A DNA stretch of 64,000 nt, taken from the IMG/VR virus record IMGVR_UViG_3300042307_001412, positions 1-64,000 of that record; one strand, given 5' to 3'. Shown here in pieces: positions 1 to 64,000 of this stretch. Each line of letters starts with the position of its first letter. Within the stretch, counting starts at the first letter, position 1. The notes beneath the pieces were generated by a model. That model ran no database searches. It was not told the origin of the DNA and saw only the letters and a program-made list of their open reading frames with translations. The stretch comes from a virus. The position numbers were made by a program, and so were the translations under genes.

Positions 1-2946
1 CTCTTGGATGATGGTTCAAGCGGAACTCTTCGCTGGGCAATCAATCAAGCCAACGCAAATGCTGGTGGGATTTACGATGCCATTGACATCACCACAGAAG
101 GAACAATCACCCTCACTTCCGACTTGCCCAACATTACGGCTGGGGTGACAATCACCGGCACGGGAATGGCTACGACAATTATTGATGGCAATAATTTGTG
201 GCGAGCCATTTACAACAATGGCTCAAGAACAATTGTTATTGAAGACATCACATTCAAGCAAGGTAAAAATGTTTCATGGAACGGTGGGCTGATTTACAAC
301 GCCTCTGGAACAATGACGTTCAATCGGATAAAGATTTCCAATCATTCATCGTGGGCTTTCTACCAAGGCGGCGGTGGAGTTACCACATTCAATGATTCCC
401 AATTCACCAATAATGGTTATGCAATTACCTCTGACCACGGCGGAACACCTACAGCCCTGAGCCTTACGGATACTGATTACTCAAATCGTATTTATGTAAA
501 CGATTCAACATTTACATCAAATACTTATGGCATTCGTACCGAGCGCTTTGTCAAAATAAATAACAGTCAGTTCACAGGCAACACACAGGTTGGTGCGTAT
601 CTAGGAGGGCTCAACCGTCAGCAAGTTCTAAATTCAACATTTACTTCAAACGGTGTTGGCGTGTACTTCTCGTCATGGATTCCGACAAGTTGGGCGGTTG
701 GCGCTGGCAACCAAACGGTTTCAGGTAATACATTCAACGGCAACACCACTGCTATTCAGTTTGCAAACAATTGGAATAACGGCTCTTCGGTGTACAACGG
801 AGTAAGTGCGAACTCGTTCTCCACAGCCAGTGAAAACACCTTTGGCATTACTGCGCAAAACACAAACAATTTCTCGGGCTCTGGATATGTGGAGTCCAAT
901 AACACAATCACTGCGGCTTATCTGAATCCAGTCACAAACTTGACGGCTGTGGCAAACGCAGACGGAAGTGTTGACCTTGATTGGGATGCATCGGCGGCAA
1001 GTAATTGCGTCATCTACGGATACTCAGTAAGTTTCTACGACCTCACCGTAATTGGTGGAGCAACATCGGGTGGTTGGGGGGTTTGGACTAATCAAGGAAC
1101 CAGCTACTCGTTAAGCACTGAAATGTTCTCTGGCAGTAATCCTGTCACGACTGGATACGGACCAGTTCGCTTTGGTATCAAAGCAATGACGGCTGGGTGT
1201 GCCGGAGTTGGAACTGGTAGTTGCACTTATGGTCCTGAAGTAACCGTTGATGCAACTGTTCTTGACCCGACAACCACTTCATCTACTACTACAACTACGA
1301 CCAGTACGACTGTCGCTCCTGTCGTCGTGACTCCCCCATACGGTACAACAGTGCCACTCCCGCAATACCCAGAGCCTGAAACAGAATCCACAACGGTGCC
1401 GCTTCCCGTAGAAACAGGAATTGGAATCGAATTGCCAACAGAGACAATTCCAGAATACTCAGAACCAATTGGAATAGACCCAACAGAAACCGAAACGGTA
1501 GTAGTAATAATTCCACCAGATGATTATACCGTCACAGACATAGAAGACAACGAGCCAATCACGACAGTCATATTGGACAATATCCTAGAAAATACGTTCA
1601 CTACCGATATTGAGGCTGACGAGGTTGGTGCTGTTCTTGACACTCTCCTTGGCGCTGAACTTACCAACACCCAGTTTGACAATGTTCTAGAAGCCGTCTT
1701 TACCGAAGATGTTTCGGCAGATGTATTCACCGAGGCACTAACGACAATGCTGGATGCAGACATCACCAGCGCACAGTTGACGGCAGTTTTGGATTCAGCG
1801 TTCTCAGAAGATACTTCTGCTGAGAATATGGTGTCGGCTTTGGTGTCAATCTTTGATGGTCCGCTTAGTTCTGGCGACCTAGACACAGTTATGGCAGCCG
1901 TATTTGACGAAGATATATCGGTTGCGGACACTATGACCGTACTTGGAGACTTGCTTGAAACAAACCTAAGCGCGTCAGAAACAGAAGCAATCTTTGACAG
2001 CGTGTTTGACAGTGACCTTTCCGACGCAGAAACCATTGACCTCATCGTTGATGTGTTGGAGGACGAACTCACCTCAGAGTTGTTGAACACTGTTCTTGGT
2101 GCGGTCTTTGACGAAGAAGTAAGCAACGAGGTTTTGATTGAAACCTTCACCGCTGTCTTGGGTAATGAACTAGACGCTGAATCGGTCGGAGTAATCGTGG
2201 ATGTGTTGGAATCCGACACAATTACGAGCGAGCAGGTTGGACAAGTCGTTACGTTGGTAATTGAGCAAGAGGGTGGCATCGAGTCTGGACAAGCAACCGA
2301 ACTTGCAACAAGCTCCAAGGTTCTTGAAAGCATTGACGGCGAACAAGCATCCGCAGTGTTTAACGCAATCGTTGTTGCTGAGGTTTCAGAAGAGGCTGGT
2401 GCTGCAATTTCAGAAGCACTCACCGAGGCACCAACCGATGTTAAGGAATCATTTGAAGAAGAAATCAACGTATTCGCCGGCGTGTTCGATACGTATACCG
2501 CATTAGGTTCTTCTATAGATGTTGGTACAAGAAGAAGCGTAATTGCGGTAAACTTGGTGACCAGTACTGTGGCTCTAGCCGCTGCTGCTGGTGGAATACC
2601 AACCCCAGGCTCTAGCCCATCTAACCCATCTGGCCCAAGACAAGACGTTGCGGTTCGCAGGGAAGATGAGGAAGCCGAGGAAGGTGGAGCCATTGAGGGC
2701 GAAGGTCCTGAATGGATTAAGCGGATATCTATTTACAAATATGAAGATGGAGTGAGAGTTATGGACTGGAAGAACTTTACAAGAAAATTTGTTTACGGAG
2801 TTATGGCATCTGGTTTCACGCTTGCTGGAGCCACGGTTATGTACTTCACTCTTTCTGGATTCACACAAAAGATTGCCCTCTGGGGAACGGTCTTGGCATT
2901 CACTGCATCGATGTATCTCCACATGAAGGAACCAGACGGAGAGTAA
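1..2946 (+). CDS. Beta-helix surface/tail-type protein with helical repeats, 5'-truncated
   Basis: The frame is open at base 1, so the N-terminus is missing. About 980 residues are visible. Residues 1-310 are Asn/Thr/Gly-rich with recurring NSTF/NTFxGN strands, typical of right-handed parallel beta-helix proteins. A fibronectin-III-like segment follows (about 315-410), then a Thr-rich linker. From about 520 to 770 there is an acidic alpha-helical repeat of roughly 42 residues (LxxVLxAVFxEDVS...LxxLLxxxLT), about six copies. The C-terminus has two hydrophobic segments (about 930-975). Beta-helix folds fit a tail fibre or depolymerase, but C-terminal membrane segments are unusual for a virion fibre; a membrane-anchored surface protein is the alternative. 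The helical repeat is not a family I can name. Confidence 0.75.
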   Translation, partial: LLDDGSSGTLRWAINQANANAGGIYDAIDITTEGTITLTSDLPNITAGVTITGTGMATTIIDGNNLWRAIYNNGSRTIVIEDITFKQGKNVSWNGGLIYNASGTMTFNRIKISNHSSWAFYQGGGGVTTFNDSQFTNNGYAITSDHGGTPTALSLTDTDYSNRIYVNDSTFTSNTYGIRTERFVKINNSQFTGNTQVGAYLGGLNRQQVLNSTFTSNGVGVYFSSWIPTSWAVGAGNQTVSGNTFNGNTTAIQFANNWNNGSSVYNGVSANSFSTASENTFGITAQNTNNFSGSGYVESNNTITAAYLNPVTNLTAVANADGSVDLDWDASAASNCVIYGYSVSFYDLTVIGGATSGGWGVWTNQGTSYSLSTEMFSGSNPVTTGYGPVRFGIKAMTAGCAGVGTGSCTYGPEVTVDATVLDPTTTSSTTTTTTSTTVAPVVVTPPYGTTVPLPQYPEPETESTTVPLPVETGIGIELPTETIPEYSEPIGIDPTETETVVVIIPPDDYTVTDIEDNEPITTVILDNILENTFTTDIEADEVGAVLDTLLGAELTNTQFDNVLEAVFTEDVSADVFTEALTTMLDADITSAQLTAVLDSAFSEDTSAENMVSALVSIFDGPLSSGDLDTVMAAVFDEDISVADTMTVLGDLLETNLSASETEAIFDSVFDSDLSDAETIDLIVDVLEDELTSELLNTVLGAVFDEEVSNEVLIETFTAVLGNELDAESVGVIVDVLESDTITSEQVGQVVTLVIEQEGGIESGQATELATSSKVLESIDGEQASAVFNAIVVAEVSEEAGAAISEALTEAPTDVKESFEEEINVFAGVFDTYTALGSSIDVGTRRSVIAVNLVTSTVALAAAAGGIPTPGSSPSNPSGPRQDVAVRREDEEAEEGGAIEGEGPEWIKRISIYKYEDGVRVMDWKNFTRKFVYGVMASGFTLAGATVMYFTLSGFTQKIALWGTVLAFTASMYLHMKEPDGE

Positions 2947-2966
2947 TCCTGATATAGACTCTTTTC

Positions 2967-3836
2967 ATGTCTGGAAAAATTGATAAAAATCAGCTTTTAT
3001 CCGACATATATGAAAAGAACTTTAGTCCTGGAGTATTAAAATTTTCTGCGCAAGCAGAGTTCCCTCCCAAAAGATACCCCTATGAGGAATCTGGTTATTC
3101 AGGTCCGGATATCCTTGCAAACTTATATCACCCAGATGTTCTTTACAGGCTAAATACCGATGGGTTCTTTGGTGATGACTTTATTAAAAACTCGGACATC
3201 ATTGCGCTTGGGTGCTCTATAACAGCAGGCGTTGGAGTGCAAACGAAATACTCGTGGCCGCAGATAGTAAAAGAACGAACGGGGATGAGCGTAAATCACA
3301 TAGGGTTGCTTGGTGGCTCAATACAACAACTGGTGACACTTGTTGTTGATTTTATGGCTATATATGGAAAACCCAAACATCTTCTATTCCTTGCACCAGA
3401 TATGACTAGGCAGTGGGTTTTTGATTCTGTCTATCCATTTAGACATAGATACGAATTCGACGAATCAATAGATGACTTTTTTTGCTTTGACAAAAAACCA
3501 ACGATAAAAAAGAGTCTAAACGGATTGAATATTGATATGAAATTGGTTGCCCAAAATTCATTTAACTCACTATCAATCCTGTCCAACCTGTGCCAACTGC
3601 TTGATATTAATTATGGGTTTTGCACATGGAGTCATAGCGACTCAAAGATATATGAGAATTTTAATGTGAAAAACTATATTCCAAATATCCCACAAGATGT
3701 TTTGAATAAGAAATTAAGCTCATACAAACCCAACGATGAAAATTCCGCCTATTGGGATATTGGTACAGACAAAATGCACCAAGGAGTTCGTGGACATCTC
3801 TTTCATGCTGAAAGATTTATGACAATACTGGACTAA
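2967..3836 (+). CDS. SGNH/GDSL hydrolase-like protein
   Basis: 289 residues. A GDSL-like block I is seen at ALGCSITAGVGV (Ser84 as candidate nucleophile). A conserved His-rich end (HQGVRGHLFHAE) sits where SGNH enzymes carry the catalytic Asp/His. The same architecture recurs in the two genes at 49.7-51.7 kb, so this is a third family member in the window. SGNH enzymes remove or transfer acyl groups on glycans or lipids; the substrate here is unknown. It lies 20 nt after the surface-protein gene and before the endolysin, which suggests envelope or receptor glycans (inference). Confidence 0.65.
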   Translation: MSGKIDKNQLLSDIYEKNFSPGVLKFSAQAEFPPKRYPYEESGYSGPDILANLYHPDVLYRLNTDGFFGDDFIKNSDIIALGCSITAGVGVQTKYSWPQIVKERTGMSVNHIGLLGGSIQQLVTLVVDFMAIYGKPKHLLFLAPDMTRQWVFDSVYPFRHRYEFDESIDDFFCFDKKPTIKKSLNGLNIDMKLVAQNSFNSLSILSNLCQLLDINYGFCTWSHSDSKIYENFNVKNYIPNIPQDVLNKKLSSYKPNDENSAYWDIGTDKMHQGVRGHLFHAERFMTILD

Positions 3837-3937
3837 AAAACCATTTGATAATTAGTACATAATAATTGACCAACTATTGTTGTAAAATTGCAGCACGCCA
3901 ACTTGGCGAATTGACACTTTTTACGAAATGAGTTGAC

Positions 3938-4708
3938 ATGAGCAAAGTTGCATGGAATTACATCGTCCCTGTAGTGCTTCCAAAAGACCTTAAAGGAATT
4001 GAGCCAGGGAAGCTTCCAGCCAACCTTTTGAGGGCTGTTCCCGGCGGCGGCAAGATGCATTGGATTGCTGCATCGGCATGGACTGCTATGGTCGAAAAGG
4101 CAAAGGCTGAAGGCGTTGAGCTAAAACCGACTTCCAGCGGCGACACATATAGAGATTACGAGACCCAGAAAAAAGGATTTCTCACCCGCTACACACTTGA
4201 CAAAGTGGACGGAACCAGCACTAAAACCTTTGAAGGCAAGACTTGGTATCTCAAGAAAGGTATGGCGATGCTTGCCACGCCTGGTAAATCGCAGCATAAC
4301 CTCGGTTTGGCCTGTGACGTTCATTCCGCGTCTGAGCCAAAGCGCCTCAACTGGCTTATTGCGAATGTCAAAGAGTTTGGCTTCTCATGGGAAGTAGTTC
4401 CATCTGAGCCATGGCATCTTCGCTATGTTTCCGGAGACAATGTTCCAGCCTCTGTAAAGGCATGGATGGACGCCAACGGAGTTACCGCACCAGCAGCAGG
4501 CGGAGCGCCAGTCGTAACACCTGCAGCAGGCGGCAATGACATCAGCAAGCTCCAAGAGGCACTTAAAGCTAAGGGTTTCTATAAAGGCGCTATCAATGGT
4601 CAAAAAGATGTCGCAACCGACGCTGCGGTAAAAGCTTTCAAAGTAGCAAACAAGCTTGCTGCTGACTCTGTAGTTGGTCCAAAAGTAAAAGAACTGCTCG
4701 GACTCTAA
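3938..4708 (+). CDS. Endolysin: M15 (VanY-type) peptidase plus peptidoglycan-binding domain
   Basis: 256 residues. The M15 zinc motifs are intact: SQHNLGLACDVH (His120, Asp127) and EPWHLRY (Glu157, His160), giving a zinc L,D- or D,D-carboxy/endopeptidase. An Ala/Pro/Gly linker at about 178-205 leads to a C-terminal PG_binding_1 domain (about 206-256). There is no signal peptide, so export depends on a holin, which fits the small membrane proteins that follow. Lysis enzyme that cuts peptide stems of host peptidoglycan. Confidence 0.93.
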   Translation: MSKVAWNYIVPVVLPKDLKGIEPGKLPANLLRAVPGGGKMHWIAASAWTAMVEKAKAEGVELKPTSSGDTYRDYETQKKGFLTRYTLDKVDGTSTKTFEGKTWYLKKGMAMLATPGKSQHNLGLACDVHSASEPKRLNWLIANVKEFGFSWEVVPSEPWHLRYVSGDNVPASVKAWMDANGVTAPAAGGAPVVTPAAGGNDISKLQEALKAKGFYKGAINGQKDVATDAAVKAFKVANKLAADSVVGPKVKELLGL

Positions 4709-4713
4709 TAGTC

Positions 4714-4962
4714 ATGACCGAGATAATCGTCGCCCTTGTTGGTGTTATTGGACTTATAGCCGTAGCGCTCATTGAAAAAGACCGTCGTTCATCAAAGATT
4801 ATGTGGGAAGAAAACAAGGCAGACCATAACTACGTTGTCGAGAAGATTGAAACTCTTGGCAAAAGTCTTGGACGCTCAATTGATAAAACCAATAAATCAC
4901 TCGACAGGGTGGAAGACAAACTCGACACACACATTCGCGACCACGCAATAGGAGACCTCTAA
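4714..4962 (+). CDS. DUF2746-like small membrane protein, probable lysis accessory
   Basis: 82 residues: an N-terminal transmembrane helix (about 4-21) and a charged coiled coil (KSLGRSIDKTNKSLDRVEDKL). This layout matches the DUF2746 proteins that sit next to lysins in actinophages and are often called holin-like. It begins 6 nt after the endolysin stop. Holin activity is inference from position and topology. Confidence 0.65.
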   Translation: MTEIIVALVGVIGLIAVALIEKDRRSSKIMWEENKADHNYVVEKIETLGKSLGRSIDKTNKSLDRVEDKLDTHIRDHAIGDL

Positions 4963-5195
4963 TGGCAAGTGGAAAGCCAGCTAAAAGAAACGTATCAAAC
5001 ACTGTCGTTTCAACACCAAAAATTGACGATGGCCAAAACGTACTTTACGTTGGCGCCGGTAAATCTGTGTTTCATAAATGCCCTGTTTGCAGTAAGTCAA
5101 CAGGCAAGGGAATGGTGAGAGAATACAAAAGCGAACTTTTCTGCTCTCGCGGTTGTGTTGTCTCTCATAAATCAAAGACTGAAGTTTCCGTATGA
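4962..5195 (+). CDS. Small zinc-ribbon protein
   Basis: 77 residues. The start ATG overlaps the upstream stop (TAATG). Two Cys pairs, CPVC and CSRGC about 25 residues apart, form a probable zinc ribbon. It sits inside the lysis cassette but shows no membrane or enzyme motif; role unknown. Confidence 0.75.
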   Translation: MASGKPAKRNVSNTVVSTPKIDDGQNVLYVGAGKSVFHKCPVCSKSTGKGMVREYKSELFCSRGCVVSHKSKTEVSV

Positions 5196-5464
5196 AAAAG
5201 GACTTACTCGTAAATGTCTTACTTAGAATTCTTGCTACTTTCGCCGCATCTGGTCTTGGCGTTATCGGCGCAGGAACTATCGCTGGTGTTCCAGTACTCA
5301 AAGCTGTCTTCATGGCTGGAATTGCAGGGGTTGCAGTCGTAGTTGAAGGACTCTCACGCGCATTCCTCGAAGATGGAAAACTTTCAAGTTCTGAAATCAA
5401 TGATGTGTTCAACAAGGTTGACAAAAAAGCACCAGCGAAAGCAAAGGAAAATAATGCCCGGTAG
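5192..5464 (+). CDS. Holin, r1t-like
   Basis: 90 residues with two hydrophobic helices (about 8-30 and 34-55) separated by a Gly-rich turn, and a charged Lys-rich tail. The pattern resembles r1t-type holins of actinophages. It starts by ATGA overlap with the zinc-ribbon gene. Expected to form the membrane lesion that releases or activates the endolysin. Function is inferred from topology and context. Confidence 0.65.
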   Translation: MKKDLLVNVLLRILATFAASGLGVIGAGTIAGVPVLKAVFMAGIAGVAVVVEGLSRAFLEDGKLSSSEINDVFNKVDKKAPAKAKENNAR

Positions 5465-5579
5465 CCACGAAAAGTCTGAGTGCCAATGTGCACATTGCGG
5501 TTGTGAAACTTGGTGCATGAACGATTGTCCTTGCACCGAATTAATGGGTGCCAGTGCATGCACAAGTCAACACGATTAA
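5454..5579 (+). CDS. Tiny Cys-rich protein (41 aa)
   Basis: ATG at 5454 with Shine-Dalgarno AAAGGA upstream; overlaps the holin end by 11 nt and the next gene by 22 nt. Eight cysteines in 41 residues (CQCAHCGC, CMNDCPC), consistent with metal binding. Function unknown. Confidence 0.6.
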   Translation: MPGSHEKSECQCAHCGCETWCMNDCPCTELMGASACTSQHD

Positions 5580-5791
5580 TTAAACTGCTTCCAATCATGC
5601 TGATTGCAGTTTCAGCCTGCGGCTATGATGGAAAGTATCGTTATCCATGCCAAGACCCAGAAAATTGGGGCAAAAGTGAATGTGAGCCACCAGAATGCAA
5701 GGTAGATGGAGCGTGCACAGAGACGCTGCTTGGATGGGACCCAAGCGCAGAGGTAACAGAAACTACAACAGGAGAGGTAGTCGCCCCATGA
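5558..5791 (+). CDS. Predicted lipoprotein
   Basis: 77 residues from ATG 5558. Basic N-terminus, hydrophobic stretch and lipobox (LIAVSAC, Cys about 21) mark a lipoprotein signal peptide. The mature part is short and holds further Cys. It lies between membrane proteins of the lysis block. A small outer-face lipoprotein there could be spanin-like or involved in exclusion, but nothing in the sequence decides. No strong ribosome site; likely coupled to the overlapping gene. Confidence 0.6.
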   Translation: MHKSTRLIKLLPIMLIAVSACGYDGKYRYPCQDPENWGKSECEPPECKVDGACTETLLGWDPSAEVTETTTGEVVAP

Positions 5792-6069
5792 GACCACGCC
5801 TAACACCAGCCGAACTAGATGCTCGCCTTAAGTTTGTTATTGGCTGCATGCTTGGATTTGTTCTCCTCATAACAACCGTTGGAGTCCTCTGGGCACTTGT
5901 ATTCGTGACACAGCCAATTGGTGCTCAAGCCGAAAACGACAAGATGTTCTTTGGGGTCCTGTCCTCGGTTGCAACATTTATCACCGGAACTTTGGCTGGA
6001 TTGATGATTTCAACAGGTCGTAATGCAGAAGACAAAAACGGTAACGGGATTCCAGACAGCGAAGAGTAA
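5788..6069 (+). CDS. Two-helix membrane protein, holin-like
   Basis: 94 residues from ATG 5788, chosen because it overlaps the lipoprotein stop (ATGA). Two transmembrane helices (about 15-42 and 56-76) and an acidic tail (DKNGNGIPDSEE). It could be a second holin or antiholin beside the r1t-like protein; role inferred only from the lysis context. Confidence 0.65.
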   Translation: MRPRLTPAELDARLKFVIGCMLGFVLLITTVGVLWALVFVTQPIGAQAENDKMFFGVLSSVATFITGTLAGLMISTGRNAEDKNGNGIPDSEE

Positions 6070-6072
6070 ATA

Positions 6073-6675
6073 GTGTCTTTACACGAATTGGGTCTGAAAC
6101 ATGGAACCGATAAATCGACGTTCCATAAGTACATGGAGTTCTACGAAAAGCACATTCCAAAGAATGAGATAAAAACATTCCTTGAGATAGGCGTCCAAGG
6201 TGGATTCTCGCTCCGCACATGGAGAGAGTGGTTTAATGATGATTGTGAAATTGAGGGTTGGGACATAAACCCTCTTATACACATACCTGGATGTACCGTA
6301 AAGATAGTCGACCAGGCTGAAAGAAAACAAATAAAATCAAGTTCTAGAGATTTCTATGACCTCATTATTGATGATGGAGGTCATACCCCAGAACAGATGC
6401 AGACGTCATTTTCTGTCCTCTTCCCTAAATGTAAGTACTTCATAATTGAGGACCTCCACGCGCCTTGGTGTGGAAGCGAGTTCATGCCAGAAGGCGAAGA
6501 GAACACCGTCGACCTGATAGAACGGATACCAATGTGGAGCTCCAAGCACTCAACCAAAGAAGAATCTGATTACATAAATCAGAATGCTGAAGTTGTTGAG
6601 CTGTATATCCAAGGGGAAAGACACCACCCACAATCAATGACGGTATTCATAAAAAATAGACAAAACCTCGAATAG
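6073..6675 (+). CDS. SAM-dependent methyltransferase, macrocin O-methyltransferase-like
   Basis: 200 residues, GTG start. The N-terminal GTDKSTFHKYMEFYE and FLEIGVQGGFSL (SAM-binding motif I), then DLIIDDGGHTPEQM and YFIIEDLH, are the signature blocks of the TylF/TylE/MycE-type sugar O-methyltransferase family. Such enzymes methylate sugar hydroxyls in antibiotics and surface glycans. In a phage it may modify a glycan on the virion or host envelope, together with the SGNH and carbamoyltransferase genes elsewhere in the window (inference). Confidence 0.75.
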   Translation: MSLHELGLKHGTDKSTFHKYMEFYEKHIPKNEIKTFLEIGVQGGFSLRTWREWFNDDCEIEGWDINPLIHIPGCTVKIVDQAERKQIKSSSRDFYDLIIDDGGHTPEQMQTSFSVLFPKCKYFIIEDLHAPWCGSEFMPEGEENTVDLIERIPMWSSKHSTKEESDYINQNAEVVELYIQGERHHPQSMTVFIKNRQNLE

Positions 6676-6713
6676 GGGCTAGGATAGACTTAGTCTTTAA
6701 TAAAAGGGGGATA

Positions 6714-6890
6714 ATGCCAGTAAAAGGTGGATATCAGGCTCGCAAGGACTATGAGCGAGAAAGAAAGAATCGTAAGCGCATAGAGGCCTACATGCTGCTC
6801 CCCGAGCCAGAGCGCTCCAAAAAGCTGGAGGCAAACGCCAGACGCAGAGCATACCAGATGAGATGGACTCAGGAAAAAACCTACTTTTAA
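6714..6890 (+). CDS. Short basic protein (58 aa)
   Basis: ATG 6714 follows a near-ideal ribosome site (AAAGGGGGATA). Strongly charged, Arg/Lys-rich helix (KDYERERKNRKRIEAYML), ending WTQEKTYF. Possibly nucleic-acid binding; not recognised. Confidence 0.6.
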   Translation: MPVKGGYQARKDYERERKNRKRIEAYMLLPEPERSKKLEANARRRAYQMRWTQEKTYF

Positions 6891-6978
6891 GCCATACCCT
6901 ACTCACCTGAAAATGGTGGTAATTTCTTTGTGTACACCACCTGCTTTGGGATGGGCGAGTTTTTTCAGATTTATCCAA

Positions 6979-7314
6979 ATGGCTTCAAACAATAACGCTG
7001 ACATGCTCTGGCATGATGATGGGCACTCTATAGAGCTGCGCATAAACAGGTCAGAATTAGAAGTTCTTTCCATAAAGTGTCCAAAGACCGATGACCGCAA
7101 ATGCGCATCAGAAGACCACGACTGCGTTGTTGAGTATTACATACAGCGATTTGGCATGGAATGCAATGCTGGGGTGTGTCCTGCTTCAGAGAACATCCCA
7201 ATCTGCTGGACGCTTCTCGGAGACCAAAGAAACCTTGACCTAGCTCAAGTCTGGTTCATGCCGAAAACTGACGAACTATTTTCCGCCTGGCTCATTGCCA
7301 CAAAAAACCCTTAA
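6979..7314 (+). CDS. Hypothetical Cys-containing protein
   Basis: 111 residues from ATG 6979; an in-frame GTG/ATG at 6913 would add 22 hydrophobic residues that look non-native. Five Cys and several His suggest a small metal-bound fold. It converges with the next gene, sharing the 4-nt TTAA that holds both stop codons. Function unknown. Confidence 0.55.
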   Translation: MASNNNADMLWHDDGHSIELRINRSELEVLSIKCPKTDDRKCASEDHDCVVEYYIQRFGMECNAGVCPASENIPICWTLLGDQRNLDLAQVWFMPKTDELFSAWLIATKNP

Positions 7315-7769
7315 AAAGGTTCGTCCTCTTTTTGCTCCGGAGCTGAGGCTTCCTTCTTTTTCGGCTTTCGAAGGGCCGATATTGCATCAAAAAACTTGCG
7401 TATATCAGGGTGTTTTAAGACCTCTTCTTCATTGACTTTGTAAATATTTTGTCGGTTGACTTTTGTCTTTGTAATTAACCCTGATGCAATAAGGGATTTA
7501 ACCGTTTTGTCAATCATTGTCTCACTCAGGTCAAGGTAAACGGAAATTGCTCGCTGAGTTAATTTTGGGTCTTCGCTTAATACAACGAGAACACGACCAG
7601 CCGTTGACAAGAGACTAATCACGTCGTCGTTGTGGTATCTGAACACTTTCTGTTTATCAAGGGCACGCATGACCGCTTCCACGGCATCTTCATCTGAATC
7701 AGATTGGTTCACGCCAAGGGCAGCTTGAATGGCCTTTTTGACCTCATCTGCCCGGTTGTCGTTTTTCAT
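7311..7769 (-). CDS. Winged-helix DNA-binding protein
   Basis: 152 residues. The middle part (LTQRAISVYLDLSETMIDKTVKSLIASGLITKTK, about 72-105) is a typical winged helix-turn-helix with the wing near NRQNIYKV. Acidic N-terminus, Lys/Glu-rich tail ending DEPF. Probably a MarR/ArsR-like transcription regulator. It is transcribed away from the 7.9-10.2 kb operon. Confidence 0.7.
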   Translation of the reverse strand: MKNDNRADEVKKAIQAALGVNQSDSDEDAVEAVMRALDKQKVFRYHNDDVISLLSTAGRVLVVLSEDPKLTQRAISVYLDLSETMIDKTVKSLIASGLITKTKVNRQNIYKVNEEEVLKHPDIRKFFDAISALRKPKKKEASAPEQKEDEPF

Positions 7770-7836
7770 AAAATCTGCCTAGGTGTACCTGTTATTTAAA
7801 TCACAATGGTGTAGTATCTCTGATGGGTCACTGATA

Positions 7837-7874
7837 CCGCACTTGCGGTCTTGGTGAGCGGAACTCACAAGACC
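7837..7874 (+). promoter_or_regulatory. Overlapping leader hairpins before the 7902 gene
   Basis: ACCGC-ACTT-GCGGT (7837-7850) overlaps a longer inverted repeat in which GGTCTTGGTGAG pairs with CTCACAAGACC (7847-7874). The two share GGT, so only one can form at a time. Located 27 nt before an ATG with a GGAG-type ribosome site; an attenuation-like switch is possible. Confidence 0.45.
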
Positions 7875-7901
7875 TACAACTTAGGAGATTAGCAGGTAAA
7901 T

Positions 7902-8180
7902 ATGCCACTCAAAGACACACTCAAATTAATCGCGGATAAATCCGGAATGGGCTCGATGTGCAAGTTTGGGAGGATTTACTCCGACATGGACGCAGAGACT
8001 AAAGACGCCCTACGCAGCGCCATGACGAGTAGCGCGTCGACTATGGATATCTGCAGAGCCCTAAATGATGACGGAATCAAAATCCGTAGAGAATTCTTAG
8101 GGGAGAAAAGAAAGTGCTTCTCATCAATTTCAGCAGCATCAAATTGTTGCCTCAACTCAGAAAGTAACGCACCAAAATGA
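7902..8180 (+). CDS. Hypothetical protein, HTH-like
   Basis: 92 residues. The segment ALRSAMTSSASTMDICRALNDDGIKI resembles a short recognition-helix region (inhibitory or packaging proteins of phages sometimes look like this), but I cannot assign it. ATGA overlap with the phosphoesterase gene implies co-translation. Confidence 0.55.
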   Translation: MPLKDTLKLIADKSGMGSMCKFGRIYSDMDAETKDALRSAMTSSASTMDICRALNDDGIKIRREFLGEKRKCFSSISAASNCCLNSESNAPK

Positions 8181-9391
8181 CAACAAAAAAGCCAAAATCG
8201 AGCATTGCAAAACTGGCTGAAACACAGCGAAAAAACGACTCAAATTCAGCCCTTGCTGCACAGTTGGCTGATTTGATAATGAAGAACAATATTGACCTTG
8301 ATGAAATTGGCAATATTCAGAAAGTATCGATTAGGCACAATATCGGTCCTGACAAGAATGGCGTTCCACAGGGGAAGACAACTACAAGCATTCAGTTGTC
8401 ACCAAAGTGGGATACTGGCCCAGAATGGCCTTTAATTACGCCAGCTCCAAGGCCTGCAAAACAACAACAAAAGTCAAATACAAAATCCAAGTCCATGAAG
8501 GGGTGGGAAACAGCTGTAATCGTCCCTGATATACAGTTCGGTTTCTACAAGACTGGAGTGGCTCATGATGCTCCAATTGCTGCAATTCATGATGACGAGG
8601 CTATCTCTGTAGCGCTTCAAGTAATCAAGGATGTGAACCCTGACCAAGTCGTAATGGTTGGAGACAACCTAGATTTTGCTGAATTTGGCAAATATCTAAC
8701 CGCACCTACGTTCAAGCAAATGATTCAGCCAGCAATCGATAGGGCTGCCCAGTTCCTTGAGGACCTGCGCGAAGCGGCACCAAATGCCAAAATCACATGG
8801 ATTCAAGGCAATCACGAGAAGCGTCTGCCGATGTATATACAGAGCAATGCCGAGGCTGCCTTTGGAATCACTAGAGGAAAGACCAAGCAATCTTCGCTCC
8901 GAGACAACTGGCCAGTGCTATCTCTCCCAGTTTTGCTTTGGATGGATGACCTTGACATTCAGTATCTGTCGGGTTATCCAGAAGCCGCCTATTACCTAAA
9001 CTCAAATCTACGCATTGTCCACGGAGACAAGGTTGTTTCAAACGGAAGCACAACCAATAAATACCTGAACACAAACTCTGTTTCAGTGATTTACGGTCAC
9101 ATCCATAGAAATGAAATGGCATTTCAAACCAGAGAAACCGACCAGGGTCCACGAACAATCATGGCGGCAAGCCCTGGATGTTTGTGCCGTATCGATGGCG
9201 CCGTACCTTCAGTTAAATCAGGACTAGATGAATTCGGTGTTCCTGTACTCCAAGGCGCAGAGAACTGGCAACAAGGCTTGGGTGTTGTCCAATACCAGCC
9301 AAGAGGCGTTGGAGGAGAGTACTTCAACTATGAGCCAATGTGGATTTTCAAGGGCAGAGGGGTATTCAGAGGCCAGGAGTACGTTGCATAA
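8177..9391 (+). CDS. Metallophosphoesterase (calcineurin-like)
   Basis: 404 residues. The dimetal motifs occur in order: PDIQ (Asp118, with Gln in place of the usual His), GDNLDF (Asp163), GNHEKR (Asn212-His213), VHGD (His282) and GHIH (His308, His310). A 110-residue N-terminal extension is low-complexity and Lys-rich. Phage members are nucleic-acid phosphodiesterases or phosphatases; the substrate is unknown. Part of a tight operon with the 7902, 9391 and 9612 genes. Confidence 0.85.
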   Translation: MTTKKPKSSIAKLAETQRKNDSNSALAAQLADLIMKNNIDLDEIGNIQKVSIRHNIGPDKNGVPQGKTTTSIQLSPKWDTGPEWPLITPAPRPAKQQQKSNTKSKSMKGWETAVIVPDIQFGFYKTGVAHDAPIAAIHDDEAISVALQVIKDVNPDQVVMVGDNLDFAEFGKYLTAPTFKQMIQPAIDRAAQFLEDLREAAPNAKITWIQGNHEKRLPMYIQSNAEAAFGITRGKTKQSSLRDNWPVLSLPVLLWMDDLDIQYLSGYPEAAYYLNSNLRIVHGDKVVSNGSTTNKYLNTNSVSVIYGHIHRNEMAFQTRETDQGPRTIMAASPGCLCRIDGAVPSVKSGLDEFGVPVLQGAENWQQGLGVVQYQPRGVGGEYFNYEPMWIFKGRGVFRGQEYVA

Positions 9392-9606
9392 TGGACGAAG
9401 AGGAACTTCAACGTAAAGTAATTAGCGAAACTCTTGAAGAGTGCGTGAAGCTTGGGTTGGTTGAAGTCGTCGGAATCAATGAGGCCGGGGAATGGTTGTA
9501 TGGTGCAACGGAAAAAGGAATCAGGGTTCTAAACTCTGCTCAAGGATACAAGGCTGCCTATGAAGCAATTCTTGCCATGAGAGAAGATTACGAAGAAGAG
9601 GAATAA
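9391..9606 (+). CDS. Small acidic protein
   Basis: 71 residues; ATG 9391 overlaps the upstream stop. The core ECVKLGLVEVVGINEAGEWLYGATEKGIRVL looks like a compact winged-helix-type fold, and the end is poly-acidic. Unknown role. Confidence 0.6.
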   Translation: MDEEELQRKVISETLEECVKLGLVEVVGINEAGEWLYGATEKGIRVLNSAQGYKAAYEAILAMREDYEEEE

Positions 9607-9611
9607 ACCCC

Positions 9612-10235
9612 ATGACAACGATTATCGGAATACAGGGAGATGGTTTCGCATTTGCATGCGTCGACTCCCAGATTTCTGATGTTGATGACAATGGGTACGC
9701 AACGCAGATAGCCACTCTCAGAGAGTCTTCATCAAAACTCAGCTACAACGGCAGGTACTTGCTTGGAGCCGCAGGGGATGTAAGAGCGATAAACATTCTC
9801 CACCATGCCTTCAACCCTCCAGTTTGTCCACCGACTTTAAAGGGAAAGAAGCTCGACCACTTCGTTACAGTTAAATTTATCCCAGCCTTAAGGGAATGTT
9901 TTGAAACCCACGGGTACAACTCGCCACAGAACGAGAATTCCGAGCATGTTGCTGAACACGGTTCAGTCATTTTCATGGCTATCAATGGCGTGATATACGT
10001 AATCGACGGAGACTACTCATGGATGTCGGATATGAATGGAGTCTATGCAATTGGGACTGGCGCGCAATATGCGCTAGGGGCGCTGCATGTCCTGATGCCA
10101 AAGACCAAGATGACTATGGCTGTCGCCAAGAAGATTGGAATCAAAGCCATAGTGACTGCCGCCAGGTTTGACCCATATACCGGCGCGCCGTACCACTCAT
10201 TTACGACTGGGACCGAGAAGAAGCCAAGACCTTAG
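9612..10235 (+). CDS. Proteasome/HslV-like Ntn hydrolase
   Basis: 207 residues. The N-terminus MTTIIGIQGDGFAFACVDSQIS matches the proteasome beta-subunit pattern: Thr2 would become the nucleophile after Met removal, and Asp18 falls at the classical Asp17 position. Lys42 may be the general base, and GDVRAIN and GTGAQYALGAL resemble later beta-fold motifs (SGS/GxG). No prosegment is present, as in HslV. It could be a phage protease or another Ntn-family amidase. Its 3' end overlaps the convergent HNH gene by 35 nt. Confidence 0.7.
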   Translation: MTTIIGIQGDGFAFACVDSQISDVDDNGYATQIATLRESSSKLSYNGRYLLGAAGDVRAINILHHAFNPPVCPPTLKGKKLDHFVTVKFIPALRECFETHGYNSPQNENSEHVAEHGSVIFMAINGVIYVIDGDYSWMSDMNGVYAIGTGAQYALGALHVLMPKTKMTMAVAKKIGIKAIVTAARFDPYTGAPYHSFTTGTEKKPRP

Positions 10236-10638
10236 CACAGGCTTTACAGCCTCTATTAGGACGACCATTTCTCATTTTCACCCTGGTGTTCTCTGCGGTG
10301 AATTCATGTCCACGCTTGCAGTGGGTCAGATTAGCCAGTTGATTACTGCCCCTCTCTGACCTTTGAACCCCTGCAGTGCTTGGGTCTGTAGCCAGCAAGT
10401 GTTCAGGATTGAGGCAACCAACATCGCCGCAGGTTCTGTATATGTTGTGGGAGTAGTCGATATCCCCAACATGCATAAGGTACGAGAGTCTATGGGCATG
10501 CATAGATGTCCCTTTCCACATGAACTTAGGATGTTCCTTGATTACATCTCCGTTTAGCTTCATGAAGTACCAACAAGAATCAGTTACTTTTATTCTCTTT
10601 TTGAACGCTGTCTGGATAGATTTATCCGGAGTTTTCAC
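10201..10638 (-). CDS. HNH homing-type endonuclease
   Basis: 145 residues, GTG start with GGAG just upstream. HNH elements are visible: CWYFMKLNG, MHAHRLSYLMHVGDI, then RTCGDVGCLNPEHLL. A C-terminal Cys/His cluster (HCKRGHEF...RGCKAC) is the zinc-finger-like tail seen in many phage HNH nucleases. Selfish DNA-cleaving enzyme; it may be a mobile insertion between the Ntn hydrolase and the following gene. Confidence 0.85.
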   Translation of the reverse strand: MKTPDKSIQTAFKKRIKVTDSCWYFMKLNGDVIKEHPKFMWKGTSMHAHRLSYLMHVGDIDYSHNIYRTCGDVGCLNPEHLLATDPSTAGVQRSERGSNQLANLTHCKRGHEFTAENTRVKMRNGRPNRGCKACAKVLASSRSQS

Positions 10639-10641
10639 TGA

Positions 10642-10908
10642 CTAGCTCCGGCTCCTCATGATTTCGGCTCTTGTCATAGCGTCTCCGAATACACCATTAC
10701 TCATAGCTGCTCTCATGCGGCTTCCGCTAGAGCGCTCGTAAGTAGTGCTTGCTTCAGAGCGAGTGCCAATCTCTCCAGGCTTGCACGTCAAGCACTGCTT
10801 GTACTTTCGACCACTTCCCTTATTTAGAATACGAACATTGTCATCTGAAAGCTCATGTCCTAACTTGCAGTGAGTTCGTTCGGCTCGTTCCTTAATCTGT
10901 CGTCCCAT
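10642..10908 (-). CDS. Zinc-finger protein related to the HNH tail
   Basis: 89 residues from ATG 10908 (AAGGAA ribosome site). HCKLGHELSDDNVRI...YKQCLTC repeats the CxxGHE...CxxC finger of the adjacent HNH protein but lacks the HNH core. Possibly a broken or minimised HNH relative or a DNA-binding partner. It ends 3 nt before the HNH start. Confidence 0.6.
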   Translation of the reverse strand: MGRQIKERAERTHCKLGHELSDDNVRILNKGSGRKYKQCLTCKPGEIGTRSEASTTYERSSGSRMRAAMSNGVFGDAMTRAEIMRSRS

Positions 10909-11124
10909 GTGATTTCCTTCCTTCGTAGGTATGCATAGATTACACAAAGGAGAGGAACGAAGCAACAATTGGAGGAAAGAAACGCCGCTTAATTTGCTGC
11001 CACGGGGTTAGCAAAAGCTGGGTAGTCCACTATACCTAGAAGGGAATAATAGATGTGCTTATATAGGGAGACGTAATTAATGAGAACTCAATAAAGGGTT
11101 CTTAAGAAAGATTGCCCAATTATA

Positions 11125-11457
11125 ATGCCCAAACAAAAAAAGGTAAATAAAACTACCCAACCAACAGAATTACCGTATATCCAAAGATTCGGTTGGTTTG
11201 AACTAGCAGCCTGTAAGAATAAGACCGCACTTATGTTTCCCAAAGAACATAAGGATATTACTTATATTGCCCAGGCTAGGGCTATCTGTAAAGGCTGTCC
11301 AGTGAAGAATCAGTGTTTGGAGTATGCACTAGAGTTCCCACCGGCAGATATGCATGGTGTATGGGCTGGACTCACTAGTAGACAACTAGCAGCAGAGCAA
11401 AGACGCAGGGGAGTAAAGCCAACAAGGCCGACCCTTGCACAGATGTGGGGAAGCTAA
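11125..11457 (+). CDS. WhiB-family Fe-S regulator
   Basis: 110 residues with Cys30, Cys55-x2-Cys58 and Cys64, the four ligands of a WhiB [4Fe-4S] cluster, followed by GVWAG and a basic tail. WhiB proteins bind the host principal sigma factor and tune transcription. One of three in this window. It precedes a 29-codon zinc-binding ORF by TAATG overlap. Confidence 0.92.
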   Translation: MPKQKKVNKTTQPTELPYIQRFGWFELAACKNKTALMFPKEHKDITYIAQARAICKGCPVKNQCLEYALEFPPADMHGVWAGLTSRQLAAEQRRRGVKPTRPTLAQMWGS

Positions 11458-11546
11458 TGGAAGCAACCATCTGCTCCTGTATTAAGAGAAAGATACTCCC
11501 GACATACCCAATATGCGGAGAGAAGTTAGACGACTTCGAAGACTAG
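11457..11546 (+). CDS. Tiny Cys-rich ORF (29 aa)
   Basis: Start overlaps the WhiB stop (TAATG). CSC and PICG suggest a minimal zinc ribbon. The stop shares CTAG with the convergent gene. Small size makes it tentative. Confidence 0.4.
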   Translation: MEATICSCIKRKILPTYPICGEKLDDFED

Positions 11547-11887
11547 TTAACTCTTAGATTACAGGTCTTACAGAACTCCATACCTGATATGTCAGTAAGG
11601 TCCTGAACACATTCCTTTTGACCACAAGGCTGGAGAAGTCTTTCACCAGTGATGTACGAACGAATGACATCGTCAGCAGTGACTTTAGAGTACTGAGAAG
11701 GACCAGGCTCAGGGATTTTCTTTTCGTTCCGTATGAACATAAGGGCTGCATAAGTAATCAGTTGATTGACCGAAACCCCTATTTCATCGGCATAGCGAAC
11801 AATCTCATTCTTTTGAGCACCCGTAACGGACAGCGCAATGCCGTACTTACGGTTAGGGAATTTAGCTAACTCTCGCTTACGCACCAT
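11543..11887 (-). CDS. Ribbon-helix-helix protein with C-terminal zinc site
   Basis: 114 residues. IALSVTGAQKNEIVRYADEIGVSVNQLITYAALMFI is an RHH-like beta-helix-helix. The C-terminus carries CGQKEC and CKTC. Overlaps the upstream RHH gene by 11 nt. Likely DNA-binding regulator. Confidence 0.6.
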   Translation of the reverse strand: MVRKRELAKFPNRKYGIALSVTGAQKNEIVRYADEIGVSVNQLITYAALMFIRNEKKIPEPGPSQYSKVTADDVIRSYITGERLLQPCGQKECVQDLTDISGMEFCKTCNLRVN

Positions 11888-12044
11888 CCCGAATAACCAA
11901 AGCCTTTATATAGTCCGTAAGGGTAAGGTCGACTGCTTCAGCCTGAATAATAAGGCGCTCTTTAAACTCTCTAGAGACTTTAAGAGTAACGGTCGTACTC
12001 TCTTTGACTGGGTGGACAACTGGACGCCCCTGATTCCGTTTCAT
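11877..12044 (-). CDS. Ribbon-helix-helix regulator (55 aa)
   Basis: Short Arc/MetJ-like protein: TTVTLKVSREFKERLIIQAE then LTLTDYIKALVI, the classical strand-helix-helix. Second gene of the small operon 12194 to 11543. Probable operator-binding repressor. Confidence 0.65.
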   Translation of the reverse strand: MKRNQGRPVVHPVKESTTVTLKVSREFKERLIIQAEAVDLTLTDYIKALVIRDGA

Positions 12045-12053
12045 AGCCAGATG

Positions 12054-12194
12054 TTAGCGGATAACTAGGTTATGGATGAGCAGGGCTATATAGGTAACAG
12101 AAAGAGCACGAATCCAGAAGGAGGCACGGGAATAGGAAATGATGAAAATAGCCGCCAGCCCTATAAGGAAGAAGGTGTATTCGATGATTGACAT
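12054..12194 (-). CDS. Single-pass membrane peptide (46 aa)
   Basis: ATG 12194 with AAAGG upstream. Hydrophobic helices FFLIGLAAIFII and VTYIALLIHNLV. Ends 10 nt before the RHH gene start. Function unknown. Confidence 0.5.
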   Translation of the reverse strand: MSIIEYTFFLIGLAAIFIISYSRASFWIRALSVTYIALLIHNLVIR

Positions 12195-12381
12195 AGGTGG
12201 CCTTTCAGACTGCGAGGGTAACTAGGAGACGGATTGCCCACCAGCATAGCCAGAGGTAGACGGAAATACCAGCAATCCAGAGAAAAGAAACGTATGTCCA
12301 CTTCCAAAAGACTGAAAAAGAGGCAAAAAGCTTGCGTGCGTGCGGTTTTTTCGTTTCAAAATTTTTTTTGTCGGTGCTCAA

Positions 12382-12858
12382 CTACAAATCTTCCTTTTGT
12401 ATGGCGTACTTGTCTTGCTCTAGCTTCTGGACTACCTGCTCATACGTGCGTACGAATACTTCCCTATCGCCATTGGTGTGCATGTCGTATGAAACTTCCC
12501 CTAATTTATTTAGCGTAATTTTTAGTGCCTCGTCGAAAGGGGGTCTTTCTGTTTGGGCACCGGAATGTACCTCTTTTAATATCCCCTGAAAAATACCCCA
12601 AGCAGAATAGGCATCTAAAAATGGGGGTATTTTATTACGGGTATCTATTGCGGTGCGTCTTACGTCCCCAGGCCTGGGCATGAACTTGGCGTGTGTCGCT
12701 AGCTGGATGAAGGCCGACTTGACGTCCTCGTACTCTAAGTCGCGCAGTAACTCGTACCAGGCGTTAAAGGTTGCCTTCTCATCTACTTTCAGTAACTGTT
12801 GATTGTAGGTGGCGTATGCCTGTCTTACTATCTCGACTGTCTGCTCTTTGGTTATCAG
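12382..12858 (-). CDS. Replicative helicase loader-like protein with rare start codon
   Basis: About 158 residues. The N-terminal VEIVRQAYATYNQQLLKVDEKA, WYELLRDLEYEDVKSAFIQLA and FMPRPGDVRR match the G39P-like helicase loader/inhibitor domain (the family ends in an F-x-P-D-I-R block). No ATG, GTG or TTG lies at the right place: after GAGGAACC come ATT (12861), CTG (12858) and ATA (12855) in frame. An ATG-only reading would begin at residue 59 and cut the domain. Overlaps the upstream replication gene by 4 nt. Confidence 0.7.
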   Translation of the reverse strand: MITKEQTVEIVRQAYATYNQQLLKVDEKATFNAWYELLRDLEYEDVKSAFIQLATHAKFMPRPGDVRRTAIDTRNKIPPFLDAYSAWGIFQGILKEVHSGAQTERPPFDEALKITLNKLGEVSYDMHTNGDREVFVRTYEQVVQKLEQDKYAIQKEDL

Positions 12859-13268
12859 AATGGTTCCTCGTTTGTGGTGTCGTCTGATACTAGGGCAAGA
12901 AAGCGCTCTATGTGCTCTGAGTCGCGCAGGATGAGTTCTATCTCGTTATACACACGGTTGTTCTTGTTGCGCCCCATATGGAAGTCTGAGAGGGAACAGC
13001 CAGTGATTGCGTCCCTACAGGCGTCTAGTCCATAGTCGTGTATTGCAGCTCCTATAGCTTGCCGGCGTTTCTCATCTAGGGCTACGCGCTTCTTATTGAA
13101 CGTTAGGACCCAGAAGTCAAATACTTCTTTTATTTGGTTCTGGTCTACAAGTAAGGATTTCTTGTTCTTACTGATTGTTGCAGCACGGGGGCGTTTCTGA
13201 GGTCCCCTTTTCTTAGCTGGTTCGGTCATTTCAAAAAGCCTTTCCACCACCGATATTTGTGAAGACAT
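12855..13268 (-). CDS. Phage replication protein
   Basis: 137 residues after a strong GGGGGAGA ribosome site. Contains VFDFWVLTFNKKRVALDEKRRQAIGAAI..., a DAITGCSLSDFHMGRN-type block and ELILRDSEHIERFL, the conserved C-terminal module of phage replication proteins found just before helicase loaders. The basic N-terminus is probably DNA-binding. First gene of the replication operon. Confidence 0.75.
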   Translation of the reverse strand: MSSQISVVERLFEMTEPAKKRGPQKRPRAATISKNKKSLLVDQNQIKEVFDFWVLTFNKKRVALDEKRRQAIGAAIHDYGLDACRDAITGCSLSDFHMGRNKNNRVYNEIELILRDSEHIERFLALVSDDTTNEEPF

Positions 13269-13343
13269 AGTTCTCCCCCTTGAAAGTTGAGTTTATAAGA
13301 TTCGTAGGTGAATCTCTAACTTCTCTAAACCAAATTGTTTTTT

Positions 13344-13396
13344 CTTGGAAGAATGTTGCGACTCATAGTGAGTATGAGTTAACAACTAATTCCAAG
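13344..13396 (-). ncRNA. Long interrupted hairpin in the replication-operon leader
   Basis: CTTGGAA pairs with TTCCAAG, GTTG with CAAC, and ACTCATA with TATGAGT around a 5-nt loop: three nested stems separated by small internal loops. It lies between the candidate promoter at 13582 and the ATG at 13268, so it should be transcribed in the leader. Regulatory RNA or origin structure is inference. Confidence 0.45.
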
Positions 13397-13438
13397 GATA
13401 AAACTAATTGAATATAGAAAGACCTAATGACCCACTTT

Positions 13439-13476
13439 GGAAGGGGTCTGGGGAAACCTTTTTCTTCCGCAGACCC
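13439..13476 (-). ncRNA. Possible H-type pseudoknot in the same leader
   Basis: GGAAG (13439) can pair with CTTCC (13464) while the interleaved GGGTCTG (13444) pairs with CAGACCC (13470). The order stem1-stem2-stem1'-stem2' is that of an H-type pseudoknot. Seen directly; folding not computed. Confidence 0.4.
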
Positions 13477-13581
13477 TATCGAGTACGTCGCCATGTAAGC
13501 CTTCTGAATATTTCAGAAAGTTAATCTAGGTGATTTAGTTGTAGGCCTACGTATTTCACTGGGAGCTACCCAGCGGCATTC

Positions 13582-13610
13582 AAGTTAGCAGAGTCTTCCA
13601 CCACCGTCAA
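13582..13610 (-). promoter_or_regulatory. Candidate promoter of the replication operon
   Basis: -35 TTGACG and -10 TAACTT with a 17-bp spacer; the -35 is part of the recurrent TTGACGGTGGTGGAA motif. It would give a leader of about 305 nt before ATG 13268. Confidence 0.5.
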
Positions 13611-13855
13611 CCTCGAAACAGATATTTTTAAGATTTTTTTTTCGGCTGTCTGGTTTGATTTATCCAGACCTGCGCACAGCTTGTGCACGGTTCCACAGCG
13701 GGGCTTTAACCTGTGATATATTTTACCCTCGATGCCGGAAGGTCCCCCCTTTCTCCTTTCGGTGTCACTCGACCCCGGGGTTGAGATAAAGCGGGTTAGT
13801 AGGTGGCGCGCTTGGTCTCCTCCGGGGTCACTTTCTTTTGCCGGCCGGCAGCAAA
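13611..13855. other. Non-coding stretch with inverted repeats
   Basis: No credible gene. Contains T-rich tracts, TCTGG...TCCAGA, GCACAGCTTGTGC and CCGGCCGG-type palindromes, and an isolated GCGGGGCTTT arm near 13697. With the adjacent leader it forms a 587-bp gene-free span beside the replication genes; an origin is possible but unproven. Confidence 0.4.
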
Positions 13856-14200
13856 CTATTGTTCTTTTTGTCTTTGTCGTTCTGCGTTTATGCGGTAAAG
13901 CTCGATGCTTTCTTCAAACTTTTGAATCCAAACATCCCGGTCTTCGTAGAAGCTCCAATTTTCAAACAGCATCAACTCCGCTAGGACGACTTCCGAATTT
14001 AATGGGTATCCACTTAGCGCGCTAAACCATTCAACCTCGTATGCATTTGGTGTTCCGTATTGGTCCCTGCTAAAAACAGATTTAATGAATCCCTGGGTAT
14101 TCACGTATCGGTGCTTTGGGTAGTATTCCAGGTATCCAGCTTCCAGGTGTTTGTGGACAAACCTGCCGACTAGACCTTCTGATGATTTTGTTTCTGTCAT
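13856..14200 (-). CDS. Hypothetical protein
   Basis: 114 residues. LVGRFVHKHLEAGYLEYYPKHRYVN then YEVEWFSALSG has the alternating pattern of a small SH3-like barrel, with a helical C-terminus. Preceded by a copy of the TGACGGTGG motif at 14233. Unknown function. Confidence 0.6.
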   Translation of the reverse strand: MTETKSSEGLVGRFVHKHLEAGYLEYYPKHRYVNTQGFIKSVFSRDQYGTPNAYEVEWFSALSGYPLNSEVVLAELMLFENWSFYEDRDVWIQKFEESIELYRINAERQRQKEQ

Positions 14201-14232
14201 GTTTCTCTTCTTTCGTTTAATAACGGATGGTC

Positions 14233-14246
14233 TTCCACCACCGTCA
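14233..14246 (-). promoter_or_regulatory. TGACGGTGGTGGAA motif
   Basis: Intergenic copy, 33 nt upstream of the ATG at 14200, same orientation as the gene. Could supply a -35 (ATGACG) with GTTATT at 17 bp. Confidence 0.4.
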
Positions 14247-14257
14247 TGTAAGTGGGG

Positions 14258-14806
14258 TTATTTTTTCTTCTTTTTCTTCCGGCGCGCAGCTTCCACCTCG
14301 TGTGCTGCCTCGTGCGCGAGTGCGTTTTTGGATTTGCTGCTCAGGTCGATATTCAGAAGAACTCTTTCGTATTCGTTGTTGAGGTCGGTACTCAGGAGAG
14401 CTTTCTGAATCTTTTTGATTCTTTTCCGGCGTCTTCTGGATGGCTTCTTCTTCGATATCTGGACCAGGGAGTACTTCCCGAATTCATTATCAATCAGCAG
14501 AGCGTCTGATTCGTTTACGTCCCAGACGGGTGGATAATTATCTAAATTTTGTGAGAGGAGGACATCGAGCGGGAAAGCTGCAGCGCCATCCATATTCTGG
14601 AATAATACGTACGGCCGCACGGTCTTCGAGTATTCGTCGTGCGCGCCGGCAACACCCCAGCCAATAATCTGAAATTTATGATATGTGCATTTAATCTTCA
14701 GCTTGCCATCTTTAACCACATCACCCATAACCAGGATTAGGTAAGCATAAAGCGGAGTTAATTGTGGGGTGAGCTGGAGCTCAGAAGATTCGAAGTGGGA
14801 GGCCAT
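14258..14806 (-). CDS. Hypothetical protein with basic tail
   Basis: 182 residues. First 115 residues look like a globular beta-rich domain (TPLYAYLILVMGDVV...); then RRRRKRIKKIQKALL and a poly-Lys C-terminus suggest nucleic-acid contact. Unknown function. Confidence 0.55.
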   Translation of the reverse strand: MASHFESSELQLTPQLTPLYAYLILVMGDVVKDGKLKIKCTYHKFQIIGWGVAGAHDEYSKTVRPYVLFQNMDGAAAFPLDVLLSQNLDNYPPVWDVNESDALLIDNEFGKYSLVQISKKKPSRRRRKRIKKIQKALLSTDLNNEYERVLLNIDLSSKSKNALAHEAAHEVEAARRKKKKKK

Positions 14807-14835
14807 AGTAAATTTTCCTTTTTTAGTGTTTTCCC

Positions 14836-14871
14836 CTCGAGCTCAGAACGTTAGCTGAAGCTGAGCTCGAG
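14836..14871 (-). promoter_or_regulatory. Perfect 11-bp inverted repeat in leader
   Basis: CTCGAGCTCAG and CTGAGCTCGAG flank a 14-nt loop, between the 14902 gene and the 14806 start. T-rich sequence follows on the plus strand; on the coding (minus) strand it would form a leader hairpin or intercistronic stabiliser. Confidence 0.5.
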
Positions 14872-14901
14872 AGAAATCTGTTAATTTTTTGATTTTTTTG
14901 A

Positions 14902-15525
14902 CTACTCAGCGGCCGGCGCCAGGGGAAGTAAAAACCAATTTCTTTCCCACATAATGCCGATTGACGCGTAACCGATGACATCGATGAAGTTATCCACCAC
15001 CGATTCGTTTTCTGGGTTGGTTTCGTTCTGGAGGAGGTTCTCGAGTCGCGCAACTTTGTCATGCATTCTCACGAGTAGACCGGCGCGTCCGAATCGAGCA
15101 ATGTTATGGTGCCCGTAATCGCGCTGCTTTCTAACCAAAATCTTCGAAATATCTTCTACGTGGCCGGCAAGCTCTTCGTCGATTTCTTTAAAAATTTCTT
15201 TCTTTTCTGCAACAACGGCGGCCGTCCGCCCAAGGATTGCCCAGTACTCAGCCGCCACATCTCCAGAAATATTCTTTTTTGACTCTGGTCCAATCTCGTC
15301 AATCAGGTAATCGAGATACTCCCTGACGTCTGACAGCCGGTCCCACGTGTTGAAAGAATGATTAAAAATCTGAAAAACTGCACGGCGTGCCGCGTCGTCC
15401 CAGGTAGTGGGCGGCTTCTTTTTACCGTAGACCCAGTCGACCATTTTGACCAGGTCAAGCTGACCATCAGTCATGGTTTCCACCACCGTCGAATTAATAG
15501 GGACATCGAACTTCGTTTGTTGCAT
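14902..15525 (-). CDS. DUF1599 (Nmad1) nucleotide-modification-associated protein
   Basis: 207 residues from ATG 15525, chosen because it overlaps the upstream stop (TAATG) with AAGGAC before it. The C-terminal half holds the DUF1599 pattern: KQRDYGHHNIARFG, MHDKVARLENLL and ENESVVDNFIDVIGYA. This family is associated by genome context with DNA base modification; its activity is not established here. Confidence 0.7.
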   Translation of the reverse strand: MQQTKFDVPINSTVVETMTDGQLDLVKMVDWVYGKKKPPTTWDDAARRAVFQIFNHSFNTWDRLSDVREYLDYLIDEIGPESKKNISGDVAAEYWAILGRTAAVVAEKKEIFKEIDEELAGHVEDISKILVRKQRDYGHHNIARFGRAGLLVRMHDKVARLENLLQNETNPENESVVDNFIDVIGYASIGIMWERNWFLLPLAPAAE

Positions 15526-15965
15526 TACAGGTCCTTCCATGTGGGTGGGTGTGCTTCACACTCTAGCGTAATTTTGTCATTCAGCAACTCCAGGAACTCA
15601 ATCCATGCATCATCGCGCAGCCCCGCTTCTAGTTCCTCGATGTAATCTATTTGAGCTTGGATGTACTCCTTGGAAAAAGCAGCGAGTATTACGTTTGGAT
15701 TCGAGCACGGAAACAACACCGGTCCATTCACATTGCCGATTGATGACTCTGGCACGTGGATTGCTTTGATGGCATAATGACCATCAGTCGCGACGAACAT
15801 AACGTTGTGTTCCCGCTGTTCAGTTTCTTTAAGTTCCTCGAGCATGGCTGCGGCTACATCATCATTTATTCCGGACGCCGCGAGCGCTGCAGTTAACTCT
15901 TCTTTTCTTTCGAATGGGACCGATTTCTCGAAGTCATCAAATGGATTTTTCAATTGCACCTCCAT
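15525..15965 (-). CDS. Hypothetical protein
   Basis: 146 residues, mostly alpha/beta with many acidic residues; no motif recognised. There is no Shine-Dalgarno before ATG 15965, but a TTAACA/TACAAT promoter ends only 11 nt upstream, so translation is probably near-leaderless. Confidence 0.6.
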   Translation of the reverse strand: MEVQLKNPFDDFEKSVPFERKEELTAALAASGINDDVAAAMLEELKETEQREHNVMFVATDGHYAIKAIHVPESSIGNVNGPVLFPCSNPNVILAAFSKEYIQAQIDYIEELEAGLRDDAWIEFLELLNDKITLECEAHPPTWKDL

Positions 15966-15976
15966 GGGCTGAGCTA

Positions 15977-16005
15977 ATTGTACACGCGCGCATCCCAGAT
16001 GTTAA
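15977..16005 (-). promoter_or_regulatory. Sigma-70-like promoter
   Basis: TTAACA, 17-bp spacer, TACAAT; only 11 nt to ATG 15965, giving a leader of a few nucleotides. Confidence 0.55.
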
Positions 16006-16077
16006 GTTTTGTTGTAATAAATAATTAAATGTCAACTGTTTCCGTGAGGCAGCGAATGCCGTACTAGTCTCTGGTTT

Positions 16078-16449
16078 ATGGATAACACGACAAGATTCAA
16101 TACCTACATTAAAGCCCTTTCTCAGTTCGCCGCGCGCGAAGGACATTGCAATGTTCCAGCCATCCATACTGAAATTGTTGGAAATAATGATGTCACACTG
16201 GGAGCTTGGGTTGGCTATGTTCGCCAGAGACGCAGAAAAAATCAACTTTCTGAAGAGCGCGCATCGGCTATCCAGGCTGTTTCGGGTTGGCAATGGGGTC
16301 CACTGAAGCCTGGTCCTGCTACAGACGCTGACAGAAATTCTGAAATTTTGCAAATGCGCGCGGCGGGTTCTTCGCTCCGCCAAATTGCAGATAAGTTTGA
16401 TTTGAGCCGGCAGCGCGTTCATCAAATAGTTAAAAATATTTCTATTTAG
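16078..16449 (+). CDS. Helicase-associated domain plus HTH protein
   Basis: 123 residues. FAAREGHCNVPAIH ... LGAWVGYVRQRRRKNQLSEERASAIQAV.GWQW is the helicase-associated (HA, PF03457) repeat. The end, ILQMRAAGSSLRQIADKFDLSRQRVHQIVK, is a sigma-factor-like HTH. Small DNA-binding protein. An open frame on the opposite strand is rejected. Confidence 0.75.
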   Translation: MDNTTRFNTYIKALSQFAAREGHCNVPAIHTEIVGNNDVTLGAWVGYVRQRRRKNQLSEERASAIQAVSGWQWGPLKPGPATDADRNSEILQMRAAGSSLRQIADKFDLSRQRVHQIVKNISI

Positions 16450-16586
16450 CTCAGCACCGGGTCGATAGAAATAGTTTAAAAAAATCGTTTTTTTGCTCTG
16501 ACTCTGGGGCCGGCGCGGGAAGAAAAAAACTTTAAAAATTATCATTTTTTATCCCTGGCTGCGGCCGGCTTTGATTGCAAAAAAAG

Positions 16587-16616
16587 TTGTAAATTTGATA
16601 TCGGTATACCTGCACT
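16587..16616 (+). promoter_or_regulatory. Plus-strand copy of the GATATC promoter (weak)
   Basis: TTGTAAATTTGATATC differs from the consensus by one base. The -10 at 18 bp is TGCACT, so weaker. Faces the plus-strand gene at 16702. Confidence 0.5.
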
Positions 16617-16701
16617 TGAGCTTCGACGGATGGTTGCAAAAAAATCATTTTTTTGAGCCATACCAGAACGTGCTTTGGTCTTCTGGATAGGATTAGGAAT
16701 C

Positions 16702-17004
16702 ATGAAAAAGAAATCCTTTCCACCACCGTCATATAACGAACGACACGGGTACGACCTGTACGACGACACGGAAGACGATGACGACGAATCAAAAAAGAAC
16801 ATTGCTGGCGCGCTAGCCGTTGGGCTCATCGGGCACGCAGCGACAATCCTTTTGTACTCTGTCATCATCAACGGATTACTTTCAATAGCCCGAGAGTCCC
16901 GGGTATTCGATTGGCAAATTTCATTTCGCAATTTAGTGACTGCAGTATTTCTAGTGCAGGCGTTGCGAATTTGGGACAGGGCTATTCGCTCTCGTCAACG
17001 ATAG
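16702..17004 (+). CDS. Membrane protein
   Basis: 100 residues from ATG 16702 (AGGAAT upstream). Acidic N-terminus (DDTEDDDDESKK), then two hydrophobic helices (about 34-58 and 70-90). The codons for FPPPS coincide with the TTCCACCACCGTCA motif. Overlaps the convergent gene by 23 nt. Unknown role. Confidence 0.6.
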   Translation: MKKKSFPPPSYNERHGYDLYDDTEDDDDESKKNIAGALAVGLIGHAATILLYSVIINGLLSIARESRVFDWQISFRNLVTAVFLVQALRIWDRAIRSRQR

Positions 17005-17287
17005 TTAAGCGAGGCTGTCTGAACCCACTGGTTGGGTGATTGGACTTGGACATCTCTATGGAGTGAACCATCTCTGTGAGGCTCACCCATATGCCGTCCA
17101 GCGGTAAAGAGAATTTAATTCTTTCTTCCTCTGTAAAGCGCGTTGCGTGGCTGAGTCTCGTCCATCCAAGTTCGTTATTCCAGTACATGTCAGGAGAGTC
17201 GTCATCGTGCTCGCTGACACTAAGAATTACGAATTCAAGAGGCTTGTCAATCGCCTTGTTCTGAATGAGGGTGAATTTATTCTGCAT
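16982..17287 (-). CDS. Hypothetical protein
   Basis: 101 residues from ATG 17287 (GGAG at proper spacing), overlapping the upstream gene by 11 nt. Beta-rich pattern with FVILSVSEHDDD and WVSLTEMVHSI. Unknown. Confidence 0.6.
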   Translation of the reverse strand: MQNKFTLIQNKAIDKPLEFVILSVSEHDDDSPDMYWNNELGWTRLSHATRFTEEERIKFSLPLDGIWVSLTEMVHSIEMSKSNHPTSGFRQPRLTIVDESE

Positions 17288-17465
17288 TGAAAACTCCGTC
17301 GTTGTAATCCTGTACGAGTTCTGCCAGTAGACCATCAACAAAGTTTTCTACTCTTCCCTCAATCTCACTTCCGACGTTCTTCCATTCTTCATCGGTGAGC
17401 GGACCTTCAATCCAGTGTTCAAAATCTTCTCTAGTAACTGGTTCAAACTTTACTTCTTTTTCCAT
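17277..17465 (-). CDS. Small acidic protein
   Basis: 62 residues with a perfect AAGGAG ribosome site. Helical and acidic (EDFEHWIEGPLTDEEW). The leader has the GTTAGTAGTTG type seen across the accessory region. Unknown. Confidence 0.6.
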   Translation of the reverse strand: MEKEVKFEPVTREDFEHWIEGPLTDEEWKNVGSEIEGRVENFVDGLLAELVQDYNDGVFNAE

Positions 17466-17516
17466 GACTGCTCCTTGTTAGTAGTTGTTAGTAATTCTAT
17501 ATCGAATTTAGTGAAT

Positions 17517-17554
17517 CCCCCCAGCGTTGAAAGGAGGGTAAGGACGCTGAGGGG
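17517..17554 (-). terminator. Stem-loop after the VWA gene
   Basis: CCCCCCAGCGT and ACGCTGAGGGG form a long stem between 17465 and 17620; downstream T-run is weak. Confidence 0.5.
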
Positions 17555-17581
17555 ATTACACCTGCGCTGATTAAAGCGCAT

Positions 17582-17611
17582 GCCGTGGAGCGCAAGTCCG
17601 CACCCCACGGC
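17582..17611 (-). terminator. First stem-loop after the VWA gene
   Basis: GCCGTGG pairs with CCACGGC, 8 nt past the stop at 17620. With the next hairpin it makes a double terminator. Confidence 0.5.
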
Positions 17612-17619
17612 ACACCTCG

Positions 17620-19152
17620 TTAGATAAGTTCAGTTCCGTTCAGTTCCTTGTATGTTCGCTTAAACATTTCAGGATAGATACTCACTGCCTTATCGCCAGC
17701 CTTTAGTTTTTTCAGTTGGTCAATCGCTTCGTCAACATGAGGCACAACAACGATGTTGTTTTTCTTGCAGAAGTTAATGCACTGCATAGCAAGCACTGCT
17801 TCATAGTTGCCACCCGCACCGCACACTCCACCGTCAGTTACCCAAATAATTGGTGACTTAGAAGTTTGCTTCTGCTTCACGCCCCACTCAATCGCAGGGA
17901 AGTCAACTCCGTTGCCGTATCCAACGCTCGGAAGTTCATTAACCATTTTGCCTTTATGAGAAACAACCCAAAGGTTCGTTATGTTTGGGTCACCTTTATC
18001 GGTGTACACAGCCACAGTTGCACCCGGAGCATGCTCAATGATTCTCGTAAGTTGTTCTCTGCTGAATGACATTGAACCACTTCCGTCAATGATTACAACT
18101 CCACCAGTGCCACGAATTACCTTGTCAAAGATTCTCATCTGTGGGTCGGTAATCATTCGGTGCATTCGGCGTGGACGCATTCCCATATTGGAAGCAACAC
18201 GTTTCTTGCCCAAGTTGCCTTTTGACAACACTGGCATTGGCAGAAACTCAATGTTCAGTTTTTGCCATGAAGCAACTCGGTATGTCGCATTGGAACTGGT
18301 GATTCCCTTGTATGGGTTTCCGTCCTCTTTGCCTTGGTCAGTTGGCTTGATTCCCTTGTTGGAGTGTTTGCCACTACCTTCACTGGTTTCGTCACCTTCC
18401 TCGCCCTCTGATTCCTCACCGTCTTGACCAAGAGCCTTGCGGAGTTTTGCTTCCTCACGCTCTCTGCGAGCCTTTTCTTTTTCCTCTGCTATCTGCTCGG
18501 GTGACTTTGCGCAAAGACGGTCAACCCATTCAGCCAGTCGTTCTGTGTGAACGAATCCCAAAGGGAATAGACCGCTAGTTGGGTCAACTTTTGTGGAAGC
18601 AAGGTTTGAATACTTGTCAGCCTTTTTCATTTCCTTGACTGCTCGCTTGGAGATATCAAGAAGTATCGCACCCCACTCTCGCTTGTGTCTGCGGATTCCG
18701 TTTAGCAATAGTTTGTTGGACGCAGTGCCAGCAGTAGCAACTGCCATTTGCACAGCACCAGCCCAATCCTCTGTCGCACCAAGTCGTTCACCGTCAGCCG
18801 TTTCTCCACCGTCTGCAAGGTCGTTCTTAACATCAAAGCCAGCCTTTTGGCAAAGATAGTTAACACGCAATTCCTCAACCACAGTCATTGATTCTTGGGT
18901 TGCAATCTTGCGTTCAATCCATTTCGACCAATCATCAGCAGGCGATACTTTTGCGTGAACCATTTCATGCGCACGAATTGCCCGAGCGAGTGAATCATCA
19001 TCAGTAGGAACTTTCATTTCCCTTGTAACGATGTTGGTGCAAGGTTCGCCACGAATTGCACGAACCTCGCCCACCGTCCACACGCCACCTTCCACATCGT
19101 TGCGTGAAAGAAACTCGGGTTCAGCCGAGATACGTTTTTTCACAGTTTTCAT
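17620..19152 (-). CDS. VWA-domain protein with HExxH metallopeptidase-like N-terminus
   Basis: 510 residues. The N-terminal domain carries HEMVH (His62-Glu63-His66) and a downstream VVEELR (Glu93/94) able to supply a third zinc ligand. The middle is helical and highly charged (about 215-280). The C-terminal VWA domain has the MIDAS DGSGS (356-360), then VTDGG. The order fits the DUF2201 putative-metallopeptidase/VWA-like family. Start codon overlaps the AAA+ gene stop (ATGA), so it works with that MoxR-type ATPase. Such pairs remodel or mature protein complexes; the target is unknown. Confidence 0.8.
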   Translation of the reverse strand: MKTVKKRISAEPEFLSRNDVEGGVWTVGEVRAIRGEPCTNIVTREMKVPTDDDSLARAIRAHEMVHAKVSPADDWSKWIERKIATQESMTVVEELRVNYLCQKAGFDVKNDLADGGETADGERLGATEDWAGAVQMAVATAGTASNKLLLNGIRRHKREWGAILLDISKRAVKEMKKADKYSNLASTKVDPTSGLFPLGFVHTERLAEWVDRLCAKSPEQIAEEKEKARREREEAKLRKALGQDGEESEGEEGDETSEGSGKHSNKGIKPTDQGKEDGNPYKGITSSNATYRVASWQKLNIEFLPMPVLSKGNLGKKRVASNMGMRPRRMHRMITDPQMRIFDKVIRGTGGVVIIDGSGSMSFSREQLTRIIEHAPGATVAVYTDKGDPNITNLWVVSHKGKMVNELPSVGYGNGVDFPAIEWGVKQKQTSKSPIIWVTDGGVCGAGGNYEAVLAMQCINFCKKNNIVVVPHVDEAIDQLKKLKAGDKAVSIYPEMFKRTYKELNGTELI

Positions 19153-19874
19153 CGTGCCAACTTCTCAATCGCAATAGCGTCAAGAATTGACTGCGCCCTG
19201 TCACCGAATGTCAACTGGCTTGCTCGCTCGTCACCAAGACCCTTGCGGAGACTGTCGTAAGCGATGAATGCTCGCAGTGAGATACGGCGTTCGCCAGCGT
19301 CAGCCATACGAACTGCGAACTGGCGCAATTCAGGTGAGAGACGAAGCAAAGCGTCAGGGTGTGGTTCGTTGATACGAATCTTGATAGGGAATCGGTCAGT
19401 GAGAGCAGTTGGCAATTCGCCCATGTTCTCAACATTGGTGGTCATAATTGCAGAGAAGCCTGCTTTTGGACGGTGGACACGGGCAGTGTCAGGGTGTTCA
19501 AACGAAGCCGATTCAGGTGAATCCAACATCGCCAAGAGCGTTGCATAAACATCGCCCGAAGCCTTGTCAATTTCGTCCACGATGAGACGACCACCTTTAA
19601 TGCCGTTGCCTTCCCAAGCCTTTAAAGCCGACCCGTCAAGCCACTTAGTGCCACCCTTACCGTCAGGTAGGAATGTTCCAGTAACATCCATATTGGTCAT
19701 GTCCTCGGTGCATACCAATCGGAATGCGCCTGCTTCAACATCGCCGATAGTCATACCAGCGTATGTCTTGCCGATACCCGAAGGTCCGAAAAGGATTACT
19801 CGGTCAACACCGTTGTTGAGAGCGTCCTCTAGGTCTTGCCAGCACTGTGGCAATTTGGTTTGTGTAGTAGTCAT
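19149..19874 (-). CDS. MoxR/CbbQ-type AAA+ ATPase
   Basis: 241 residues. Walker A GPSGIGKT (30-37), Walker B LIVDEID (97-103), sensor-1 MTTN (144-147) and an arginine near TDRFPIKI. Compact MoxR-clade ATPase without extra domains. Served by two tandem GATATC promoters and a TTAAGGAGGG ribosome site. Partner of the VWA protein. Confidence 0.88.
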   Translation of the reverse strand: MTTTQTKLPQCWQDLEDALNNGVDRVILFGPSGIGKTYAGMTIGDVEAGAFRLVCTEDMTNMDVTGTFLPDGKGGTKWLDGSALKAWEGNGIKGGRLIVDEIDKASGDVYATLLAMLDSPESASFEHPDTARVHRPKAGFSAIMTTNVENMGELPTALTDRFPIKIRINEPHPDALLRLSPELRQFAVRMADAGERRISLRAFIAYDSLRKGLGDERASQLTFGDRAQSILDAIAIEKLAR

Positions 19875-19914
19875 TTCTGTTTCCCTCCTTAAGGGTGTTT
19901 GGTTAGTTGTAGTT

Positions 19915-19944
19915 ACCTTACAGCAGGCGATATCAGATTTACAA
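19915..19944 (-). promoter_or_regulatory. GATATC promoter, proximal copy for the AAA+/VWA operon
   Basis: TTGTAA, 18-bp spacer with ATCTGATATC, TAAGGT. Lies 41 nt before ATG 19874. Confidence 0.75.
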
Positions 19945-19972
19945 AATCGCTTTACACCGTGAGGCAGTACCT

Positions 19973-20002
19973 ACCCTAGGGCATGCGATATCAGATTTAC
20001 AA
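19973..20002 (-). promoter_or_regulatory. GATATC promoter, distal tandem copy
   Basis: TTGTAA, ATCTGATATC spacer (18 bp), TAGGGT. The only tandem pair; 58 bp upstream of the proximal copy. Confidence 0.7.
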
Positions 20003-20158
20003 AATCGATTTATCCCCACATTACCTATAGAGCAATTTTTTGATTTTTTTGCAGGGGTGTAACAGGGTTTCCCCGGGGCTATCAGCTCTTATTGTTAGGC
20101 ATACCTAACAGGTTCGGCCGGGGCTCTAGGGTCGAGCGGCCGGCAAATGACCGGTGGG

Positions 20159-20341
20159 TTAGTTACAACCGCAACAGGCAGAGCAGAAAACTACTTCGCC
20201 ATGTTCACCGCAGTCAGCGCGGCGCGACTCACAAATAATGCAATTTTCTGCAGACATGGCAGCCTGCGCACGACGCTCCGCCTTTTTCTCTCCACGGTTC
20301 TTGCCTATCTTGTAGACAACATAACCACCGAGTAGACCCAC
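20159..20341 (-). CDS. Small membrane protein with Cys-rich tail
   Basis: 60 residues, GTG start overlapping the upstream stop (TAGTG). Short glycine-rich hydrophobic N-terminus, basic segment, then CIICESRRADC and CSACCGC, a probable zinc site. Unknown. Confidence 0.6.
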   Translation of the reverse strand: MGLLGGYVVYKIGKNRGEKKAERRAQAAMSAENCIICESRRADCGEHGEVVFCSACCGCN

Positions 20342-20847
20342 TAGATACCAGCCTGTCTGTCAGCCTTAGCGTCCCTGACTTCCCAAAGACCTTTCTTGAC
20401 CTTACGGAAGGTTGGACTCTCTTGGACGTATTTCAGAGTGGTCGGGTAGGAGAAGCCACACTGCTCCATAAGTTGCTCTGTGGTGAACTGCTCAAAATGG
20501 TGCTGGTTCGCCCACTTCAGGAACGAGTCCCACTTGTCAGCCCGCTTCTCGGTCTTGACCTCATCTACGACAGACTCCTCATCTACCTGAATACCGCAGT
20601 ACTCACTAGATACCTCTGCGATTACAGCGTCAGGAAGCGAATAGGAGAGCATGGCACGGATAGGACTGCCCTTTGCTCCGTCACGATTCCACACTTGGAG
20701 AACATGTAATGCCCTTGTGTAGTCACTGATACCTTGGGCGACTTCCCGTGGCACGGCGAACTTATCCCCGAACTCGTCAATGGCTTCAGCCCAACGAGAG
20801 GTGTGGATATCGGTAATGGTTGATTCGGTTATTGACTTTTTCAACAT
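20341..20847 (-). CDS. Putative winged-helix DNA-binding protein
   Basis: 168 residues. The C-terminal HFEQFTTEQLMEQCGFSYPTTLKYVQ..FRKVKKGLWEV reads as a winged helix with a final wing. GAAAGGAAG ribosome site. First gene of a two-gene cassette under the 20872 promoter. Confidence 0.6.
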   Translation of the reverse strand: MLKKSITESTITDIHTSRWAEAIDEFGDKFAVPREVAQGISDYTRALHVLQVWNRDGAKGSPIRAMLSYSLPDAVIAEVSSEYCGIQVDEESVVDEVKTEKRADKWDSFLKWANQHHFEQFTTEQLMEQCGFSYPTTLKYVQESPTFRKVKKGLWEVRDAKADRQAGI

Positions 20848-20871
20848 AGTAGATACTTCCTTTCACCACCC

Positions 20872-20901
20872 ACCTTACAGGAGGCGATATCAGATTTACA
20901 A
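20872..20901 (-). promoter_or_regulatory. GATATC promoter
   Basis: TTGTAA, ATCTGATATC spacer (18 bp), TAAGGT; faces ATG 20847. Confidence 0.75.
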
Positions 20902-20909
20902 ACAGACTC

Positions 20910-20923
20910 TTCCACCACCGTCA
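20910..20923 (-). promoter_or_regulatory. TTGACGGTGGTGGAA motif upstream of promoter
   Basis: Starts about 20 bp upstream of the -35 box, same orientation; one of four such pairings with a GATATC promoter. Confidence 0.45.
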
Positions 20924-21034
20924 AGATAAGGCGGCCCCCGGAGGTCATCACATTTTTTGATTTTTTTGAAAATAAAGCTCCAGGCTCTTCGGCCGAACAG
21001 TGCTACTACCCACTATCCGGCCCGAGCCCCGGTC

Positions 21035-21313
21035 TTACCCTTTTGTTTTTTCGAAAGATTTGTTCCACGTGTGCGTGTAGTAGAAACTTGCAGTCGTCTT
21101 AAGCTTTCCCTCGATGTGGAATTTAACTCGAAGGTATTCAATAGCCGCCGCTACCTCTTCATCCGTGAAGTCGTTGTCCGTGTCGTTCTCCCAGTAGCCG
21201 TTTAAAAAATCGCTTTTTGCTGTCTCCACCGCATCTTCACCGGTGGTGGACAGTGTGTAGTAATTCTCCTCAAGAATCTCTGCAATTTGGGCGAGCACAT
21301 CCATGTCAATCAT
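21035..21313 (-). CDS. Hypothetical acidic protein
   Basis: 92 residues; ATGA overlap with the gene upstream. Helical, acidic (NDTDNDFTDEEVAAAIEYL). Last gene of the four-gene unit 22339 to 21035. Unknown. Confidence 0.6.
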   Translation of the reverse strand: MIDMDVLAQIAEILEENYYTLSTTGEDAVETAKSDFLNGYWENDTDNDFTDEEVAAAIEYLRVKFHIEGKLKTTASFYYTHTWNKSFEKTKG

Positions 21314-21720
21314 TTCGCTTCGCCTTTCAACATCGTGTAGAGGTCGTCTATGACGCCACTAATACTTTCTTCAACAGTTTCGTTGATGTTGTTTTCAATT
21401 TTCTCTTCAATCTTTCCCAAGCCGGCAACGAATACATTCCACAGTTCCTCTAGTGATTCCTGCTCTTCATCCGTGAATTGGTCGCCCATGGGTATGAACC
21501 TGATTTCTACAATGCCATCAGAAAGTAAATCCATAAGTTCTTCAGGGGTAATAGATTCACGGCGTTTAGCGGAATACATCCGTCCATCCTTGGTAAAAAT
21601 ACCAGTGGTCATTCGACGATTTGCGTCTCTGTAGATAGAGAGGGCTTCAACAATCAGGTTTATTTCATCGAGGGTGAAACGTTTGCTGATTTGTCCAGTT
21701 ACTGCTTTTTTCTTAGCCAT
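21310..21720 (-). CDS. Hypothetical protein
   Basis: 136 residues. Lys-rich start, then FTLDEINLIVEALSIYRDANRR and a long acidic amphipathic C-terminal helix. Middle gene of the 22368 promoter unit, abutting its neighbours. Unknown. Confidence 0.6.
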   Translation of the reverse strand: MAKKKAVTGQISKRFTLDEINLIVEALSIYRDANRRMTTGIFTKDGRMYSAKRRESITPEELMDLLSDGIVEIRFIPMGDQFTDEEQESLEELWNVFVAGLGKIEEKIENNINETVEESISGVIDDLYTMLKGEAK

Positions 21721-21938
21721 TACAAGGTCCTTCCTGAGAATTCAAACCATTCATCATAGGTCATACCAATAGTTCCAACAAATTCTGCATTCTCATAGAA
21801 GTCCATGATAAAGCCCTCATGGGTGATTCCAATGTTTATGAACTTGGCGTTGACCTCGTCATAGCCACTAGTAAAGACGGTTACATCCTTGCGTGAATGC
21901 TGATTGACATCAAATGTCATCTTCTCATTGTCGCTCAC
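21720..21938 (-). CDS. Hypothetical protein
   Basis: 72 residues, beta-rich (VFTSGYDEVNAKFINIGITHEGFIMDFYENA). ATGA overlap with the DUF4314-like gene. Unknown. Confidence 0.6.
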   Translation of the reverse strand: MSDNEKMTFDVNQHSRKDVTVFTSGYDEVNAKFINIGITHEGFIMDFYENAEFVGTIGMTYDEWFEFSGRTL

Positions 21939-22339
21939 TTGTCACCTGCCTCGTCTAGGTGTCGCTTGATTGAAGCCATTTCAGCCAAGTACTCATCAAA
22001 CGACATTGCGAACGGGAACTCAATCATGTTGATGTTGTTCAGGAACAGCGAGTCCCTGAGGTCTAGTTGTTGCCAAAGGTCCAGCAGTTTGTATCCAGCA
22101 CTCAGGTACTGGTCAAACGCAGTCATCCATTCCTCGGCAATGCCTACAGACACCCAAGAGTCCTCACCTTCCACCAAGGAGAGCGAACTGCCGTTGTCCC
22201 AATCAACACCGATACACATAGCGCCAGCATTATCGTATGGCTCACGCGTAACGGTCCCTAGGTCACCCTTGCGAATCCGTGTATACGGGTCGCTAGTGCC
22301 GACTAGTTTGATTCTTTCTCCGACAAGTGTCTTTGTCAT
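21935..22339 (-). CDS. DUF4314-like protein
   Basis: 134 residues from ATG 22339; an upstream in-frame ATG at 22369 would lie on the promoter and precede the transcript start. The N-terminus GERIKLVGTSDPYTRIRKGDLGTV...VDWDNGSSLSLVEGEDSW matches the DUF4314 SH3-like pattern of actinobac­terial mobile elements. The rest is helical. First gene after the 22368 promoter, with AAGGAG. Confidence 0.7.
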   Translation of the reverse strand: MTKTLVGERIKLVGTSDPYTRIRKGDLGTVTREPYDNAGAMCIGVDWDNGSSLSLVEGEDSWVSVGIAEEWMTAFDQYLSAGYKLLDLWQQLDLRDSLFLNNINMIEFPFAMSFDEYLAEMASIKRHLDEAGDK

Positions 22340-22367
22340 GATTTTCTCCTTAGTAGTAGTTGAGGAC

Positions 22368-22397
22368 ATCTTAGGGTATCCGATATCAGATTTACAA
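22368..22397 (-). promoter_or_regulatory. GATATC promoter
   Basis: TTGTAA, 18-bp spacer, TAAGAT; overlaps the last codons of the 22392 gene. Leader of about 22 nt with CAACTACTACTAAGGAG. Confidence 0.75.
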
Positions 22398-22673
22398 TTT
22401 TTTAGGCATCGGGTTGCTCTGACTCACATTGTAGAGCCAGTCATCTGATGTTGGTGCTGTTTCTTCCTTTAGCCTGCGTCCACTACTTTGTCCTTCAATG
22501 ATTGTGATGCCGAGAGAATCTAGGTAGTCTCCAGCTTTCATGTGAATTTCGGTCATGAGGTTGTGAACCCCATCCTTTTCAACATCGTCGCTTTCAAACA
22601 GTTCTTTATCCAAAGCGAATGTAAAATTGACTTCGTAAAAAGGTGTATCTGCATCTATTTCTTTGCGTGTCAT
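22392..22673 (-). CDS. Hypothetical protein
   Basis: 93 residues; VNFTFALDKELFESDDVEK then an amphipathic helix. Its stop codon lies inside the next promoter. Unknown. Confidence 0.55.
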   Translation of the reverse strand: MTRKEIDADTPFYEVNFTFALDKELFESDDVEKDGVHNLMTEIHMKAGDYLDSLGITIIEGQSSGRRLKEETAPTSDDWLYNVSQSNPMPKKL

Positions 22674-22674
22674 T

Positions 22675-22893
22675 TCAGATGCCTTCTAGAACATCTGATG
22701 GCTTCACCTTGAGCGCTCCGCAGAGCAAGATGAGTGACTGAAGGCTAGGTGAGAAGTGTCCGTTCTCAATCCGGTTGATGGTCTTGCGCTCGAGCCCCGC
22801 CTTCTTTGCCAACGCATCTTGCGAGAGTTCTCGCTCAATACGCAAATCACGAAGTCTTGCACTAACCCGTGCTTCTTTCTTTTCGGTATTCAT
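22675..22893 (-). CDS. XRE/Cro-type HTH regulator
   Basis: 72 residues. RLRDLRIERELSQDALAKKAGLERKTINRIENGHFSPSL is a canonical Cro/CI HTH, followed by the VKPSDVL ending of small XRE repressors. No dimer or protease domain. A candidate binder for one of the repeated operators in this region (inference). Confidence 0.9.
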   Translation of the reverse strand: MNTEKKEARVSARLRDLRIERELSQDALAKKAGLERKTINRIENGHFSPSLQSLILLCGALKVKPSDVLEGI

Positions 22894-22926
22894 GTTTCTC
22901 CTTGTTAGGTGTTTATTTGGTTTATT

Positions 22927-23592
22927 TCAGTTTGCACTGAAAATCTGTTGTGAGGTCATGGCTGTATCCATGCCTTCTGCAATCTCAAATGTGAGAGCGT
23001 CTTTCCATTCCGAATACTTTTCGTCAAAGTTCTCGTCGTCGTCGTCGTATTCAGGTTGTCCCTGCATTTCGTGTTCACCTTCTGCAACAATCTCTCCTTT
23101 GTGAAAGACCATGTAGCCAGCAAAGAAATCTGCTTCCTCTGTGAAGTGCATTCCGAATACAAGTTCAGGGAACTGTTCGGAGATGTTCCTCATAAGACCA
23201 ACCGCAGGGCTCCAAGCACTTTCCCAGTACAGCGTTATTGAGTTGCTGTTCTCGTCAAATGTGTCCTCGTCAAAATCAACACGGCAAGCACCCCATTTAG
23301 TGTCCCAGTTAGCATTCGCCCAGTCGTACCAGTCCTTGTGACCGTACTTAGCGAGATTTGACTCTTGTTGCTTGCGGTGTTCTTCTGCCTTCTCTTCACC
23401 AACATATCCTGAAACTGTTTCGTGCAGTTCTGTTGGAATTGGGAATAGTTGGTTCATGTCCCATTCTGTTCTGTTCCATTCAGGAATTGCTTTCCACTCT
23501 TCAGTCTGCTCAATGCGAATAGCCTCAATGAACCGCTTCAGTTCTTTGTTGCTTCCACGAACTTCTCCGTATTGGTTGCACCAGTTAGGCAT
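22927..23592 (-). CDS. Api92-like (DUF1281-type) protein
   Basis: 221 residues. MPNWC at the N-terminus, PIPTEL, DWANANWDTKWGA and YWESAWSPAVGLM are hallmark blocks of the Api92-like family with a ferredoxin-like fold, widespread on phages and plasmids; function unknown. Sits under the 23625 promoter. Confidence 0.8.
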   Translation of the reverse strand: MPNWCNQYGEVRGSNKELKRFIEAIRIEQTEEWKAIPEWNRTEWDMNQLFPIPTELHETVSGYVGEEKAEEHRKQQESNLAKYGHKDWYDWANANWDTKWGACRVDFDEDTFDENSNSITLYWESAWSPAVGLMRNISEQFPELVFGMHFTEEADFFAGYMVFHKGEIVAEGEHEMQGQPEYDDDDENFDEKYSEWKDALTFEIAEGMDTAMTSQQIFSAN

Positions 23593-23624
23593 TTCATTCT
23601 CCTTTTGTAGTAGTAGGTGATGTA

Positions 23625-23654
23625 ACTATACAGGTACAAATATCAGATTTACAA
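23625..23654 (-). promoter_or_regulatory. GATATC promoter
   Basis: TTGTAA, spacer ATCTGATATT (one change), TATAGT at 18 bp; leader has CTACTACTACAAAAGGAG before ATG 23592. Confidence 0.72.
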
Positions 23655-23655
23655 A

Positions 23656-24153
23656 TTAGTACCATGCGTCAGACCCGTTACATTCATTGGCAACCCAGCG
23701 CAACCACCAAATGGCGTACTTGACTTCCTTGTCCAAGTTCTCACCGTCTTTGGTTACGGTTCCCATTTCGGTCATGCGGTTTTCCATGTCGTCTGCCAAA
23801 GCGAGGCATGATGATGGTGACTTGTATGTGCCATCTTCGTTGTCGCCATAGAACGAATACTCAAAATCAGGAAGTTCCAGTGCTTCTATGAGGAAGTTGC
23901 CGTACTTACCCCTATACCAGCAGTCTGTTCCGAACATGCCAGTAACACTTCCTTCTTGCAAATCAGTCTTTGATACAGAGATGAGGTAAGGGCATTTGCC
24001 TTGTGCCTGCGTTTCTCTGCAGTCAATTCGCTTTTCAGATAATCCTGTTTCTTCGTCAACAATGGCTACGCCGTCTTTGTCAAGAATGTCAACTTTTACA
24101 GCAGTGCCAAGACGCTCGCAGGCGTATCGGTGTGGGATGTTGTCTAAGCCCAT
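23656..24153 (-). CDS. Conserved phage protein (MGLDNIP family)
   Basis: 165 residues. N-terminal MGLDNIPHRYAC and KCPYL/GTDCWYRGKYG are shared with many uncharacterised phage proteins. Several Cys could bind metal. Function unknown. Confidence 0.65.
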   Translation of the reverse strand: MGLDNIPHRYACERLGTAVKVDILDKDGVAIVDEETGLSEKRIDCRETQAQGKCPYLISVSKTDLQEGSVTGMFGTDCWYRGKYGNFLIEALELPDFEYSFYGDNEDGTYKSPSSCLALADDMENRMTEMGTVTKDGENLDKEVKYAIWWLRWVANECNGSDAWY

Positions 24154-24184
24154 GTGGGAATCTCCTTAGTAGTAGGTGAGTACC

Positions 24185-24214
24185 ACTGTAGCGACCCTGA
24201 TATCAGATTTACAA
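24185..24214 (-). promoter_or_regulatory. GATATC promoter
   Basis: TTGTAA, 18-bp spacer, TACAGT; faces ATG 24153. Confidence 0.75.
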
Positions 24215-24219
24215 CTCTC

Positions 24220-24233
24220 TTCCGCCACCGTCA
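24220..24233 (-). promoter_or_regulatory. ATGACGGTGGCGGAA motif
   Basis: Directly upstream of the -35 of the 24185 promoter. Confidence 0.45.
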
Positions 24234-24300
24234 TGATAATAGAGGCGTATATGACCTACGGTTTTCCGGTGCGCAGGTCAGGCATCATGCCGGCATGAAA

Positions 24301-24316
24301 GCGAACACCTGTTCGC
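24301..24316. promoter_or_regulatory. SOS-box-like palindrome
   Basis: GCGAACACCTGTTCGC, matching the Gram-positive LexA core GAAC-N4-GTTC; between a terminator hairpin and the 24185 promoter. Confidence 0.55.
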
Positions 24317-24318
24317 AT

Positions 24319-24357
24319 AGCCCCGGTGACTCAGTGGCCGCCTTGTACACCGGGGCT
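24319..24357 (-). terminator. AGCCCCG-type terminator
   Basis: AGCCCCGGTG pairs perfectly with CACCGGGGCT; follows the 24369 gene on the minus strand. Confidence 0.7.
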
Positions 24358-24368
24358 TTACGAGATGA

Positions 24369-24680
24369 TTATTCGCTTTGAGCTATAACCAAACTTCCAT
24401 CGAGAATTTGCCATCCGTCTTCATGGTCATTCCAAATGATGGAGACTACCTCTTTGATTCCGTCTAGGTAATAGAAGACATCATCATCCTGAACTCCGAA
24501 GTCATCCCACTGCAGGTAGACAGGGTCTTTACTGAATGAGAGGTAGTAACTCCTTGTGTCAGAGTCATCATCCCATTGAACTAGTGCGTCCATGCCAACC
24601 AGGATTCCCTCTTTAGCAATTACATTTTTCAGGTATTCCTTCAGTAATCGGAGCGTGAGTAGTGCTTTTCTAATCATCAT
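24369..24680 (-). CDS. Hypothetical protein
   Basis: 103 residues; basic amphipathic start then acidic, aromatic-rich beta segment (WDDDSDTRSYYLSFSKDPVYLQW). ATGA overlap with 24677 gene. Unknown. Confidence 0.6.
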   Translation of the reverse strand: MMIRKALLTLRLLKEYLKNVIAKEGILVGMDALVQWDDDSDTRSYYLSFSKDPVYLQWDDFGVQDDDVFYYLDGIKEVVSIIWNDHEDGWQILDGSLVIAQSE

Positions 24681-24994
24681 GCGCTCACTACATCTATAAG
24701 TTGTACGAATGAATCCAGTGGCTCGCTTGCGTCAGGGTACGCCCTCATTGCGTCATCAAGGAACAATTGGTAAGCACCCAAGTTGTCATGAAAGTAGCGA
24801 TTCGCTCCGCCATCTCCATAATTTTCGACTCGGCAAACAGTAATCCCTTTTCTTTGAATTTCTGCAGTCCATACGATTCCTTTAGACGTTTCCATCTCGT
24901 GGATTATCTTGAAGTCGTACTGGCTAGCAATGTCGTCCACTGCTGGCTCTGTCACGAAGAGTTTTAGTGACGGTGGAAGTGTTGAATAAAGCAT
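24677..24994 (-). CDS. Hypothetical protein
   Basis: 105 residues; VWTAEIQRKGITVCRVENYGDGGANRYFHD resembles a small alpha/beta fold. AAGGAG leader of the CTAACAAGGAG type; no GATATC promoter of its own was seen, so it may be read from 25032. Unknown. Confidence 0.6.
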   Translation of the reverse strand: MLYSTLPPSLKLFVTEPAVDDIASQYDFKIIHEMETSKGIVWTAEIQRKGITVCRVENYGDGGANRYFHDNLGAYQLFLDDAMRAYPDASEPLDSFVQLIDVVSA

Positions 24995-25031
24995 GATTTC
25001 TCCTTGTTAGTAGTTGTTTGAATTCTAGTCG

Positions 25032-25550
25032 TCAGCAGATTTGAAATCCACCGCAGTTCTCTAGGAACTCTGCGAACCGCTTGACATTCTCCACATCAAA
25101 CGGGTAGGAAGTGAGCCACGATTCTTTAGTGCCGATTCCATCACAGGCATTACACCAGCCATAAGTGCGTCCAGTAAGAATCTGATTTTCAGGAGAGAGT
25201 TCTTTAGTGGGCATTCCCATTTCCACGCCTACCTCGTCATTGCGAATGCCAGTGCATTCACAGAGTTGGCACGCTTCACGGGGAAGTGAGGAACGCCACT
25301 CATTGTAAGTCTTTGCGTACTTCTCAACCGTGCCATTTTCAAGGTCTATCTTGAGTGACCAAGCCAATGATTCAGCCAATGCTTCATCTAGCCCGTCACC
25401 GTCGTTTGAGTGCCAGTACTCGCAACCGCTAGCAATGTCGTCATAGTTGTTGCAGATAAAGTCTGCCAGTGGACGCCAGTACCACACATTGTTGCGGAAG
25501 TAACTGCCCGTTTCATTCTTTGGATTTACTCCAATGACATCCATTCCCAT
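25032..25550 (-). CDS. Conserved phage protein (MGMDV family) with zinc motif
   Basis: 172 residues. MGMDVIGVNPKNETGSYFRNNVWYWRPLADFI is a widespread uncharacterised N-terminal block. A zinc-binding pair follows: CQLCEC and CNAC, similar in spacing to DnaJ-type ribbons. Function unknown. Confidence 0.65.
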   Translation of the reverse strand: MGMDVIGVNPKNETGSYFRNNVWYWRPLADFICNNYDDIASGCEYWHSNDGDGLDEALAESLAWSLKIDLENGTVEKYAKTYNEWRSSLPREACQLCECTGIRNDEVGVEMGMPTKELSPENQILTGRTYGWCNACDGIGTKESWLTSYPFDVENVKRFAEFLENCGGFQIC

Positions 25551-25585
25551 TTTCTTGCTCCTTGTTAGTAGTAGTAGGTAATGAA

Positions 25586-25615
25586 ATCTTACAGTATCAA
25601 ATATCAGATTTACAA
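25586..25615 (-). promoter_or_regulatory. GATATC promoter
   Basis: TTGTAA, ATCTGATATT spacer (18 bp), TAAGAT; leader with three CTA repeats before ATG 25550. Confidence 0.72.
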
Positions 25616-25638
25616 AATCGAGCTAGAGCCCCGGGCTT

Positions 25639-25989
25639 CTAGTCGCTGTTCGCTTCTATGTACTGACGCACCGCTTCCCGTAGGGCAAAACTTCGTTCAA
25701 TACATTTTGACATTGCTATTCGGTTCAGTTGTTCCAAGTCATTCTGCGATATCCTAAACACGCAAATTGGGTTTATTTTTCCTTGCTCTAAGTGCTCGTC
25801 GTGCGGCGGTAACAGATTGGCTTTTCGTGACGCCATTATCCGCTTGTTAGACGTAGATATAGAAACATTCATTCTCTGCGCAACATAGCGCTGTACTGGA
25901 ATGCGCTTGCTTAGTGCTTCTCTATAAAGGTCTGCAACAACCTCTAGTTCTTCGTGTGTTGTTTTTCTACCTTTATGCGTTCCTATCAT
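25639..25989 (-). CDS. DNA-binding protein: HTH plus RHH-like tail
   Basis: 116 residues. EVVADLYREALSKRIPVQRYVAQRMNVSISTSNKRI is an HTH of the type found in actinobacterial mobile elements. The tail (ICVFRISQNDLEQLNRIAMSK.IERSFALREAVRQYIE) is ribbon-helix-helix-like. Overlaps the next upstream gene by 4 nt. Confidence 0.65.
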   Translation of the reverse strand: MIGTHKGRKTTHEELEVVADLYREALSKRIPVQRYVAQRMNVSISTSNKRIMASRKANLLPPHDEHLEQGKINPICVFRISQNDLEQLNRIAMSKCIERSFALREAVRQYIEANSD

Positions 25990-26453
25990 ACGCTTGCTCC
26001 ATCAAATGGACATTGAGCAACTTCACCGAATACAGCCTCGTACAAGTTACGCCCGTCTTGCCACTCACTCCAGTCACCATCTGACGAGATAGAGACACAA
26101 GAGCCGTAGATTTCTTTCGCCCGAATAAGTATCGCCGTAACTACAGCGTCATACGGTTTCATAGCAGTCTTGCAAAAATCAAAGATTTCAGGCTCATTTT
26201 TTCTCCACTCAACTTGAGTTGGCATTGCTTTCCAAGTAAAGGTTTCGTGAGACATATCATCTATGCCATTGAGACTGAACTCGCCTTCCGTGAATTGAGG
26301 TGAAGTTCCATTCTCTCCACTCCAGTCGCCTAGTTTTATGCCAATGGTGTATGCGTGTTCGCAAATAGCCTTAGCGTCTAGTGCAAGTTTGCCGTACATA
26401 TAGGCAGACCCAGCGTTGTTTCGTGGTCGGTAGTTGTAATGCGTGTAACCCAT
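25986..26453 (-). CDS. Conserved phage protein (MGYTHY family)
   Basis: 155 residues starting MGYTHYNYRPRN, a recognisable N-terminus of an uncharacterised phage family. Aromatic-rich; no catalytic motif seen. Confidence 0.6.
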   Translation of the reverse strand: MGYTHYNYRPRNNAGSAYMYGKLALDAKAICEHAYTIGIKLGDWSGENGTSPQFTEGEFSLNGIDDMSHETFTWKAMPTQVEWRKNEPEIFDFCKTAMKPYDAVVTAILIRAKEIYGSCVSISSDGDWSEWQDGRNLYEAVFGEVAQCPFDGASV

Positions 26454-26483
26454 AGTTATTGCCTTTCGTTAGTAGGTGGTAGT

Positions 26484-26513
26484 ACCTTATCAGACCCGAT
26501 ATCAGATTTACAA
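26484..26513 (-). promoter_or_regulatory. GATATC promoter
   Basis: TTGTAA, 18-bp spacer, TAAGGT; faces ATG 26453 and overlaps the end of the 26508 gene. Confidence 0.75.
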
Positions 26514-26714
26514 TTGCTCATAAATCATCAGTTCTTCTTCATCAGAGAATGGATTTGAGTGCCGACCAATTCCAGTTACCCACATTTTTCGACCTTGCTG
26601 ACCGCTGTCACCAATTGCGTCTTGCACCTGTGCTATCGCAAGCCCCGCTGCCGCTCCATCATCAACGCCTGTTACATCAAGCGTGACCATTACTGTCACT
26701 CGGTATGTATTCAT
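26508..26714 (-). CDS. Hypothetical small protein
   Basis: 68 residues from ATG 26714, overlapping the upstream stop (TAATG). YRVTVMVTLDVTGVDDGAAAGLA suggests a small beta-alpha fold. Unknown. Confidence 0.6.
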   Translation of the reverse strand: MNTYRVTVMVTLDVTGVDDGAAAGLAIAQVQDAIGDSGQQGRKMWVTGIGRHSNPFSDEEELMIYEQL

Positions 26715-26983
26715 TAGTAAGTACTCCAATCGTAGTTGTCGTTTTTGTGTGCGATTTCCTCTGAACAAACTCCGATTACCTTTAGAGTTTCGCCGTCAAT
26801 GATACGGCTACATTTCTCGCAAAGATAAACCTGCCCGTCCCAATCTCCATAGATAGTTGGCGAGACAATCTCTCCAGTCCTTAGGCAAGAGTAAAAGCCC
26901 TCGTAGTTTGGTTGGTTGCCACATAGGCACTGGAACCAATCAGTAGTGCCACCTATGAACTCCTCAAATAGTCGGTTGCTCAT
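26714..26983 (-). CDS. Zinc-ribbon protein
   Basis: 89 residues with CLC and CEKC pairs plus extra Cys. ATGA overlap upstream. Unknown function. Confidence 0.6.
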   Translation of the reverse strand: MSNRLFEEFIGGTTDWFQCLCGNQPNYEGFYSCLRTGEIVSPTIYGDWDGQVYLCEKCSRIIDGETLKVIGVCSEEIAHKNDNYDWSTY

Positions 26984-27228
26984 TTGTCCACTCTCCCGTC
27001 CATAATCATTGCGTAGCGGATTAGTTCCTCAACCAATTCCACACACTCCCAATCGTTCGCCTCTTGCCCGTCAATATCTTTCACGGCGAGAATACCGTCA
27101 AGGACAAACCCTGCATAGCCGTCCTGCATTTCGCTGGTTGGTTCCGCATTTGGGTCACTGGCGAGATTATAGAAAGGTTGTAGGTATCTGTCGTGCCACT
27201 CTTGCGCTGTTATCTTGTCTGTTTCCAT
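26980..27228 (-). CDS. Hypothetical protein, probably leaderless
   Basis: 82 residues from ATG 27228. The -10 box TATGAT ends 7 nt upstream, so transcription should begin at or next to the A of the ATG. No Shine-Dalgarno is present. Helical acidic protein, function unknown; heads a three-gene unit. Confidence 0.6.
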   Translation of the reverse strand: METDKITAQEWHDRYLQPFYNLASDPNAEPTSEMQDGYAGFVLDGILAVKDIDGQEANDWECVELVEELIRYAMIMDGRVDK

Positions 27229-27235
27229 AAGTACC

Positions 27236-27265
27236 ATCATAGGGAACCCGATATCAGATTTACAA
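27236..27265 (-). promoter_or_regulatory. GATATC promoter, leaderless output
   Basis: TTGTAA, 18-bp spacer, TATGAT; 7 nt to ATG 27228. Confidence 0.75.
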
Positions 27266-27273
27266 ACCACCTC

Positions 27274-27287
27274 TTCCGCCACCGTCA
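27274..27287 (-). promoter_or_regulatory. TTGACGGTGGCGGAA motif
   Basis: Upstream of the 27236 promoter, same strand. Confidence 0.45.
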
Positions 27288-27367
27288 AGATAATAAGGGT
27301 GGGTAGGTAGTCGTTTTTTTGCAGAGCGATTTATTTATTTTTTGCGATTTTTTTTATTTTTCTGGAT

Positions 27368-27407
27368 AGCCCCGCAGCACATTCTGGGCCGTACTGAGGC
27401 CGGGGCT
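27368..27407 (-). terminator. AGCCCCG-type terminator
   Basis: AGCCCCG and CGGGGCT arms just past the 27424 gene; followed by a long T-rich stretch. Confidence 0.65.
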
Positions 27408-27423
27408 CCTGGTGGAAAATAGC

Positions 27424-27645
27424 TCACTCCCTCACCAATGGAGTTGCCCATCGGTCTTCGCTGTCGTAAAAACATGTATTGCAGACGAGACTATCTATGT
27501 CGTCATCCCAGACTGGCTCACTCCCGAAGGAACGCACGGACATCTCCATTCCGCATGAGTCGCAATTACCACCGTCACCACGAATATGCACCGCTCCATG
27601 CACTAGTGGTAGTGCGTTTATTTTTGCGATATATGCCTCGCTCAT
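27424..27645 (-). CDS. Zinc-ribbon protein
   Basis: 73 residues from ATG 27645 (GGGAG upstream). CDSC and CNTC pairs; GNCDSCGMEMSVR resembles a treble-clef or ribbon. Unknown function. Confidence 0.6.
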   Translation of the reverse strand: MSEAYIAKINALPLVHGAVHIRGDGGNCDSCGMEMSVRSFGSEPVWDDDIDSLVCNTCFYDSEDRWATPLVRE

Positions 27646-27650
27646 GTCGT

Positions 27651-27920
27651 TCACTCCCACGCCCTATTGAGCAGTATGCCTGCGAACGGATTGGGATATC
27701 GCACTTCGTCATTGAGCCAACGCTCGCTATCGGAGTGTTGAGTCTCGCAGTCACGGAATGTCTTAGTAGCGAACGCCTTACCGTCCTTCATGAGGCGAAC
27801 TAGCAACTTGCCAGTGCCGTCTTCCCATAGGTCCAGTTGGTAGGTAGCGTCAATGCCGCCGAACGGGTCAGTTTGTTCACCGAATACGGAGAGTTTGTGA
27901 GTCATTACTGCAGTGCTCAT
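27651..27920 (-). CDS. Hypothetical protein
   Basis: 89 residues from ATG 27920 (TAATG overlap). Alternating beta pattern (YQLDLWEDGTGKLLVRLMKDGKAFATKTF). Unknown. Confidence 0.6.
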   Translation of the reverse strand: MSTAVMTHKLSVFGEQTDPFGGIDATYQLDLWEDGTGKLLVRLMKDGKAFATKTFRDCETQHSDSERWLNDEVRYPNPFAGILLNRAWE

Positions 27921-28210
27921 TACTTGCCACCTCTTTCGGAGTAGCAAGCAACGGCTTCGGTCAGTGTGGTGCAGTAGTCACCGCTATAACGCTCCCAGCC
28001 ACTAGGGCGAGCCACAACGGTCCATACGGCGAACTTGTGGAATGGGTTGCTTGGGTTATAGCAGACGGTAATCCACGAGGCGTATGAGTCGTCAATTTCA
28101 CGGTCATTCTTTTTCGTAAGTGCCAAAACAATTATGTCATTGGCAATTACTTCACCAAGTTTTAGTTCAGCGAATGTCAGGTCCACTGAATTGTCGGTTA
28201 GTAGGTACAA
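27920..28210 (-). CDS. Hypothetical protein, TTG start
   Basis: 96 residues. An ATG at 28330 is excluded because the promoter lies inside that reading; the first start after it with GAAAGGAAA at correct spacing is TTG 28210. SYASWITVCYNPSNPFHKFAVWTV. Unknown. Confidence 0.6.
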   Translation of the reverse strand: MYLLTDNSVDLTFAELKLGEVIANDIIVLALTKKNDREIDDSYASWITVCYNPSNPFHKFAVWTVVARPSGWERYSGDYCTTLTEAVACYSERGGK

Positions 28211-28239
28211 GGTATTTCCTTTCGTAGTAGTTGAGATAG

Positions 28240-28269
28240 ACACTACACGAGCCGATATCAGATTTACAA
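28240..28269 (-). promoter_or_regulatory. GATATC promoter
   Basis: TTGTAA, 18-bp spacer, TAGTGT; leader CAACTACTACGAAAGGAAA. Confidence 0.75.
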
Positions 28270-28279
28270 AATTGTTAGG

Positions 28280-28318
28280 AGCCCCGCTGGGTAGGTAGTC
28301 AGGCATCGAGGCGGGGCT
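28280..28318 (-). terminator. AGCCCCG-type terminator
   Basis: AGCCCCGC and GCGGGGCT; its T-run lies against the -35 of the 28240 promoter. Confidence 0.7.
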
Positions 28319-28333
28319 TTTCACGCGCATAAG

Positions 28334-28369
28334 GAAGCCCTGCCCACCAGTTACGGCAGGCAGGGCTTC
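28334..28369 (-). terminator. Second terminator hairpin
   Basis: GAAGCCCTGCC pairs with GGCAGGGCTTC; first of two hairpins after the 28401 gene. Confidence 0.65.
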
Positions 28370-28400
28370 GGTTGTTCGTAGGGGTGAAAGGGGTAAAGCC

Positions 28401-28838
28401 CTAGAACAAGCCCATTATTGCGTCAGCGAGTGCGCCACGAGCATTACCGTCATCGGTAATCGTTTCGTCAGGTGTGTCCGAGAAGCGCATAACGCTAGCC
28501 CAACCGTCTTTGCCAGCAAACACCATTAGGCGTACACGCCTGCGCTGTGGGTGCTGTGAAGGTGCTACCTCGTTTTCAGGGTCATCGCTTTCGGTGATAG
28601 GTGAAGCCCAACCACAAGTGACGAGGGCAACATAATCGCTCACCTTCGCTACTGCTCGGCTGTCATCGCTGTCAAGTAGGTCGTACACATCGCCGTGTTC
28701 GCCTGCCAAGACCATAGCCACGCCTTCATCGGTTTCGTTGATAGCAAAGAACAATGCCGTTTTCAGGTCAAAGCCCCCCTCTAATTGCTCGGAGATAAGC
28801 CTCTCGGCAAACTCCGCTTTATCCAGTACATCGCTCAT
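28401..28838 (-). CDS. Hypothetical protein
   Basis: 145 residues from ATG 28838 (GAAAGGAAC); longer readings run through the promoter. Acidic alpha/beta protein ending ARGALADAIMGLF. Unknown; single-gene cassette. Confidence 0.62.
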   Translation of the reverse strand: MSDVLDKAEFAERLISEQLEGGFDLKTALFFAINETDEGVAMVLAGEHGDVYDLLDSDDSRAVAKVSDYVALVTCGWASPITESDDPENEVAPSQHPQRRRVRLMVFAGKDGWASVMRFSDTPDETITDDGNARGALADAIMGLF

Positions 28839-28881
28839 CGGTAGTTCCTTTCGGTAGTAGTTGATTAGATAAGCACTACTC

Positions 28882-28911
28882 ACCTTAGCCAGCCCGATAT
28901 CAGATTTACAA
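28882..28911 (-). promoter_or_regulatory. GATATC promoter
   Basis: TTGTAA, 18-bp spacer, TAAGGT; drives 28838 gene. Confidence 0.75.
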
Positions 28912-28932
28912 AACACGGGTAGCCGATATGAG

Positions 28933-28991
28933 AGCCCCGCTGGGCTAATCTCTTTGGGTGAACGAACTAGAGCAAGCAAGAAGCCGGGGCT
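28933..28991 (-). terminator. AGCCCCG-type hairpin with long loop
   Basis: AGCCCCG and CCGGGGCT arms 43 nt apart, upstream of the 28882 promoter. Confidence 0.5.
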
Positions 28992-29116
28992 TATCAAAAA
29001 GAATTGCCGAGTTCGATATCGAGTTGTACAACCTTTGGATACAGATAAGAGCCGTAGAGGAAAGTAACGCCGAGTTCACTGCCGACAATTTGCGCAAAAG
29101 TTTCAGGGTAATAACA

Positions 29117-29152
29117 AAAGAGGGCTAGAGATTTCTCTCTAACCCTCTTTCG
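29117..29152 (-). terminator. Intrinsic terminator of the 29167 gene
   Basis: AGAGGGTTAGAGA pairs with TCTCTAGCCCTCT on the minus strand around GAAA, followed by TTTTGTTATT. Confidence 0.8.
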
Positions 29153-29166
29153 GTAGGTGGATAGGA

Positions 29167-29565
29167 CTAGACCGCTTCGGCGGTTTCGGTTACTGCGCCT
29201 TTAGCAAGGTCACGGACAACGATACGAGTGTAAGCCGATGGCTTCACACACGCAGTTTCCACTTCCTCACTGATATCGCCAGCCTTACGAGCCTTATCAA
29301 ACTCCTTGACCTCAACGGCAGTCTTGGTGACTGCGCTGAAAATCTTGGCATTGACAAGTTCCGAAAGTGTTGCGACATCAAAGTTGCGACGAATTGCCTC
29401 AACAAGTTGTACGCACTTGTCGTTCACTTCCCAAGAGTTCACGCCTGCTTCGGCGTACGCTTCTGAAAGCAATTCCTTCGCAACTGCGACGGCTTTCTCG
29501 GCAGAGGCGAGAGCCTCAACGGCACTCACATACTGACGAGCAACGGCAGAAAGTTGCTTGGACAT
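29167..29565 (-). CDS. Hypothetical helical protein
   Basis: 132 residues from ATG 29565 (GGGGG upstream). Ala-rich amphipathic helices (VSAVEALASAEKAVAVAKELLSEAYAE), like a small coiled-coil structural or scaffold protein. Unknown; single-gene cassette. Confidence 0.62.
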   Translation of the reverse strand: MSKQLSAVARQYVSAVEALASAEKAVAVAKELLSEAYAEAGVNSWEVNDKCVQLVEAIRRNFDVATLSELVNAKIFSAVTKTAVEVKEFDKARKAGDISEEVETACVKPSAYTRIVVRDLAKGAVTETAEAV

Positions 29566-29605
29566 ATTTTGTTCACCCCCTTCGGTGTCTGTAGTAGGTA
29601 GTACC

Positions 29606-29635
29606 ACTATATACCACCCGATATCAGATTTACAA
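29606..29635 (-). promoter_or_regulatory. GATATC promoter
   Basis: TTGTAA, 18-bp spacer, TATAGT; faces ATG 29565. Confidence 0.75.
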
Positions 29636-29655
29636 AATCGCTTGACGAAGTACAG

Positions 29656-29694
29656 AGCCCCGTCTTTGCCTTTGTTTGGTTGGTTTGCGGGGCT
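29656..29694 (-). terminator. AGCCCCG-type terminator
   Basis: AGCCCCG and CGGGGCT arms; second hairpin of a pair with 29712. Confidence 0.6.
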
Positions 29695-29711
29695 TTTGGG
29701 CGCACGAAAAA

Positions 29712-29742
29712 AAAGAGGGGCAGGTTTCCCCACCCCTCTCTC
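29712..29742 (-). terminator. Terminator hairpin of the 29764 gene
   Basis: AGAGGGG and CCCCTCT, then a T-run (TTTTTTTT) on the minus strand. Confidence 0.75.
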
Positions 29743-29763
29743 CTTTTCGGTAGCCAGTTGTGA

Positions 29764-30186
29764 CTAGAGGTACTCCGACACCGACTTGAGAGTAGATGCG
29801 CTCACATACTCTTGGTCAGTCATCTTGAGGACACGGATTGCCTGCTTGATTTCGTCAGTCTCGCGCTCGTACCTGTGTTCAGGGTATGTATCAACCTGTG
29901 TAGGTTCGGTTGGGAGTGCTGACTTTGGCAACTCCATAGTGACGCTGAACTCCACCGTCTTGCTCTTGGAGTTGCTGGAATACCAACGCTGACGGCTTGC
30001 GTCAGTTATCACGCCCTTGCTCTTGACGAGTTTGAGGATAGCCAAGTTGTAGGCTTCCTTTTCCTTCTCAAAACGGGCTTCCTCTTTTTCTTGATTGGCG
30101 AAACGCTGTTGGCGCTCTACCAATGCTTTCTCTAGTGATGAGATGAGAGTACCCACCTTCACCTTGACGGATATTGACTTACTCAT
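29764..30186 (-). CDS. Hypothetical protein
   Basis: 140 residues. SVKVKVGTLISSLEKALVERQQRFANQEKEEARFEKEKEAYN is a charged coiled coil; the rest is beta-rich and ends with a short helix. Unknown; single-gene cassette. Confidence 0.62.
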   Translation of the reverse strand: MSKSISVKVKVGTLISSLEKALVERQQRFANQEKEEARFEKEKEAYNLAILKLVKSKGVITDASRQRWYSSNSKSKTVEFSVTMELPKSALPTEPTQVDTYPEHRYERETDEIKQAIRVLKMTDQEYVSASTLKSVSEYL

Positions 30187-30226
30187 TATGCCCTGCCTTT
30201 CGTAGTAGTTGATTGGGGCAGTAACG

Positions 30227-30256
30227 ACATTACAACACCCGATATCAGATTTACAA
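30227..30256 (-). promoter_or_regulatory. GATATC promoter
   Basis: TTGTAA, 18-bp spacer, TAATGT; faces ATG 30186. Confidence 0.75.
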
Positions 30257-30262
30257 AGTGCT

Positions 30263-30276
30263 TTCCGCCACCGTCA
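30263..30276 (-). promoter_or_regulatory. ATGACGGTGGCGGAA motif
   Basis: Next to the -35 of the 30227 promoter. Confidence 0.45.
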
Positions 30277-30343
30277 TCTAAACACCGATACTTGACAAGC
30301 CCTCTCACACCTGCTAGCGCACCAACTTTTTTCGGCTGGTTGG

Positions 30344-30359
30344 GCGAACATATGTTCGG
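30344..30359. promoter_or_regulatory. SOS-box-like palindrome
   Basis: GCGAACATATGTTCGG; GAAC-N4-GTTC core, between a terminator and the 30227 promoter. Confidence 0.55.
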
Positions 30360-30361
30360 TG

Positions 30362-30393
30362 AGCCCCGGTGGGTCAGCCCGCACGGCGGGGCT
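30362..30393 (-). terminator. AGCCCCG-type terminator
   Basis: AGCCCCG and CGGGGCT arms downstream of the 30449 gene. Confidence 0.6.
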
Positions 30394-30448
30394 TATTCAT
30401 AAAAAATGGCAGAGAGCTCGAAGCCCCCTGCCTAATTTTTATCGAGTG

Positions 30449-30853
30449 TCAGTCTCTCCACTCCGTGACCACTGGCGTCAAGTCCATGCTCTCTCTGCTG
30501 TTGTTTATCATGGTGCCCAACTCCAAGTCATGTGAAGCCTCTAGAGCCATGTTGGCAAAGTGTTCTGTCATGAAGTCGCTCGGAACGTCAGTGTCATAGC
30601 CTTCATCGTCAGCGATACCGACCAGCACAGCGTCACCAGCGAGAACCCTGCGGAACAACAAAGACGTGATGTTGTTTGTCGGCAGGTCAATGAGCAAGCC
30701 TTCGTCATGTACGTAGGCAGTAACGCCCATTTCCCAATCGTTCACACAGTCAAACCAGCCACCAACTAATTCGTGAATGACGGTATGCGCACCGTCACGT
30801 GGAATGTCAATAGCGGTTACTTCACCGCTTGTTTTCACGAGTACTGCTTTCAT
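30449..30853 (-). CDS. DUF3846-like protein
   Basis: 134 residues. VTAYVHDEGLLIDLPTNNITSLL and LAGDAVLVGIADDEGYDTDVP match DUF3846, a small phage/plasmid domain of unknown function. GAGGGAAAA ribosome site. Confidence 0.7.
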   Translation of the reverse strand: MKAVLVKTSGEVTAIDIPRDGAHTVIHELVGGWFDCVNDWEMGVTAYVHDEGLLIDLPTNNITSLLFRRVLAGDAVLVGIADDEGYDTDVPSDFMTEHFANMALEASHDLELGTMINNSRESMDLTPVVTEWRD

Positions 30854-30882
30854 TTTTTCCCTCTTTCGTAGTAGTTGATTAG

Positions 30883-30912
30883 AGATTACAGGAATAGATA
30901 TCAGATTTACAA
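30883..30912 (-). promoter_or_regulatory. GATATC promoter
   Basis: TTGTAA, 18-bp spacer, TAATCT; faces ATG 30853. Confidence 0.75.
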
Positions 30913-30922
30913 AACAATTTGA

Positions 30923-31087
30923 TTAGTGAACTAAATTACTTTCGGGAACGATTGCGAGTGGGTCAAACTTTCCTGAACCACTTACACGAACCAAGTAACG
31001 CAGGTGATTGTCGTAACCAACAACCACTCCACTGATGATGTTCCCGTGATTGTCACGGTACGCCACCTGCGAACCCTCGTCTTTCAT
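30923..31087 (-). CDS. Small SH3/KOW-like protein (54 aa)
   Basis: ATG 31087 follows GAAAGGGG. VAYRDNHGNIISGVVVGYDNHLRYLVRV has the turn-strand pattern of a tiny SH3-like barrel. Unknown. Confidence 0.6.
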   Translation of the reverse strand: MKDEGSQVAYRDNHGNIISGVVVGYDNHLRYLVRVSGSGKFDPLAIVPESNLVH

Positions 31088-31113
31088 AAGCACCCCTTTC
31101 GTTGAGTAGTAGT

Positions 31114-31143
31114 ACCTTACAGGAACCGATATCAGATTTACAA
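31114..31143 (-). promoter_or_regulatory. GATATC promoter
   Basis: TTGTAA, 18-bp spacer, TAAGGT; drives the 31087 gene. Confidence 0.75.
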
Positions 31144-31151
31144 AAATACAT

Positions 31152-31189
31152 AGCCCCGCTAGCTTTGCGACAGGTTGTACAGCGGGGCT
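31152..31189 (-). terminator. AGCCCCG terminator fused to promoter
   Basis: AGCCCCGCT and AGCGGGGCT, followed on the minus strand by ATGTATTTTTGTAA, so its T-run is also the -35 of the 31114 promoter. Confidence 0.75.
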
Positions 31190-31269
31190 TTCATAGCGGC
31201 AAATAGATTGCGCTGCGCACCCATTACTAGAAGTGGGTTCTGTTGCCAAGCCCCACTCGGCTCCGTTTG

Positions 31270-31506
31270 TTAGACAGTGATGGTTCCACCTTCCCAAATG
31301 CCTCGGGTGCGGTGTCCTACCAGTGGATACTCATAGTTGAGGTATCCAAGTGGGTAGTCCGCAGCGAAGCGATTTGTTGCGATGACGGTCGCCATGTCAA
31401 TGCCACAGCGCTCCAAGTCACGCACAAAGGACAGAATCAGGTGTGTGTAAACCACACGCTGACGAATCATCTGTCCATCGTGGAACTGAAGAATGCTCTT
31501 TTTCAT
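31270..31506 (-). CDS. Hypothetical protein
   Basis: 78 residues from ATG 31506 (GGGGG 7 nt upstream; a GTG two codons earlier overlaps the ribosome site). Tyr/His-rich, ends WEGGTITV. Unknown. Confidence 0.6.
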   Translation of the reverse strand: MKKSILQFHDGQMIRQRVVYTHLILSFVRDLERCGIDMATVIATNRFAADYPLGYLNYEYPLVGHRTRGIWEGGTITV

Positions 31507-31558
31507 ATTCACCCCCTTTCAAAGAAGTGTGGTTCGAGCGGTTCTCGAACGCAGTAGC

Positions 31559-31588
31559 ACCTTAGTAAACCCGATATCAGATTTACAA
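31559..31588 (-). promoter_or_regulatory. GATATC promoter
   Basis: TTGTAA, 18-bp spacer, TAAGGT; faces ATG 31506. Confidence 0.75.
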
Positions 31589-31623
31589 AACAGCAAGGGC
31601 GCAAATAAGCCCCGGCACAACTC

Positions 31624-31794
31624 CTACCGCATGCTCCCTGAATACATTCTGTCCTGAAGGTCTGCGAAGTGATAATCGCACAATGAAACGGTAATAACGC
31701 CACTCTCATACTGGCGCACAGTGCCACCGCACATATCTGCGCTATCGGCATTGGTGTCGTATTCTCGGCATTGTTGGTGTGTTTGGTTATTCAT
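31624..31794 (-). CDS. Small Cys-containing protein, probably leaderless (56 aa)
   Basis: ATG 31794 lies 9 nt after the -10 of the 31804 promoter, leaving almost no leader and no Shine-Dalgarno. Cys-x20-Cys and LCDYHFADL may bind zinc. A frame overlapping it in another register is rejected because it translates the promoter. Confidence 0.6.
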   Translation of the reverse strand: MNNQTHQQCREYDTNADSADMCGGTVRQYESGVITVSLCDYHFADLQDRMYSGSMR

Positions 31795-31803
31795 AGTGAT
31801 ATG

Positions 31804-31833
31804 ACCTTATCAAACTAGATATCAGATTTCCAA
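31804..31833 (-). promoter_or_regulatory. GATATC promoter (variant -35)
   Basis: TTGGAA (variant), 18-bp spacer with ATCTGATATC, TAAGGT; 9 nt to ATG 31794. Confidence 0.7.
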
Positions 31834-31843
31834 ATTGAACAAT

Positions 31844-31889
31844 AAGCCCCGGCATTAGGAGAAAGCAATACCTCTAATGAGGCGGGGCT
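31844..31889 (-). terminator. AGCCCCG-type terminator
   Basis: AGCCCCG and CGGGGCT with additional CATTAG/CTAATG pairing, between 31953 and the 31804 promoter. Confidence 0.65.
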
Positions 31890-31952
31890 CCTGGCCAAAT
31901 AAGTGACGCAGGTTTCCCCACGCCACCTAATCGGTTGAACTTGCTTCGCTGA

Positions 31953-32255
31953 TTATTCCTCGTAGCGAAGGTCGTAATCCTCAATGTCGTCACACCATGC
32001 GCCAAGGTGGTGAGATTCAATGATTGCCCATGCAGGCGCACTCGTCTTACCCTTCCACGACACACCTTCAGGCAATTCAATGAGTTCATCCCCACTGAAG
32101 TCTGCGTTGTAACTGTCAATTGCTTGAATGCACACTGGCACCATTGACAATGGCACTGGCGGGTAGTGATTACTCCGCAGGTGGATTGCTAGGGCTGTAT
32201 CCAGTGATAGGCCCATGTCGTTGTCGGCTAGTTCGCTTGCTAACTGATTACCCAT
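31953..32255 (-). CDS. Hypothetical protein
   Basis: 100 residues with GGGGG before ATG 32255. Helical; WKGKTSAPAWAIIESHHLGAWCDDIEDYDLRY end. Expressed through an unusually long (about 105 nt) structured leader. Unknown. Confidence 0.6.
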   Translation of the reverse strand: MGNQLASELADNDMGLSLDTALAIHLRSNHYPPVPLSMVPVCIQAIDSYNADFSGDELIELPEGVSWKGKTSAPAWAIIESHHLGAWCDDIEDYDLRYEE

Positions 32256-32288
32256 TATTTGCCCCCTTCAGGACTAGTAGTAGTGAAG

Positions 32289-32359
32289 TTGGTGGGAGCC
32301 TGTCGGGGGACATTTCCATCCCCCGATTAGCGTTATAGGACACTCTTCAGTCCCACCAA
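32289..32359 (-). promoter_or_regulatory. Nested double hairpin in 5' leader
   Basis: Outer stem TTGGTGGGA/TCCCACCAA (9 bp) encloses a perfect inner stem TCGGGGGA/TCCCCCGA (8 bp). It lies between the 32368 promoter and ATG 32255 and so is in the transcript; candidate cis-regulatory RNA. Confidence 0.55.
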
Positions 32360-32367
32360 CAGTAAAC

Positions 32368-32397
32368 ACTTTACGGTATGCGATATCAAATTTACAA
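32368..32397 (-). promoter_or_regulatory. GATATC promoter
   Basis: TTGTAA, spacer ATTTGATATC (one change), TAAAGT at 18 bp; long leader to 32255. Confidence 0.7.
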
Positions 32398-32438
32398 TTC
32401 ACGACTGGCCACCCCTGCGCCTTCAGGAGCGTGGTTTG

Positions 32439-32481
32439 AGCCCCGCATACCAACTGTCTTGGGTGTTGGAGTGGCGGGGCT
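32439..32481 (-). terminator. AGCCCCG-type terminator
   Basis: AGCCCCGC and GCGGGGCT; a second smaller hairpin (AAGTCG/CGACTT) sits at 32495-32523. Confidence 0.65.
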
Positions 32482-32544
32482 ATAAAGCCAAAAAAGTCGA
32501 GCAACCTACTGGCTGCCCGACTTCTCGGAGGGTTTTACTGGCGC

Positions 32545-32784
32545 TTACTGGCGCTGGAGTTTGTACAACTCGTAAATCCAGCCAGTGCCACCGCCGTAGT
32601 GATACTTCTCACCAACAGTGTTCTTCATTTCGTACAGCGCGTCATCCAACATGTAGATGGCTCCCTCTCCTTCTTCGCTCTCGAGATTCCTGAGCATTTC
32701 AGTCATCTCATCGAGCAAGGTCCTAAGTTCTTGGGCGATTTCCCCAACACTCTTTACCTTTTCTTCTTCCAGTATTTCGTCTAT
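32545..32784 (-). CDS. Hypothetical protein with probable AUA start
   Basis: 79 residues. AAGGGG lies 6 nt before ATA 32784, and no ATG/GTG/TTG fits; the first ATG is 27 codons inside. Helical, acidic, then VGEKYHYGGGTGWIYELYK. Weakly similar in layout to the 33141 gene (leucine-rich helix, then GSYWYGSADGWERAL), with a near-identical leader, so a likely paralogue. Unknown function. Confidence 0.6.
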   Translation of the reverse strand: MDEILEEEKVKSVGEIAQELRTLLDEMTEMLRNLESEEGEGAIYMLDDALYEMKNTVGEKYHYGGGTGWIYELYKLQRQ

Positions 32785-32804
32785 GTCTTTCCCCTTTGTT
32801 CGAA

Positions 32805-32820
32805 TGTTCCACGTGGAACA
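32805..32820. promoter_or_regulatory. parS-like palindrome
   Basis: TGTTCCACGTGGAACA fits the bacterial ParB site TGTTNCACGTGNAACA. In the leader of the 32545 gene. No ParB is encoded in this window. Confidence 0.6.
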
Positions 32821-32836
32821 TTTCCTTACAAGACCA

Positions 32837-32866
32837 ACTCTAGTACACCTGATATCAGATTTACAA
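32837..32866 (-). promoter_or_regulatory. GATATC promoter
   Basis: TTGTAA, 18-bp spacer, TAGAGT; leader carries the parS-like site. Confidence 0.75.
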
Positions 32867-32877
32867 CTTCACTTTTT

Positions 32878-32931
32878 AGCCCCGTCTTGGGGCGAACATA
32901 TGTTTGCAGCCGTAGGCGGGGCTATAAAACT
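32878..32931 (-). terminator. AGCCCCG-type terminator enclosing an SOS-like box
   Basis: AGCCCCG (32879) and CGGGGCT (about 32924) arms; the loop contains the palindrome at 32892. Confidence 0.55.
32892..32907. promoter_or_regulatory. SOS-box-like palindrome
   Basis: GCGAACATATGTTTGC, one mismatch from perfect symmetry; inside the terminator loop upstream of the 32837 promoter. Confidence 0.5.
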
Positions 32932-32935
32932 AAAA

Positions 32936-32966
32936 TGTCGGGCAACCGATTTGGCTACCCGACACT
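32936..32966 (-). terminator. Terminator hairpin of the 32968 gene
   Basis: TGTCGGG pairs with CCCGACA immediately past the stop; TTTTAG follows on the minus strand. Confidence 0.7.
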
Positions 32967-32967
32967 T

Positions 32968-33144
32968 TCAGTCGATTTGGATTTTGTCAAACACTTCGGC
33001 TCGAGCATTGAGCATCGCCCAATGAAAAGCGTCCATGAAAATCTGCTGCTTCTCTGCCGACCTGAACTCTCGCTCGGCGTGGGCTCGAGCCTCGGCGGTC
33101 TTAACCGCCAAGAGCCCGACCCACCACTCGACCTTCTCGTTCAC
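32968..33144 (-). CDS. Small helical protein (58 aa)
   Basis: GTG 33144 overlaps the TGA of the gene upstream (TGGTGA). Ala/Glu/Arg-rich helix (VKTAEARAHAEREFRSAEKQQ). Unknown; co-translated with the 33141 gene. Confidence 0.6.
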   Translation of the reverse strand: MNEKVEWWVGLLAVKTAEARAHAEREFRSAEKQQIFMDAFHWAMLNARAEVFDKIQID

Positions 33145-33389
33145 CAGTTAGCCGAGTTAAACGGCTCTTTGTTTGGTTCTTTGAGCGCTCGCTCCCAGCC
33201 GTCGGCACTGCCGTACCAGTAACTTCCCTTGTAATCACTGACGATGTAGCCGAGTTTCCCTAGCACTGCTTCCTCGATTGTCTCGTCCTCGGGTTGGCTG
33301 TCGAGTATCTCGAGTAGTTCGAGTACCGCTTCCCTGATTTCATCAAGAGCCTTCGCTCCTGCTTTCCGCACCTCTACTTGACCTTCCAT
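33141..33389 (-). CDS. Hypothetical protein, probable paralogue of 32545
   Basis: 82 residues. AVLELLEILDSQPEDETIEEAVLGKLGYIV then GSYWYGSADGWERAL mirrors the layout of the 32545 protein. Its leader repeats the parS-like palindrome and the AAAGGGGAAAG ribosome site. Unknown function. Confidence 0.6.
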   Translation of the reverse strand: MEGQVEVRKAGAKALDEIREAVLELLEILDSQPEDETIEEAVLGKLGYIVSDYKGSYWYGSADGWERALKEPNKEPFNSANW

Positions 33390-33410
33390 TACTTTCCCCT
33401 TTTCTCGGAA

Positions 33411-33426
33411 TGTTCCACGTGGAACA
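33411..33426. promoter_or_regulatory. parS-like palindrome, second copy
   Basis: Identical TGTTCCACGTGGAACA, 606 bp from the first, in the leader of the 33141 gene. Confidence 0.6.
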
Positions 33427-33448
33427 TTCGGTTTTTCTTACAAGACCA

Positions 33449-33477
33449 ACTCTAGTACACCCGAAAGAGAATTGCAA
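33449..33477 (-). promoter_or_regulatory. Diverged GATATC promoter
   Basis: Flanks match the 32837 promoter (GTAC-TAGAGT-TGGTCTTGTAAG), but the -35 is TTGCAA, the spacer 17 bp and the GATATC core is lost. Probably still a sigma-70 promoter. Confidence 0.5.
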
Positions 33478-33488
33478 CTTTTATTTAT

Positions 33489-33575
33489 AGCCCCGCAGAA
33501 GTTTTTTTCATTTAACATACAGATGACATACAGGTAACATACAAATTTTCGTCAGCAGAAGGGCAGGCGGGGCTG
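33489..33575 (-). terminator. AGCCCCG-type hairpin with repeat-bearing loop
   Basis: AGCCCCGC and GCGGGGCT arms. The long loop carries three direct repeats of ACATACA (33510-33545). Confidence 0.5.
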
Positions 33576-33591
33576 TTTTGAGAAAAAAATA

Positions 33592-33651
33592 AGCCACACC
33601 AAAACTCAACGCAGGTTGAAAGGGGTAAAACGCGGAGTAATGGTGTGGCTA
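33592..33651 (-). terminator. Terminator of the 33682 gene
   Basis: AGCCACACCA and TGGTGTGGCT, 10 bp perfect, followed by TTATTTTTTT on the minus strand. Confidence 0.75.
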
Positions 33652-33681
33652 TTTATTAGTAGGTATTGCTACCCACTAAAC

Positions 33682-33936
33682 CTAGTTTGACATTTCGTGA
33701 GTTTGCTCGTCAAACCTTCCAACTAAGTGAGGCTGTAATACCTCGTTGTATCCGTCTGCAATACTGCAAGCCTGCGAGTGAGAAACACAGGGCATTGAGT
33801 ATTGTAGGAAGTCGCTACTGTCTCCAGTAGGTGACTGAATATGAAGCATTACTGCCCAAGTAGTAGAAACCCCATAAACCTGCATTGGGTCGTGGACTAC
33901 TTGTGCGCTAACGATAGAACCTTTACCTGATTTCAT
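33682..33936 (-). CDS. Hypothetical protein
   Basis: 84 residues from ATG 33936 (TAATG overlap). KGSIVSAQVVHDPMQVYGVSTTWAVMLHI suggests a beta-rich fold. Unknown. Confidence 0.6.
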   Translation of the reverse strand: MKSGKGSIVSAQVVHDPMQVYGVSTTWAVMLHIQSPTGDSSDFLQYSMPCVSHSQACSIADGYNEVLQPHLVGRFDEQTHEMSN

Positions 33937-34184
33937 TACTTGCCTACCTTTCCAGTAGTGAGTGTTTGCTCTAGGACTAGCCACGAGTGACCAGAACTTG
34001 TGTTTGCGTGGATTTGGAAACTGTAAGTGTTGTAGTCGCCTACACTCTCCCAGTATTCCGAAGCCTCGTCAGTTGCCAACCAAGCCTCACACTCTTTACG
34101 AGTGTCTGCCTCAAAGGCTGGCGTGTCGCTATCTGGGAGACAGCCTGCGCTTGCCCACCAAACCTGATAAACGGTATGTTTCAT
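33936..34184 (-). CDS. Hypothetical protein
   Basis: 82 residues; GGAAAGGGGAAATT before ATG 34184. Starts MKHTVYQVWWASAGCLPDSD. Co-expressed with 33682 under the 34234 promoter. Unknown. Confidence 0.6.
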   Translation of the reverse strand: MKHTVYQVWWASAGCLPDSDTPAFEADTRKECEAWLATDEASEYWESVGDYNTYSFQIHANTSSGHSWLVLEQTLTTGKVGK

Positions 34185-34233
34185 AATTTCCCCTTTCCGA
34201 GAAACTTACGGGGATACTTTCCCCGTTGAGATA

Positions 34234-34263
34234 ACAGTACAGGACTAGATATCAGATTTACAA
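34234..34263 (-). promoter_or_regulatory. GATATC promoter
   Basis: TTGTAA, 18-bp spacer, TACTGT; 3 nt from the stop of the 34266 peptide gene. Confidence 0.75.
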
Positions 34264-34265
34264 AA

Positions 34266-34361
34266 TTACTTATTGCGCTTTATTACTGCGTAGATATAGG
34301 TAAAGATAACGCCACTAAGAAACCCAATAATTAGCCCTTGTGTGTACATAACTGCTTGCAC
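34266..34361 (-). CDS. Single-pass membrane peptide (31 aa)
   Basis: GTG 34361 with GGAAAG upstream. Hydrophobic GLIIGFLSGVIFTYIYAVI and a basic end. Has its own TTGACA-type promoter at 34391. Unknown. Confidence 0.5.
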   Translation of the reverse strand: MQAVMYTQGLIIGFLSGVIFTYIYAVIKRNK

Positions 34362-34390
34362 GATTTTTTCTTTCCGTTGTAGGTGATACT

Positions 34391-34419
34391 AAATTACAGG
34401 CTTGTAGTGATTATGTCAA
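34391..34419 (-). promoter_or_regulatory. TTGACA-type promoter
   Basis: TTGACA, 17-bp spacer, TAATTT; no GATATC core. Drives the 34361 peptide. Confidence 0.65.
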
Positions 34420-34432
34420 GGATTTCGATATA

Positions 34433-34474
34433 GCCCCGCATATCGGGCTGAGCCCGTCTAATAGCCGGGGCTCC
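34433..34474 (-). terminator. AGCCCCG-type terminator
   Basis: AGCCCCG and CGGGGCT arms; paired with the next hairpin. Confidence 0.6.
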
Positions 34475-34483
34475 GGGAAAAAT

Positions 34484-34508
34484 TTCAGCCGGGTGAACAG
34501 GCTGAAAC
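34484..34508 (-). terminator. Terminator of the 34517 gene
   Basis: TTTCAGCC and GGCTGAAA, then TTTTT on the minus strand. Confidence 0.75.
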
Positions 34509-34516
34509 TGGTGGGC

Positions 34517-34771
34517 TCACCAAGTCGAAAGGTCGACGCCCCCGTGTGGGAAGTTCTCGGCGAAGCCTGTCGTCCAAATCGAGTTGCCTGTTGGGCACCT
34601 GTAAGTGTCGTGCTCCCCGAGCTTGTCCAGTATGTCCACGATGACTTCGTCACCAGCGACTGTCACCAGTATCACATGGCCCTCGTAGACCTTGTATGAG
34701 CTGTCGCCAGCGTTGATGTATGTACCAATGCGCAGCTTCTCTGCGTCTACGAGCTGTGGCGTGTAGTTCAT
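34517..34771 (-). CDS. Hypothetical SH3-like protein
   Basis: 84 residues from ATG 34771 (overlaps the upstream TGA). LRIGTYINAGDSSYKVYEGHVILVTVAGDEVIVDILD has a repeating strand pattern. Unknown. Confidence 0.62.
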   Translation of the reverse strand: MNYTPQLVDAEKLRIGTYINAGDSSYKVYEGHVILVTVAGDEVIVDILDKLGEHDTYRCPTGNSIWTTGFAENFPHGGVDLSTW

Positions 34772-34893
34772 TCCCAATCCAACCCGTCTGTGAAGGCCTC
34801 GTTCTCTGCGTACCACGCAAGGTCGTCCTCTTGTACGAGGTGCCCGTCCAGTGTGTACTCCCCGTCATCCCACGGGTTGAATTCTGCTTTCAT
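34768..34893 (-). CDS. Tiny acidic protein (41 aa)
   Basis: ATG 34893 after GAAAGGGG. WDDGEYTLDGHLVQEDDLAW; overlaps the next start by ATGA. First gene after the 34933 promoter. Confidence 0.6.
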   Translation of the reverse strand: MKAEFNPWDDGEYTLDGHLVQEDDLAWYAENEAFTDGLDWE

Positions 34894-34932
34894 TTTGTGC
34901 CCCTTTCAGTTGGCCTTGCTTCCGTGCTCCAA

Positions 34933-34962
34933 ACATTACAACACGCGATATCAGATTTACAA
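34933..34962 (-). promoter_or_regulatory. GATATC promoter
   Basis: TTGTAA, 18-bp spacer, TAATGT; faces ATG 34893. Confidence 0.75.
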
Positions 34963-34985
34963 AACGGGCGAACAGGCCAGCCCGG

Positions 34986-35001
34986 GCGAACATGTGTTCG
35001 T
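34986..35001. promoter_or_regulatory. SOS-box-like palindrome
   Basis: GCGAACATGTGTTCGT; a half-site GCGAACA also lies at 34967. Upstream of the 34933 promoter. Confidence 0.5.
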
Positions 35002-35057
35002 GCGCGACCCGGAGTCCCGGCTATCAGGCGCGAGCGCCGGGGCTCATGGAAAATTTT

Positions 35058-35096
35058 GGGGGTGTAACAAGGTTTTTATTCCCTGTCACACCCCCT
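35058..35096 (-). terminator. Terminator of the 35102 gene
   Basis: GGGGGTGT and ACACCCCC with further pairing of ACAAGG/CCTGT around a T-rich loop. Confidence 0.6.
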
Positions 35097-35101
35097 CGGG
35101 T

Positions 35102-35419
35102 TTAGAACTCGTAGGAGTAGTAGTACCTGCGACCGCTCAGGTGAAGCACAGCCCAACTATCCAACGAATCACCAATCTGAACCCACCTTCCGTTTTTGCG
35201 GAGTGTAAAGCAAGCGGTTGGGTTGTTTGGGTTTGGTGTAATTTCCCAGTCGTTGCTGTAAGGCTTCGCACCTTCGGCTGGCTTGACATCGTCTTGCTGA
35301 ACGATAATCTTCTTGCCGTTTTCACTGACGAAAACAATCGTTACTGAGTGAGTGTCCACTCCGTTGCTTACGTGTGCGCCGTTTCCGACTACTGGCTTTA
35401 TTCTTTCCTTGGTTTCCAT
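35102..35419 (-). CDS. Hypothetical protein
   Basis: 105 residues; HSVTIVFVSENGKKIIVQQDDVKP and ACFTLRKNGRWVQIG are beta-rich. GAAAGGGG ribosome site. Single-gene cassette; unknown. Confidence 0.62.
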   Translation of the reverse strand: METKERIKPVVGNGAHVSNGVDTHSVTIVFVSENGKKIIVQQDDVKPAEGAKPYSNDWEITPNPNNPTACFTLRKNGRWVQIGDSLDSWAVLHLSGRRYYYSYEF

Positions 35420-35454
35420 TGTGTCCCCTTTCGTGGAACTCGTTTACAAAATAA

Positions 35455-35484
35455 ACTTTACAGTACGCGATATCAGATTTACAA
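35455..35484 (-). promoter_or_regulatory. GATATC promoter
   Basis: TTGTAA, 18-bp spacer, TAAAGT. Confidence 0.75.
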
Positions 35485-35503
35485 AAATTGGAATTTTTTA
35501 CAT

Positions 35504-35541
35504 AGCCCCGCTGCCGGATTTTTTATTACTATGCCGGGGCT
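35504..35541 (-). terminator. AGCCCCG terminator abutting the promoter
   Basis: AGCCCCG and CGGGGCT (plus CCGG/CCGG), followed by a T-run that ends in the 35455 -35 box. Confidence 0.65.
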
Positions 35542-35586
35542 AGCTAAGAAAAAAGAGCAGGCGCTTTCGCACCCACTCTCTCTCCG

Positions 35587-35778
35587 TTATCGGGTTGCGG
35601 ACTGCACTCGGTCAGCGAGGTTCTTGATGGCGATTTGCAGACTAATCGTTACCATGTAGAGGTAATGATTTTCAATTTTGTCCTTTTTGTAAATCTCTAG
35701 GATTTCTTCCCGTGTCTTGATGAGTGACAGGATTTCGTCTGCGCATTCTGTAAGACTGAGTGTGTTGTCTGTTTCCAT
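35587..35778 (-). CDS. Small helical protein
   Basis: 63 residues, acidic then mixed helix (ADEILSLIKTREEILEIYKKDK). GAAAGGGG ribosome site. Unknown; single-gene cassette. Confidence 0.6.
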   Translation of the reverse strand: METDNTLSLTECADEILSLIKTREEILEIYKKDKIENHYLYMVTISLQIAIKNLADRVQSATR

Positions 35779-35817
35779 TTCGTGCCCCTTTCGTAAGGCT
35801 TGTTGTTGTTACTGATT

Positions 35818-35847
35818 ACATTACAGCAAGCGATATCAGATTTACAA
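35818..35847 (-). promoter_or_regulatory. GATATC promoter
   Basis: TTGTAA, 18-bp spacer, TAATGT; directly adjoins the box at 35850. Confidence 0.75.
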
Positions 35848-35849
35848 AA

Positions 35850-35865
35850 GCGAACATGTGTTTGC
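35850..35865. promoter_or_regulatory. SOS-box-like palindrome
   Basis: GCGAACATGTGTTTGC, only 2 bp upstream of the -35 of the 35818 promoter: the best placed copy for transcriptional control. Confidence 0.55.
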
Positions 35866-35867
35866 CC

Positions 35868-35908
35868 AGCCCCGCTGCACCTTCGTGTAAAGAATTTATG
35901 CCGGGGCT
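35868..35908 (-). terminator. AGCCCCG-type terminator
   Basis: AGCCCCG and CGGGGCT arms next to the palindrome. Confidence 0.6.
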
Positions 35909-35956
35909 TTCAGCAATGAATATCGTTGACTGAATAATTCATAAAGTGAAAACGCA

Positions 35957-35989
35957 ACCGGGGAGACTCGGTGGTGAAGTCTCCCCGGT
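35957..35989 (-). terminator. Strong terminator of the 35996 gene
   Basis: ACCGGGGAGACT and AGTCTCCCCGGT, 12 bp perfect, then GCGTTTTC on the minus strand. Confidence 0.8.
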
Positions 35990-35995
35990 CAGGAT

Positions 35996-36283
35996 TTAGT
36001 AGACGACTACCGAGGCCTTCGTCCACTTGGTGAATGAGTGAGTGCTAGGCACTCCGTCAATGGTGAGCACTAGGAACTTTCCTGCGTTGCTCCACTTTTT
36101 ATTCTCAGGTGCAATCTTTGAAATTGTTCCCGTTGCGTATCCCCACGCCTGTCGCTCACGGCGTGTGGTGTTCTTTCCGAACAGGCGAGCTTCAGTCTCG
36201 CCAGTCACCGTGTTGGTGATATAGCCAACCAGTATTTGGTCGCCGACTTCTAGGTCGCTTACTTTTACCCTTGTTGTTTCCAT
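35996..36283 (-). CDS. Hypothetical protein
   Basis: 95 residues. VKVSDLEVGDQILVGYITN resembles the entry strand of Hint-like or SH3-like domains but no Cys nucleophile is present. Single-gene cassette; unknown. Confidence 0.6.
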   Translation of the reverse strand: METTRVKVSDLEVGDQILVGYITNTVTGETEARLFGKNTTRRERQAWGYATGTISKIAPENKKWSNAGKFLVLTIDGVPSTHSFTKWTKASVVVY

Positions 36284-36311
36284 TGCTATCCCCTTTCAGT
36301 TGGATAAATAA

Positions 36312-36341
36312 ATCGTACAACAAGCGATATCAGATTTACAA
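36312..36341 (-). promoter_or_regulatory. GATATC promoter overlapping a stop codon
   Basis: TTGTAA, 18-bp spacer, TACGAT; the TAA within the -35 ends the 36336 gene. Confidence 0.75.
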
Positions 36342-36509
36342 AATACCCTCGAGCCCCGCAGTCGCGGTTACAGACGCGCTCTCTGCTGTCATCAAGTGAA
36401 GTCGTATGTCAAGAAGCAAGTCCTGCATTTCGCTTGAGGCTACGAGTTCACGGCTAGAGATATTGACTAGCGCCTTATCAAGAAGTGTGATTATTTCTTT
36501 TTCGTTCAT
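36336..36509 (-). CDS. Small protein ending inside a promoter (57 aa)
   Basis: ATG 36509 overlaps the upstream gene. Amphipathic helix (EIITLLDKALVNISSRELVASSEMQDLLLDIRLHLM). The reading frame continues through what is elsewhere the terminator arm and stops at the TAA of the next -35 box. Unknown. Confidence 0.5.
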   Translation of the reverse strand: MNEKEIITLLDKALVNISSRELVASSEMQDLLLDIRLHLMTAESASVTATAGLEGIL

Positions 36510-36688
36510 TGTGGGCAGTCCTCGTATGGGTTGGGGTTTCCTTCATTGTCCTCGCAAGAACAGAAGCCGAATAATTCTACTTGAGTTTCGTGAGTGAGTT
36601 CAGTCAAGTCCTCGTATGACGGGGAGCCCCGTAGTTCCTCTATCACTAAACTCCAAAAATCCACAAAAAGTTTCTCTTGTGAGTTCAC
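36506..36688 (-). CDS. Hypothetical small protein
   Basis: 60 residues from GTG 36688, which overlaps the upstream TGA and has GGGG 7 nt before it. Ends with FCSCEDNEGNPNPYEDC, perhaps metal-binding. Unknown. Confidence 0.55.
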   Translation of the reverse strand: MNSQEKLFVDFWSLVIEELRGSPSYEDLTELTHETQVELFGFCSCEDNEGNPNPYEDCPQ

Positions 36689-36882
36689 TTCTTGCCCCTC
36701 ATCTCCAAGCCGATTAGTACTACGGCAACTCCGACTAACACTTGACTTACTCCTACCCACTGAAGGATAGAGGCGAGTTCGTTACCCGTGAGAGAGGCGT
36801 AGGCGTTCTCTTTCTGCCAGAACCAAGCACCGATTAGTGCGCTTACTGAACCAAGTCCAATAATCCAGTCGGGCTTATTCAT
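36685..36882 (-). CDS. Two-helix membrane protein
   Basis: 65 residues from ATG 36882 (TAATG overlap). Two transmembrane helices (about 6-24 and 43-61). Third gene of the membrane cassette 37546 to 36336. Confidence 0.62.
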   Translation of the reverse strand: MNKPDWIIGLGSVSALIGAWFWQKENAYASLTGNELASILQWVGVSQVLVGVAVVLIGLEMRGKK

Positions 36883-37358
36883 TACGCACTCCTCATTGGG
36901 CATACTTCCCAAAAAGCACGATAGAAATCACTTGCCGCGTCATTCACATCGGTTATGTAATTGTTCACCGATAGGTCACGCCTTTCTGATTCCCAATAAG
37001 CGTTGTAAGCGTCTAGATATTCATCTATGACATTTACAAAAACACTTTGCTCAAAAGACACGGTTGGTATGTCAAGTGTTCTCACATACGAGCGAAGGTC
37101 TCGTAAGGCACTCACCTTCGCCTCATATTCAGACCGACTTGGTATTCCTCCGTTGTCTGTTGCGTTTTCCCACGACGCTTCTACATCGTCTGCGAGTAGT
37201 GAGATTTTTTCAGCAACAACCTTATTGCAGTCTTTGCCATAACTAATTGTTGTAGTTGTCGCAATGGTTGTTTCCACTGCTACGGGCTCACTGTTGCCAC
37301 AAGACGAAATACTCATTACGAGTATCGCCCCTAGTAATACTGTCTTTACTGCTTTCAT
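36882..37358 (-). CDS. Lipoprotein
   Basis: 158 residues from ATG 37358. Signal peptide with lipobox (VMSISSC then G), a Thr-rich stretch, then a helical extracellular domain (about 40-155). Flanked by two small two-helix membrane proteins; such phage cassettes often block superinfection, but this is inference. Confidence 0.65.
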   Translation of the reverse strand: MKAVKTVLLGAILVMSISSCGNSEPVAVETTIATTTTISYGKDCNKVVAEKISLLADDVEASWENATDNGGIPSRSEYEAKVSALRDLRSYVRTLDIPTVSFEQSVFVNVIDEYLDAYNAYWESERRDLSVNNYITDVNDAASDFYRAFWEVCPMRSA

Positions 37359-37546
37359 TACTTCGCCCCCTTGACTTTGATAATGAGCGAGCAAACTCCA
37401 TAAACCATTCCGAACCATAACGCTCCACCAATCGCCATATCCAAAAAGACATATGGTGATGTTGTGTTTATGCTCCCAGCCGAAGCCGCTAACGCTCCGA
37501 CTACTGCTCCAATGTTTGACGCTTTCTTTCGTGTTTCGTGTTTCAT
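37358..37546 (-). CDS. Two-helix membrane protein
   Basis: 62 residues. Basic start, helices about 10-26 and 33-56. First gene after the 37586 promoter; stop overlaps the lipoprotein start. Confidence 0.6.
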   Translation of the reverse strand: MKHETRKKASNIGAVVGALAASAGSINTTSPYVFLDMAIGGALWFGMVYGVCSLIIKVKGAK

Positions 37547-37585
37547 TACTTATCCCCTTTCTAAGGGCTTGTTGTTGTTAGTAAT

Positions 37586-37615
37586 AACTTAGGGCAACGG
37601 ATATCAGATTTACAA
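37586..37615 (-). promoter_or_regulatory. GATATC promoter
   Basis: TTGTAA, 18-bp spacer, TAAGTT; drives the five-gene membrane/lipoprotein unit. Confidence 0.75.
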
Positions 37616-37639
37616 ATCCACTTATAGCCCCGGTGGATG

Positions 37640-37972
37640 TTATGCGCACTCTTCCATAACTTGACCACCATCAGTTATGCGCAACTCACAAGTGTTGTGT
37701 GTTGGTAGGTAAATTGTGTCGCCGATAGCGAGGTTTGTTCCGTACAACTTCACGAGCCTGTCCACTACTTCCATAGTGTTGCCCTCGCAGTTTGTTCGGG
37801 CTATCCAGTAAAGCGTGTCGCCCTCTTTGATAGTGACTGGTGTTCCGTCACAAAAGAACTCGCTGTCTTTTGTATTCAGTCTGTCCAAGTATCCAAATGC
37901 GAATACTGACGCAAGTGTTATTGCGATAGTGATAAGCACTGTCTTTGCTGTTCGGTAGGTTTGTTCGTTCAT
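37640..37972 (-). CDS. Membrane-anchored LysM protein
   Basis: 110 residues: N-terminal transmembrane helix (about 10-30), then a LysM domain (VTIKEGDTLYWIARTN...AIGDTIYLP, about 46-92). LysM binds peptidoglycan; the anchor places it on the outer face of the membrane. A smaller paralogue is at 44459. Confidence 0.8.
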   Translation of the reverse strand: MNEQTYRTAKTVLITIAITLASVFAFGYLDRLNTKDSEFFCDGTPVTIKEGDTLYWIARTNCEGNTMEVVDRLVKLYGTNLAIGDTIYLPTHNTCELRITDGGQVMEECA

Positions 37973-37998
37973 TGCTCTCCCTTTCAGTAGGTAACTAA

Positions 37999-38028
37999 AT
38001 CATATCCGAGCCGATATCAGAATTACAG
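37999..38028 (-). promoter_or_regulatory. GATATC promoter (variant), divergent pair
   Basis: CTGTAA, spacer TTCTGATATC, TATGAT at 18 bp; faces ATG 37972. Back to back with 38065. Confidence 0.68.
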
Positions 38029-38064
38029 GATACCCGTGCGGGGCTATTTCGAGCCTTTATGGAT

Positions 38065-38094
38065 TTGTAAATCTGATATTGGGGACTATATGCT
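38065..38094 (+). promoter_or_regulatory. GATATC promoter, plus strand
   Basis: TTGTAA, spacer ATCTGATATT, TATGCT at 18 bp; drives the plus-strand operon beginning at 38124. Confidence 0.75.
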
Positions 38095-38123
38095 TTACTT
38101 ATCCACGAGAAAAGGGGAAAGAA

Positions 38124-38240
38124 ATGAAAGTATCATCACACACAAAAGCCAAGTGCCAAGAGTGCGAGCGAGTATTTGACTTGCTTGACGAGGAACAGGC
38201 AAATGAGTTTTTTCACGGTCACGATTGCGAGGGACAATGA
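38124..38240 (+). CDS. Tiny zinc-finger protein (38 aa)
   Basis: AAAGGGGAAAGAA before ATG. CQEC...HGHDC gives a C2HC finger. ATGA overlap with the next gene. Confidence 0.6.
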   Translation: MKVSSHTKAKCQECERVFDLLDEEQANEFFHGHDCEGQ

Positions 38241-38404
38241 GCAAGAACATTATCTGCCCTACTTGTAGTGGCTTTATTCCTAACGGGCACACGCCAGGTT
38301 TATATCCAGGTGCTATCTCACGGAAAGACAACAAAACAGAAATTTGTTCGCAATGCGGTGAAGACGAGGCAATGGAAGATTTCTTCCGTATGATGAAGAA
38401 ATGA
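38237..38404 (+). CDS. Small zinc-ribbon phage protein (55 aa)
   Basis: CPTC and CSQCG, then EDEAMEDF, a pattern common in small actinophage proteins. Overlaps both neighbours by 4 nt. Confidence 0.65.
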   Translation: MSKNIICPTCSGFIPNGHTPGLYPGAISRKDNKTEICSQCGEDEAMEDFFRMMKK

Positions 38405-38775
38405 GCGACACACCGAAAAAGCCATTCAATGATGTATTTGTTGGAAAAGAATACGAAGATTGGAAAGCAATTGGCGAACAGCGAGGCTGGGAGAGCGGGG
38501 CTAAAGCGCCCACTCGGCAAGAAATACAGGAAGCACTTGAGGCAGGTGACGAAACTACCTTGCTTATGGACGGGTTTGACGAAGCCTTTATCGGTTGGTC
38601 ACGCCGTATCAACGAACCACTACTTGCCGTCTACGACTATGACGCAATAATCAAGGTTTGTGTTGAGCGAGACGGTATGGATTTTGAGGAAGCCGTTGAG
38701 TATGTGGACTACAATGTCATAGGTGCTTGGGTTGGCGAACAGACACCAATAATCGTTATGCCGTTTATCCACTAA
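38401..38775 (+). CDS. Conserved phage protein
   Basis: 124 residues. DGFDEAFIGWSRRINEPLLAVYDYD and EEAVEYVDYNVIGAWVGEQTPI match a widespread uncharacterised phage family. Function unknown. Confidence 0.7.
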   Translation: MSDTPKKPFNDVFVGKEYEDWKAIGEQRGWESGAKAPTRQEIQEALEAGDETTLLMDGFDEAFIGWSRRINEPLLAVYDYDAIIKVCVERDGMDFEEAVEYVDYNVIGAWVGEQTPIIVMPFIH

Positions 38776-38792
38776 TTTACTATCGGAGAAAA

Positions 38793-39110
38793 ATGACAGC
38801 AGTAGCAGTAAGAGTGAGCGCACCACCGAGTGGCGATTTGCCTTGTACTGGCAGGCAGGATTTGTTTTATGGCAAGTACGCCGAAAGACCTGAAGCACGA
38901 TTGCGCCGTGAAGAAAAAGCCAAAAAAGTTTGCGCTACTTGTTCACAGGCGACTATTTGCCGTGATTACGCCCGTAGTAATGGCGAAGTGTTTGGTATTT
39001 GGGGCGGAGAAACAGAAATGGAAAGATACAGCGCAGGATTTATGTTGTCAGTACCACCTCACTTGTCACGGAGAGTTGTTACTATGAAAGAAAGATATGG
39101 GAACTTATAA
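38793..39110 (+). CDS. WhiB-family Fe-S regulator
   Basis: 105 residues; Cys18, Cys47, Cys50, Cys56, then GIWGG. Second WhiB of the window. GGAG ribosome site. In the plus-strand operon driven by 38065; may act on host sigma factor. Confidence 0.92.
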   Translation: MTAVAVRVSAPPSGDLPCTGRQDLFYGKYAERPEARLRREEKAKKVCATCSQATICRDYARSNGEVFGIWGGETEMERYSAGFMLSVPPHLSRRVVTMKERYGNL

Positions 39111-39321
39111 CGATTTCCTCGCCACGATTTCTATTTACTACGAGCGACAACTTGTAGCAGGTGGAGACTTGCGATACGGGCAAATGTATATGAACCACCT
39201 TTGGGAGATAAAGCCCCGCATAGCAGAGAAACTAAATGGTTCGTTGCTTGACCCGTTTCATAGGGATAATTGCCCACCTAAAGTCCACGAGTTTGTAGAA
39301 AGACTTTGGTCTAGCGAATAG
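39097..39321 (+). CDS. Hypothetical phage protein
   Basis: 74 residues; QLVAGGDLRYGQMYMNHLWEIKPRIAEKL is a short helical pattern seen in phage proteins. Overlaps WhiB by 14 nt. Unknown. Confidence 0.65.
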   Translation: MGTYNDFLATISIYYERQLVAGGDLRYGQMYMNHLWEIKPRIAEKLNGSLLDPFHRDNCPPKVHEFVERLWSSE

Positions 39322-39354
39322 GACAGCAAGACGAACGGCGAGGTTTCTGAATAA

Positions 39355-39398
39355 CCCGTGAAGGCTTTGGTTCAGCCTCTTTTTTCTTCTTTTTTTCT
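39355..39398 (+). terminator. Terminator of the 38124-39321 operon
   Basis: AGGCT, TTGGTTC loop, AGCCT then CTTTTTTC on the plus strand. Confidence 0.6.
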
Positions 39399-39460
39399 TC
39401 GTCTGCCATACAACAAGAATACACCTTGCGTTTCGAGCTGAGCCCCGCTAACATCTCGGT

Positions 39461-39658
39461 ATGAGTATGCCCCCGCTTTATACCTGTATTGTTTGCCAAA
39501 ATGGAATTGACCCAAGCGCAGCGAGTTCTCTTAGGTTGGCAACCGTTTGGCTAAAGAGTAGCGGTAAGACAGTTCACGCCGTTGAGACCGAACTGTATCG
39601 CTATCGTCACAGTTTTTGTAGTCTTGACCCGAACTTCCAGCAGGACAGTTTGTTCTAG
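39461..39658 (+). CDS. Small zinc-binding protein
   Basis: 65 residues. CIVC near the start and HSFC later form a zinc ribbon. Stop shares CTAG with the convergent 39655 gene. Unknown. Confidence 0.5.
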   Translation: MSMPPLYTCIVCQNGIDPSAASSLRLATVWLKSSGKTVHAVETELYRYRHSFCSLDPNFQQDSLF

Positions 39659-39846
39659 CCAAGCCTCATTGCGCCAATTGTTGGGTTCATTTCTCCAAGC
39701 GTCTTGCCAGCCGTATTGTTCGTGACGGCAACCCGAGCGTCAAGGTTGTTGAGTGCCACCTGAACTGCGTCAAGTTTCTTGTTTATTTCCTCAACCGAAT
39801 TCATTACCGACTTCATTGCTTGTTCTAACGAGGCTTCTATTTCCAT
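39655..39846 (-). CDS. Coiled-coil protein
   Basis: 63 residues from ATG 39846. EASLEQAMKSVMNSVEEINKKLDAVQVALNNLDARV is a heptad coiled coil. Divergent from the helicase gene. Tentative start. Confidence 0.5.
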   Translation of the reverse strand: MEIEASLEQAMKSVMNSVEEINKKLDAVQVALNNLDARVAVTNNTAGKTLGEMNPTIGAMRLG

Positions 39847-39876
39847 AACGCCAAGCATAGCAAGTATGATGAGCCA

Positions 39877-41799
39877 GTGAGACTTTATCTTGACCACGAT
39901 TTACTAGCCCTTGACTTCCCGTATGACCCAGCACAAGTTGCCGAAGTCAAGTCAATAGCCGGGGCTAGCTGGGACAAGGTGGACAAACTGTGGAAAGCAC
40001 CCGTAGCCTCAATTGACGAGGTGCGAGCCTTTGCGATAAAGCACGATTTTGAGATAACAGACGAAGTACTTAGGTTCACTGCCCCAAAGAGAGCGTCACG
40101 AAAAGGTGTGTATCTCAAAGGTGACTGGACTTATATCCAATTCCCCTATGACAAGGTTGTACTCAAAGCAGTAAAGCAAATAGCAGGGGTAACTTGGGAT
40201 AACAAAGAGATGGCGTGGAGAGCGCCACTTACCTCAACAGCCGAAGCAATAGCGTGGGCTAACTCATTTGGAGTACTTGTGTCGCCCGAAGTACACGGAG
40301 TATCTGCCTCAATGACTAAGAAGTTAGATGAACTAAAGGAAGCCTCACGCTCAACCGACGCTGATATAGAAGTGCCTTCACTACAAGGAACGCTACTGCC
40401 TTACCAAAGAGCAGGCGTGGAGTATGCGTCTAAAGCCCGTAGAAGTTTTATCGCAGACGAAATGGGACTTGGAAAGACGATACAAGCGATAGCGACACTG
40501 GAATATTCGTCAAAAGATAGCGAAGTGTACCCAGCAGTAATCGTCTGCCCCCCTTCACTTGTACTGAACTGGAAGTCGGAGTGGAATAGGTGGTTGCCTG
40601 ATAGACGAGTTGCCGTTGTAACCAACCGTAGAGAGATACCAGAGCCCCGTTCATATGATGTGCTCGTTGTCGGATACTCAAATATTTCTCACTGGGAAAA
40701 GCAACTACTTGCGCATAACTCTTATGTGTTTGACGAGAGCCACTACGCCAAAAGCCCAACGGCACAGCGAACTAAGTCGGCTATAAAAATGGCAAAGAGT
40801 GCCCCTAAACACGGGATAGTCCTATGTCTTACTGGAACACCCGTAACCAATAGACCAGCGGAGTACGCCAGCCAATTAGACATAATCGGAAAACTAAAAG
40901 AGTTTGGTGGCTTGTGGGGATTTTATAGACGGTATTGTTCAGCCTTCCAAGACAGGTTTGGTCAATGGAATATCAGCGGTCACTCGCACCTTGACGAACT
41001 CAACGACAGGCTTCGTGGTACTTGCTATATCAGACGAACCAAGTCGCAAGTGCTTACTGAACTGCCACCCGTGATACACAGCACCCTTGTAGTAGAGGGG
41101 ACTGATGCGGGGCTCAAGGAGTATCGGAAGGCAGAAAAAGACATAATAAAGTACATAACCGATAGAGCAAAAGAGATAGCGATAGAACTCGGGGAAAGCC
41201 CGTACTCGGCTTCGGTTATTGCGAGAATAAAAGCAGAAAGCAACGAACATCTAGTAAAACTCTCGGTACTTAGACGGCTCGCTGCGAAAGCCAAAATGCC
41301 AATGGTTGAGGAGTGGGTACAGTCCCGCATTGACGACGGAAAGAAAGTGGTAATCGCAGCGCACCATAGAGACGTGGTAGATGAACTCGCACGAAAGTTC
41401 GGCAACCTTCGTATTCAGGGTGGTATGTCGGTTGAGGAAGTGGAAGCACAAAAAGCACGATTTCAGAACGAACCCGTAGAGACTGCGCCAGTTATTGTGT
41501 TATCTATTCAGGCAGCGAAAACTGGTCACACGCTTACAGCCTCGCAAGACATACTCTTTGTAGAACTGCCATACACGCCAGCAGACCTAGACCAAACTTA
41601 CTCACGCCTTCACCGAATTGGGCAGACAGGAAGCGTTACGACTACTTATATGCTCGTTGACGGGACTATTGACGAGGAAATCTATGCGCTCATAGAAAAG
41701 AAGCGCAAGGTAGTGAACGCTTCAGTTGAGGGTGGAGAGTTCGCTGAAGGTGGCAACGCTACGCAGTTGGTACTTGACTTACTCAACCGATATCGATAA
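39877..41799 (+). CDS. SNF2-family helicase with tandem HARP-like domains
   Basis: 640 residues, GTG start. Two N-terminal repeats (about 1-70 and 82-140: FPYD..., W...WRAP, then a helix) resemble HARP domains of SMARCAL1-type annealing helicases. SNF2 core: ADEMGLGKT (193-201), DESH (286-289), LTGTP (318-322), and C-terminal RLHRIGQTG (motif VI). Such enzymes move on branched DNA and anneal RPA/SSB-coated strands; role in phage replication or recombination is inference. Confidence 0.88.
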   Translation: MRLYLDHDLLALDFPYDPAQVAEVKSIAGASWDKVDKLWKAPVASIDEVRAFAIKHDFEITDEVLRFTAPKRASRKGVYLKGDWTYIQFPYDKVVLKAVKQIAGVTWDNKEMAWRAPLTSTAEAIAWANSFGVLVSPEVHGVSASMTKKLDELKEASRSTDADIEVPSLQGTLLPYQRAGVEYASKARRSFIADEMGLGKTIQAIATLEYSSKDSEVYPAVIVCPPSLVLNWKSEWNRWLPDRRVAVVTNRREIPEPRSYDVLVVGYSNISHWEKQLLAHNSYVFDESHYAKSPTAQRTKSAIKMAKSAPKHGIVLCLTGTPVTNRPAEYASQLDIIGKLKEFGGLWGFYRRYCSAFQDRFGQWNISGHSHLDELNDRLRGTCYIRRTKSQVLTELPPVIHSTLVVEGTDAGLKEYRKAEKDIIKYITDRAKEIAIELGESPYSASVIARIKAESNEHLVKLSVLRRLAAKAKMPMVEEWVQSRIDDGKKVVIAAHHRDVVDELARKFGNLRIQGGMSVEEVEAQKARFQNEPVETAPVIVLSIQAAKTGHTLTASQDILFVELPYTPADLDQTYSRLHRIGQTGSVTTTYMLVDGTIDEEIYALIEKKRKVVNASVEGGEFAEGGNATQLVLDLLNRYR

Positions 41800-41819
41800 G
41801 CCCCGCACTCGCTTCCGTT

Positions 41820-41849
41820 CTGTAAATCTGATATCGGGCTTACTAGGCT
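41820..41849 (+). promoter_or_regulatory. GATATC promoter, plus strand
   Basis: CTGTAA, ATCTGATATC spacer (18 bp), TAGGCT; preceded by AGCCCCGC after the helicase gene. Drives 41896. Confidence 0.72.
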
Positions 41850-41895
41850 TACGTTGCCGTAAGGCAAACGAGCCCAATGAAAGGGGGTGAGCAAA

Positions 41896-42072
41896 ATGGA
41901 ACAGTGGCAAGAGGAGGGTTTCGCTTCAGAGGAGGAATTCTTTGAGTTACAGCGAAGCCTTTGCGAGGAGGAACAGCGGGCGGAATTCATTATGAGTTAC
42001 GTCGCTGGTGGTGGCTTGTCAAGCGAGGCGCAAATCGCTTGGTTTCACCACAACCACTCGTGGGGCGAGTAA
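41896..42072 (+). CDS. Small acidic protein (58 aa)
   Basis: ATG 41896 after AAAGGGGG. Glu-rich N-terminus, WFHHNHSWGE end. Unknown. Confidence 0.58.
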   Translation: MEQWQEEGFASEEEFFELQRSLCEEEQRAEFIMSYVAGGGLSSEAQIAWFHHNHSWGE

Positions 42073-42133
42073 CCCACAGAGGCAGGGGCTGGGGCTGGCA
42101 ACCCTTGTCCCTCGCCTGCGCGTGTGGCGGGGC

Positions 42134-42556
42134 TTACTCGGTTTCTTTGGTTGGAACTCTGCCCATAAGTTCGTCAGCAATTAGTTTTGCGTACTTTCTG
42201 CGCAGTTTCCATACTTTTTGGTTCATTTCAGCCATTGCGTCAGTGTTTCGTGCTTTCTTTATGCTGTCGCTGTCAAACACGCCGTACTTTCTGAACAAGA
42301 TGTCGTCAATATCGTTGTTTTCTATCATTATGTCGGTAATCCAATGGCCCCGCTTGTCAATGCTAAGCAACAGTTCGCAAAGACCCTCAAATCCAAACTC
42401 GTTATAGACACGATTAGTCACTAAGTCACAAAAATGCGCACGATACATAGTCTCGGCTTCGGCAGTGTGCGTCATAAACTCACTCAGCCATACGGCGAGT
42501 TCTTCTTTTGACGGAATATCACCGTCTTCACTGTCAAACTCAAAGTCGTCTTCCAT
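42134..42556 (-). CDS. Hypothetical protein
   Basis: 140 residues; very acidic start, then helices (YNEFGFEGLCELLLSIDKRGHWITDIMIE). Unknown. TTGACA-type promoter upstream. Confidence 0.6.
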   Translation of the reverse strand: MEDDFEFDSEDGDIPSKEELAVWLSEFMTHTAEAETMYRAHFCDLVTNRVYNEFGFEGLCELLLSIDKRGHWITDIMIENNDIDDILFRKYGVFDSDSIKKARNTDAMAEMNQKVWKLRRKYAKLIADELMGRVPTKETE

Positions 42557-42587
42557 TAGCCTGCCTTCCGTTGCGCCGGGGCTCTAG

Positions 42588-42616
42588 TAATCAATGATAC
42601 TTGTGGCAACTGTCAA
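42588..42616 (-). promoter_or_regulatory. TTGACA-type promoter candidate
   Basis: TTGACA, 17-bp spacer, TGATTA; overlaps the end of the DUF932 gene and faces ATG 42556. Confidence 0.45.
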
Positions 42617-43638
42617 GCCAAAGACAGAATAACTTCTTGCGCTAACACTTTCTTTTGTGTCACCCACGAGTTGTTGTTCATTGAGGCAAGCGCCCGTTCA
42701 TCTGCTTTTGCGTCACGATAATGGTCAAGGTATTCAGCAATAGCGTTGTAAGCACTCCACCCGTTATACCCGTAGCCACCTGCGTTGCGTTCGTTGTCAT
42801 ACACGCCACGAACTAATGCCACTACCCCGTCACGGTTTTTCTTTTGTCTCTCCGTACCGTTCATTTCGTTCGGGAATACCTTGTCAAGTATCGTTGCGAG
42901 TTGCGCACTTCGTGGTGGAACGTTGATAGCAAGCAAGCGATTAGCCGTAAGTTGGAATGACTTCGCCCACTCCGTTGATATTTCTAGGACTTTTTGCGCT
43001 TCCTCAATAGCATTATCAGCGTTACGAGTGTGTCGTGCCGTGAATACCCGACGAGCCGACGACTGCCCTGCGATTACCGTGTTTTTACACACCGCACGAA
43101 TTGAGGTATTGGCAAAGGTGATAGCCGTCTTACCGTCGTGTCCGTTGCGAACTAGCAAGTAACGGTCTATCTTGTCGTTGATACCCGTAGGGTCTATGAC
43201 GAGTTGCCCCAAGTCAAGCGAACTAAAGAACTCTCTACCTTCGTCAAGTACGCCACAAGTATCTACTACTGCGTCGCCCTTAGAAGCCCCGACTATTGCG
43301 AGGGCATACTCCAAGCACTCACGGTTTTGCTGTACGACATAGCGAGTGCCAACCGTAGCAAGTCCGTCAAAAGTGCCGTCGGGGTTCACTCTCACGGTTG
43401 CCCGACTGTCCTCAATAACGACTGGCGTATTATCAGGATTTCTGATTAGGTTGCCCTCTGCGTCTACGACTGCGACTTTAGTAGTGACGACATCAAAGTC
43501 TGCTTGCGCCGCCTGAAGCATTGCCTCTGCTGTTTGTAGCCCCTTCATAGGCACTCCAAGCCTATGCCACGGGACTTCACGGTCTGCGTAAGCCATTTTC
43601 GCTACGCCCTTAGTGTCTACTTCTAGCATATGCGCCAT
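42613..43638 (-). CDS. DUF932 phage/plasmid-like protein
   Basis: 341 residues. REVPWHRLGVPM near the start, TVGTRYVVQQNRECLEYA, and YLLVRNGHDGKTAITFANTSIRAVCKNT are the signature blocks of DUF932 (TIGR03299). Carried by phages and plasmids; often assumed recombination-related, function unproven. Confidence 0.85.
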   Translation of the reverse strand: MAHMLEVDTKGVAKMAYADREVPWHRLGVPMKGLQTAEAMLQAAQADFDVVTTKVAVVDAEGNLIRNPDNTPVVIEDSRATVRVNPDGTFDGLATVGTRYVVQQNRECLEYALAIVGASKGDAVVDTCGVLDEGREFFSSLDLGQLVIDPTGINDKIDRYLLVRNGHDGKTAITFANTSIRAVCKNTVIAGQSSARRVFTARHTRNADNAIEEAQKVLEISTEWAKSFQLTANRLLAINVPPRSAQLATILDKVFPNEMNGTERQKKNRDGVVALVRGVYDNERNAGGYGYNGWSAYNAIAEYLDHYRDAKADERALASMNNNSWVTQKKVLAQEVILSLA

Positions 43639-43740
43639 AACTTCGTGCCTCTCGCTGTTACTTCTAGTTAGATTTATCTAAAGGCAAGCATACACTCGCC
43701 CCCTGCCTCACAGTGTATGCCGGGGCTATCTCGACATAAC

Positions 43741-43780
43741 AAAAAGGGGGGCAGGCTGTGACACCTACCCCCTTCGCTTT
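43741..43780 (-). terminator. Terminator of the 43788 gene
   Basis: AAGGGGGTAGG and CCTGCCCCCCTT with TTTTTG tail on the minus strand. Confidence 0.8.
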
Positions 43781-43787
43781 CGTTTTG

Positions 43788-44012
43788 TTAGTTGTATTCG
43801 TTGGTTAGCCAGTCATCACTTGACTTAGTGACTGGCGTAGCGAACTGACCAAATAACTGGCGAGCATATGGTGCGACAATTTCAGCGCCTCGCTTGACGG
43901 TCTGAAACTGCGTCACCTTTCTACCTGCCTTGTATCCAACGGCACTACCTAAGCCGAACGATACGACTGCTGTCATTGTTAGTAGTACGAGTACTGCGAT
44001 TATTTCTATCAC
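43788..44012 (-). CDS. Membrane protein
   Basis: 74 residues: transmembrane helix (about 4-30, with GLGSAVGY), then a basic cytoplasmic tail. CAAAGGGG ribosome site and CTACTAACAAAGG leader. Unknown. Confidence 0.62.
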   Translation of the reverse strand: MIEIIAVLVLLTMTAVVSFGLGSAVGYKAGRKVTQFQTVKRGAEIVAPYARQLFGQFATPVTKSSDDWLTNEYN

Positions 44013-44048
44013 TTGCTTCCCCTTTGTTAGTAGTAACTTACCTACCTA

Positions 44049-44077
44049 AGTATAGGGATAGTCATAGTACTTGTCAA
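44049..44077 (-). promoter_or_regulatory. Near-consensus sigma-70 promoter with ACCCGTA repeats
   Basis: TTGACA, 17-bp spacer, TATACT; two ACCCGTA direct repeats begin 4 bp upstream of the -35. Confidence 0.7.
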
Positions 44078-44080
44078 GTC

Positions 44081-44105
44081 ACCCGTACGACACCCGTAGG
44101 CACTT
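44081..44105 (-). repeat. ACCCGTA direct-repeat element 1
   Basis: ACCCGTA twice, 11 bp apart, then GGCACTTGCG; adjacent to the 44049 promoter. Confidence 0.55.
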
Positions 44106-44183
44106 GCGAACTTCACAGAAATACGACTTGTGCCGTGTTTGTGTGGTTGTATAGGTGGCGTGGTGGCTATAAGCCCCGGCTTT

Positions 44184-44462
44184 TCACTGCCTCTTGTCGT
44201 CTACGAACTCTGCGTATGCTTTCAGTGCTTCATCAGGTGCGCCGTCTACTAGATATTGGTGCATAACGCCTGCGAGGTCACGCCACTTGCCGTCACTTAG
44301 TACCTTCTCGGTAATCGTGTAGCCTTCGTGTTCGGTTGCCCAACTTATTGAGTGGGGCTGTGCCTTGTGTAGATAAGCAACGGCTTCGTAGTAAGTGCCG
44401 AAACTCTCAAGCACTGCGCCGTCTCTCGCTACTTCGTAACTAATCTGCGCTTCTGTGTTCAC
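44184..44462 (-). CDS. Hypothetical protein
   Basis: 92 residues; ATGA overlap with the LysM gene. SYEVARDGAVLESFGTYYEAVAYL resembles a small alpha/beta fold. Unknown. Confidence 0.6.
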   Translation of the reverse strand: MNTEAQISYEVARDGAVLESFGTYYEAVAYLHKAQPHSISWATEHEGYTITEKVLSDGKWRDLAGVMHQYLVDGAPDEALKAYAEFVDDKRQ

Positions 44463-44731
44463 TTGTCAAACCTCACTTCTTGAGACACTCGGATTACTTG
44501 TCCGTACTTCGCCACTAGGTCATCAGTCGCTTTCAGTGTGTTGCCGTGACACCACTTGACTGCTAAGCCACTTAGGGTATCGCCTTCCTGAACGATTACT
44601 CGGTCAATATCGCAACGATAATTTTCGTCGCCTCGCATTGAGATAATCATTGCGATAATCGTCACGAGGAATACGAGTGGGAGTGTAATCAGGTCACGCT
44701 TGCTTGGTCGGTTTGTGTAGTGGTTGTTCAT
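44459..44731 (-). CDS. Membrane-anchored LysM protein
   Basis: 90 residues: transmembrane helix (about 15-32), then LysM (VIVQEGDTLSGLAVKWCHGN...). Same layout as the 37640 protein. Likely binds peptidoglycan outside the membrane. Confidence 0.78.
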   Translation of the reverse strand: MNNHYTNRPSKRDLITLPLVFLVTIIAMIISMRGDENYRCDIDRVIVQEGDTLSGLAVKWCHGNTLKATDDLVAKYGQVIRVSQEVRFDK

Positions 44732-44759
44732 TGTCTGCCCCTTTCAGTAGGTACTAATT

Positions 44760-44788
44760 ACACTAGGGTAGTTTGTGACAAAGGTCAA
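44760..44788 (-). promoter_or_regulatory. TTGACC-type promoter
   Basis: TTGACC, 17-bp spacer, TAGTGT; faces ATG 44731. ACCCGTA repeats lie 31 bp upstream. Confidence 0.6.
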
Positions 44789-44819
44789 GGATTTCCGAGC
44801 CTTATGGGCATTGGGTTAT

Positions 44820-44847
44820 ACCCGTAGGGCTACCCGTAGGCACTGCG
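44820..44847 (-). repeat. ACCCGTA direct-repeat element 2
   Basis: ACCCGTA twice, 12 bp apart, then GGCACTGCG. Confidence 0.55.
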
Positions 44848-44940
44848 CCAACCTCATAGGGATTAGTAGGTGGCAGGGTGAGTGTGTTGCCACTACCTAT
44901 GCCGGGGCTTCGAGCTTGCTGTTCGGTAATGGCAGGTGGA

Positions 44941-45723
44941 TTACTTAGTGACGGTGCGCTTCTTTGGTGACTTCTTAGTGACTTGCTTCTTTGGGGCGGT
45001 GCGCTTGCTCACTGTCACTGATTTGTTTGGCGTGGGTAGCACTGTCACGGTAATCGCTCTAGCACTCTCAACCACTAGCACTGTCGTTGTTGTCGTTGTC
45101 GTAGGTGCTTCGGTAATCACTGGCTCACTCTCAACCACTGTCACTGGCTCACTGTCTGCTACTGCTTCGGCTGTCTCGGATACAGGGACTGTCGTAGTCG
45201 TGGGTGCGATAGTCGTTGTCGTAGTCGTAGGGGCGAGGGTAGTCGTAGTCGTAGTCGTGGTCGTAGGTGCTTCGCTCACGGCTTCATTACAACTAACTGA
45301 ACAGTCGCCATTGGTGACTACTGGATTACTACTAGCACCAACCAACTGATAGACGGCACTACGAGCGAGGGCGGTATCTATTCCGTCACGCCATAGGGCG
45401 AGCATAAAGTTAGGGCGATAGCCGTTGCCACCTGAACCGTGACCAATACCAACTCCGACATATTCGCACACTGCGAACCATTGGTGCGCTTTCGCTATCG
45501 CCTTACCTAGTGCGCTATGACCACCATTGGAATAGGTAACTAATCTCTCAAATGCTTCAGTGCCTATCTCGGTGTCAATAATCGTTATGACTGTCGGTTG
45601 CTGTGACGAGGGTGCTTCTCTCGGCTCACTACACTCACTTGCTCTCGCTTCGGTGATAGTGACAAGGGGTAGCGATAGCGATAGGGCTAGGGCTAATGCG
45701 ATAAAGGTTCGTGCTTGCTTCAT
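44941..45723 (-). CDS. Secreted Thr-rich protein
   Basis: 260 residues from ATG 45723. Signal peptide (MKQARTFIALALALSLSLPL, cleavage near ARA-SE). A 100-residue domain (about 45-140: YSNGGHSALGKAIAKAHQWF, VGIGHGSGGNGYRPNFM) is followed by a long Thr/Val-rich linker and a Lys/Arg-rich tail. The layout suggests a cell-wall-associated secreted protein; domain not recognised. Confidence 0.65.
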   Translation of the reverse strand: MKQARTFIALALALSLSLPLVTITEARASECSEPREAPSSQQPTVITIIDTEIGTEAFERLVTYSNGGHSALGKAIAKAHQWFAVCEYVGVGIGHGSGGNGYRPNFMLALWRDGIDTALARSAVYQLVGASSNPVVTNGDCSVSCNEAVSEAPTTTTTTTTTLAPTTTTTTIAPTTTTVPVSETAEAVADSEPVTVVESEPVITEAPTTTTTTTVLVVESARAITVTVLPTPNKSVTVSKRTAPKKQVTKKSPKKRTVTK

Positions 45724-45747
45724 AGTAACTCTCTCTCGGTATGGGCT

Positions 45748-45772
45748 ACCCGTAAGGCTACCCGTAGGCATT
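45748..45772 (-). repeat. ACCCGTA direct-repeat element 3
   Basis: ACCCGTA twice, 12 bp apart, then GGCATTGG; 25 nt before ATG 45723. Confidence 0.55.
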
Positions 45773-45781
45773 GGAATTTTT

Positions 45782-46138
45782 TCACTTTTTTTCGCTTATC
45801 CACTCACCACCACTGGCGAACACTGTCTCTCCCTCATTGGTGAAACTCCAAGCGTAATCGCAACAAGGCTTTTGCTCATAGGGGCTAGGGTGTGCGCCTT
45901 TCTCTAGCGACTTCGCTAGTAGTGGGAATGTCTCTAGTAACTTGACGATACAAGCGTGGCAGATATTCCACGACTTAGGTTCACTATCAGACATTAGAAA
46001 CTCAAGGTTGTCGGTGAAACCACCATAGAAACCAAATGCTTCATAGGGTAAGCACCAACCACTGTCTAGTGTTGTTGCTGTCGGGTGACTTACGAGCTTG
46101 ACTTCATCACAAGCGTCACACTTCACTGCGTTGCTCAT
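45782..46138 (-). CDS. Zinc-binding hypothetical protein
   Basis: 118 residues; CDAC and CHAC pairs, plus a later CC. ATGA overlap upstream. Unknown. Confidence 0.6.
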   Translation of the reverse strand: MSNAVKCDACDEVKLVSHPTATTLDSGWCLPYEAFGFYGGFTDNLEFLMSDSEPKSWNICHACIVKLLETFPLLAKSLEKGAHPSPYEQKPCCDYAWSFTNEGETVFASGGEWISEKK

Positions 46139-46428
46139 AGTGCGTACTCTCCACGCTTACGGCGATAGTGCGATACAAAGTCATCACTGTCGTAGTCACA
46201 AGGCGTCCACACTATGTCGGCTTCGCTAAAGGTATCGTCAAGGTGTAAGCGAACTACTACATAGTCAAATGCGTCATAGGCGTTGTATGCGATAAACCTC
46301 ATACAGCCTACGAGGGTAGAACGGTGTTCGTAGTGACTAGGTAAGTCATAGCGACACATACTCCAAGCGTCACCATAAGAGGGACACTCAACCACTGCGT
46401 ACCTGCGTCTATCTTTCTCAATAGTCAT
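46135..46428 (-). CDS. Hypothetical protein
   Basis: 97 residues; RYAVVECPSYGDAWSMCRYDL, Tyr/Asp-rich. Only 6 nt separate its ATG from the -10 of the 46435 promoter, so it may also be leaderless. Unknown. Confidence 0.58.
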   Translation of the reverse strand: MTIEKDRRRYAVVECPSYGDAWSMCRYDLPSHYEHRSTLVGCMRFIAYNAYDAFDYVVVRLHLDDTFSEADIVWTPCDYDSDDFVSHYRRKRGEYAL

Positions 46429-46434
46429 AGTGTA

Positions 46435-46464
46435 AGCGTAGGGTAGGTGATATCAGAATTACTA
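46435..46464 (-). promoter_or_regulatory. GATATC promoter, weakest copy
   Basis: TAGTAA (poor -35), spacer TTCTGATATC, TACGCT at 18 bp. Confidence 0.5.
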
Positions 46465-46465
46465 A

Positions 46466-46554
46466 ATGGGGTAAGCAAGTAGGTAAGAGTAAGCAACGAG
46501 GTAAGCGAGTAGGTAGGTAAGCGAGTAAGTAAGTAGGTAGGTAAGTAGGTAGGT
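46466..46554. repeat. GTAG/GTAA microsatellite-like tract
   Basis: About 90 bp of imperfect 4-bp repeats (GTAAGTAGGTAGG...), between the 46435 promoter and ACCCGTA element 4. Confidence 0.7.
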
Positions 46555-46557
46555 GTT

Positions 46558-46585
46558 ACCCGTATGCTACCCGTGTGCCTTGCGT
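46558..46585 (-). repeat. ACCCGTA direct-repeat element 4
   Basis: ACCCGTA and ACCCGTG, 11 bp apart, then TGCCTTGCG. Confidence 0.5.
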
Positions 46586-46671
46586 TAGTCATACTCTCTC
46601 AACTTCAGTGCGAAATAGATAAGGGCGATACTTGCTAGGCAGAATAACTCAAGCACTGTCTCACCACTCAT
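46585..46671 (-). CDS. Membrane peptide (28 aa)
   Basis: ATG 46671 overlaps the upstream stop (TAATG). One helix, VLELFCLASIALIYFAL. Tentative because of size. Confidence 0.45.
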   Translation of the reverse strand: MSGETVLELFCLASIALIYFALKLREYD

Positions 46672-46871
46672 TAGTCATTGCCTTGCGTATCGTTGCTATC
46701 CACTGCGTAGTCACTGCTGTCAAGCGTGAACTTAGGCATAACGAATAGCGTGTTGCCTATGCTGTATGCGTTACGGCTTGCGTTGTAAATTGCGTCAGGG
46801 AATAAGCGAACTAAGTCAATTGCTTTCAGTGGCGTATCGCTTAGGTGAACTATGTTGCGTATTCGTGCCAT
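46671..46871 (-). CDS. Hypothetical protein
   Basis: 66 residues from ATG 46871, 14 nt after the upstream stop. AIDLVRLFPDAIYNASRNAYSIGNTLFVM. Unknown. Confidence 0.55.
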   Translation of the reverse strand: MARIRNIVHLSDTPLKAIDLVRLFPDAIYNASRNAYSIGNTLFVMPKFTLDSSDYAVDSNDTQGND

Positions 46872-46884
46872 TGTCGTTGTCGCT

Positions 46885-47109
46885 TTACTTCGTACTAGCG
46901 ACTGCGTGTGCGTAATAAATATCGTCACACCACTCTGCCAACTTCACTAAGTCGGCGACTAACGAACCTTGCGAGTTGAGCAACCCACGCAACCCATCAG
47001 GCAATGTTTGTGAATTGCTGTCACCACTGCGTGTTGTGTTGTGTATCGCCGTGATTAGGTCGCTAGCAATTTTTGCTATGTCACCAAAGTCGTTTGCGTT
47101 GTATACCAT
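46885..47109 (-). CDS. Hypothetical protein
   Basis: 74 residues from ATG 47109 (AAGGGGG). Helical. First gene under the 47138 promoter. Unknown. Confidence 0.6.
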   Translation of the reverse strand: MVYNANDFGDIAKIASDLITAIHNTTRSGDSNSQTLPDGLRGLLNSQGSLVADLVKLAEWCDDIYYAHAVASTK

Positions 47110-47137
47110 AATGCCCCCTTGTGTAGTAGTTACGGTA

Positions 47138-47167
47138 AGCATAGCGTATGCGATATCAGATTTACAA
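47138..47167 (-). promoter_or_regulatory. GATATC promoter, rightmost copy
   Basis: TTGTAA, 18-bp spacer, TATGCT; leader AACTACTACACAAGGGGG. Confidence 0.75.
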
Positions 47168-47197
47168 AACGCCTTCCAGAGTGGTAGGCGGGGCTCT

Positions 47198-47213
47198 TCG
47201 AACACCTGTTCGC
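47198..47213. promoter_or_regulatory. SOS-box-like palindrome
   Basis: TCGAACACCTGTTCGC, next to a GCGGGGCT arm and upstream of the 47138 promoter. Confidence 0.5.
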
Positions 47214-47267
47214 CCTTGGTGGGCACCCGTATTCCAAATTTTTCACTTCACCGTATTTCAACTAGAT

Positions 47268-47900
47268 TTATCTAAAGCGGCTCTTAGAGGTCTTCTTCTT
47301 GCCTTTTGCTGCCTGGTAGGCCTCCATGTCGTCTATCGGCGTCACAAGCTCTCCTATGTTCGTCCAGTCCGCCTTCTCGCCTAAGTGCATGACCGCTGTC
47401 TTGACTTCCCAGCGCATCTCAGCATCGAATGCAATGTCTAATAGTTTGATATGCAGCTTGTTGAGGTCGTATATGGTCATCGGTGATGAGTCGCCATACC
47501 TGAAGTGTTCTCTGAGTGCTGCAGATAGCTCTGCGTAGTTTCCGTCAACATGAATGATGTCTTCAGGCTTTGTGATGTTTGTAGCTATGTAGCCATATGG
47601 CTCTTCCATCAAATTGAGAAACGTCCGCATGAGTTCTCTCATTTTTTGAGTCCCAAAACCGGCTTCTTCTAACTGTCCAAGGAGTAGAACAATGAAGCAT
47701 CCTTCATAGGTGAAGCTTCTGTCATAGCCTGAGACACCTGTCTGTATGTAGGCGGGGGGGATAAACCCTTCTTTAATCCAGTTATCGAAAGTCTTGTACT
47801 GAGTTTCGGTGTAAAAGGAGAGCTCTTGCAGTGTGAGTGTAAGAGTTTGTTTCTTTTGTAGATGGAGAGCTTTGATTCTCTCTGTGTCCATAAGTGCCAT
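47268..47900 (-). CDS. MerR-like HTH protein
   Basis: 210 residues. LTLQELSFYTETQYKTFDNWIKEGFIPPAYIQTG...YDRSFTYEGCFIVLLLGQLEEAGF is a MerR-like winged HTH with the following helix. The C-terminal half is helical and ends basic (GKKKTSKSRFR). Its stop overlaps the palindrome TAGATTTATCTA. Confidence 0.65.
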   Translation of the reverse strand: MALMDTERIKALHLQKKQTLTLTLQELSFYTETQYKTFDNWIKEGFIPPAYIQTGVSGYDRSFTYEGCFIVLLLGQLEEAGFGTQKMRELMRTFLNLMEEPYGYIATNITKPEDIIHVDGNYAELSAALREHFRYGDSSPMTIYDLNKLHIKLLDIAFDAEMRWEVKTAVMHLGEKADWTNIGELVTPIDDMEAYQAAKGKKKTSKSRFR

Positions 47901-47948
47901 TGTGTTGTTCCTCTAGGTGTAAATATAACAGAAGACGTGGCAAACCAG

Positions 47949-48050
47949 GATAAATTTAACTGAAAGTTGGCGCGCCGTTTTTCTCAGTTTCGTTATGCGT
48001 GGTAGCTACAAAATATATAACAGCTTGCTATTGCTGTTTAAATTTATCCA
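47949..48050. other. Gene-free span with inverted GGATAAATTT repeats
   Basis: GGATAAATTTAA at 47949 and its inverse TTAAATTTATCC near 48037 flank an AT-rich stretch with GGCGCGCC. No gene seen between 47901 and 48097; promoter/operator region of the 47900 gene is likely. Confidence 0.4.
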
Positions 48051-48097
48051 ATAGAGGGCCAAAAATAAAAAAATCGCGGGGAAACCCGTCGCCTAGA

Positions 48098-48487
48098 TTA
48101 CAAGTCCCCGCCGTTTCGTTTTAATTTATCCAGAACTCTGAACTCAGCAAGCGATTTTGACTTGTATCCATTTGCTGTCATTCTGGCGTTCATGGCGTCG
48201 TGTTCTTGTTTCTTTCTTGTTTGTCCTGTGAGCTGGAGAACGTGCTGTCCATAGAGCGTGATTCTGTATTTCTCTTGTCCTTTTGACCCTGTCTCTTCCA
48301 GACAGCCGCTTCTTGCCAGATGCTTGAAAGACTCCTCAACATGATTGATGTAGTCCTTCCTGTTGAGTTGGAAGCTCCGGTAATCAGCACGAGTGAACCA
48401 GCCTTTTTTCATCTTTGCATAACACATGACAACATAGGCCTGGCTGCCCTGTTTGATTGGCTTTCTATTTGGGATTTGATTTGTCAT
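48098..48487 (-). CDS. Hypothetical HTH-like protein
   Basis: 129 residues. YAKMKKGWFTRADYRSFQLNRKDYINHVEESFKHLARSGCLEETG..KYRITLYG reads as a winged helix. Basic C-terminus. Pairs with the 48490 gene (2-nt gap). Confidence 0.58.
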   Translation of the reverse strand: MTNQIPNRKPIKQGSQAYVVMCYAKMKKGWFTRADYRSFQLNRKDYINHVEESFKHLARSGCLEETGSKGQEKYRITLYGQHVLQLTGQTRKKQEHDAMNARMTANGYKSKSLAEFRVLDKLKRNGGDL

Positions 48488-48489
48488 AT

Positions 48490-48801
48490 TTAGTCTTTTT
48501 TGGTTCCTTGCCAGCTCAGTGAGTTGATGATTCTCGACTCCTCATGCAGTGCCATTGCGTACTCCCCAATGACGGTGCCCGTAGAATCGTCCACAATCGC
48601 ATTGTGGAGCCTTGTAGCGAGCCCTTTCCATAGTTCTATTAGTTCTGCCGCATTTGTGGCGTCATCATGCATTACGCACTTGCTCACAGGGTTTCGTATC
48701 TTCTCCAAAAACTCTGGGTAATCAACTTTTGCCTTTGGTTTTACCTTTTTTGCCATTCCGATTGACTTTCCGGTGGCTGTAACTACTTTTGGTTCCGTCA
48801 T
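48490..48801 (-). CDS. Hypothetical protein
   Basis: 103 residues. Lys-rich N-terminus, then LIELWKGLATRLHNAIVDDSTGTVIGEYAMALHEESRII. Unknown. Confidence 0.58.
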   Translation of the reverse strand: MTEPKVVTATGKSIGMAKKVKPKAKVDYPEFLEKIRNPVSKCVMHDDATNAAELIELWKGLATRLHNAIVDDSTGTVIGEYAMALHEESRIINSLSWQGTKKD

Positions 48802-48848
48802 GGACCAGAGCGTATCTATTTTTTGGTTTTTAACAACCTAAATTTGAA

Positions 48849-49694
48849 TTAATCATACTTTGAGCCAGATTTCCGGTGCGCCCATAGGCCGTGGAAAAAG
48901 CGTTGTTCAGGCCTGAATCCGCCAAGTACGGCGTGTGCCATGAGGAACAGGTCAACAACGATTACATCGCCCTCATTCCACTCGTGAACCTGTCGAATAT
49001 CCTCGTTGTTGTGTATTTGTTTTGTAAAGAACAATGACAACTCAAGAAATCGTGCATCTTCGTAATCTGAAGGCCGCCTTCCATCAAAGCTGTGCAAGTA
49101 ATAGGTCTCTCTATCGTATTTAAAAAGGGCGCTGAGTCTTAGGGCGTTTCTGCCAGACGGTTCGTACATCTCAACGGCATCATGGAGTGCCGGAATCTGT
49201 TGGCGCCCTGGCTCATCGAGCGCCCAACCGTAAAACGCTGCCACTTTGCATTTTTTGAGAAAATCGGCATCTTCTTCACTGAGCATGTCGTATACATCAG
49301 AGATGTTCACAAACAAGGTATTCCCAACACCGGTTTCGCACTTGAACTTCTCCATATTCCAAGTCGCCCCGACTGCAGGGTTGTGGTGACCCATATGCTC
49401 AAGGTGCCAGGACAAAAGTATTTCATCTTTTTTAATGTTGTGCCTGTTGTGCATATTCATTGAGTGTGAGTGGTTTTCTTCATATGACCAAATTTGCTCA
49501 CCAAATTCTGACGAGTTTGGATACCAGCCCATTCTGTCGCCGAATATCTTTGTTAAAAGCAGCTGTTCGGAGCGAGAGATACTAGTGCCACGAAAAACAA
49601 TCAGTGCGTTCCTCTTGAAAGCATCTACGTAGCCATCAATGTTCTGAATGATTGACTCAAATGAATCAACAATGACTGGTTCAACAATTTTCAT
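48849..49694 (-). CDS. TauD/TfdA-like 2-oxoglutarate Fe(II) dioxygenase
   Basis: 281 residues. LIVFRGTSIS near the N-terminus, WHLEHMGHH with His97-x-Glu99, and MAHAVLGG (His254) followed by an RPEQR arginine (2OG anchor) give the HxE...H facial triad of this fold. Hydroxylates a small molecule or a modified biopolymer; substrate unknown. Heads the modification-gene cluster to 53.3 kb. Confidence 0.72.
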   Translation of the reverse strand: MKIVEPVIVDSFESIIQNIDGYVDAFKRNALIVFRGTSISRSEQLLLTKIFGDRMGWYPNSSEFGEQIWSYEENHSHSMNMHNRHNIKKDEILLSWHLEHMGHHNPAVGATWNMEKFKCETGVGNTLFVNISDVYDMLSEEDADFLKKCKVAAFYGWALDEPGRQQIPALHDAVEMYEPSGRNALRLSALFKYDRETYYLHSFDGRRPSDYEDARFLELSLFFTKQIHNNEDIRQVHEWNEGDVIVVDLFLMAHAVLGGFRPEQRFFHGLWAHRKSGSKYD

Positions 49695-49723
49695 ACTCGC
49701 AATAATCCTATTCCTTCTGTCAG

Positions 49724-50704
49724 CTACAACGATTCAACCAAATTCTTAGCCCAGTGCCAATGAGCATGTGAGCCAAAGTGACCCATGGGTCTGTTGTCCT
49801 CAAAATGAAGGGTTGACTTCTTTAATCTATCCAGTTCGACCTCTTCGATAATCAGGTCAAACTTTCTATGCTTCTTGGGTACCAAATATCTGTCATAACC
49901 ATAATTGAAGCATCCATTAGACCTGTTTTTTAGGTCAACACAGCACTCCCCCGACCACATGTTATGTGAGTAATTTCCAAGGATTTCATTTGTCTCATAA
50001 TCGACATAGGGGTTATACAGCTGAAGATAGTTCACTGTGTATTTGTTCTTTACGTAAGATTTAAAGTTCTCTAAAAATTTGTACTCTAAATACTCACTTG
50101 TGTCTGTCCACATTTGCCAGCGCAGCACAATGTCGTTCGCCGCACACATTGCCTCCAACTCGCTCAGCGCTACTACCGACTGTGTCGATGCTTGTTCATT
50201 CGTGTAGGAGTTGTCGGTCATTCCCACATGGGTATGGCCATCGACTATCTCACCAGATTCCGTCGTATGTTGGTATCTGGTAATTTCTGGGAAATTGCAG
50301 AGAACTATTTCAGGGGCACCGTAGGTTCGGATGTATGTGGCCAGCATCCTTACCTGAAGGGCAATTGACGAACCAGGTTTTCCGAGGTTCACCACGTCGT
50401 CAATTCCAGTTAATTCTCCAACCACCGAAGGCCATATGAAGTTTTCCGGGACACCAACACCGAGAGTGTGCGAACATCCAAGGGCTATAATCCCCGTATC
50501 TTCATGAAAATCTTTTGACCTAAAATTGTTTATGTTAAAAGAGTAACTAAGAAGTTCCGGAGAAGCATATTCGCTCTTTAGGTTTGATGTATACGATGTA
50601 TACGGAGAATAGCATTTCTCAAAAGATACGTGTTTGAACCCGGCACTCTCCCATGTCATTAACGGCTGTGGCGGTTCATGTTCTGCTTTGCTATTTATCA
50701 TCAT
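49724..50704 (-). CDS. SGNH hydrolase-like protein, paralogue A
   Basis: 326 residues from ATG 50704 (overlaps the upstream TGA). Block I IIALGCSHTLGVGV, VVNLGKPGSSIALQVRML (block II Gly), and GSHAHWHWA at the C-terminus. Very similar throughout to the next gene, so a tandem duplication. Probable esterase/acyltransferase. Confidence 0.72.
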   Translation of the reverse strand: MMINSKAEHEPPQPLMTWESAGFKHVSFEKCYSPYTSYTSNLKSEYASPELLSYSFNINNFRSKDFHEDTGIIALGCSHTLGVGVPENFIWPSVVGELTGIDDVVNLGKPGSSIALQVRMLATYIRTYGAPEIVLCNFPEITRYQHTTESGEIVDGHTHVGMTDNSYTNEQASTQSVVALSELEAMCAANDIVLRWQMWTDTSEYLEYKFLENFKSYVKNKYTVNYLQLYNPYVDYETNEILGNYSHNMWSGECCVDLKNRSNGCFNYGYDRYLVPKKHRKFDLIIEEVELDRLKKSTLHFEDNRPMGHFGSHAHWHWAKNLVESL

Positions 50705-51726
50705 AGTGAGTCGACTAGGTTTTTTGCCCAATGAAAATGGGCATGCGAGCCAAAATGAGCCACTGGTATAGTGCCCCTAGTATTCAAGGTCGATTTTTTT
50801 AATTTCTCTAGTTCATTTTTTTCAATAATTAAGTCGTGTTTTTGGTATTTTTTAGGGACCGAATACCTATCGTAACCATAATTGAAGCATCCGTTTGACC
50901 TCTTTCTCAAGTCACTACAGCACTCTTCTGGCCATGAATCATGCGAGTAATCTCCGCAAATTTCATTTGTCTCGTAGTCAGTATACAAGTTGTGCATATG
51001 GAGATAATTTGCGGTGTACTTATTCTTTACGTAGGAGGTAAAGTTATTCAACAATTTATCTTCAAAATTTTCACCTGTGCCCGCCCACATTTGCCAGCGG
51101 AGTAAAATCCCGTTTGCATTACAGATTGCTTCTAAATCTCCAAGCGCCAATATGGATTGTGTCGATGCTTGCTCATTCGTATAAGAATTATCTGCCATAC
51201 CCATGTAGGTGTTACCATCAACTATTTCTCCAGATTCGGTTATATGTTGATACCTGACAATTTCTGGGAAATTGCAAAGAACCATTTTGGGAGCACCATA
51301 GGTTCTGACGTAAGTGGCCAACATTCTTACCTGAAGGGCAATTGACGAACCAGGTTTTCCGAGGTTCACCACGTCGTCAATTCCAGTTAGTTCTTTAACA
51401 AACGATGGCCATATGAGGTTTTCTGGAACACCGACTCCGAATGTGTGCGAACACCCAAGTGTCACCGTGTTTGTGTTTTCATGGAAGTCTTTTGACCTAA
51501 AATTATGTATATTAAAAGAGTAACTAAGCAGTTCTGGCGACGCATATTCAGACTGGAAGTTTAACGTATAAGAGGTGCGCGGTGAGTCACGCTCCTCAAA
51601 TGAAATATGCTTGAAACCGATGGTGTCCCATTTCGGTGAAGAAAATGGAGCGTTTTTGTCAAAATGCGATGGTTTCAATGGCGCACTAGACACCAAATTT
51701 TTTTTGTACTCCTGCCATGGGCTCAT
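50701..51726 (-). CDS. SGNH hydrolase-like protein, paralogue B
   Basis: 341 residues with the same motifs (TLGCSHTFGVGV, GKPGSSIALQVRML, GSHAHFHWA). Most substitutions relative to paralogue A are in the N-terminal 40 residues and the last third. Overlaps A by 4 nt. Third relative is at 2967. Confidence 0.72.
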   Translation of the reverse strand: MSPWQEYKKNLVSSAPLKPSHFDKNAPFSSPKWDTIGFKHISFEERDSPRTSYTLNFQSEYASPELLSYSFNIHNFRSKDFHENTNTVTLGCSHTFGVGVPENLIWPSFVKELTGIDDVVNLGKPGSSIALQVRMLATYVRTYGAPKMVLCNFPEIVRYQHITESGEIVDGNTYMGMADNSYTNEQASTQSILALGDLEAICNANGILLRWQMWAGTGENFEDKLLNNFTSYVKNKYTANYLHMHNLYTDYETNEICGDYSHDSWPEECCSDLRKRSNGCFNYGYDRYSVPKKYQKHDLIIEKNELEKLKKSTLNTRGTIPVAHFGSHAHFHWAKNLVDSL

Positions 51727-51824
51727 GATGCTCTTTAGTATGTGAATCTGGATTTTTTTCCAAATGCACGTCTCCAGAGAATCCGGATTATTTTACGGAA
51801 TTTTCTAACTTTCATACCGCTATC

Positions 51825-53258
51825 CTACATGCAGATATTTATAGTGGAATGTAACGAATTCCACTTTTTGATGTCTTCCACATCGTTTAGTAACGGCTGA
51901 CCCTTTATATTTAGGCTTGTATTGAGAAGAACTGGAATGCCTGAGTATTTCTTCCATTTTTTTAGCAGCTCGTATAAACCAGGATGCTGTTCCTTGTTGA
52001 CGGTTTGAACCCGTGATGTTCCGTCCTTATGGACAACCGATGGGATTAGCTCTGGTTTCTTGCATTTAAATGCGTACTGCATATACGGGCTTGGCTGACT
52101 CATTTCAAACCACTCCGATGCATGTTCCTCCATAATCACGGGGGCAAACGGGCGAAACAGTTCCCTTTCTTTTACGGTATTAACCAAGTCTTTGCACGAA
52201 GGGTCTCTTGGGTCGGCAAGAATGCTCCTGTTTCCTAGCGCACGTGGGCCATACTCGGCTCTTCCATTTGCGACTGCCGCAATCTTGTTGTTCACAAGCT
52301 GACTGAATATTGAATCAACCGGGTATTCTCCGGGGACTGTTTCCCCAAGATAGGGGCTCTTCCAATCAAGGTGTTTGCCGTATATTGCGGCCGCCGCACC
52401 AAGACTGCTTCCGGCATCACCTGGATTTGGCATTATCCATACCTGATTGTAGATATCGAATAATTTCGTATTTGCCGAGCAGTTGAGTGCGCACCCACCC
52501 ATGAATACCAAATTCTCTTTGCCTGTTTTTTTCTTTGCGAAGACCATGAATTCAATTAGTCTTTTTTCGTAGACGGCCTGAACGGCTGCTGCGATATGAA
52601 ATTTATTCTGCTCTGTAGGAACTACAGAGAATCCCCCAACCCCGTAATGGAATATTTCTGTCTGCTCTTCGATTGTTGGGAATAACTCATTGATTTCAGA
52701 GAAGTAAATCTCGGGGTCCCCATATGCGGCCATTCCCATCATTATGTACTCTTCTTCATTGGGTTTTAGTCCTATGTATTCAGTAAAGGCCGAGTAGAAC
52801 AGGCCGAAGCTAAATGGGTAATTTCTGGAGTAAACCTTTTTAATTGTTTTTCCATTCCCCGACCAGATACTGGTTGTTTCAAATTCCCCAATGGCATCAA
52901 GAACGACAATCACGGCATCTTCAAACGGGCTTGTGTAATACCCGGCACAAGCATGGGAGTAATGGTGTTTAAAGTTGGTAATTTTCGAGTCGGGGAAGTA
53001 TTTTTTTACAGCAGAATAAGAAGAACCGTAGCCACCAAACAGATTCATTCGCAATTTCTTTAGCCGTGGCTTTTCGTAGTATCCGATTGCGTCTGGCTTG
53101 CCGTACTTAAACGCCTCTTTTACTATCTCGTCGTTTAAGTGCCAATCATTTTTTATTTTGCTATATCTCTCAGAGTGTGAAGCAAAAAGAATCTCACCAT
53201 TCTCGATAACGGAAATTGATGCATCGTGAGAGCAGGCGTTCACGCCAAATATAATCAC
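51825..53258 (-). CDS. Carbamoyltransferase (NodU/TobZ family)
   Basis: 477 residues. Kae1-like N-domain: His11-Asp12, KHHYSHA (97-103), FMGGCALNC; C-domain: GRAEYGPRALGNRSILADPR, NTSLNIKGQP. Transfers carbamoyl from carbamoyl phosphate to hydroxyls of sugars (or nucleosides). At 477 aa it is somewhat shorter than the usual 530-600, with the end after NIKGQP curtailed, perhaps natural. Overlaps the 53255 gene by ATGA. Confidence 0.88.
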   Translation of the reverse strand: MIIFGVNACSHDASISVIENGEILFASHSERYSKIKNDWHLNDEIVKEAFKYGKPDAIGYYEKPRLKKLRMNLFGGYGSSYSAVKKYFPDSKITNFKHHYSHACAGYYTSPFEDAVIVVLDAIGEFETTSIWSGNGKTIKKVYSRNYPFSFGLFYSAFTEYIGLKPNEEEYIMMGMAAYGDPEIYFSEINELFPTIEEQTEIFHYGVGGFSVVPTEQNKFHIAAAVQAVYEKRLIEFMVFAKKKTGKENLVFMGGCALNCSANTKLFDIYNQVWIMPNPGDAGSSLGAAAAIYGKHLDWKSPYLGETVPGEYPVDSIFSQLVNNKIAAVANGRAEYGPRALGNRSILADPRDPSCKDLVNTVKERELFRPFAPVIMEEHASEWFEMSQPSPYMQYAFKCKKPELIPSVVHKDGTSRVQTVNKEQHPGLYELLKKWKKYSGIPVLLNTSLNIKGQPLLNDVEDIKKWNSLHSTINICM

Positions 53259-53665
53259 TGGTTATCAGTATTTATTCCGACGACCGAGTACTTTCCGTGG
53301 CGCAGTGTCTCTGCGGCATACTCTGGGTTGAGGGTTTTTCGCCATCCGCCGATTGATTTCATGAGGACTCCAGGTCCACCGGTGGCACTGCACGTTTTAG
53401 ATGCAATATCTTCGTATTTGGAGATGATATTACCGATTTGTATCAGGGTGTGCTTGTCATCCATGTTTGATGGCTTTATGTAGAAGCGAAGGCCGCCAAA
53501 CTTTTCCTTGACTTGGTAAATCTGGTAGTTCGGGTCCACTCTGGTCAGTTCTTTGTCGCAATCCAGGACAAGCTGATACCAGCCTTCATCGACGTCTATC
53601 GATTTCCAGTATTCAGGAACTATCTTCTTCTTGAGCTCCTCTATCTGTAGTTGCAGCTCATTCAT
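53255..53665 (-). CDS. Conserved phage protein (KEKFGGLRFY family)
   Basis: 136 residues. DEGWYQLVLDCDKEL, VKEKFGGLRFYI and CSATGGPGVL match a widespread uncharacterised phage family, sometimes with a degenerate zinc site. Function unknown. Confidence 0.68.
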   Translation of the reverse strand: MNELQLQIEELKKKIVPEYWKSIDVDEGWYQLVLDCDKELTRVDPNYQIYQVKEKFGGLRFYIKPSNMDDKHTLIQIGNIISKYEDIASKTCSATGGPGVLMKSIGGWRKTLNPEYAAETLRHGKYSVVGINTDNQ

Positions 53666-53692
53666 TTCTTCTCCTTTTTTGATTTATCCTAG

Positions 53693-53765
<73 letters not shown>

Positions 53766-53770
53766 TTTTC

Positions 53771-53986
53771 TTATCTGATTGCCTGCCACCAAGCATCTTC
53801 TTCGTCAGCGGAATAATTATTTTTTATTCTCTCGCGGACCCTGTCATACAACCCATCCTTGATGTCCTCGTAGACTTCTGTTGCAATCTGCACATCACCA
53901 AGGTCCATGGCGAGCATCTCTGCTGTTTGTTGCCAGTCAGTAGCAATCTTTTTCCAGTTCTTTATCTCTGCAACCATGTCTTGCAT
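53771..53986 (-). CDS. Hypothetical helical protein
   Basis: 71 residues from ATG 53986 (AAGGG 7 nt upstream). Helical with Trp/Glu (WKKIATDWQQTAEMLAMDLGD), between two tRNA elements. Unknown. Confidence 0.58.
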   Translation of the reverse strand: MQDMVAEIKNWKKIATDWQQTAEMLAMDLGDVQIATEVYEDIKDGLYDRVRERIKNNYSADEEDAWWQAIR

Positions 53987-53999
53987 ATACACCCTTTCG

Positions 54000-54074
54000 T
54001 GCCCCTGGTTGGAATTGAACCAACGTGGACCATTACGGTTTCTACACCTTATAAGAGTGAGCCGATACAGGGGC
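54000..54074 (-). tRNA. tRNA-like element, anticodon not assignable
   Basis: Acceptor GCCCCTG/CAGGGGC (7 bp) and a perfect T arm (GTTGG-TTCAATT-CCAAC) are clear, but the D and anticodon arms do not fold canonically. Either a degenerate tRNA or a non-standard one. Confidence 0.5.
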
Positions 54075-54164
54075 GAGCATTACTCTGCCAACCTTTGTAT
54101 TCGACCAGTTAGAAACATTAGTAACGAAAGCCCACCCCTACCATCTGTTTATGCAATTTTAATT

Positions 54165-54317
54165 TCATTTTGCATCTTCTTCCGGTGTTTGCTTGTCTTC
54201 GGTTTCTTCTAAATCTTCGTATGTTTCGTAAACTTCAATAAGCGCATCGGTTCCATTTGTCATCCCAGGTTTTTCGAGGCTAATAAACCTGCGTACAAAT
54301 TTACGCTTCTCATCCAC
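54165..54317 (-). CDS. Small acidic protein (50 aa)
   Basis: GTG 54317 overlaps the upstream TGA. Basic start, then YETYEDLEETEDKQTPEED. Unknown. Confidence 0.55.
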   Translation of the reverse strand: MDEKRKFVRRFISLEKPGMTNGTDALIEVYETYEDLEETEDKQTPEEDAK

Positions 54318-54582
54318 GTCGTCGTGCTCTGTGGTTCGTTACGGCGGAGGCGTATTTTTCTGCATAACTTTGGTCTGTATATTCCATTCTTACAACATCA
54401 TAAAGCTCATCTGCTAGGTCGCGCTCTTTTTGGTAATCGTTTCTCCAGTTGTCCCTGTCTAGGCGAAGCAAGACATTGTGGTCGCGCAGCGCTTTTATTT
54501 CATTTATAACTGTCTGCGCAAATGGACTTGGGCTCTTTCTGAGCTCTTCAATGATGTCTATTTGGTCTTCTTCTGCTGACAC
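54310..54582 (-). CDS. Coiled-coil protein
   Basis: 90 residues; INEIKALRDHNVLLRLDRDNWRNDYQKERDLADELYDVV is a charged coiled coil; basic end. Unknown. Confidence 0.6.
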   Translation of the reverse strand: MSAEEDQIDIIEELRKSPSPFAQTVINEIKALRDHNVLLRLDRDNWRNDYQKERDLADELYDVVRMEYTDQSYAEKYASAVTNHRARRRG

Positions 54583-54586
54583 TTTT

Positions 54587-55045
54587 CTATCCTTGTTCGT
54601 CGTATCTCTGGTTAATCATCATGTCTTGGACATCTTCAGGCATAAGAAGAAAACCTTTTGCCGGATTGTCCGCGCCACCAAGATTTATCTTATTAGAGCT
54701 GTTGAACCTTTCCGGGAATGCTCGTAGGTATCTTTTTAGCCTCGCTACAGAGACAACAATAAATGCTCCCTCAGGTGAAAAGATATAAACCCACCATTTA
54801 GCGGTAGTTATGTTTATGCCGCTTTTGTTCCAGACCTGAACGCCGTTAACGTCCTTGTATCCGCGTGGGTTTTGGTCTGTTTCAACAACCATCCTCCCAT
54901 TGCGATACCTGTCGCTCTTCACTTCAAACGAACCGTCTGAAAGGTCGTCGAGGAATATTGACACAAGGGATTCACCTTGTTGCCCGTAGGCCAGGTCTTT
55001 TTTAAAATCAAATTTTCGTGCTGGAATATCAAACTCTGCGGCCAT
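54587..55045 (-). CDS. Putative PD-(D/E)XK nuclease
   Basis: 152 residues. GQQGESLVSIFLDDLSDG (Glu), then FEVKSDR (E-x-K) and MVVETDQN, with SGINITTAKWWVYIF, is the order of a small restriction-endonuclease-like nuclease family of phages. Catalytic residues appear intact. Recombination or resolvase role is inference. Confidence 0.65.
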   Translation of the reverse strand: MAAEFDIPARKFDFKKDLAYGQQGESLVSIFLDDLSDGSFEVKSDRYRNGRMVVETDQNPRGYKDVNGVQVWNKSGINITTAKWWVYIFSPEGAFIVVSVARLKRYLRAFPERFNSSNKINLGGADNPAKGFLLMPEDVQDMMINQRYDEQG

Positions 55046-55082
55046 TAACCAATCATGCCAGCATTAAAACTTAATTGCAACC

Positions 55083-55796
55083 CTAGTTTTTGTATACTCG
55101 CCAGTTTCCTAGCTTGCCCTGAGAGTTGTCCATAATCCATTTTGCAAATTTTACGTTGCAGTTAACGTCTTTGAGACCGCTCATTCGATTTTCTACGGCA
55201 TCTTCTCCGCAGACATCAGCAACTCGCGACCTCCAGGAAGAATTAATCTGAAGTAAGCCAGTGTCGTATGACTTATCCTTGTTCAGAGCGTAGGTCATGT
55301 TGCCATTGGCATCCCATCTAGCGTTTTGAGCAGCTGGATTGCATCCACTTTCACGCCATGCAATATACGAAAACACCTCAACCGGCTCAAGCCCCACCTG
55401 TTTGAATAGCGGCTCCCACATCGGACAGCGCTTTGACTGGTCCGCTGGGATGTTGTATACGGCGCTCATTGGCGGAGTTGGAACGTTGCTTACGGGAAGA
55501 TTGAGTGATTGGAGCTTCTCTATATGCTCTCGGCGAGTTATCGGACCGTAAGTTCCATCTATTCGCACTGTGCCTATCGCCTGTTGTAGGCTTTTGACTC
55601 TTTCACTCTTCTCTCCGAATGAGTAATTGTCCAATAAAACATGCCTATTTTTGGCCTCTTCCATTCTGTCTGGAGAAACAACAGAGACAGCTGGTTGAGG
55701 CGCCAGCATGGCTACCTCCGCCTTTGTCCCACCCGGGATTGAAATCCCTAGGGCTCCAAAAAGTATAGAAATAGACCATCCTGTGATTTGCTTCAA
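55083..55796 (-). CDS. Secreted lytic transglycosylase with peptidoglycan-binding domain
   Basis: 237 residues. Signal peptide (about 1-26), PG_binding_1-like repeat (about 60-97: SERVKSLQQAIG, DGTYGPITRRE), then an SLT-like domain with AWRESGCNP (Glu149) and DTGLLQINSSW. Cleaves glycan strands outside the membrane; virion entry or release. Confidence 0.82.
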   Translation of the reverse strand: MKQITGWSISILFGALGISIPGGTKAEVAMLAPQPAVSVVSPDRMEEAKNRHVLLDNYSFGEKSERVKSLQQAIGTVRIDGTYGPITRREHIEKLQSLNLPVSNVPTPPMSAVYNIPADQSKRCPMWEPLFKQVGLEPVEVFSYIAWRESGCNPAAQNARWDANGNMTYALNKDKSYDTGLLQINSSWRSRVADVCGEDAVENRMSGLKDVNCNVKFAKWIMDNSQGKLGNWRVYKN

Positions 55797-55934
55797 TGTT
55801 GTTCTCCTGAACTCGGCGGATAGGGCAACAAGCTTTAGTAAATAGCTTGCCTATGTCAGTATCGGGTACTTCAATATTACCAAATTATTGCGCAATAGCA
55901 ACTTCAACGATAGCTTAACTCTTGACGAGTGGCC

Positions 55935-56204
55935 CTAATCCCCAATAACCGTACGGTCTTGAAGGCTTGTCATAAATTTCTCAAAATCTTTCAGATTTAC
56001 TGAGGTTTTGAATGAATTTTCGGACTCAACATCATGAATATCGAGATTCATTGATTGAACAAGAACGCTGGCAATGTCGCCGCAGTTATTTGATGCATCA
56101 TCAATTTCTTCTTCGCTCATATCTTCATCTATATAAAAGTACAAAAGCACCCCTGCAATATGCTCAACGAGATTTAGGCGGGCTTCATCATTTGTTGCTG
56201 TCAT
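55935..56204 (-). CDS. Hypothetical acidic protein
   Basis: 89 residues from ATG 56204 (AGGA upstream). Helical (LVEHIAGVLLYFYIDEDMSEEEIDD). Divergent from SSB. Unknown. Confidence 0.55.
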   Translation of the reverse strand: MTATNDEARLNLVEHIAGVLLYFYIDEDMSEEEIDDASNNCGDIASVLVQSMNLDIHDVESENSFKTSVNLKDFEKFMTSLQDRTVIGD

Positions 56205-56287
56205 GTGTTGCATCCTATCACCCGTGGTGATAAAGTTGCACTCGCCGAAGTCATCCGACCTCGGCATACGTAAACCAAGGAGAAGAA

Positions 56288-56764
56288 ATGAACCCGGCAC
56301 CAACGGTGATTATCGGTAACGTTACGGCGGAACCAGAACTCACCTTCACATCAAACGGACAGGCACGCCTGTCATTTTCAGTAGCCGCAAACTATGTTTG
56401 GTACGACCAGGCAGGCGAAAAGCAGGAAAAGGTTTCCTTTTTCAACATCGTCGCATGGCGCTACACAGCCGAGAATGCTGCAAAGACACTGGAAAAGGGA
56501 ATTGGTGTAATCGTAACAGGACGCCTTGAACAGCGTTCATGGGACGACAAAGAGACAGGTCAAAAGCGTTCAACAGTCGAAGTTATTGCAGACGAAATTG
56601 CAATTAACACTCGCAGTGTTGAAACTGTTGTCCGTCGCACCAAGCAGGACGGTGGTCAAGCGCAGGGCGGTTCATCCGCTCCGGCACAGCGCCGCTCAAA
56701 GCCAGCAGCATCAAACCGCCAGCCAGTAGGCGTCGGCGTAGATGGTGAATCAGAACCATTCTGA
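56288..56764 (+). CDS. ssb: Single-stranded DNA-binding protein
   Basis: 158 residues. OB fold (VIIGNVTAEPELTFTSNGQARLSFSVA, FFNIVAWRYTAENAAKTLEKG, VIVTGRLEQRSW) then a disordered Gly/Gln/Pro linker and acidic tip GESEPF that recruits partner proteins. GGAGAAGAA ribosome site. Confidence 0.95.
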   Translation: MNPAPTVIIGNVTAEPELTFTSNGQARLSFSVAANYVWYDQAGEKQEKVSFFNIVAWRYTAENAAKTLEKGIGVIVTGRLEQRSWDDKETGQKRSTVEVIADEIAINTRSVETVVRRTKQDGGQAQGGSSAPAQRRSKPAASNRQPVGVGVDGESEPF

Positions 56765-56784
56765 TTCCTGCTATTTAAATAAAC

Positions 56785-56831
56785 AAAACCCTCGTTAATT
56801 TCGTGCAGAGACGCGAAGACGAGGGTTTTTT
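56785..56831. terminator. Bidirectional terminator after ssb
   Basis: AAAACCCTCGT and ACGAGGGTTTT, with T-runs on both strands between convergent genes. Confidence 0.8.
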
Positions 56832-57016
56832 TATGCTCTTTTTAAGCCATGCAATATTTTCGTAAGTTCATCGCCGTCAAACGGAATGGCATAAGCATCG
56901 ACATAGTTCTTAGCATCCAAAAGCATGTCTATGACCTCCGCCACTGGGACTGAAGACCTAGGGTCTTTGACTAATTGCTTTGAAAGCCGCTGTAAGTGAG
57001 TATCTATGGAATCCAT
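56831..57016 (-). CDS. Hypothetical small protein
   Basis: 61 residues, helical (LQRLSKQLVKD, VAEVIDMLLDAKNYVDAY). Convergent with ssb. Unknown. Confidence 0.55.
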   Translation of the reverse strand: MDSIDTHLQRLSKQLVKDPRSSVPVAEVIDMLLDAKNYVDAYAIPFDGDELTKILHGLKRA

Positions 57017-57126
57017 GGGTTAAGTATAAACATAAAAAATATCTGCTTTGGGGTTGCCAATGTATTTTTTAGTTATTAATATCTAAGTCAACCTACAAAT
57101 AGACGGACATAAAGGAGTTATTACTA

Positions 57127-57336
57127 ATGTCTGAATACAATAAACTAAAGAACAGCGGACTTGGTCGCGGTCGACCGAAACTCAAAGAGGAAGAGCGTGT
57201 TCTGCGCAAGCAGATGAATTCTGTTCGCCAGGAAGCCCGCAGGCGTGCTCATCTCGTTCTTCAGCATCGCCATCAAGTTGAGTATGACGAGATTTTCCAA
57301 GAAGAACTTAAATCCCTTTTCAAAAAGGGACGCTAG
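57127..57336 (+). CDS. Basic DNA-binding-type protein
   Basis: 69 residues; an AT-hook-like GRGRPKLKEEER is followed by an Arg-rich helix. AAGGAG ribosome site. Stop shares CTAG with the convergent 57333 gene. Confidence 0.58.
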   Translation: MSEYNKLKNSGLGRGRPKLKEEERVLRKQMNSVRQEARRRAHLVLQHRHQVEYDEIFQEELKSLFKKGR

Positions 57337-57458
57337 TCAGATTCTTGTTCCCTGGTGGCTTCATATGCCTCCAGGGACTTTGCATCATGAACTAATTCTC
57401 CAGTTTTAAATCTAAGAACAAGGGGCGGAGGTTCTTCAGGGGTAGTCAATGTTCCCAC
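57333..57458 (-). CDS. Tiny protein (41 aa)
   Basis: GTG 57458 inside the end of the 57436 gene. PEEPPPLVLRFKTGELVHDAKSLEAYEATREQ. Unknown; tentative. Confidence 0.45.
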   Translation of the reverse strand: MGTLTTPEEPPPLVLRFKTGELVHDAKSLEAYEATREQESD

Positions 57459-57636
57459 TTTTCATTGAGCCTCTACCCTTTTTTGAGGGCTTCATGACTT
57501 TTGACTTTGATTTTCCATACTGAGATTCTAGCCATTCGTCGAAGTCTTCTACTTCTCCGGGCTTAGAAATAACGTATTTTTCGTATTGCTTTATTAAGCC
57601 AATAAGCTCATCGTCTTCTTCATCAAATCGTGGCAT
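57436..57636 (-). CDS. Hypothetical small protein
   Basis: 66 residues from ATG 57636, 2 nt after the stop upstream; a longer frame would overlap the DUF5872-like gene in another register. Acidic first half, Lys-rich second half. Confidence 0.58.
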   Translation of the reverse strand: MPRFDEEDDELIGLIKQYEKYVISKPGEVEDFDEWLESQYGKSKSKVMKPSKKGRGSMKSGNIDYP

Positions 57637-57638
57637 TT

Positions 57639-58148
57639 CTATCTGGACCTTCGCGCTCTTCTTCCAGCTTTTGCCGCTCTCATCGTATTTGGAACGAATT
57701 GTTTTCCTTTTTTGCTTCCGGCAATCTTTTTCCTGTTTGTTGCATTTTTTTGTGCTGGTGTTAGTTTTTCCCATGCCGCTGCAGGAAGATATCTACGCAT
57801 TCCGTCTGGTCGGTTTGCTGGCTTACCATCGCTGGTAGTCCATTTTTCTTTCGTCCACTTCTTTAGAGACCTCTGAGTCTTGCTTAATCCGCCGCGATAA
57901 CCGCCACCAGCTTTTCTGTACTGCACAGCAAGCAATTGAGCTTTTCTGGCAGACCACTGGCCAGGTTTGCCGCCATCAGAGCCGGCAAGAATGCGAGATT
58001 TAATTCTTTCTCGTAGCTCCGGTTTTGTGTATGAGTTTTTTGCTGATTTTTCCATTAACTCGGAATCAACACCAGCTAAAAATTCGCCAACAGCCTGCTC
58101 AACCCACTCCGGGCCGTAATCTTCTGATTTATCTTGTCTGCTGGCCAT
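57639..58148 (-). CDS. DUF5872-like phage protein
   Basis: 169 residues. GQWSARKAQLLAVQYRKAGGGYRGGLSKTQRSLKKW..EKWTT.DGKPA, RYLPAAAWEKLTPAQKNATNRKK is the pattern of DUF5872 and related phage/viral proteins. Very basic; DNA contact likely. Function unknown. Confidence 0.7.
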   Translation of the reverse strand: MASRQDKSEDYGPEWVEQAVGEFLAGVDSELMEKSAKNSYTKPELRERIKSRILAGSDGGKPGQWSARKAQLLAVQYRKAGGGYRGGLSKTQRSLKKWTKEKWTTSDGKPANRPDGMRRYLPAAAWEKLTPAQKNATNRKKIAGSKKGKQFVPNTMRAAKAGRRARRSR

Positions 58149-58202
58149 TTGTTTCTCCGCTTAAAATAATACGCGATATAGAAGCGGATTCGTGTTAAGT
58201 GT

Positions 58203-58502
58203 TTATTGCAGTCTTTGACCGCATTTTAAGCAGGTAACAGACCATGGGTAGCGCCTGACCGAAGGGTGCTCACATTCAAGTAGCGTCTTTGCCTTCGCAT
58301 TTAGCACGTCTCGTATCCACGCCGACATGGTTTTACCATCGACGGCCGCAGCCTGCCTCCAGCGCTCCCTGACCTCGTCCGTGGTTCTGATTAGGACCGA
58401 TGTGTTGGTTGGTCCTTCGTCTTCTTTTTCTAGTGGTCTTACCGACAAATCTGTCGAATCAGCGACGGCCTTCATTGCAGCTTCAAGGTTGCTGTCACTC
58501 AT
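58203..58502 (-). CDS. RHH-type protein with zinc tail
   Basis: 99 residues. TSVLIRTTDEVRERWRQAAAVDGKTMSAWIRDVLN is ribbon-helix-helix; the tail has CEHP and CLKCG. Overlaps the 58495 gene. Probable regulator. Confidence 0.65.
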   Translation of the reverse strand: MSDSNLEAAMKAVADSTDLSVRPLEKEDEGPTNTSVLIRTTDEVRERWRQAAAVDGKTMSAWIRDVLNAKAKTLLECEHPSVRRYPWSVTCLKCGQRLQ

Positions 58503-59136
58503 CTGTTTCCTCTTCGTTTGGTTCTTCTTCTACGGATACTATCTCAGCATCAACGATGTCTGCTTCACCCAACATTTGTCTCACAGCGCTTTCTGGGAGA
58601 ACTCCAGACATCCCCATTAGTTGAAGAAGTTGCCTTGCTTCTGATTCTGGGTCAAATGTATTTCCAATTTGCTTGAGCTGTTCAGAGCCAGCAAGTGTTG
58701 CCTTTATCGTTTCGCTCGTCTTATTCCCAACATCCATCTGAACGCTGATGTTGGTTTGGTCCATGCCTAGAAGTTTTGTGCGCCTATCCATGATGGAAAG
58801 AACCTGCTGTATCGCCTTCAAGTCCGGCTCAACGGCAACTTCTGTTCCATCATCCATCACCTGTCTTCTGTGTTGGGTTAATGGCCAAATTGCCTGCTGA
58901 AGACTGTCCAGTCTTTCAAGTTCAAGCCGAAGAACTTCCGGGTAAGCCATCAAGGTCTCGCGGTTCATTTTCTCTAACTGACGAGAAATTGCTTTAGACA
59001 CAGCGCTCGTTGTCATTCCAAAACGTCTTGCTATTTCGGATGTCGAAGTGCCAGCTTGGCGAAGCTTAAATATTCGCATGTCTCTTTCACCAAGAAACTC
59101 ACGCGTAGCAATTTTATTGCTTTTGTCTTCGCTCAT
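58495..59136 (-). CDS. HTH protein, terminase-small-subunit-like
   Basis: 213 residues. FKLRQAGTSTSEIARRFGMTTSAVSKAI is an HTH; the middle (EVLRLELERLDSLQQAIWPLTQ...KAIQQVLSIMDRRTKLLGMD) is the helical oligomerisation pattern of phage small terminases. A DNA-binding regulator is the alternative, because no large terminase is adjacent. Confidence 0.6.
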   Translation of the reverse strand: MSEDKSNKIATREFLGERDMRIFKLRQAGTSTSEIARRFGMTTSAVSKAISRQLEKMNRETLMAYPEVLRLELERLDSLQQAIWPLTQHRRQVMDDGTEVAVEPDLKAIQQVLSIMDRRTKLLGMDQTNISVQMDVGNKTSETIKATLAGSEQLKQIGNTFDPESEARQLLQLMGMSGVLPESAVRQMLGEADIVDAEIVSVEEEPNEEETDE

Positions 59137-59153
59137 TACCCTATCTTAGTGAC

Positions 59154-60980
59154 TTATTTGTCAACTTTCATGAACTCAATCACTTCGAACGGGAATACCT
59201 TGCCTCGTTTGATTTTCAAAGGCCACTGACGTTGGTCGCGAGCTCCTCTGAAGTGCCGAACGTCGTAAACGTATGGCTCGTTGGCTGTCGGGTCCGGTTG
59301 AAGAGAAATACCAAACTCCGGCCAGCGCGACCAAACAGCAGAACCAAAAGGACGCAATTCTCTTGTATTAAGAGTTGTTCCAAGTGGTGCGTGGTGCTCG
59401 AGCCAAAGAGCGCATCCATAAACTGTTCTAATTGTGTCTAGGTACTTGGCAACCTCAACAGCAATGGCCTCTGAGGTTCGTCCGCCTGGGTCGACGAATG
59501 CCTTATACAAAGGACCCATCACCAAAATGTCTGGCTTGACTCGCTCAATCGCTTCTTCAAGAATCAATCTGTCTTCTGGCTTCAATAGGTCCATTCCAGA
59601 CGGTTTGGTTAAAACCTCTCCATAAACCCTGGCGACATGTCCGCGACGCATTGCTTGCGTAAGGATTGCAGAAGATGCTCTTCGAATAATTCGCTCAGGG
59701 TTTTCAAGGTCAACGGTCAAAGTTACGACGGGCTTCATCTGCCCGTACGTGAAAGGGTGAATACCAGCAGCAGCACAAAGCGCAACTTGCCGCGCGAGCA
59801 TAGTCTTGCCAACGCCTTCGGCAGCAACAACGATTACTCTTTCGCCACGTTCAAGAAGACCAGGAATAACCCAGTCGTAAGATTCATCAACCTGCTCCGC
59901 AATAAAGTCGTTCCATTGAACCAGTCTGCCTGGGTCCGTGATTTGCTTCGATGTAGTTGCAGAAAGAATCATCGACATTTTTGAAACCATTTGACCAGGA
60001 CTTAAGTCCTCCCTACCAAATAGTTCTTGAATCTTTACGAGCGCCGAATCAAAAACAGATTCTTTCTTTTCTTCGATTGGCTCGCTATCTTCTTGAAATT
60101 CATTTTCGACATTTTCAACATGCTCTGATTCATTTTCTTCAGATGGCGAAAATGCGACAAGTGTCTCAAATGTCCCACCTGAAGATAGGTGGTCAGTAAT
60201 GTCTTTTACATCTGGGCAAACCCATGCCTGCGCATCGCACCCTGCATCTGTTAAGACTTTCAGCAGTTTTGAAGCATGCTCTCTTCCAGGGGCATCGTTA
60301 TCTGCGACGATGTCTACAACTGCGCCTTTAAGCGCTTCTGTGTGGATGTCGAGCCAGTGTCCAGCTCCACCGGGCATTGTTGTTGCAACATACCCCAACG
60401 CAATAAGTGTGTCTGCGTCTTTCTCTCCCTCAACTACCCAAATTGGCGTTCCAGAATCTTTTGCAGCAAGAACAGCTGGAAGATTGTAGAGAATTTTTGG
60501 AACTTCTGAAAGCGAATATGACCATCCGCCATTCTCAACCGGTTTTCTCTGTCGAAAAGTCTTAACACCATCCTGATTTGTATATCGAACTTTTTGAAAC
60601 AGCAATTCACCAGATTCGTCGATGTAGTCATAAGAGCAAACAAATTTAAGCTCCTCTTTAATGATGGGCTTTGGCGCCTGCGTTGACGTTTGTTGTTTTT
60701 CTTTTTTAACAATTGGCTTTTCGTAAATTGTGCTCGTGCCGTTTTGGGGCATTATGTCGGAAATCGCTAAACCAACCGAAGCACATATCTCTGCGACATC
60801 GCACCCATTGCCTCTATGGCAATGAACCAAAACGCGACCATCTGTTCCCTCACTTACAGAAAGAGATGGGTTGTTATCGTCATTCCTGCAAGGGCAGCGT
60901 GCCATAAAGTTCCCGCCACTTTGCCTGACCCCATCAAGTCTGTCAAGGAAGTTCTGGACGATTGGTCCGGGCGTTGTCAC
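59154..60980 (-). CDS. Primase-helicase: zinc finger, TOPRIM, RecA-like ATPase
   Basis: 608 residues. CHC2-like zinc region (Cys29, Cys31, Cys54, Cys60), TOPRIM (VVEGEKD with Glu184; ADNDAPG, Asp227/Asp229) and RepA/AAA_25-like ATPase (AEGVGKT 387-393; Walker B ILVMGPLY). Makes primers and/or drives the replication fork. Acidic linker at about 280-305. Stop to start overlap with WhiB (ATGA). Confidence 0.88.
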   Translation of the reverse strand: MTTPGPIVQNFLDRLDGVRQSGGNFMARCPCRNDDNNPSLSVSEGTDGRVLVHCHRGNGCDVAEICASVGLAISDIMPQNGTSTIYEKPIVKKEKQQTSTQAPKPIIKEELKFVCSYDYIDESGELLFQKVRYTNQDGVKTFRQRKPVENGGWSYSLSEVPKILYNLPAVLAAKDSGTPIWVVEGEKDADTLIALGYVATTMPGGAGHWLDIHTEALKGAVVDIVADNDAPGREHASKLLKVLTDAGCDAQAWVCPDVKDITDHLSSGGTFETLVAFSPSEENESEHVENVENEFQEDSEPIEEKKESVFDSALVKIQELFGREDLSPGQMVSKMSMILSATTSKQITDPGRLVQWNDFIAEQVDESYDWVIPGLLERGERVIVVAAEGVGKTMLARQVALCAAAGIHPFTYGQMKPVVTLTVDLENPERIIRRASSAILTQAMRRGHVARVYGEVLTKPSGMDLLKPEDRLILEEAIERVKPDILVMGPLYKAFVDPGGRTSEAIAVEVAKYLDTIRTVYGCALWLEHHAPLGTTLNTRELRPFGSAVWSRWPEFGISLQPDPTANEPYVYDVRHFRGARDQRQWPLKIKRGKVFPFEVIEFMKVDK

Positions 60981-61369
60981 TGTGCTTCCCGCAGGGCTTT
61001 CTTTATTGCCGCATCCTTAAGGCGATAGTTGCCCTTATATGCAAACCCATTGGCGTTTCGCCTTCCGATTCCAGGAAGGAAAATTCTTGCTTCTCGAGAT
61101 AGGAGAATCCCTTTGTCACTTCTCATCATTGCGCGTTCAGCTTCTGTTTTCCCTCCCCAAATACCAATTGGTTCATGACGAAGTGAATACTCAAGACAGT
61201 GCTCCATTGATGGGCATGAGTTGCAAAGCTCAATTGCTTCTTTTGTATCTGCCCTAAATTTAAGCCACTGTTCCCTTGGCAAACCTTTTTCGATTACTGG
61301 GAACCACTTGTCAACATCGTGTCCTTTGCAGTTTCCCTCTGCTGGCGGCGCATCGTAGTTTGGCAACAA
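60977..61369 (-). CDS. WhiB-family Fe-S regulator
   Basis: 130 residues: Cys14, Cys49, Cys52, Cys58, GIWGG, then a basic tail longer than in the other two (about 50 residues). Co-translated with the primase-helicase. Confidence 0.92.
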   Translation of the reverse strand: MLPNYDAPPAEGNCKGHDVDKWFPVIEKGLPREQWLKFRADTKEAIELCNSCPSMEHCLEYSLRHEPIGIWGGKTEAERAMMRSDKGILLSREARIFLPGIGRRNANGFAYKGNYRLKDAAIKKALREAQ

Positions 61370-61378
61370 TTCAACTCC

Positions 61379-61801
61379 TTACGTCGGATTAGGTTTGGTT
61401 ATCCTAGCGACGTCGGATGAAGAAAGAAATACCAGAGCGTGTTTTACTACAAGATTTCCGGAGATGTCTGTTGCGACAATATCTATTGCTTCTAATGGTA
61501 TTTTAAACTTTGAAGCAATTGCAGCTTTCATTTTGCTTATATCAATTTCTTCTTCAACAAATTTTACATTGTCATCAATGTCTGTTGGAATGGCTCCGGC
61601 GGTAAGAGCTTTCATTTCGCCATCTTTTTCCACAGCACGAAGACACCATGCACAAGCTAATTTTGGCGTCGAAGCAGCGCGCGCACGTGTTTCAGTGTGC
61701 CCACAAGAAAGCAAGTGTCGGTATTCGACTTTTCCCCAAGCACCCTCACGGGTAATTTGAACCACATCTTGGCGTGGCGCTTTGCGATGTTCAGTTGTCA
61801 C
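61379..61801 (-). CDS. Hypothetical protein with zinc site
   Basis: 140 residues; CGH and CAWC in the N-terminal half; the C-terminal half alpha/beta. Just before WhiB. Unknown. Confidence 0.6.
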   Translation of the reverse strand: MTTEHRKAPRQDVVQITREGAWGKVEYRHLLSCGHTETRARAASTPKLACAWCLRAVEKDGEMKALTAGAIPTDIDDNVKFVEEEIDISKMKAAIASKFKIPLEAIDIVATDISGNLVVKHALVFLSSSDVARITKPNPT

Positions 61802-61828
61802 AGCCCACCATTATGGTGGAAGAGGAAG

Positions 61829-62092
61829 TTATTTTGCGATACCCTTAAACAACTTTCGCAACCACTTCTTCAAGCCGCGAGCATCAACTGATACTTGCGC
61901 TGGAATGCTGTCGATAAGTTGTTCAATTTTGTCTGCATGCTCAGCCACTTGCTTTGCTGCTACTGCTTCTACGAAGTCTTCTGCTTTTGCAAAAGTGCTT
62001 TTTGGAGCAGCCTTCTTTGCAGGAGCCTTCTTTGCGGCAGCCTTCTTTGCAGGGGCCTTTTTTGCTGTTGTCTTTTTCTTTGATGTTGCCAT
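61829..62092 (-). CDS. Histone H1-like Lys/Ala-rich protein
   Basis: 87 residues from ATG 62092 (AAGG). Repeats of KKAPAKKAA in the first 32 residues, like eukaryotic H1 and actinobacterial HU tails, then a helical domain. Likely non-specific DNA binder or condenser. Confidence 0.65.
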   Translation of the reverse strand: MATSKKKTTAKKAPAKKAAAKKAPAKKAAPKSTFAKAEDFVEAVAAKQVAEHADKIEQLIDSIPAQVSVDARGLKKWLRKLFKGIAK

Positions 62093-62173
62093 GACCTTGA
62101 CTTTATCAAACCATTTACCACCGTGGCGGAACCACCTCCCCTGTAGAAGCGCGGTCCGACCTAGGCTGTTGCC

Positions 62174-62821
62174 GTGGAAGGCTCTTATGACAATGATTAT
62201 AGTAAAATAGCTCTTGCTATAACTGCCGCCCAACTAGCAAAGTCGACCAGCGTAAAAGAATTCGGAATCGGCGAAGACCTGGCTATCAATTTTTTTGGCT
62301 GGGATGAAGAGCGACTAGCCATTGTCTGCCAGATAAGGCAGGATTTGATGAAGATTGACCCAGAAGAGCGTTTAGCACGCTGTACGGAGCTCTGTGCGGT
62401 TCTCAGGCGATACTGGGGGGTGTCTTCGATAACAATGGTGGCCGAGGGTTACTGTTCTGCAGATATGGCCGAGACAGAGGGTTTATCGCTAGCAGATGCA
62501 TTTCTGGACGCATCAAAACCAGTGAAAGAGTGCATTACGGTAACAAACGTCACTTTAGACCAGAAGGCCGTAGAGGATGGCGGTTTTGTGACTACAATTC
62601 TTGCCGTTCCTTATGCATACGAGCTGGGACGGACACTGAAGTGGTTTGACACCCTCATCTACACCAATGGTGGAGGCAAGAATTTTAGGAATTCAAAGTA
62701 TCCACAGTCAATGAGGCGAGCCTTGAAAAACAAGGTTGTTGACGACCTCCCGGACGAGGCATACGAGGAGCTGGTAAGCCTGATTAATTCAAATGGATTT
62801 CATATACAAGAATTTTATTAA
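62174..62821 (+). CDS. Hypothetical protein
   Basis: 215 residues, GTG start. N-terminal helical domain (ALAITAAQLAKS...GWDEERLAIVCQIRQDL), then alpha/beta (VTNVTLDQKAVEDGGFVTTILAVPYAYELG). Unknown. Confidence 0.6.
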   Translation: MEGSYDNDYSKIALAITAAQLAKSTSVKEFGIGEDLAINFFGWDEERLAIVCQIRQDLMKIDPEERLARCTELCAVLRRYWGVSSITMVAEGYCSADMAETEGLSLADAFLDASKPVKECITVTNVTLDQKAVEDGGFVTTILAVPYAYELGRTLKWFDTLIYTNGGGKNFRNSKYPQSMRRALKNKVVDDLPDEAYEELVSLINSNGFHIQEFY

Positions 62822-62836
62822 AGTATAATAATTCAA

Positions 62837-63175
62837 ATGCCATTTTATGACAACTCATACGACGACTTGTATGGTCGTTCGCGCAATCTATTCGACAACG
62901 TCACAATTCTGCCAGCTGATAGGACTCCGTGCCTCGTGTGTGGGCATCCAACTGGGGACTGTGCTGGGGATAACTCATCCCATACGAGGATAGCTGGGTT
63001 CGGAATGATTGAATCACTTAAAGTTGTTCAAACTTTTTTGGTAGAAGAAGACATACACGAAGAGAGACAAATAACACCTTCGATAAAAACAAAAGTTCTG
63101 TTGCACAAGAAGGGTAAACAGATACCATATGCCGAAGCCGAGCGACTTGGGTTAATAAAAAAATGGACAAACTAA
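62837..63175 (+). CDS. Hypothetical protein with Cys motif
   Basis: 112 residues. Tyr/Asp-rich start, CLVCGHPTGDC, then a beta-rich end (IPYAEAERLGLIKKW) of a type found in small phage virion-associated proteins. Unknown. Confidence 0.6.
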   Translation: MPFYDNSYDDLYGRSRNLFDNVTILPADRTPCLVCGHPTGDCAGDNSSHTRIAGFGMIESLKVVQTFLVEEDIHEERQITPSIKTKVLLHKKGKQIPYAEAERLGLIKKWTN

Positions 63176-63267
63176 GAGCAAAGTTACTACGACTTTAGAC
63201 CCTTTCAGTATTCTCGGCTAAGTTAAAATCGATACCTACTCAAATCACTATCACAACAGGACAAATC

Positions 63268-64000
63268 ATGACTTCGCTTGACCAATCATTCGTGGATTCG
63301 TATTCTCTAAAACAAGCTCCTTGGGGCTTCAACGGTATGGGGGAAATTGTATTTCTTCGTACTTACAGCCGCAAGAAAGAAGATGGAAACAACGAAACTT
63401 GGCCAGAAACCCTTCAGCGCGTAATCAATGGAGCAATGGAAGTTGGAGTTGAGTACACAAAAGAAGAAGCAGAGGCACTGTTTGACCACTGCTTTAATCT
63501 TCGTTGCTCATTCTCTGGTCGTTCGCTTTGGCAGCTTGGAACGCCTCTTGTTCAGAAGTTCAATGCAACATCACTTAACAACTGCTACTTCACCAACATC
63601 GAAAAGATTGAAGACTTTGAATTGTTGTTCGAATACTTGATGCTTGGTGGTGGCGTTGGCTTCTCCGTTGAGCGCTCAAAGATTCACGACTTGCCAAAGG
63701 TTAAAGCAGGAGTCACAATCACGCACGAACGTTCCAACGATGCAGACATCATTGTCCCTGACTCACGTCAAGGTTGGAAGCGTCTCTTGCATGCAGTGTT
63801 GAAGTCATATTTCGACACGGGTAAGTCTTTCTCATACTCAACAGTTCTTATCCGTGAATACGGTGCGCCATTGAAGACATTTGGTGGCACTGCATCTGGC
63901 CCAGGAGCACTGATTGATGGTATTGCCGACATTTGCAAAGTGATGCAGAATCGTGAGGGCAAGAAGCTCCGTTCAATTGATGTCCTAGACATCTGTAACA
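63268..64000 (+). CDS. Adenosylcobalamin-dependent ribonucleotide reductase (class II), 3'-truncated
   Basis: 244 residues visible; the frame is open at the window end. WGFNGMGEIVFLRTYSR, NNCYFTN (Cys106, of the redox-active pair), MLGGGVGFSVE, and IREYGAPLKTFGGTASGPGAL match B12-dependent RTPR-type NrdJ. Supplies dNTPs for phage replication; depends on host cobalamin. Confidence 0.88.
   Translation, partial: MTSLDQSFVDSYSLKQAPWGFNGMGEIVFLRTYSRKKEDGNNETWPETLQRVINGAMEVGVEYTKEEAEALFDHCFNLRCSFSGRSLWQLGTPLVQKFNATSLNNCYFTNIEKIEDFELLFEYLMLGGGVGFSVERSKIHDLPKVKAGVTITHERSNDADIIVPDSRQGWKRLLHAVLKSYFDTGKSFSYSTVLIREYGAPLKTFGGTASGPGALIDGIADICKVMQNREGKKLRSIDVLDICN

Follow-up and report, generated by a model that had tools for sequence, protein, structure and literature searches.

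A probable actinophage operon encoding an AAA+ ATPase and an HExxH-VWA protein, with a 3' loop that covaries with the Shine-Dalgarno sequence of the ATPase gene

We analysed a 64,000-nucleotide stretch of DNA (the window) from a virus record of 91,133 bp, and found an operon whose two products are, on balance, best read as a protein remodeller of the NorQ/NorD kind, under RNA feedback and with a probably active metallopeptidase domain. An AAA+ gene is followed by a gene for a protein with a C-terminal VWA fold and an N-terminal HExxH domain. H62, E63, H66 and E94 of this domain are invariant, as are the key motif residues of the ATPase. A tandem pair of phage promoter elements precedes the operon, and the loop of a hairpin that follows it is complementary to the Shine-Dalgarno sequence of the AAA+ gene and covaries with it between phages.

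Results

The gene pair and its AAA+ ATPase

Both genes lie on the minus strand (Table 1) and their ORFs overlap by 4 nt. Of the 115 loci that the ATPase scan confirmed, the best 80 were retained, and at all 80 the VWA gene came directly after the AAA+ gene, in agreement with the pairing that an earlier note on this DNA had proposed. Purifying selection acts on the VWA gene, the dN/dS of which is about 0.12-0.20 against six relatives. A WhiB protein is also encoded within the window and, because WhiB is a sign of an actinobacterial host, the record probably comes from an actinophage.

Table 1. Features of the operon, with positions in the window
Feature	Position	Strand	Details
3' RNA element	17510..17613	minus	hairpins 17580-17613, 17564-17579 and 17510-17562
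3' loop CCCTCCTT	17531..17538	minus	exact complement of the AAA+ Shine-Dalgarno, which lies ~2.3 kb upstream
VWA protein with N-terminal HExxH domain	17620..19152	minus	510 aa
D440, MIDAS loop 3 aspartate	17833..17835	minus	in 84/84 rows
GNGVD, valine at the expected MIDAS threonine	17902..17916	minus	residues 413-417
DGSGS, MIDAS loop 1	18073..18087	minus	residues 356-360; D356, S358 and S360 in 84/84 rows
Interdomain linker	18268..18498	minus	about residues 219-295; low pLDDT at 246-276
EELRVN	18859..18876	minus	residues 93-98; includes E94, a putative third zinc ligand
HEMVH	18955..18969	minus	residues 62-66
AAA+ ATPase	19149..19874	minus	241 aa; AAA_5; NorQ/CbbQ/Midasin-like
AAA+ Shine-Dalgarno AAGGAGGG	19883..19890	minus	complementary to the 3' loop
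Proximal phage promoter element	19915..19942	minus	exact match to the regulon element
Distal phage promoter element	19973..20000	minus	exact match; 58 bp upstream of the proximal element

The earlier note had called the ATPase a MoxR protein, of which the AAA+ assignment stands and the close relationship to MoxR does not. The protein has a complete AAA+ core (Walker A, Walker B, sensor 1, Arg finger and sensor 2), the key residues of which are invariant in 37 of 37 homologues, and residues 60-90 have, judged by sequence only, the right place and length for a helix-2 insert. Its score against PF07728 (AAA_5) was 48.4 bits, above the cut-off of 22, but against Pfam AAA_3, which we take to be the MoxR-type model, it reached 22.3 bits, below the cut-off of 27, and the PDB chains nearest to it were Midasin (E 1.5e-12), NorQ (E 5.1e-5) and CbbQ (E 3.3e-4). 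Because AAA_5 was passed, AAA_3 was failed and these were the nearest chains, the ATPase is, by its sequence matches, MoxR-clade-like rather than a close MoxR. Among 50,697 phage records, the AAA+ protein matched two Microbacterium phages, at 59% coverage and ~31% identity.

The N-terminal HExxH domain

The HEMVH metallopeptidase motif and downstream glutamate to which the earlier note had drawn attention turned out to be conserved across the family. HExxH...ExRxN was present in 58 of 58 distinct phage VWA ORFs of at least 450 aa (loci L001-L115), a set found by search patterns that did not include the HExxH motif. In an alignment of 84 rows (A3), for which 46 of the 69 genome-scan loci were used and 23 partial or near-identical ones left out, H62, E63, H66, E94, R96 and N98 were invariant in all 84 rows, HExxH in the cellular rows being partly so by construction, as the genome scan pattern included HE[ML][MV]H; residue 93 was E in 81 rows and D in three. 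When the VWA protein was shuffled 20,000 times, HExxH arose in 1.1% of the shuffles, and HExxH followed 18-40 residues on by E...[ND] in 0.18%. Across these sequences the conservation of HExxH...ExRxN is far beyond chance occurrence.

AlphaFold2 modelled the full-length protein from the 84-row alignment with a pLDDT of 87.7, and the N-domain alone with a pLDDT of 93.9. In the N-domain model, strands are followed by helix 54-69 (containing HEMVH), helix 75-80 and helix 86-103 (containing EELRVN), with E94 and N98 on the next conserved helix after the HEMVH helix. Strands, an HExxH helix and then a glutamate helix is the order seen in gluzincins, a group that includes collagenase, M1, M48 and selecase, and the E-x-x-x-N found here resembles the E-x-x-x-D of thermolysin. 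The modelled domain has a gluzincin-like topology with a candidate zinc site, although, compared with gluzincins, it has extra helices and gave no significant structural match. All matches in the structural search with the N-domain had a Z of 3.9 or less. They were topped by Bcl-xL-like bundles (Z up to 3.9), and nine of the 50 matches listed, all with a Z of 3.4 or less, were proteins named or known as zinc peptidases (collagenases, BlaR1, M1 enzymes, selecase and one putative Zn peptidase). On the basis of the motif and the model, we predict that the N-domain is most likely a zinc metallopeptidase.

The VWA domain, its MIDAS and the linker

In the model, the C-terminal domain has a VWA fold (residues 347-488), which aligned with 1sht (Z 9.0, rmsd 2.8, 126 residues) and with NorD chain 9qhd_G (Z 7.6, rmsd 3.6, 135 residues). 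The position expected to hold the MIDAS threonine, where the profile alignment is uncertain by one residue, was V in 82 rows, C in one and I in one, and no conserved Thr or Ser was found at 413-420 in the 84-row alignment. The spacing between V416 and D440 is 24 residues, the same as between T341 and D365 in the rows of the DUF2201 family. In NorD, the substitution T534V is reported to leave NorQ binding intact while abolishing client activation (PMC9976466). As the VWA family described here naturally carries the type of MIDAS that disables NorD, it may use its MIDAS face differently, i.e. by analogy, client capture by the MIDAS may differ from that in NorD.

The linker between the two domains was 56-81 residues long in the 38 phage rows and 23-27 residues long in 42 of the 46 genome-contig rows. 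The four other genome-contig rows (L195, L196, L197 and L202) have linkers of 54-80 residues and group with the phages in the tree.

Relationship to known families

None of the Pfam or NCBIfam models matched the VWA protein of the window below E 0.1, and the best Pfam match among those listed for the 84 members was VWA_CoxE (E 0.008, in six members). A PHROG of unknown function, phrog_33218, matched residues 271-486 (E 1.7e-43). Searching the 50,697 phage records with the VWA protein by tblastn gave no match, even at E 10, and PDB sequence searches returned nothing useful. Foldseek found no match in the PDB at E 0.001 for either the full-length or the N-domain model; among viral models its best match was an unnamed 451-aa protein (E 4e-26). 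None of the titles among the open-licence papers listed concerned this VWA family or its 3' element.

A known metallopeptidase-VWA family, DUF2201 (PF13203/PF09967), likewise joins a VWA domain to a metallopeptidase-like domain at the N-terminus, and it shares a [DE]xxxN helix after the His motif. Membership of DUF2201 was nevertheless dropped: the window protein did not match it even with E values of up to 10 admitted, DUF2201 was not among the matches listed for the 84 members (25 of 33 families), and it was found in 0 of 6 genomes or records that carry the VWA family. A profile comparison with DUF2201 supported the VWA part only (probability 78, against 0.8 for the N-part). The motifs also differ, with ExRxN and GNGVD here and D-x-x-x-N and GGGTD in DUF2201.

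A survey of jumbo phages reports a MoxR/VWA pair in which a metallopeptidase domain is fused at the N-terminus, and for which a role in virion assembly is proposed (PMC7824862). The surveyed pair is ASV44728/ASV44729 of phage Atu_ph07, in which the AAA+ gene adjoins the VWA gene, as here. The VWA protein ASV44728 belongs to DUF2201, however, and reads HQILH (HQxxH) where the family described here keeps HExxH, and BLASTP found no meaningful similarity between the two pairs. Identity with the published pair was rejected on these grounds. The architecture is thus already in print, and the family described here is a separate one that has kept the glutamate; judged by sequence comparison, it is distinct from both DUF2201 and the jumbo-phage pair.

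These same differences weigh against carrying over the proposed function, i.e. that the pair assists virion assembly and that its peptidase processes structural proteins. The likeness in architecture speaks for such a role, but the family is also found on bacterial chromosomes without evident virion genes nearby, and no structural genes or families were recognised among the phage neighbours tested, though most of these are of unknown function. We regard a role in virion assembly as improbable.

Tandem promoters

The regulon element GTAAATCTGATATC-N8-TAnnnT, with up to two mismatches allowed, had 31 matches in the 91,133-bp record, and the reversed pattern had none. All elements of this promoter class lie at 16.6-47.2 kb, 28 of them on the minus strand. 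The two tandem regulon promoters that the earlier note had reported upstream of the AAA+ gene were recovered. Among the four closest same-strand pairs of elements, which were inspected individually, theirs is the sole one without an ORF of at least 20 aa between the copies. In a scan of 64 upstream regions (up to four mismatches), two copies 58-59 bp apart were found at L002 (identical to the window), L006, L007, L008 and L011, while L010 had one copy and L013 three; in the remaining regions matches were absent, or isolated and weaker.

A 3' loop complementary to the Shine-Dalgarno sequence of the AAA+ gene

Directly after the VWA stop codon the RNA is predicted to fold into a pair of long hairpins that flank a short one (z -7.1). 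A strong fold was predicted at this place in the window and in 13 relatives (z -4.6 to -9.2), and weak folds in several phages (L030, -34 kcal/mol; L046, -40.5 kcal/mol; L047, -41.7 kcal/mol). Strong folds are not unique to the element, as -60 kcal/mol was reached by 10 of the 1704 windows sampled in this phage. Two-sided changes were seen in seven of 39 base pairs across six close relatives, and no Rfam family matched at the element.

We compared the Shine-Dalgarno sequence of each AAA+ gene with the 3' region of the same operon at 59 distinct phage loci, some of them still related, near-identical 3' regions and loci without a findable start having been dropped. The longest perfect complement averaged 7.83 nt, and when the 3' regions were permuted among the phages the mean was 5.91 nt, with 0 of 20,000 permutations as high as the observed value. 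A complement of at least 8 nt was found in 39 of 59 own pairs, 309 of 3422 swapped pairs and 29 of 1180 shuffled ones. Seven more of the 59 loci had 7 nt, and 13 had 6 nt or fewer, perhaps in part from mis-set starts. At the 46 loci with at least 7 nt, the complementary stretch was mostly unpaired in the predicted fold in 39. At L168 the match falls within a stem and outside the Shine-Dalgarno core. The complement took 25 different sequences across the phage loci. Exchanging 3' regions between nearest relatives made the match worse in 38 of 47 pairs, left it equal in six and improved it in three, although the pairs share members and a sign test therefore overstates the effect; examples of own pairs from this comparison are AAGGAGTAAG/CTTACTCCTT at L015 and AAGGAGAAAG/CTTTCTCCTT at L056. 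In 25 of 59 cases no other same-strand 150-nt region of the locus matched as well as the 3' element.

All Shine-Dalgarno sequences share a core and strong hairpins are common in this phage, and the loop could therefore be a generic anti-Shine-Dalgarno-like or terminator sequence whose match to the AAA+ gene is incidental; indeed, the Shine-Dalgarno of some other gene matched the 3' region as well or better at 41 of 59 loci. We nevertheless consider this unlikely, because own pairs outperformed swaps both between phages in general and between nearest relatives, and because the Shine-Dalgarno sequences of other genes at the same loci averaged 5.64 nt. That of the ATPase gene was strictly the best at 18 of 59 loci, against 4.5 expected, and no neighbouring gene position stood out in its match to the 3' region. 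Nor was there a loop/Shine-Dalgarno effect in 48 cellular operons. A general rule that the 3' region of each gene matches its own Shine-Dalgarno was rejected, the mean for 116 heuristically called genes of the window being 5.23 nt, against 5.40 nt when permuted.

The 3' loop thus covaries with the AAA+ Shine-Dalgarno in the phages, and the cellular copies lack this feature. A precedent is the icaR mRNA of Staphylococcus aureus, in which the 3'UTR pairs with the Shine-Dalgarno of the same transcript and which is called a singular example (PMC3868564). As in icaR, the 3' sequence here is complementary to the Shine-Dalgarno of what would be the same mRNA; unlike in icaR, the setting is a two-gene phage operon of ~2.3 kb, the complement lies in a hairpin loop and the pair covaries over 25 sequences. 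The 3' region appears to show specific, icaR-type complementarity to its own Shine-Dalgarno, through which it may affect translation or RNase III cleavage, and the match would bear directly on the finely tuned expression that the earlier note, which did not mention the 3' hairpins, had suggested as one option.

Cellular relatives

The genome scan yielded 69 loci with the AAA+/VWA family, and a profile search found the family in nine of 148 genomes of the class to which the L255 genome belongs, two of which were known beforehand. In the tree, the two cellular groups each form a single clade (support 100), and a branch with support 99 separates the phages and the four phage-like contigs from the rest. 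In the first group, the genes near the pair in 44 chromosomal-type loci, named from one representative each, were dinB (40 loci), a PIG-L deacetylase (33), a LysM-like gene (30, the LysM match being below the Pfam cut-off), nrdR (30) and lexA (22). In the second, a ~410-aa protein follows the pair in the three loci listed (L201, L204 and L206). Among 64 loci, 13 were counted as having an SOS box, in the form of an exact palindrome, ahead of the cellular AAA+ gene. Two of these do not stand: L210, for which the window was set wrongly, and L224, where a match with a short spacer lies within the gene itself. Because lexA is present at 10 of the 11 remaining loci (L232 is outside that set), we ascribed the boxes to lexA and rejected them as a signal of the cellular AAA+ gene.

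The proximity to nrdR raises the question of whether the N-domain is a metal- or client-binding module without proteolysis, the pair being a maturation chaperone, e.g. for metal insertion into, or activation of, a phage or host enzyme such as ribonucleotide reductase. This would fit with the presence of ribonucleotide reductase in 13 of 15 phage records, with the DUF2201 relative in Atu_ph07, which is kept despite its HQxxH, and with NorQ/NorD, which inserts iron without proteolysis. We find it rather doubtful, however, as the catalytic-type E63 never varies in the 84 rows. Ribonucleotide reductase is common in phages of such size, which counts against it as the client, and in this record its gene, at 64.2-65.0 kb, falls outside the range of the promoter class; it was retained as a client solely within this alternative.

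The locus L201, with an adjoining NERD-helicase gene and another VWA gene, invites comparison with the MoxR-vWA conflict systems that have been described (PMC7159879), and would suit a module directed against host defence or competing phages. PADLOC, however, returned nothing for three VWA proteins and weak matches (E 0.0013 or more) for two ATPases, and the third component of such systems was not seen, so that we judge a conflict module very improbable.

Discussion

In NorQD, a finger of the VWA protein enters the AAA+ ring, and the linker that leads to the N-domain is proposed to be stretched as ATP is turned over (PMC13036017). The pair described here resembles NorQ/NorD in combining an AAA+ protein with a two-domain VWA partner that has a flexible linker; it differs in its HExxH N-domain and in the valine that replaces the MIDAS threonine, and no nitric oxide reductase context, as for NorQ/NorD, was seen.

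By analogy, we propose that the operon encodes a remodelling machine powered by ATP, comparable with NorQ/NorD and CbbQ/CbbO. The VWA domain would dock on a ring of AAA+ protein, and the flexible linker would be pulled or twisted as ATP is turned over. The HExxH domain, presumably with zinc bound, would sit at the tip of this lever and would cut, or at least clamp, one particular intracellular client seized between the VWA domain and the N-domain. We expect this client to be a non-structural protein with a part in nucleic-acid metabolism or host takeover, and not a virion component. The tandem pair of phage promoters would set expression, most likely together with feedback in which the 3' hairpin loop pairs with the ribosome-binding site of the co-transcribed AAA+ gene, as in icaR, and lowers its translation.

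A more specific version of this proposal, which we offer only tentatively, is that the VWA partner has an active zinc protease at the end of its lever, that ATP-driven twisting presents one client to it for cutting, and that the mRNA is self-limiting. The 3' loop would exist only after the whole operon had been transcribed, and would then shut off ribosome binding at the gene for the motor; the pair of loop and Shine-Dalgarno would have been rewritten into the 25 observed forms with its complementarity kept.

AAA+/VWA machines are widespread, and few have known clients. Here the partner keeps an apparently intact protease motif, and its conservation in phages as well as on chromosomes, next to nrdR, dinB and often lexA, narrows down where a client might be sought. 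The covarying pairing of 3' loop and Shine-Dalgarno would amount to a family-wide natural experiment for control of the icaR-like kind. If the proposal is true, protein remodelling, protein cutting and RNA feedback would be joined in one small operon.

Elements and neighbours of the AAA+/VWA operon

Across 59 phage loci, a hairpin loop in the 3' region covaries with the Shine-Dalgarno sequence of the AAA+ gene. This 3' hairpin, which was absent from the initial observation, is now counted within the AAA+/VWA operon. Three neighbours of the pair are conserved (see table), and neither the 168-aa nor the 146-aa protein has a Pfam match.

The phage of the window encodes both a proteasome/HslV-like Ntn hydrolase and the AAA+/VWA pair. 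Elsewhere in the window, the gene for a Nol-like carbamoyltransferase adjoins tRNA-Met (cat).

Features of the window and of the Atu_ph07 record (L290)
Feature	Position	Strand	Match or conservation
Ntn hydrolase	9612-10232	+	PF00227, E 1.6e-5; phrog_1040 'peptidase HslV family', E 1.6e-21
WhiB transcription factor	11125-11454	+	PF02467, E 8.5e-15
DUF1599 'nucleotide modification associated' protein, pair neighbour	14902-15540	-	25/38 loci
146-aa pair neighbour	15525-15965	-	29/38 loci
Phage regulon, 31 promoter elements	16589-47165		
3' hairpin	17510-17613	-	
168-aa pair neighbour	20341-20847	-	32/38 loci
Nol-like carbamoyltransferase	51825-53258	-	phrog_1601, E 7.8e-110
tRNA-Met (cat)	53692-53765	-	
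ASV44728	L290:4254-5543		

Comparison with other phages

The published jumbo-phage 'metallopeptidase' VWA protein, ASV44728 of Atu_ph07, has HQILH at the HExxH position, and its peptidase domain may therefore be inactive. Each promoter element of the regulon consists of a long conserved block followed downstream by a TAnnnT box. In relatives the block has drifted (e.g. GGAAATCTGGTATC in the related record L006), as if a factor that recognises it had co-evolved.
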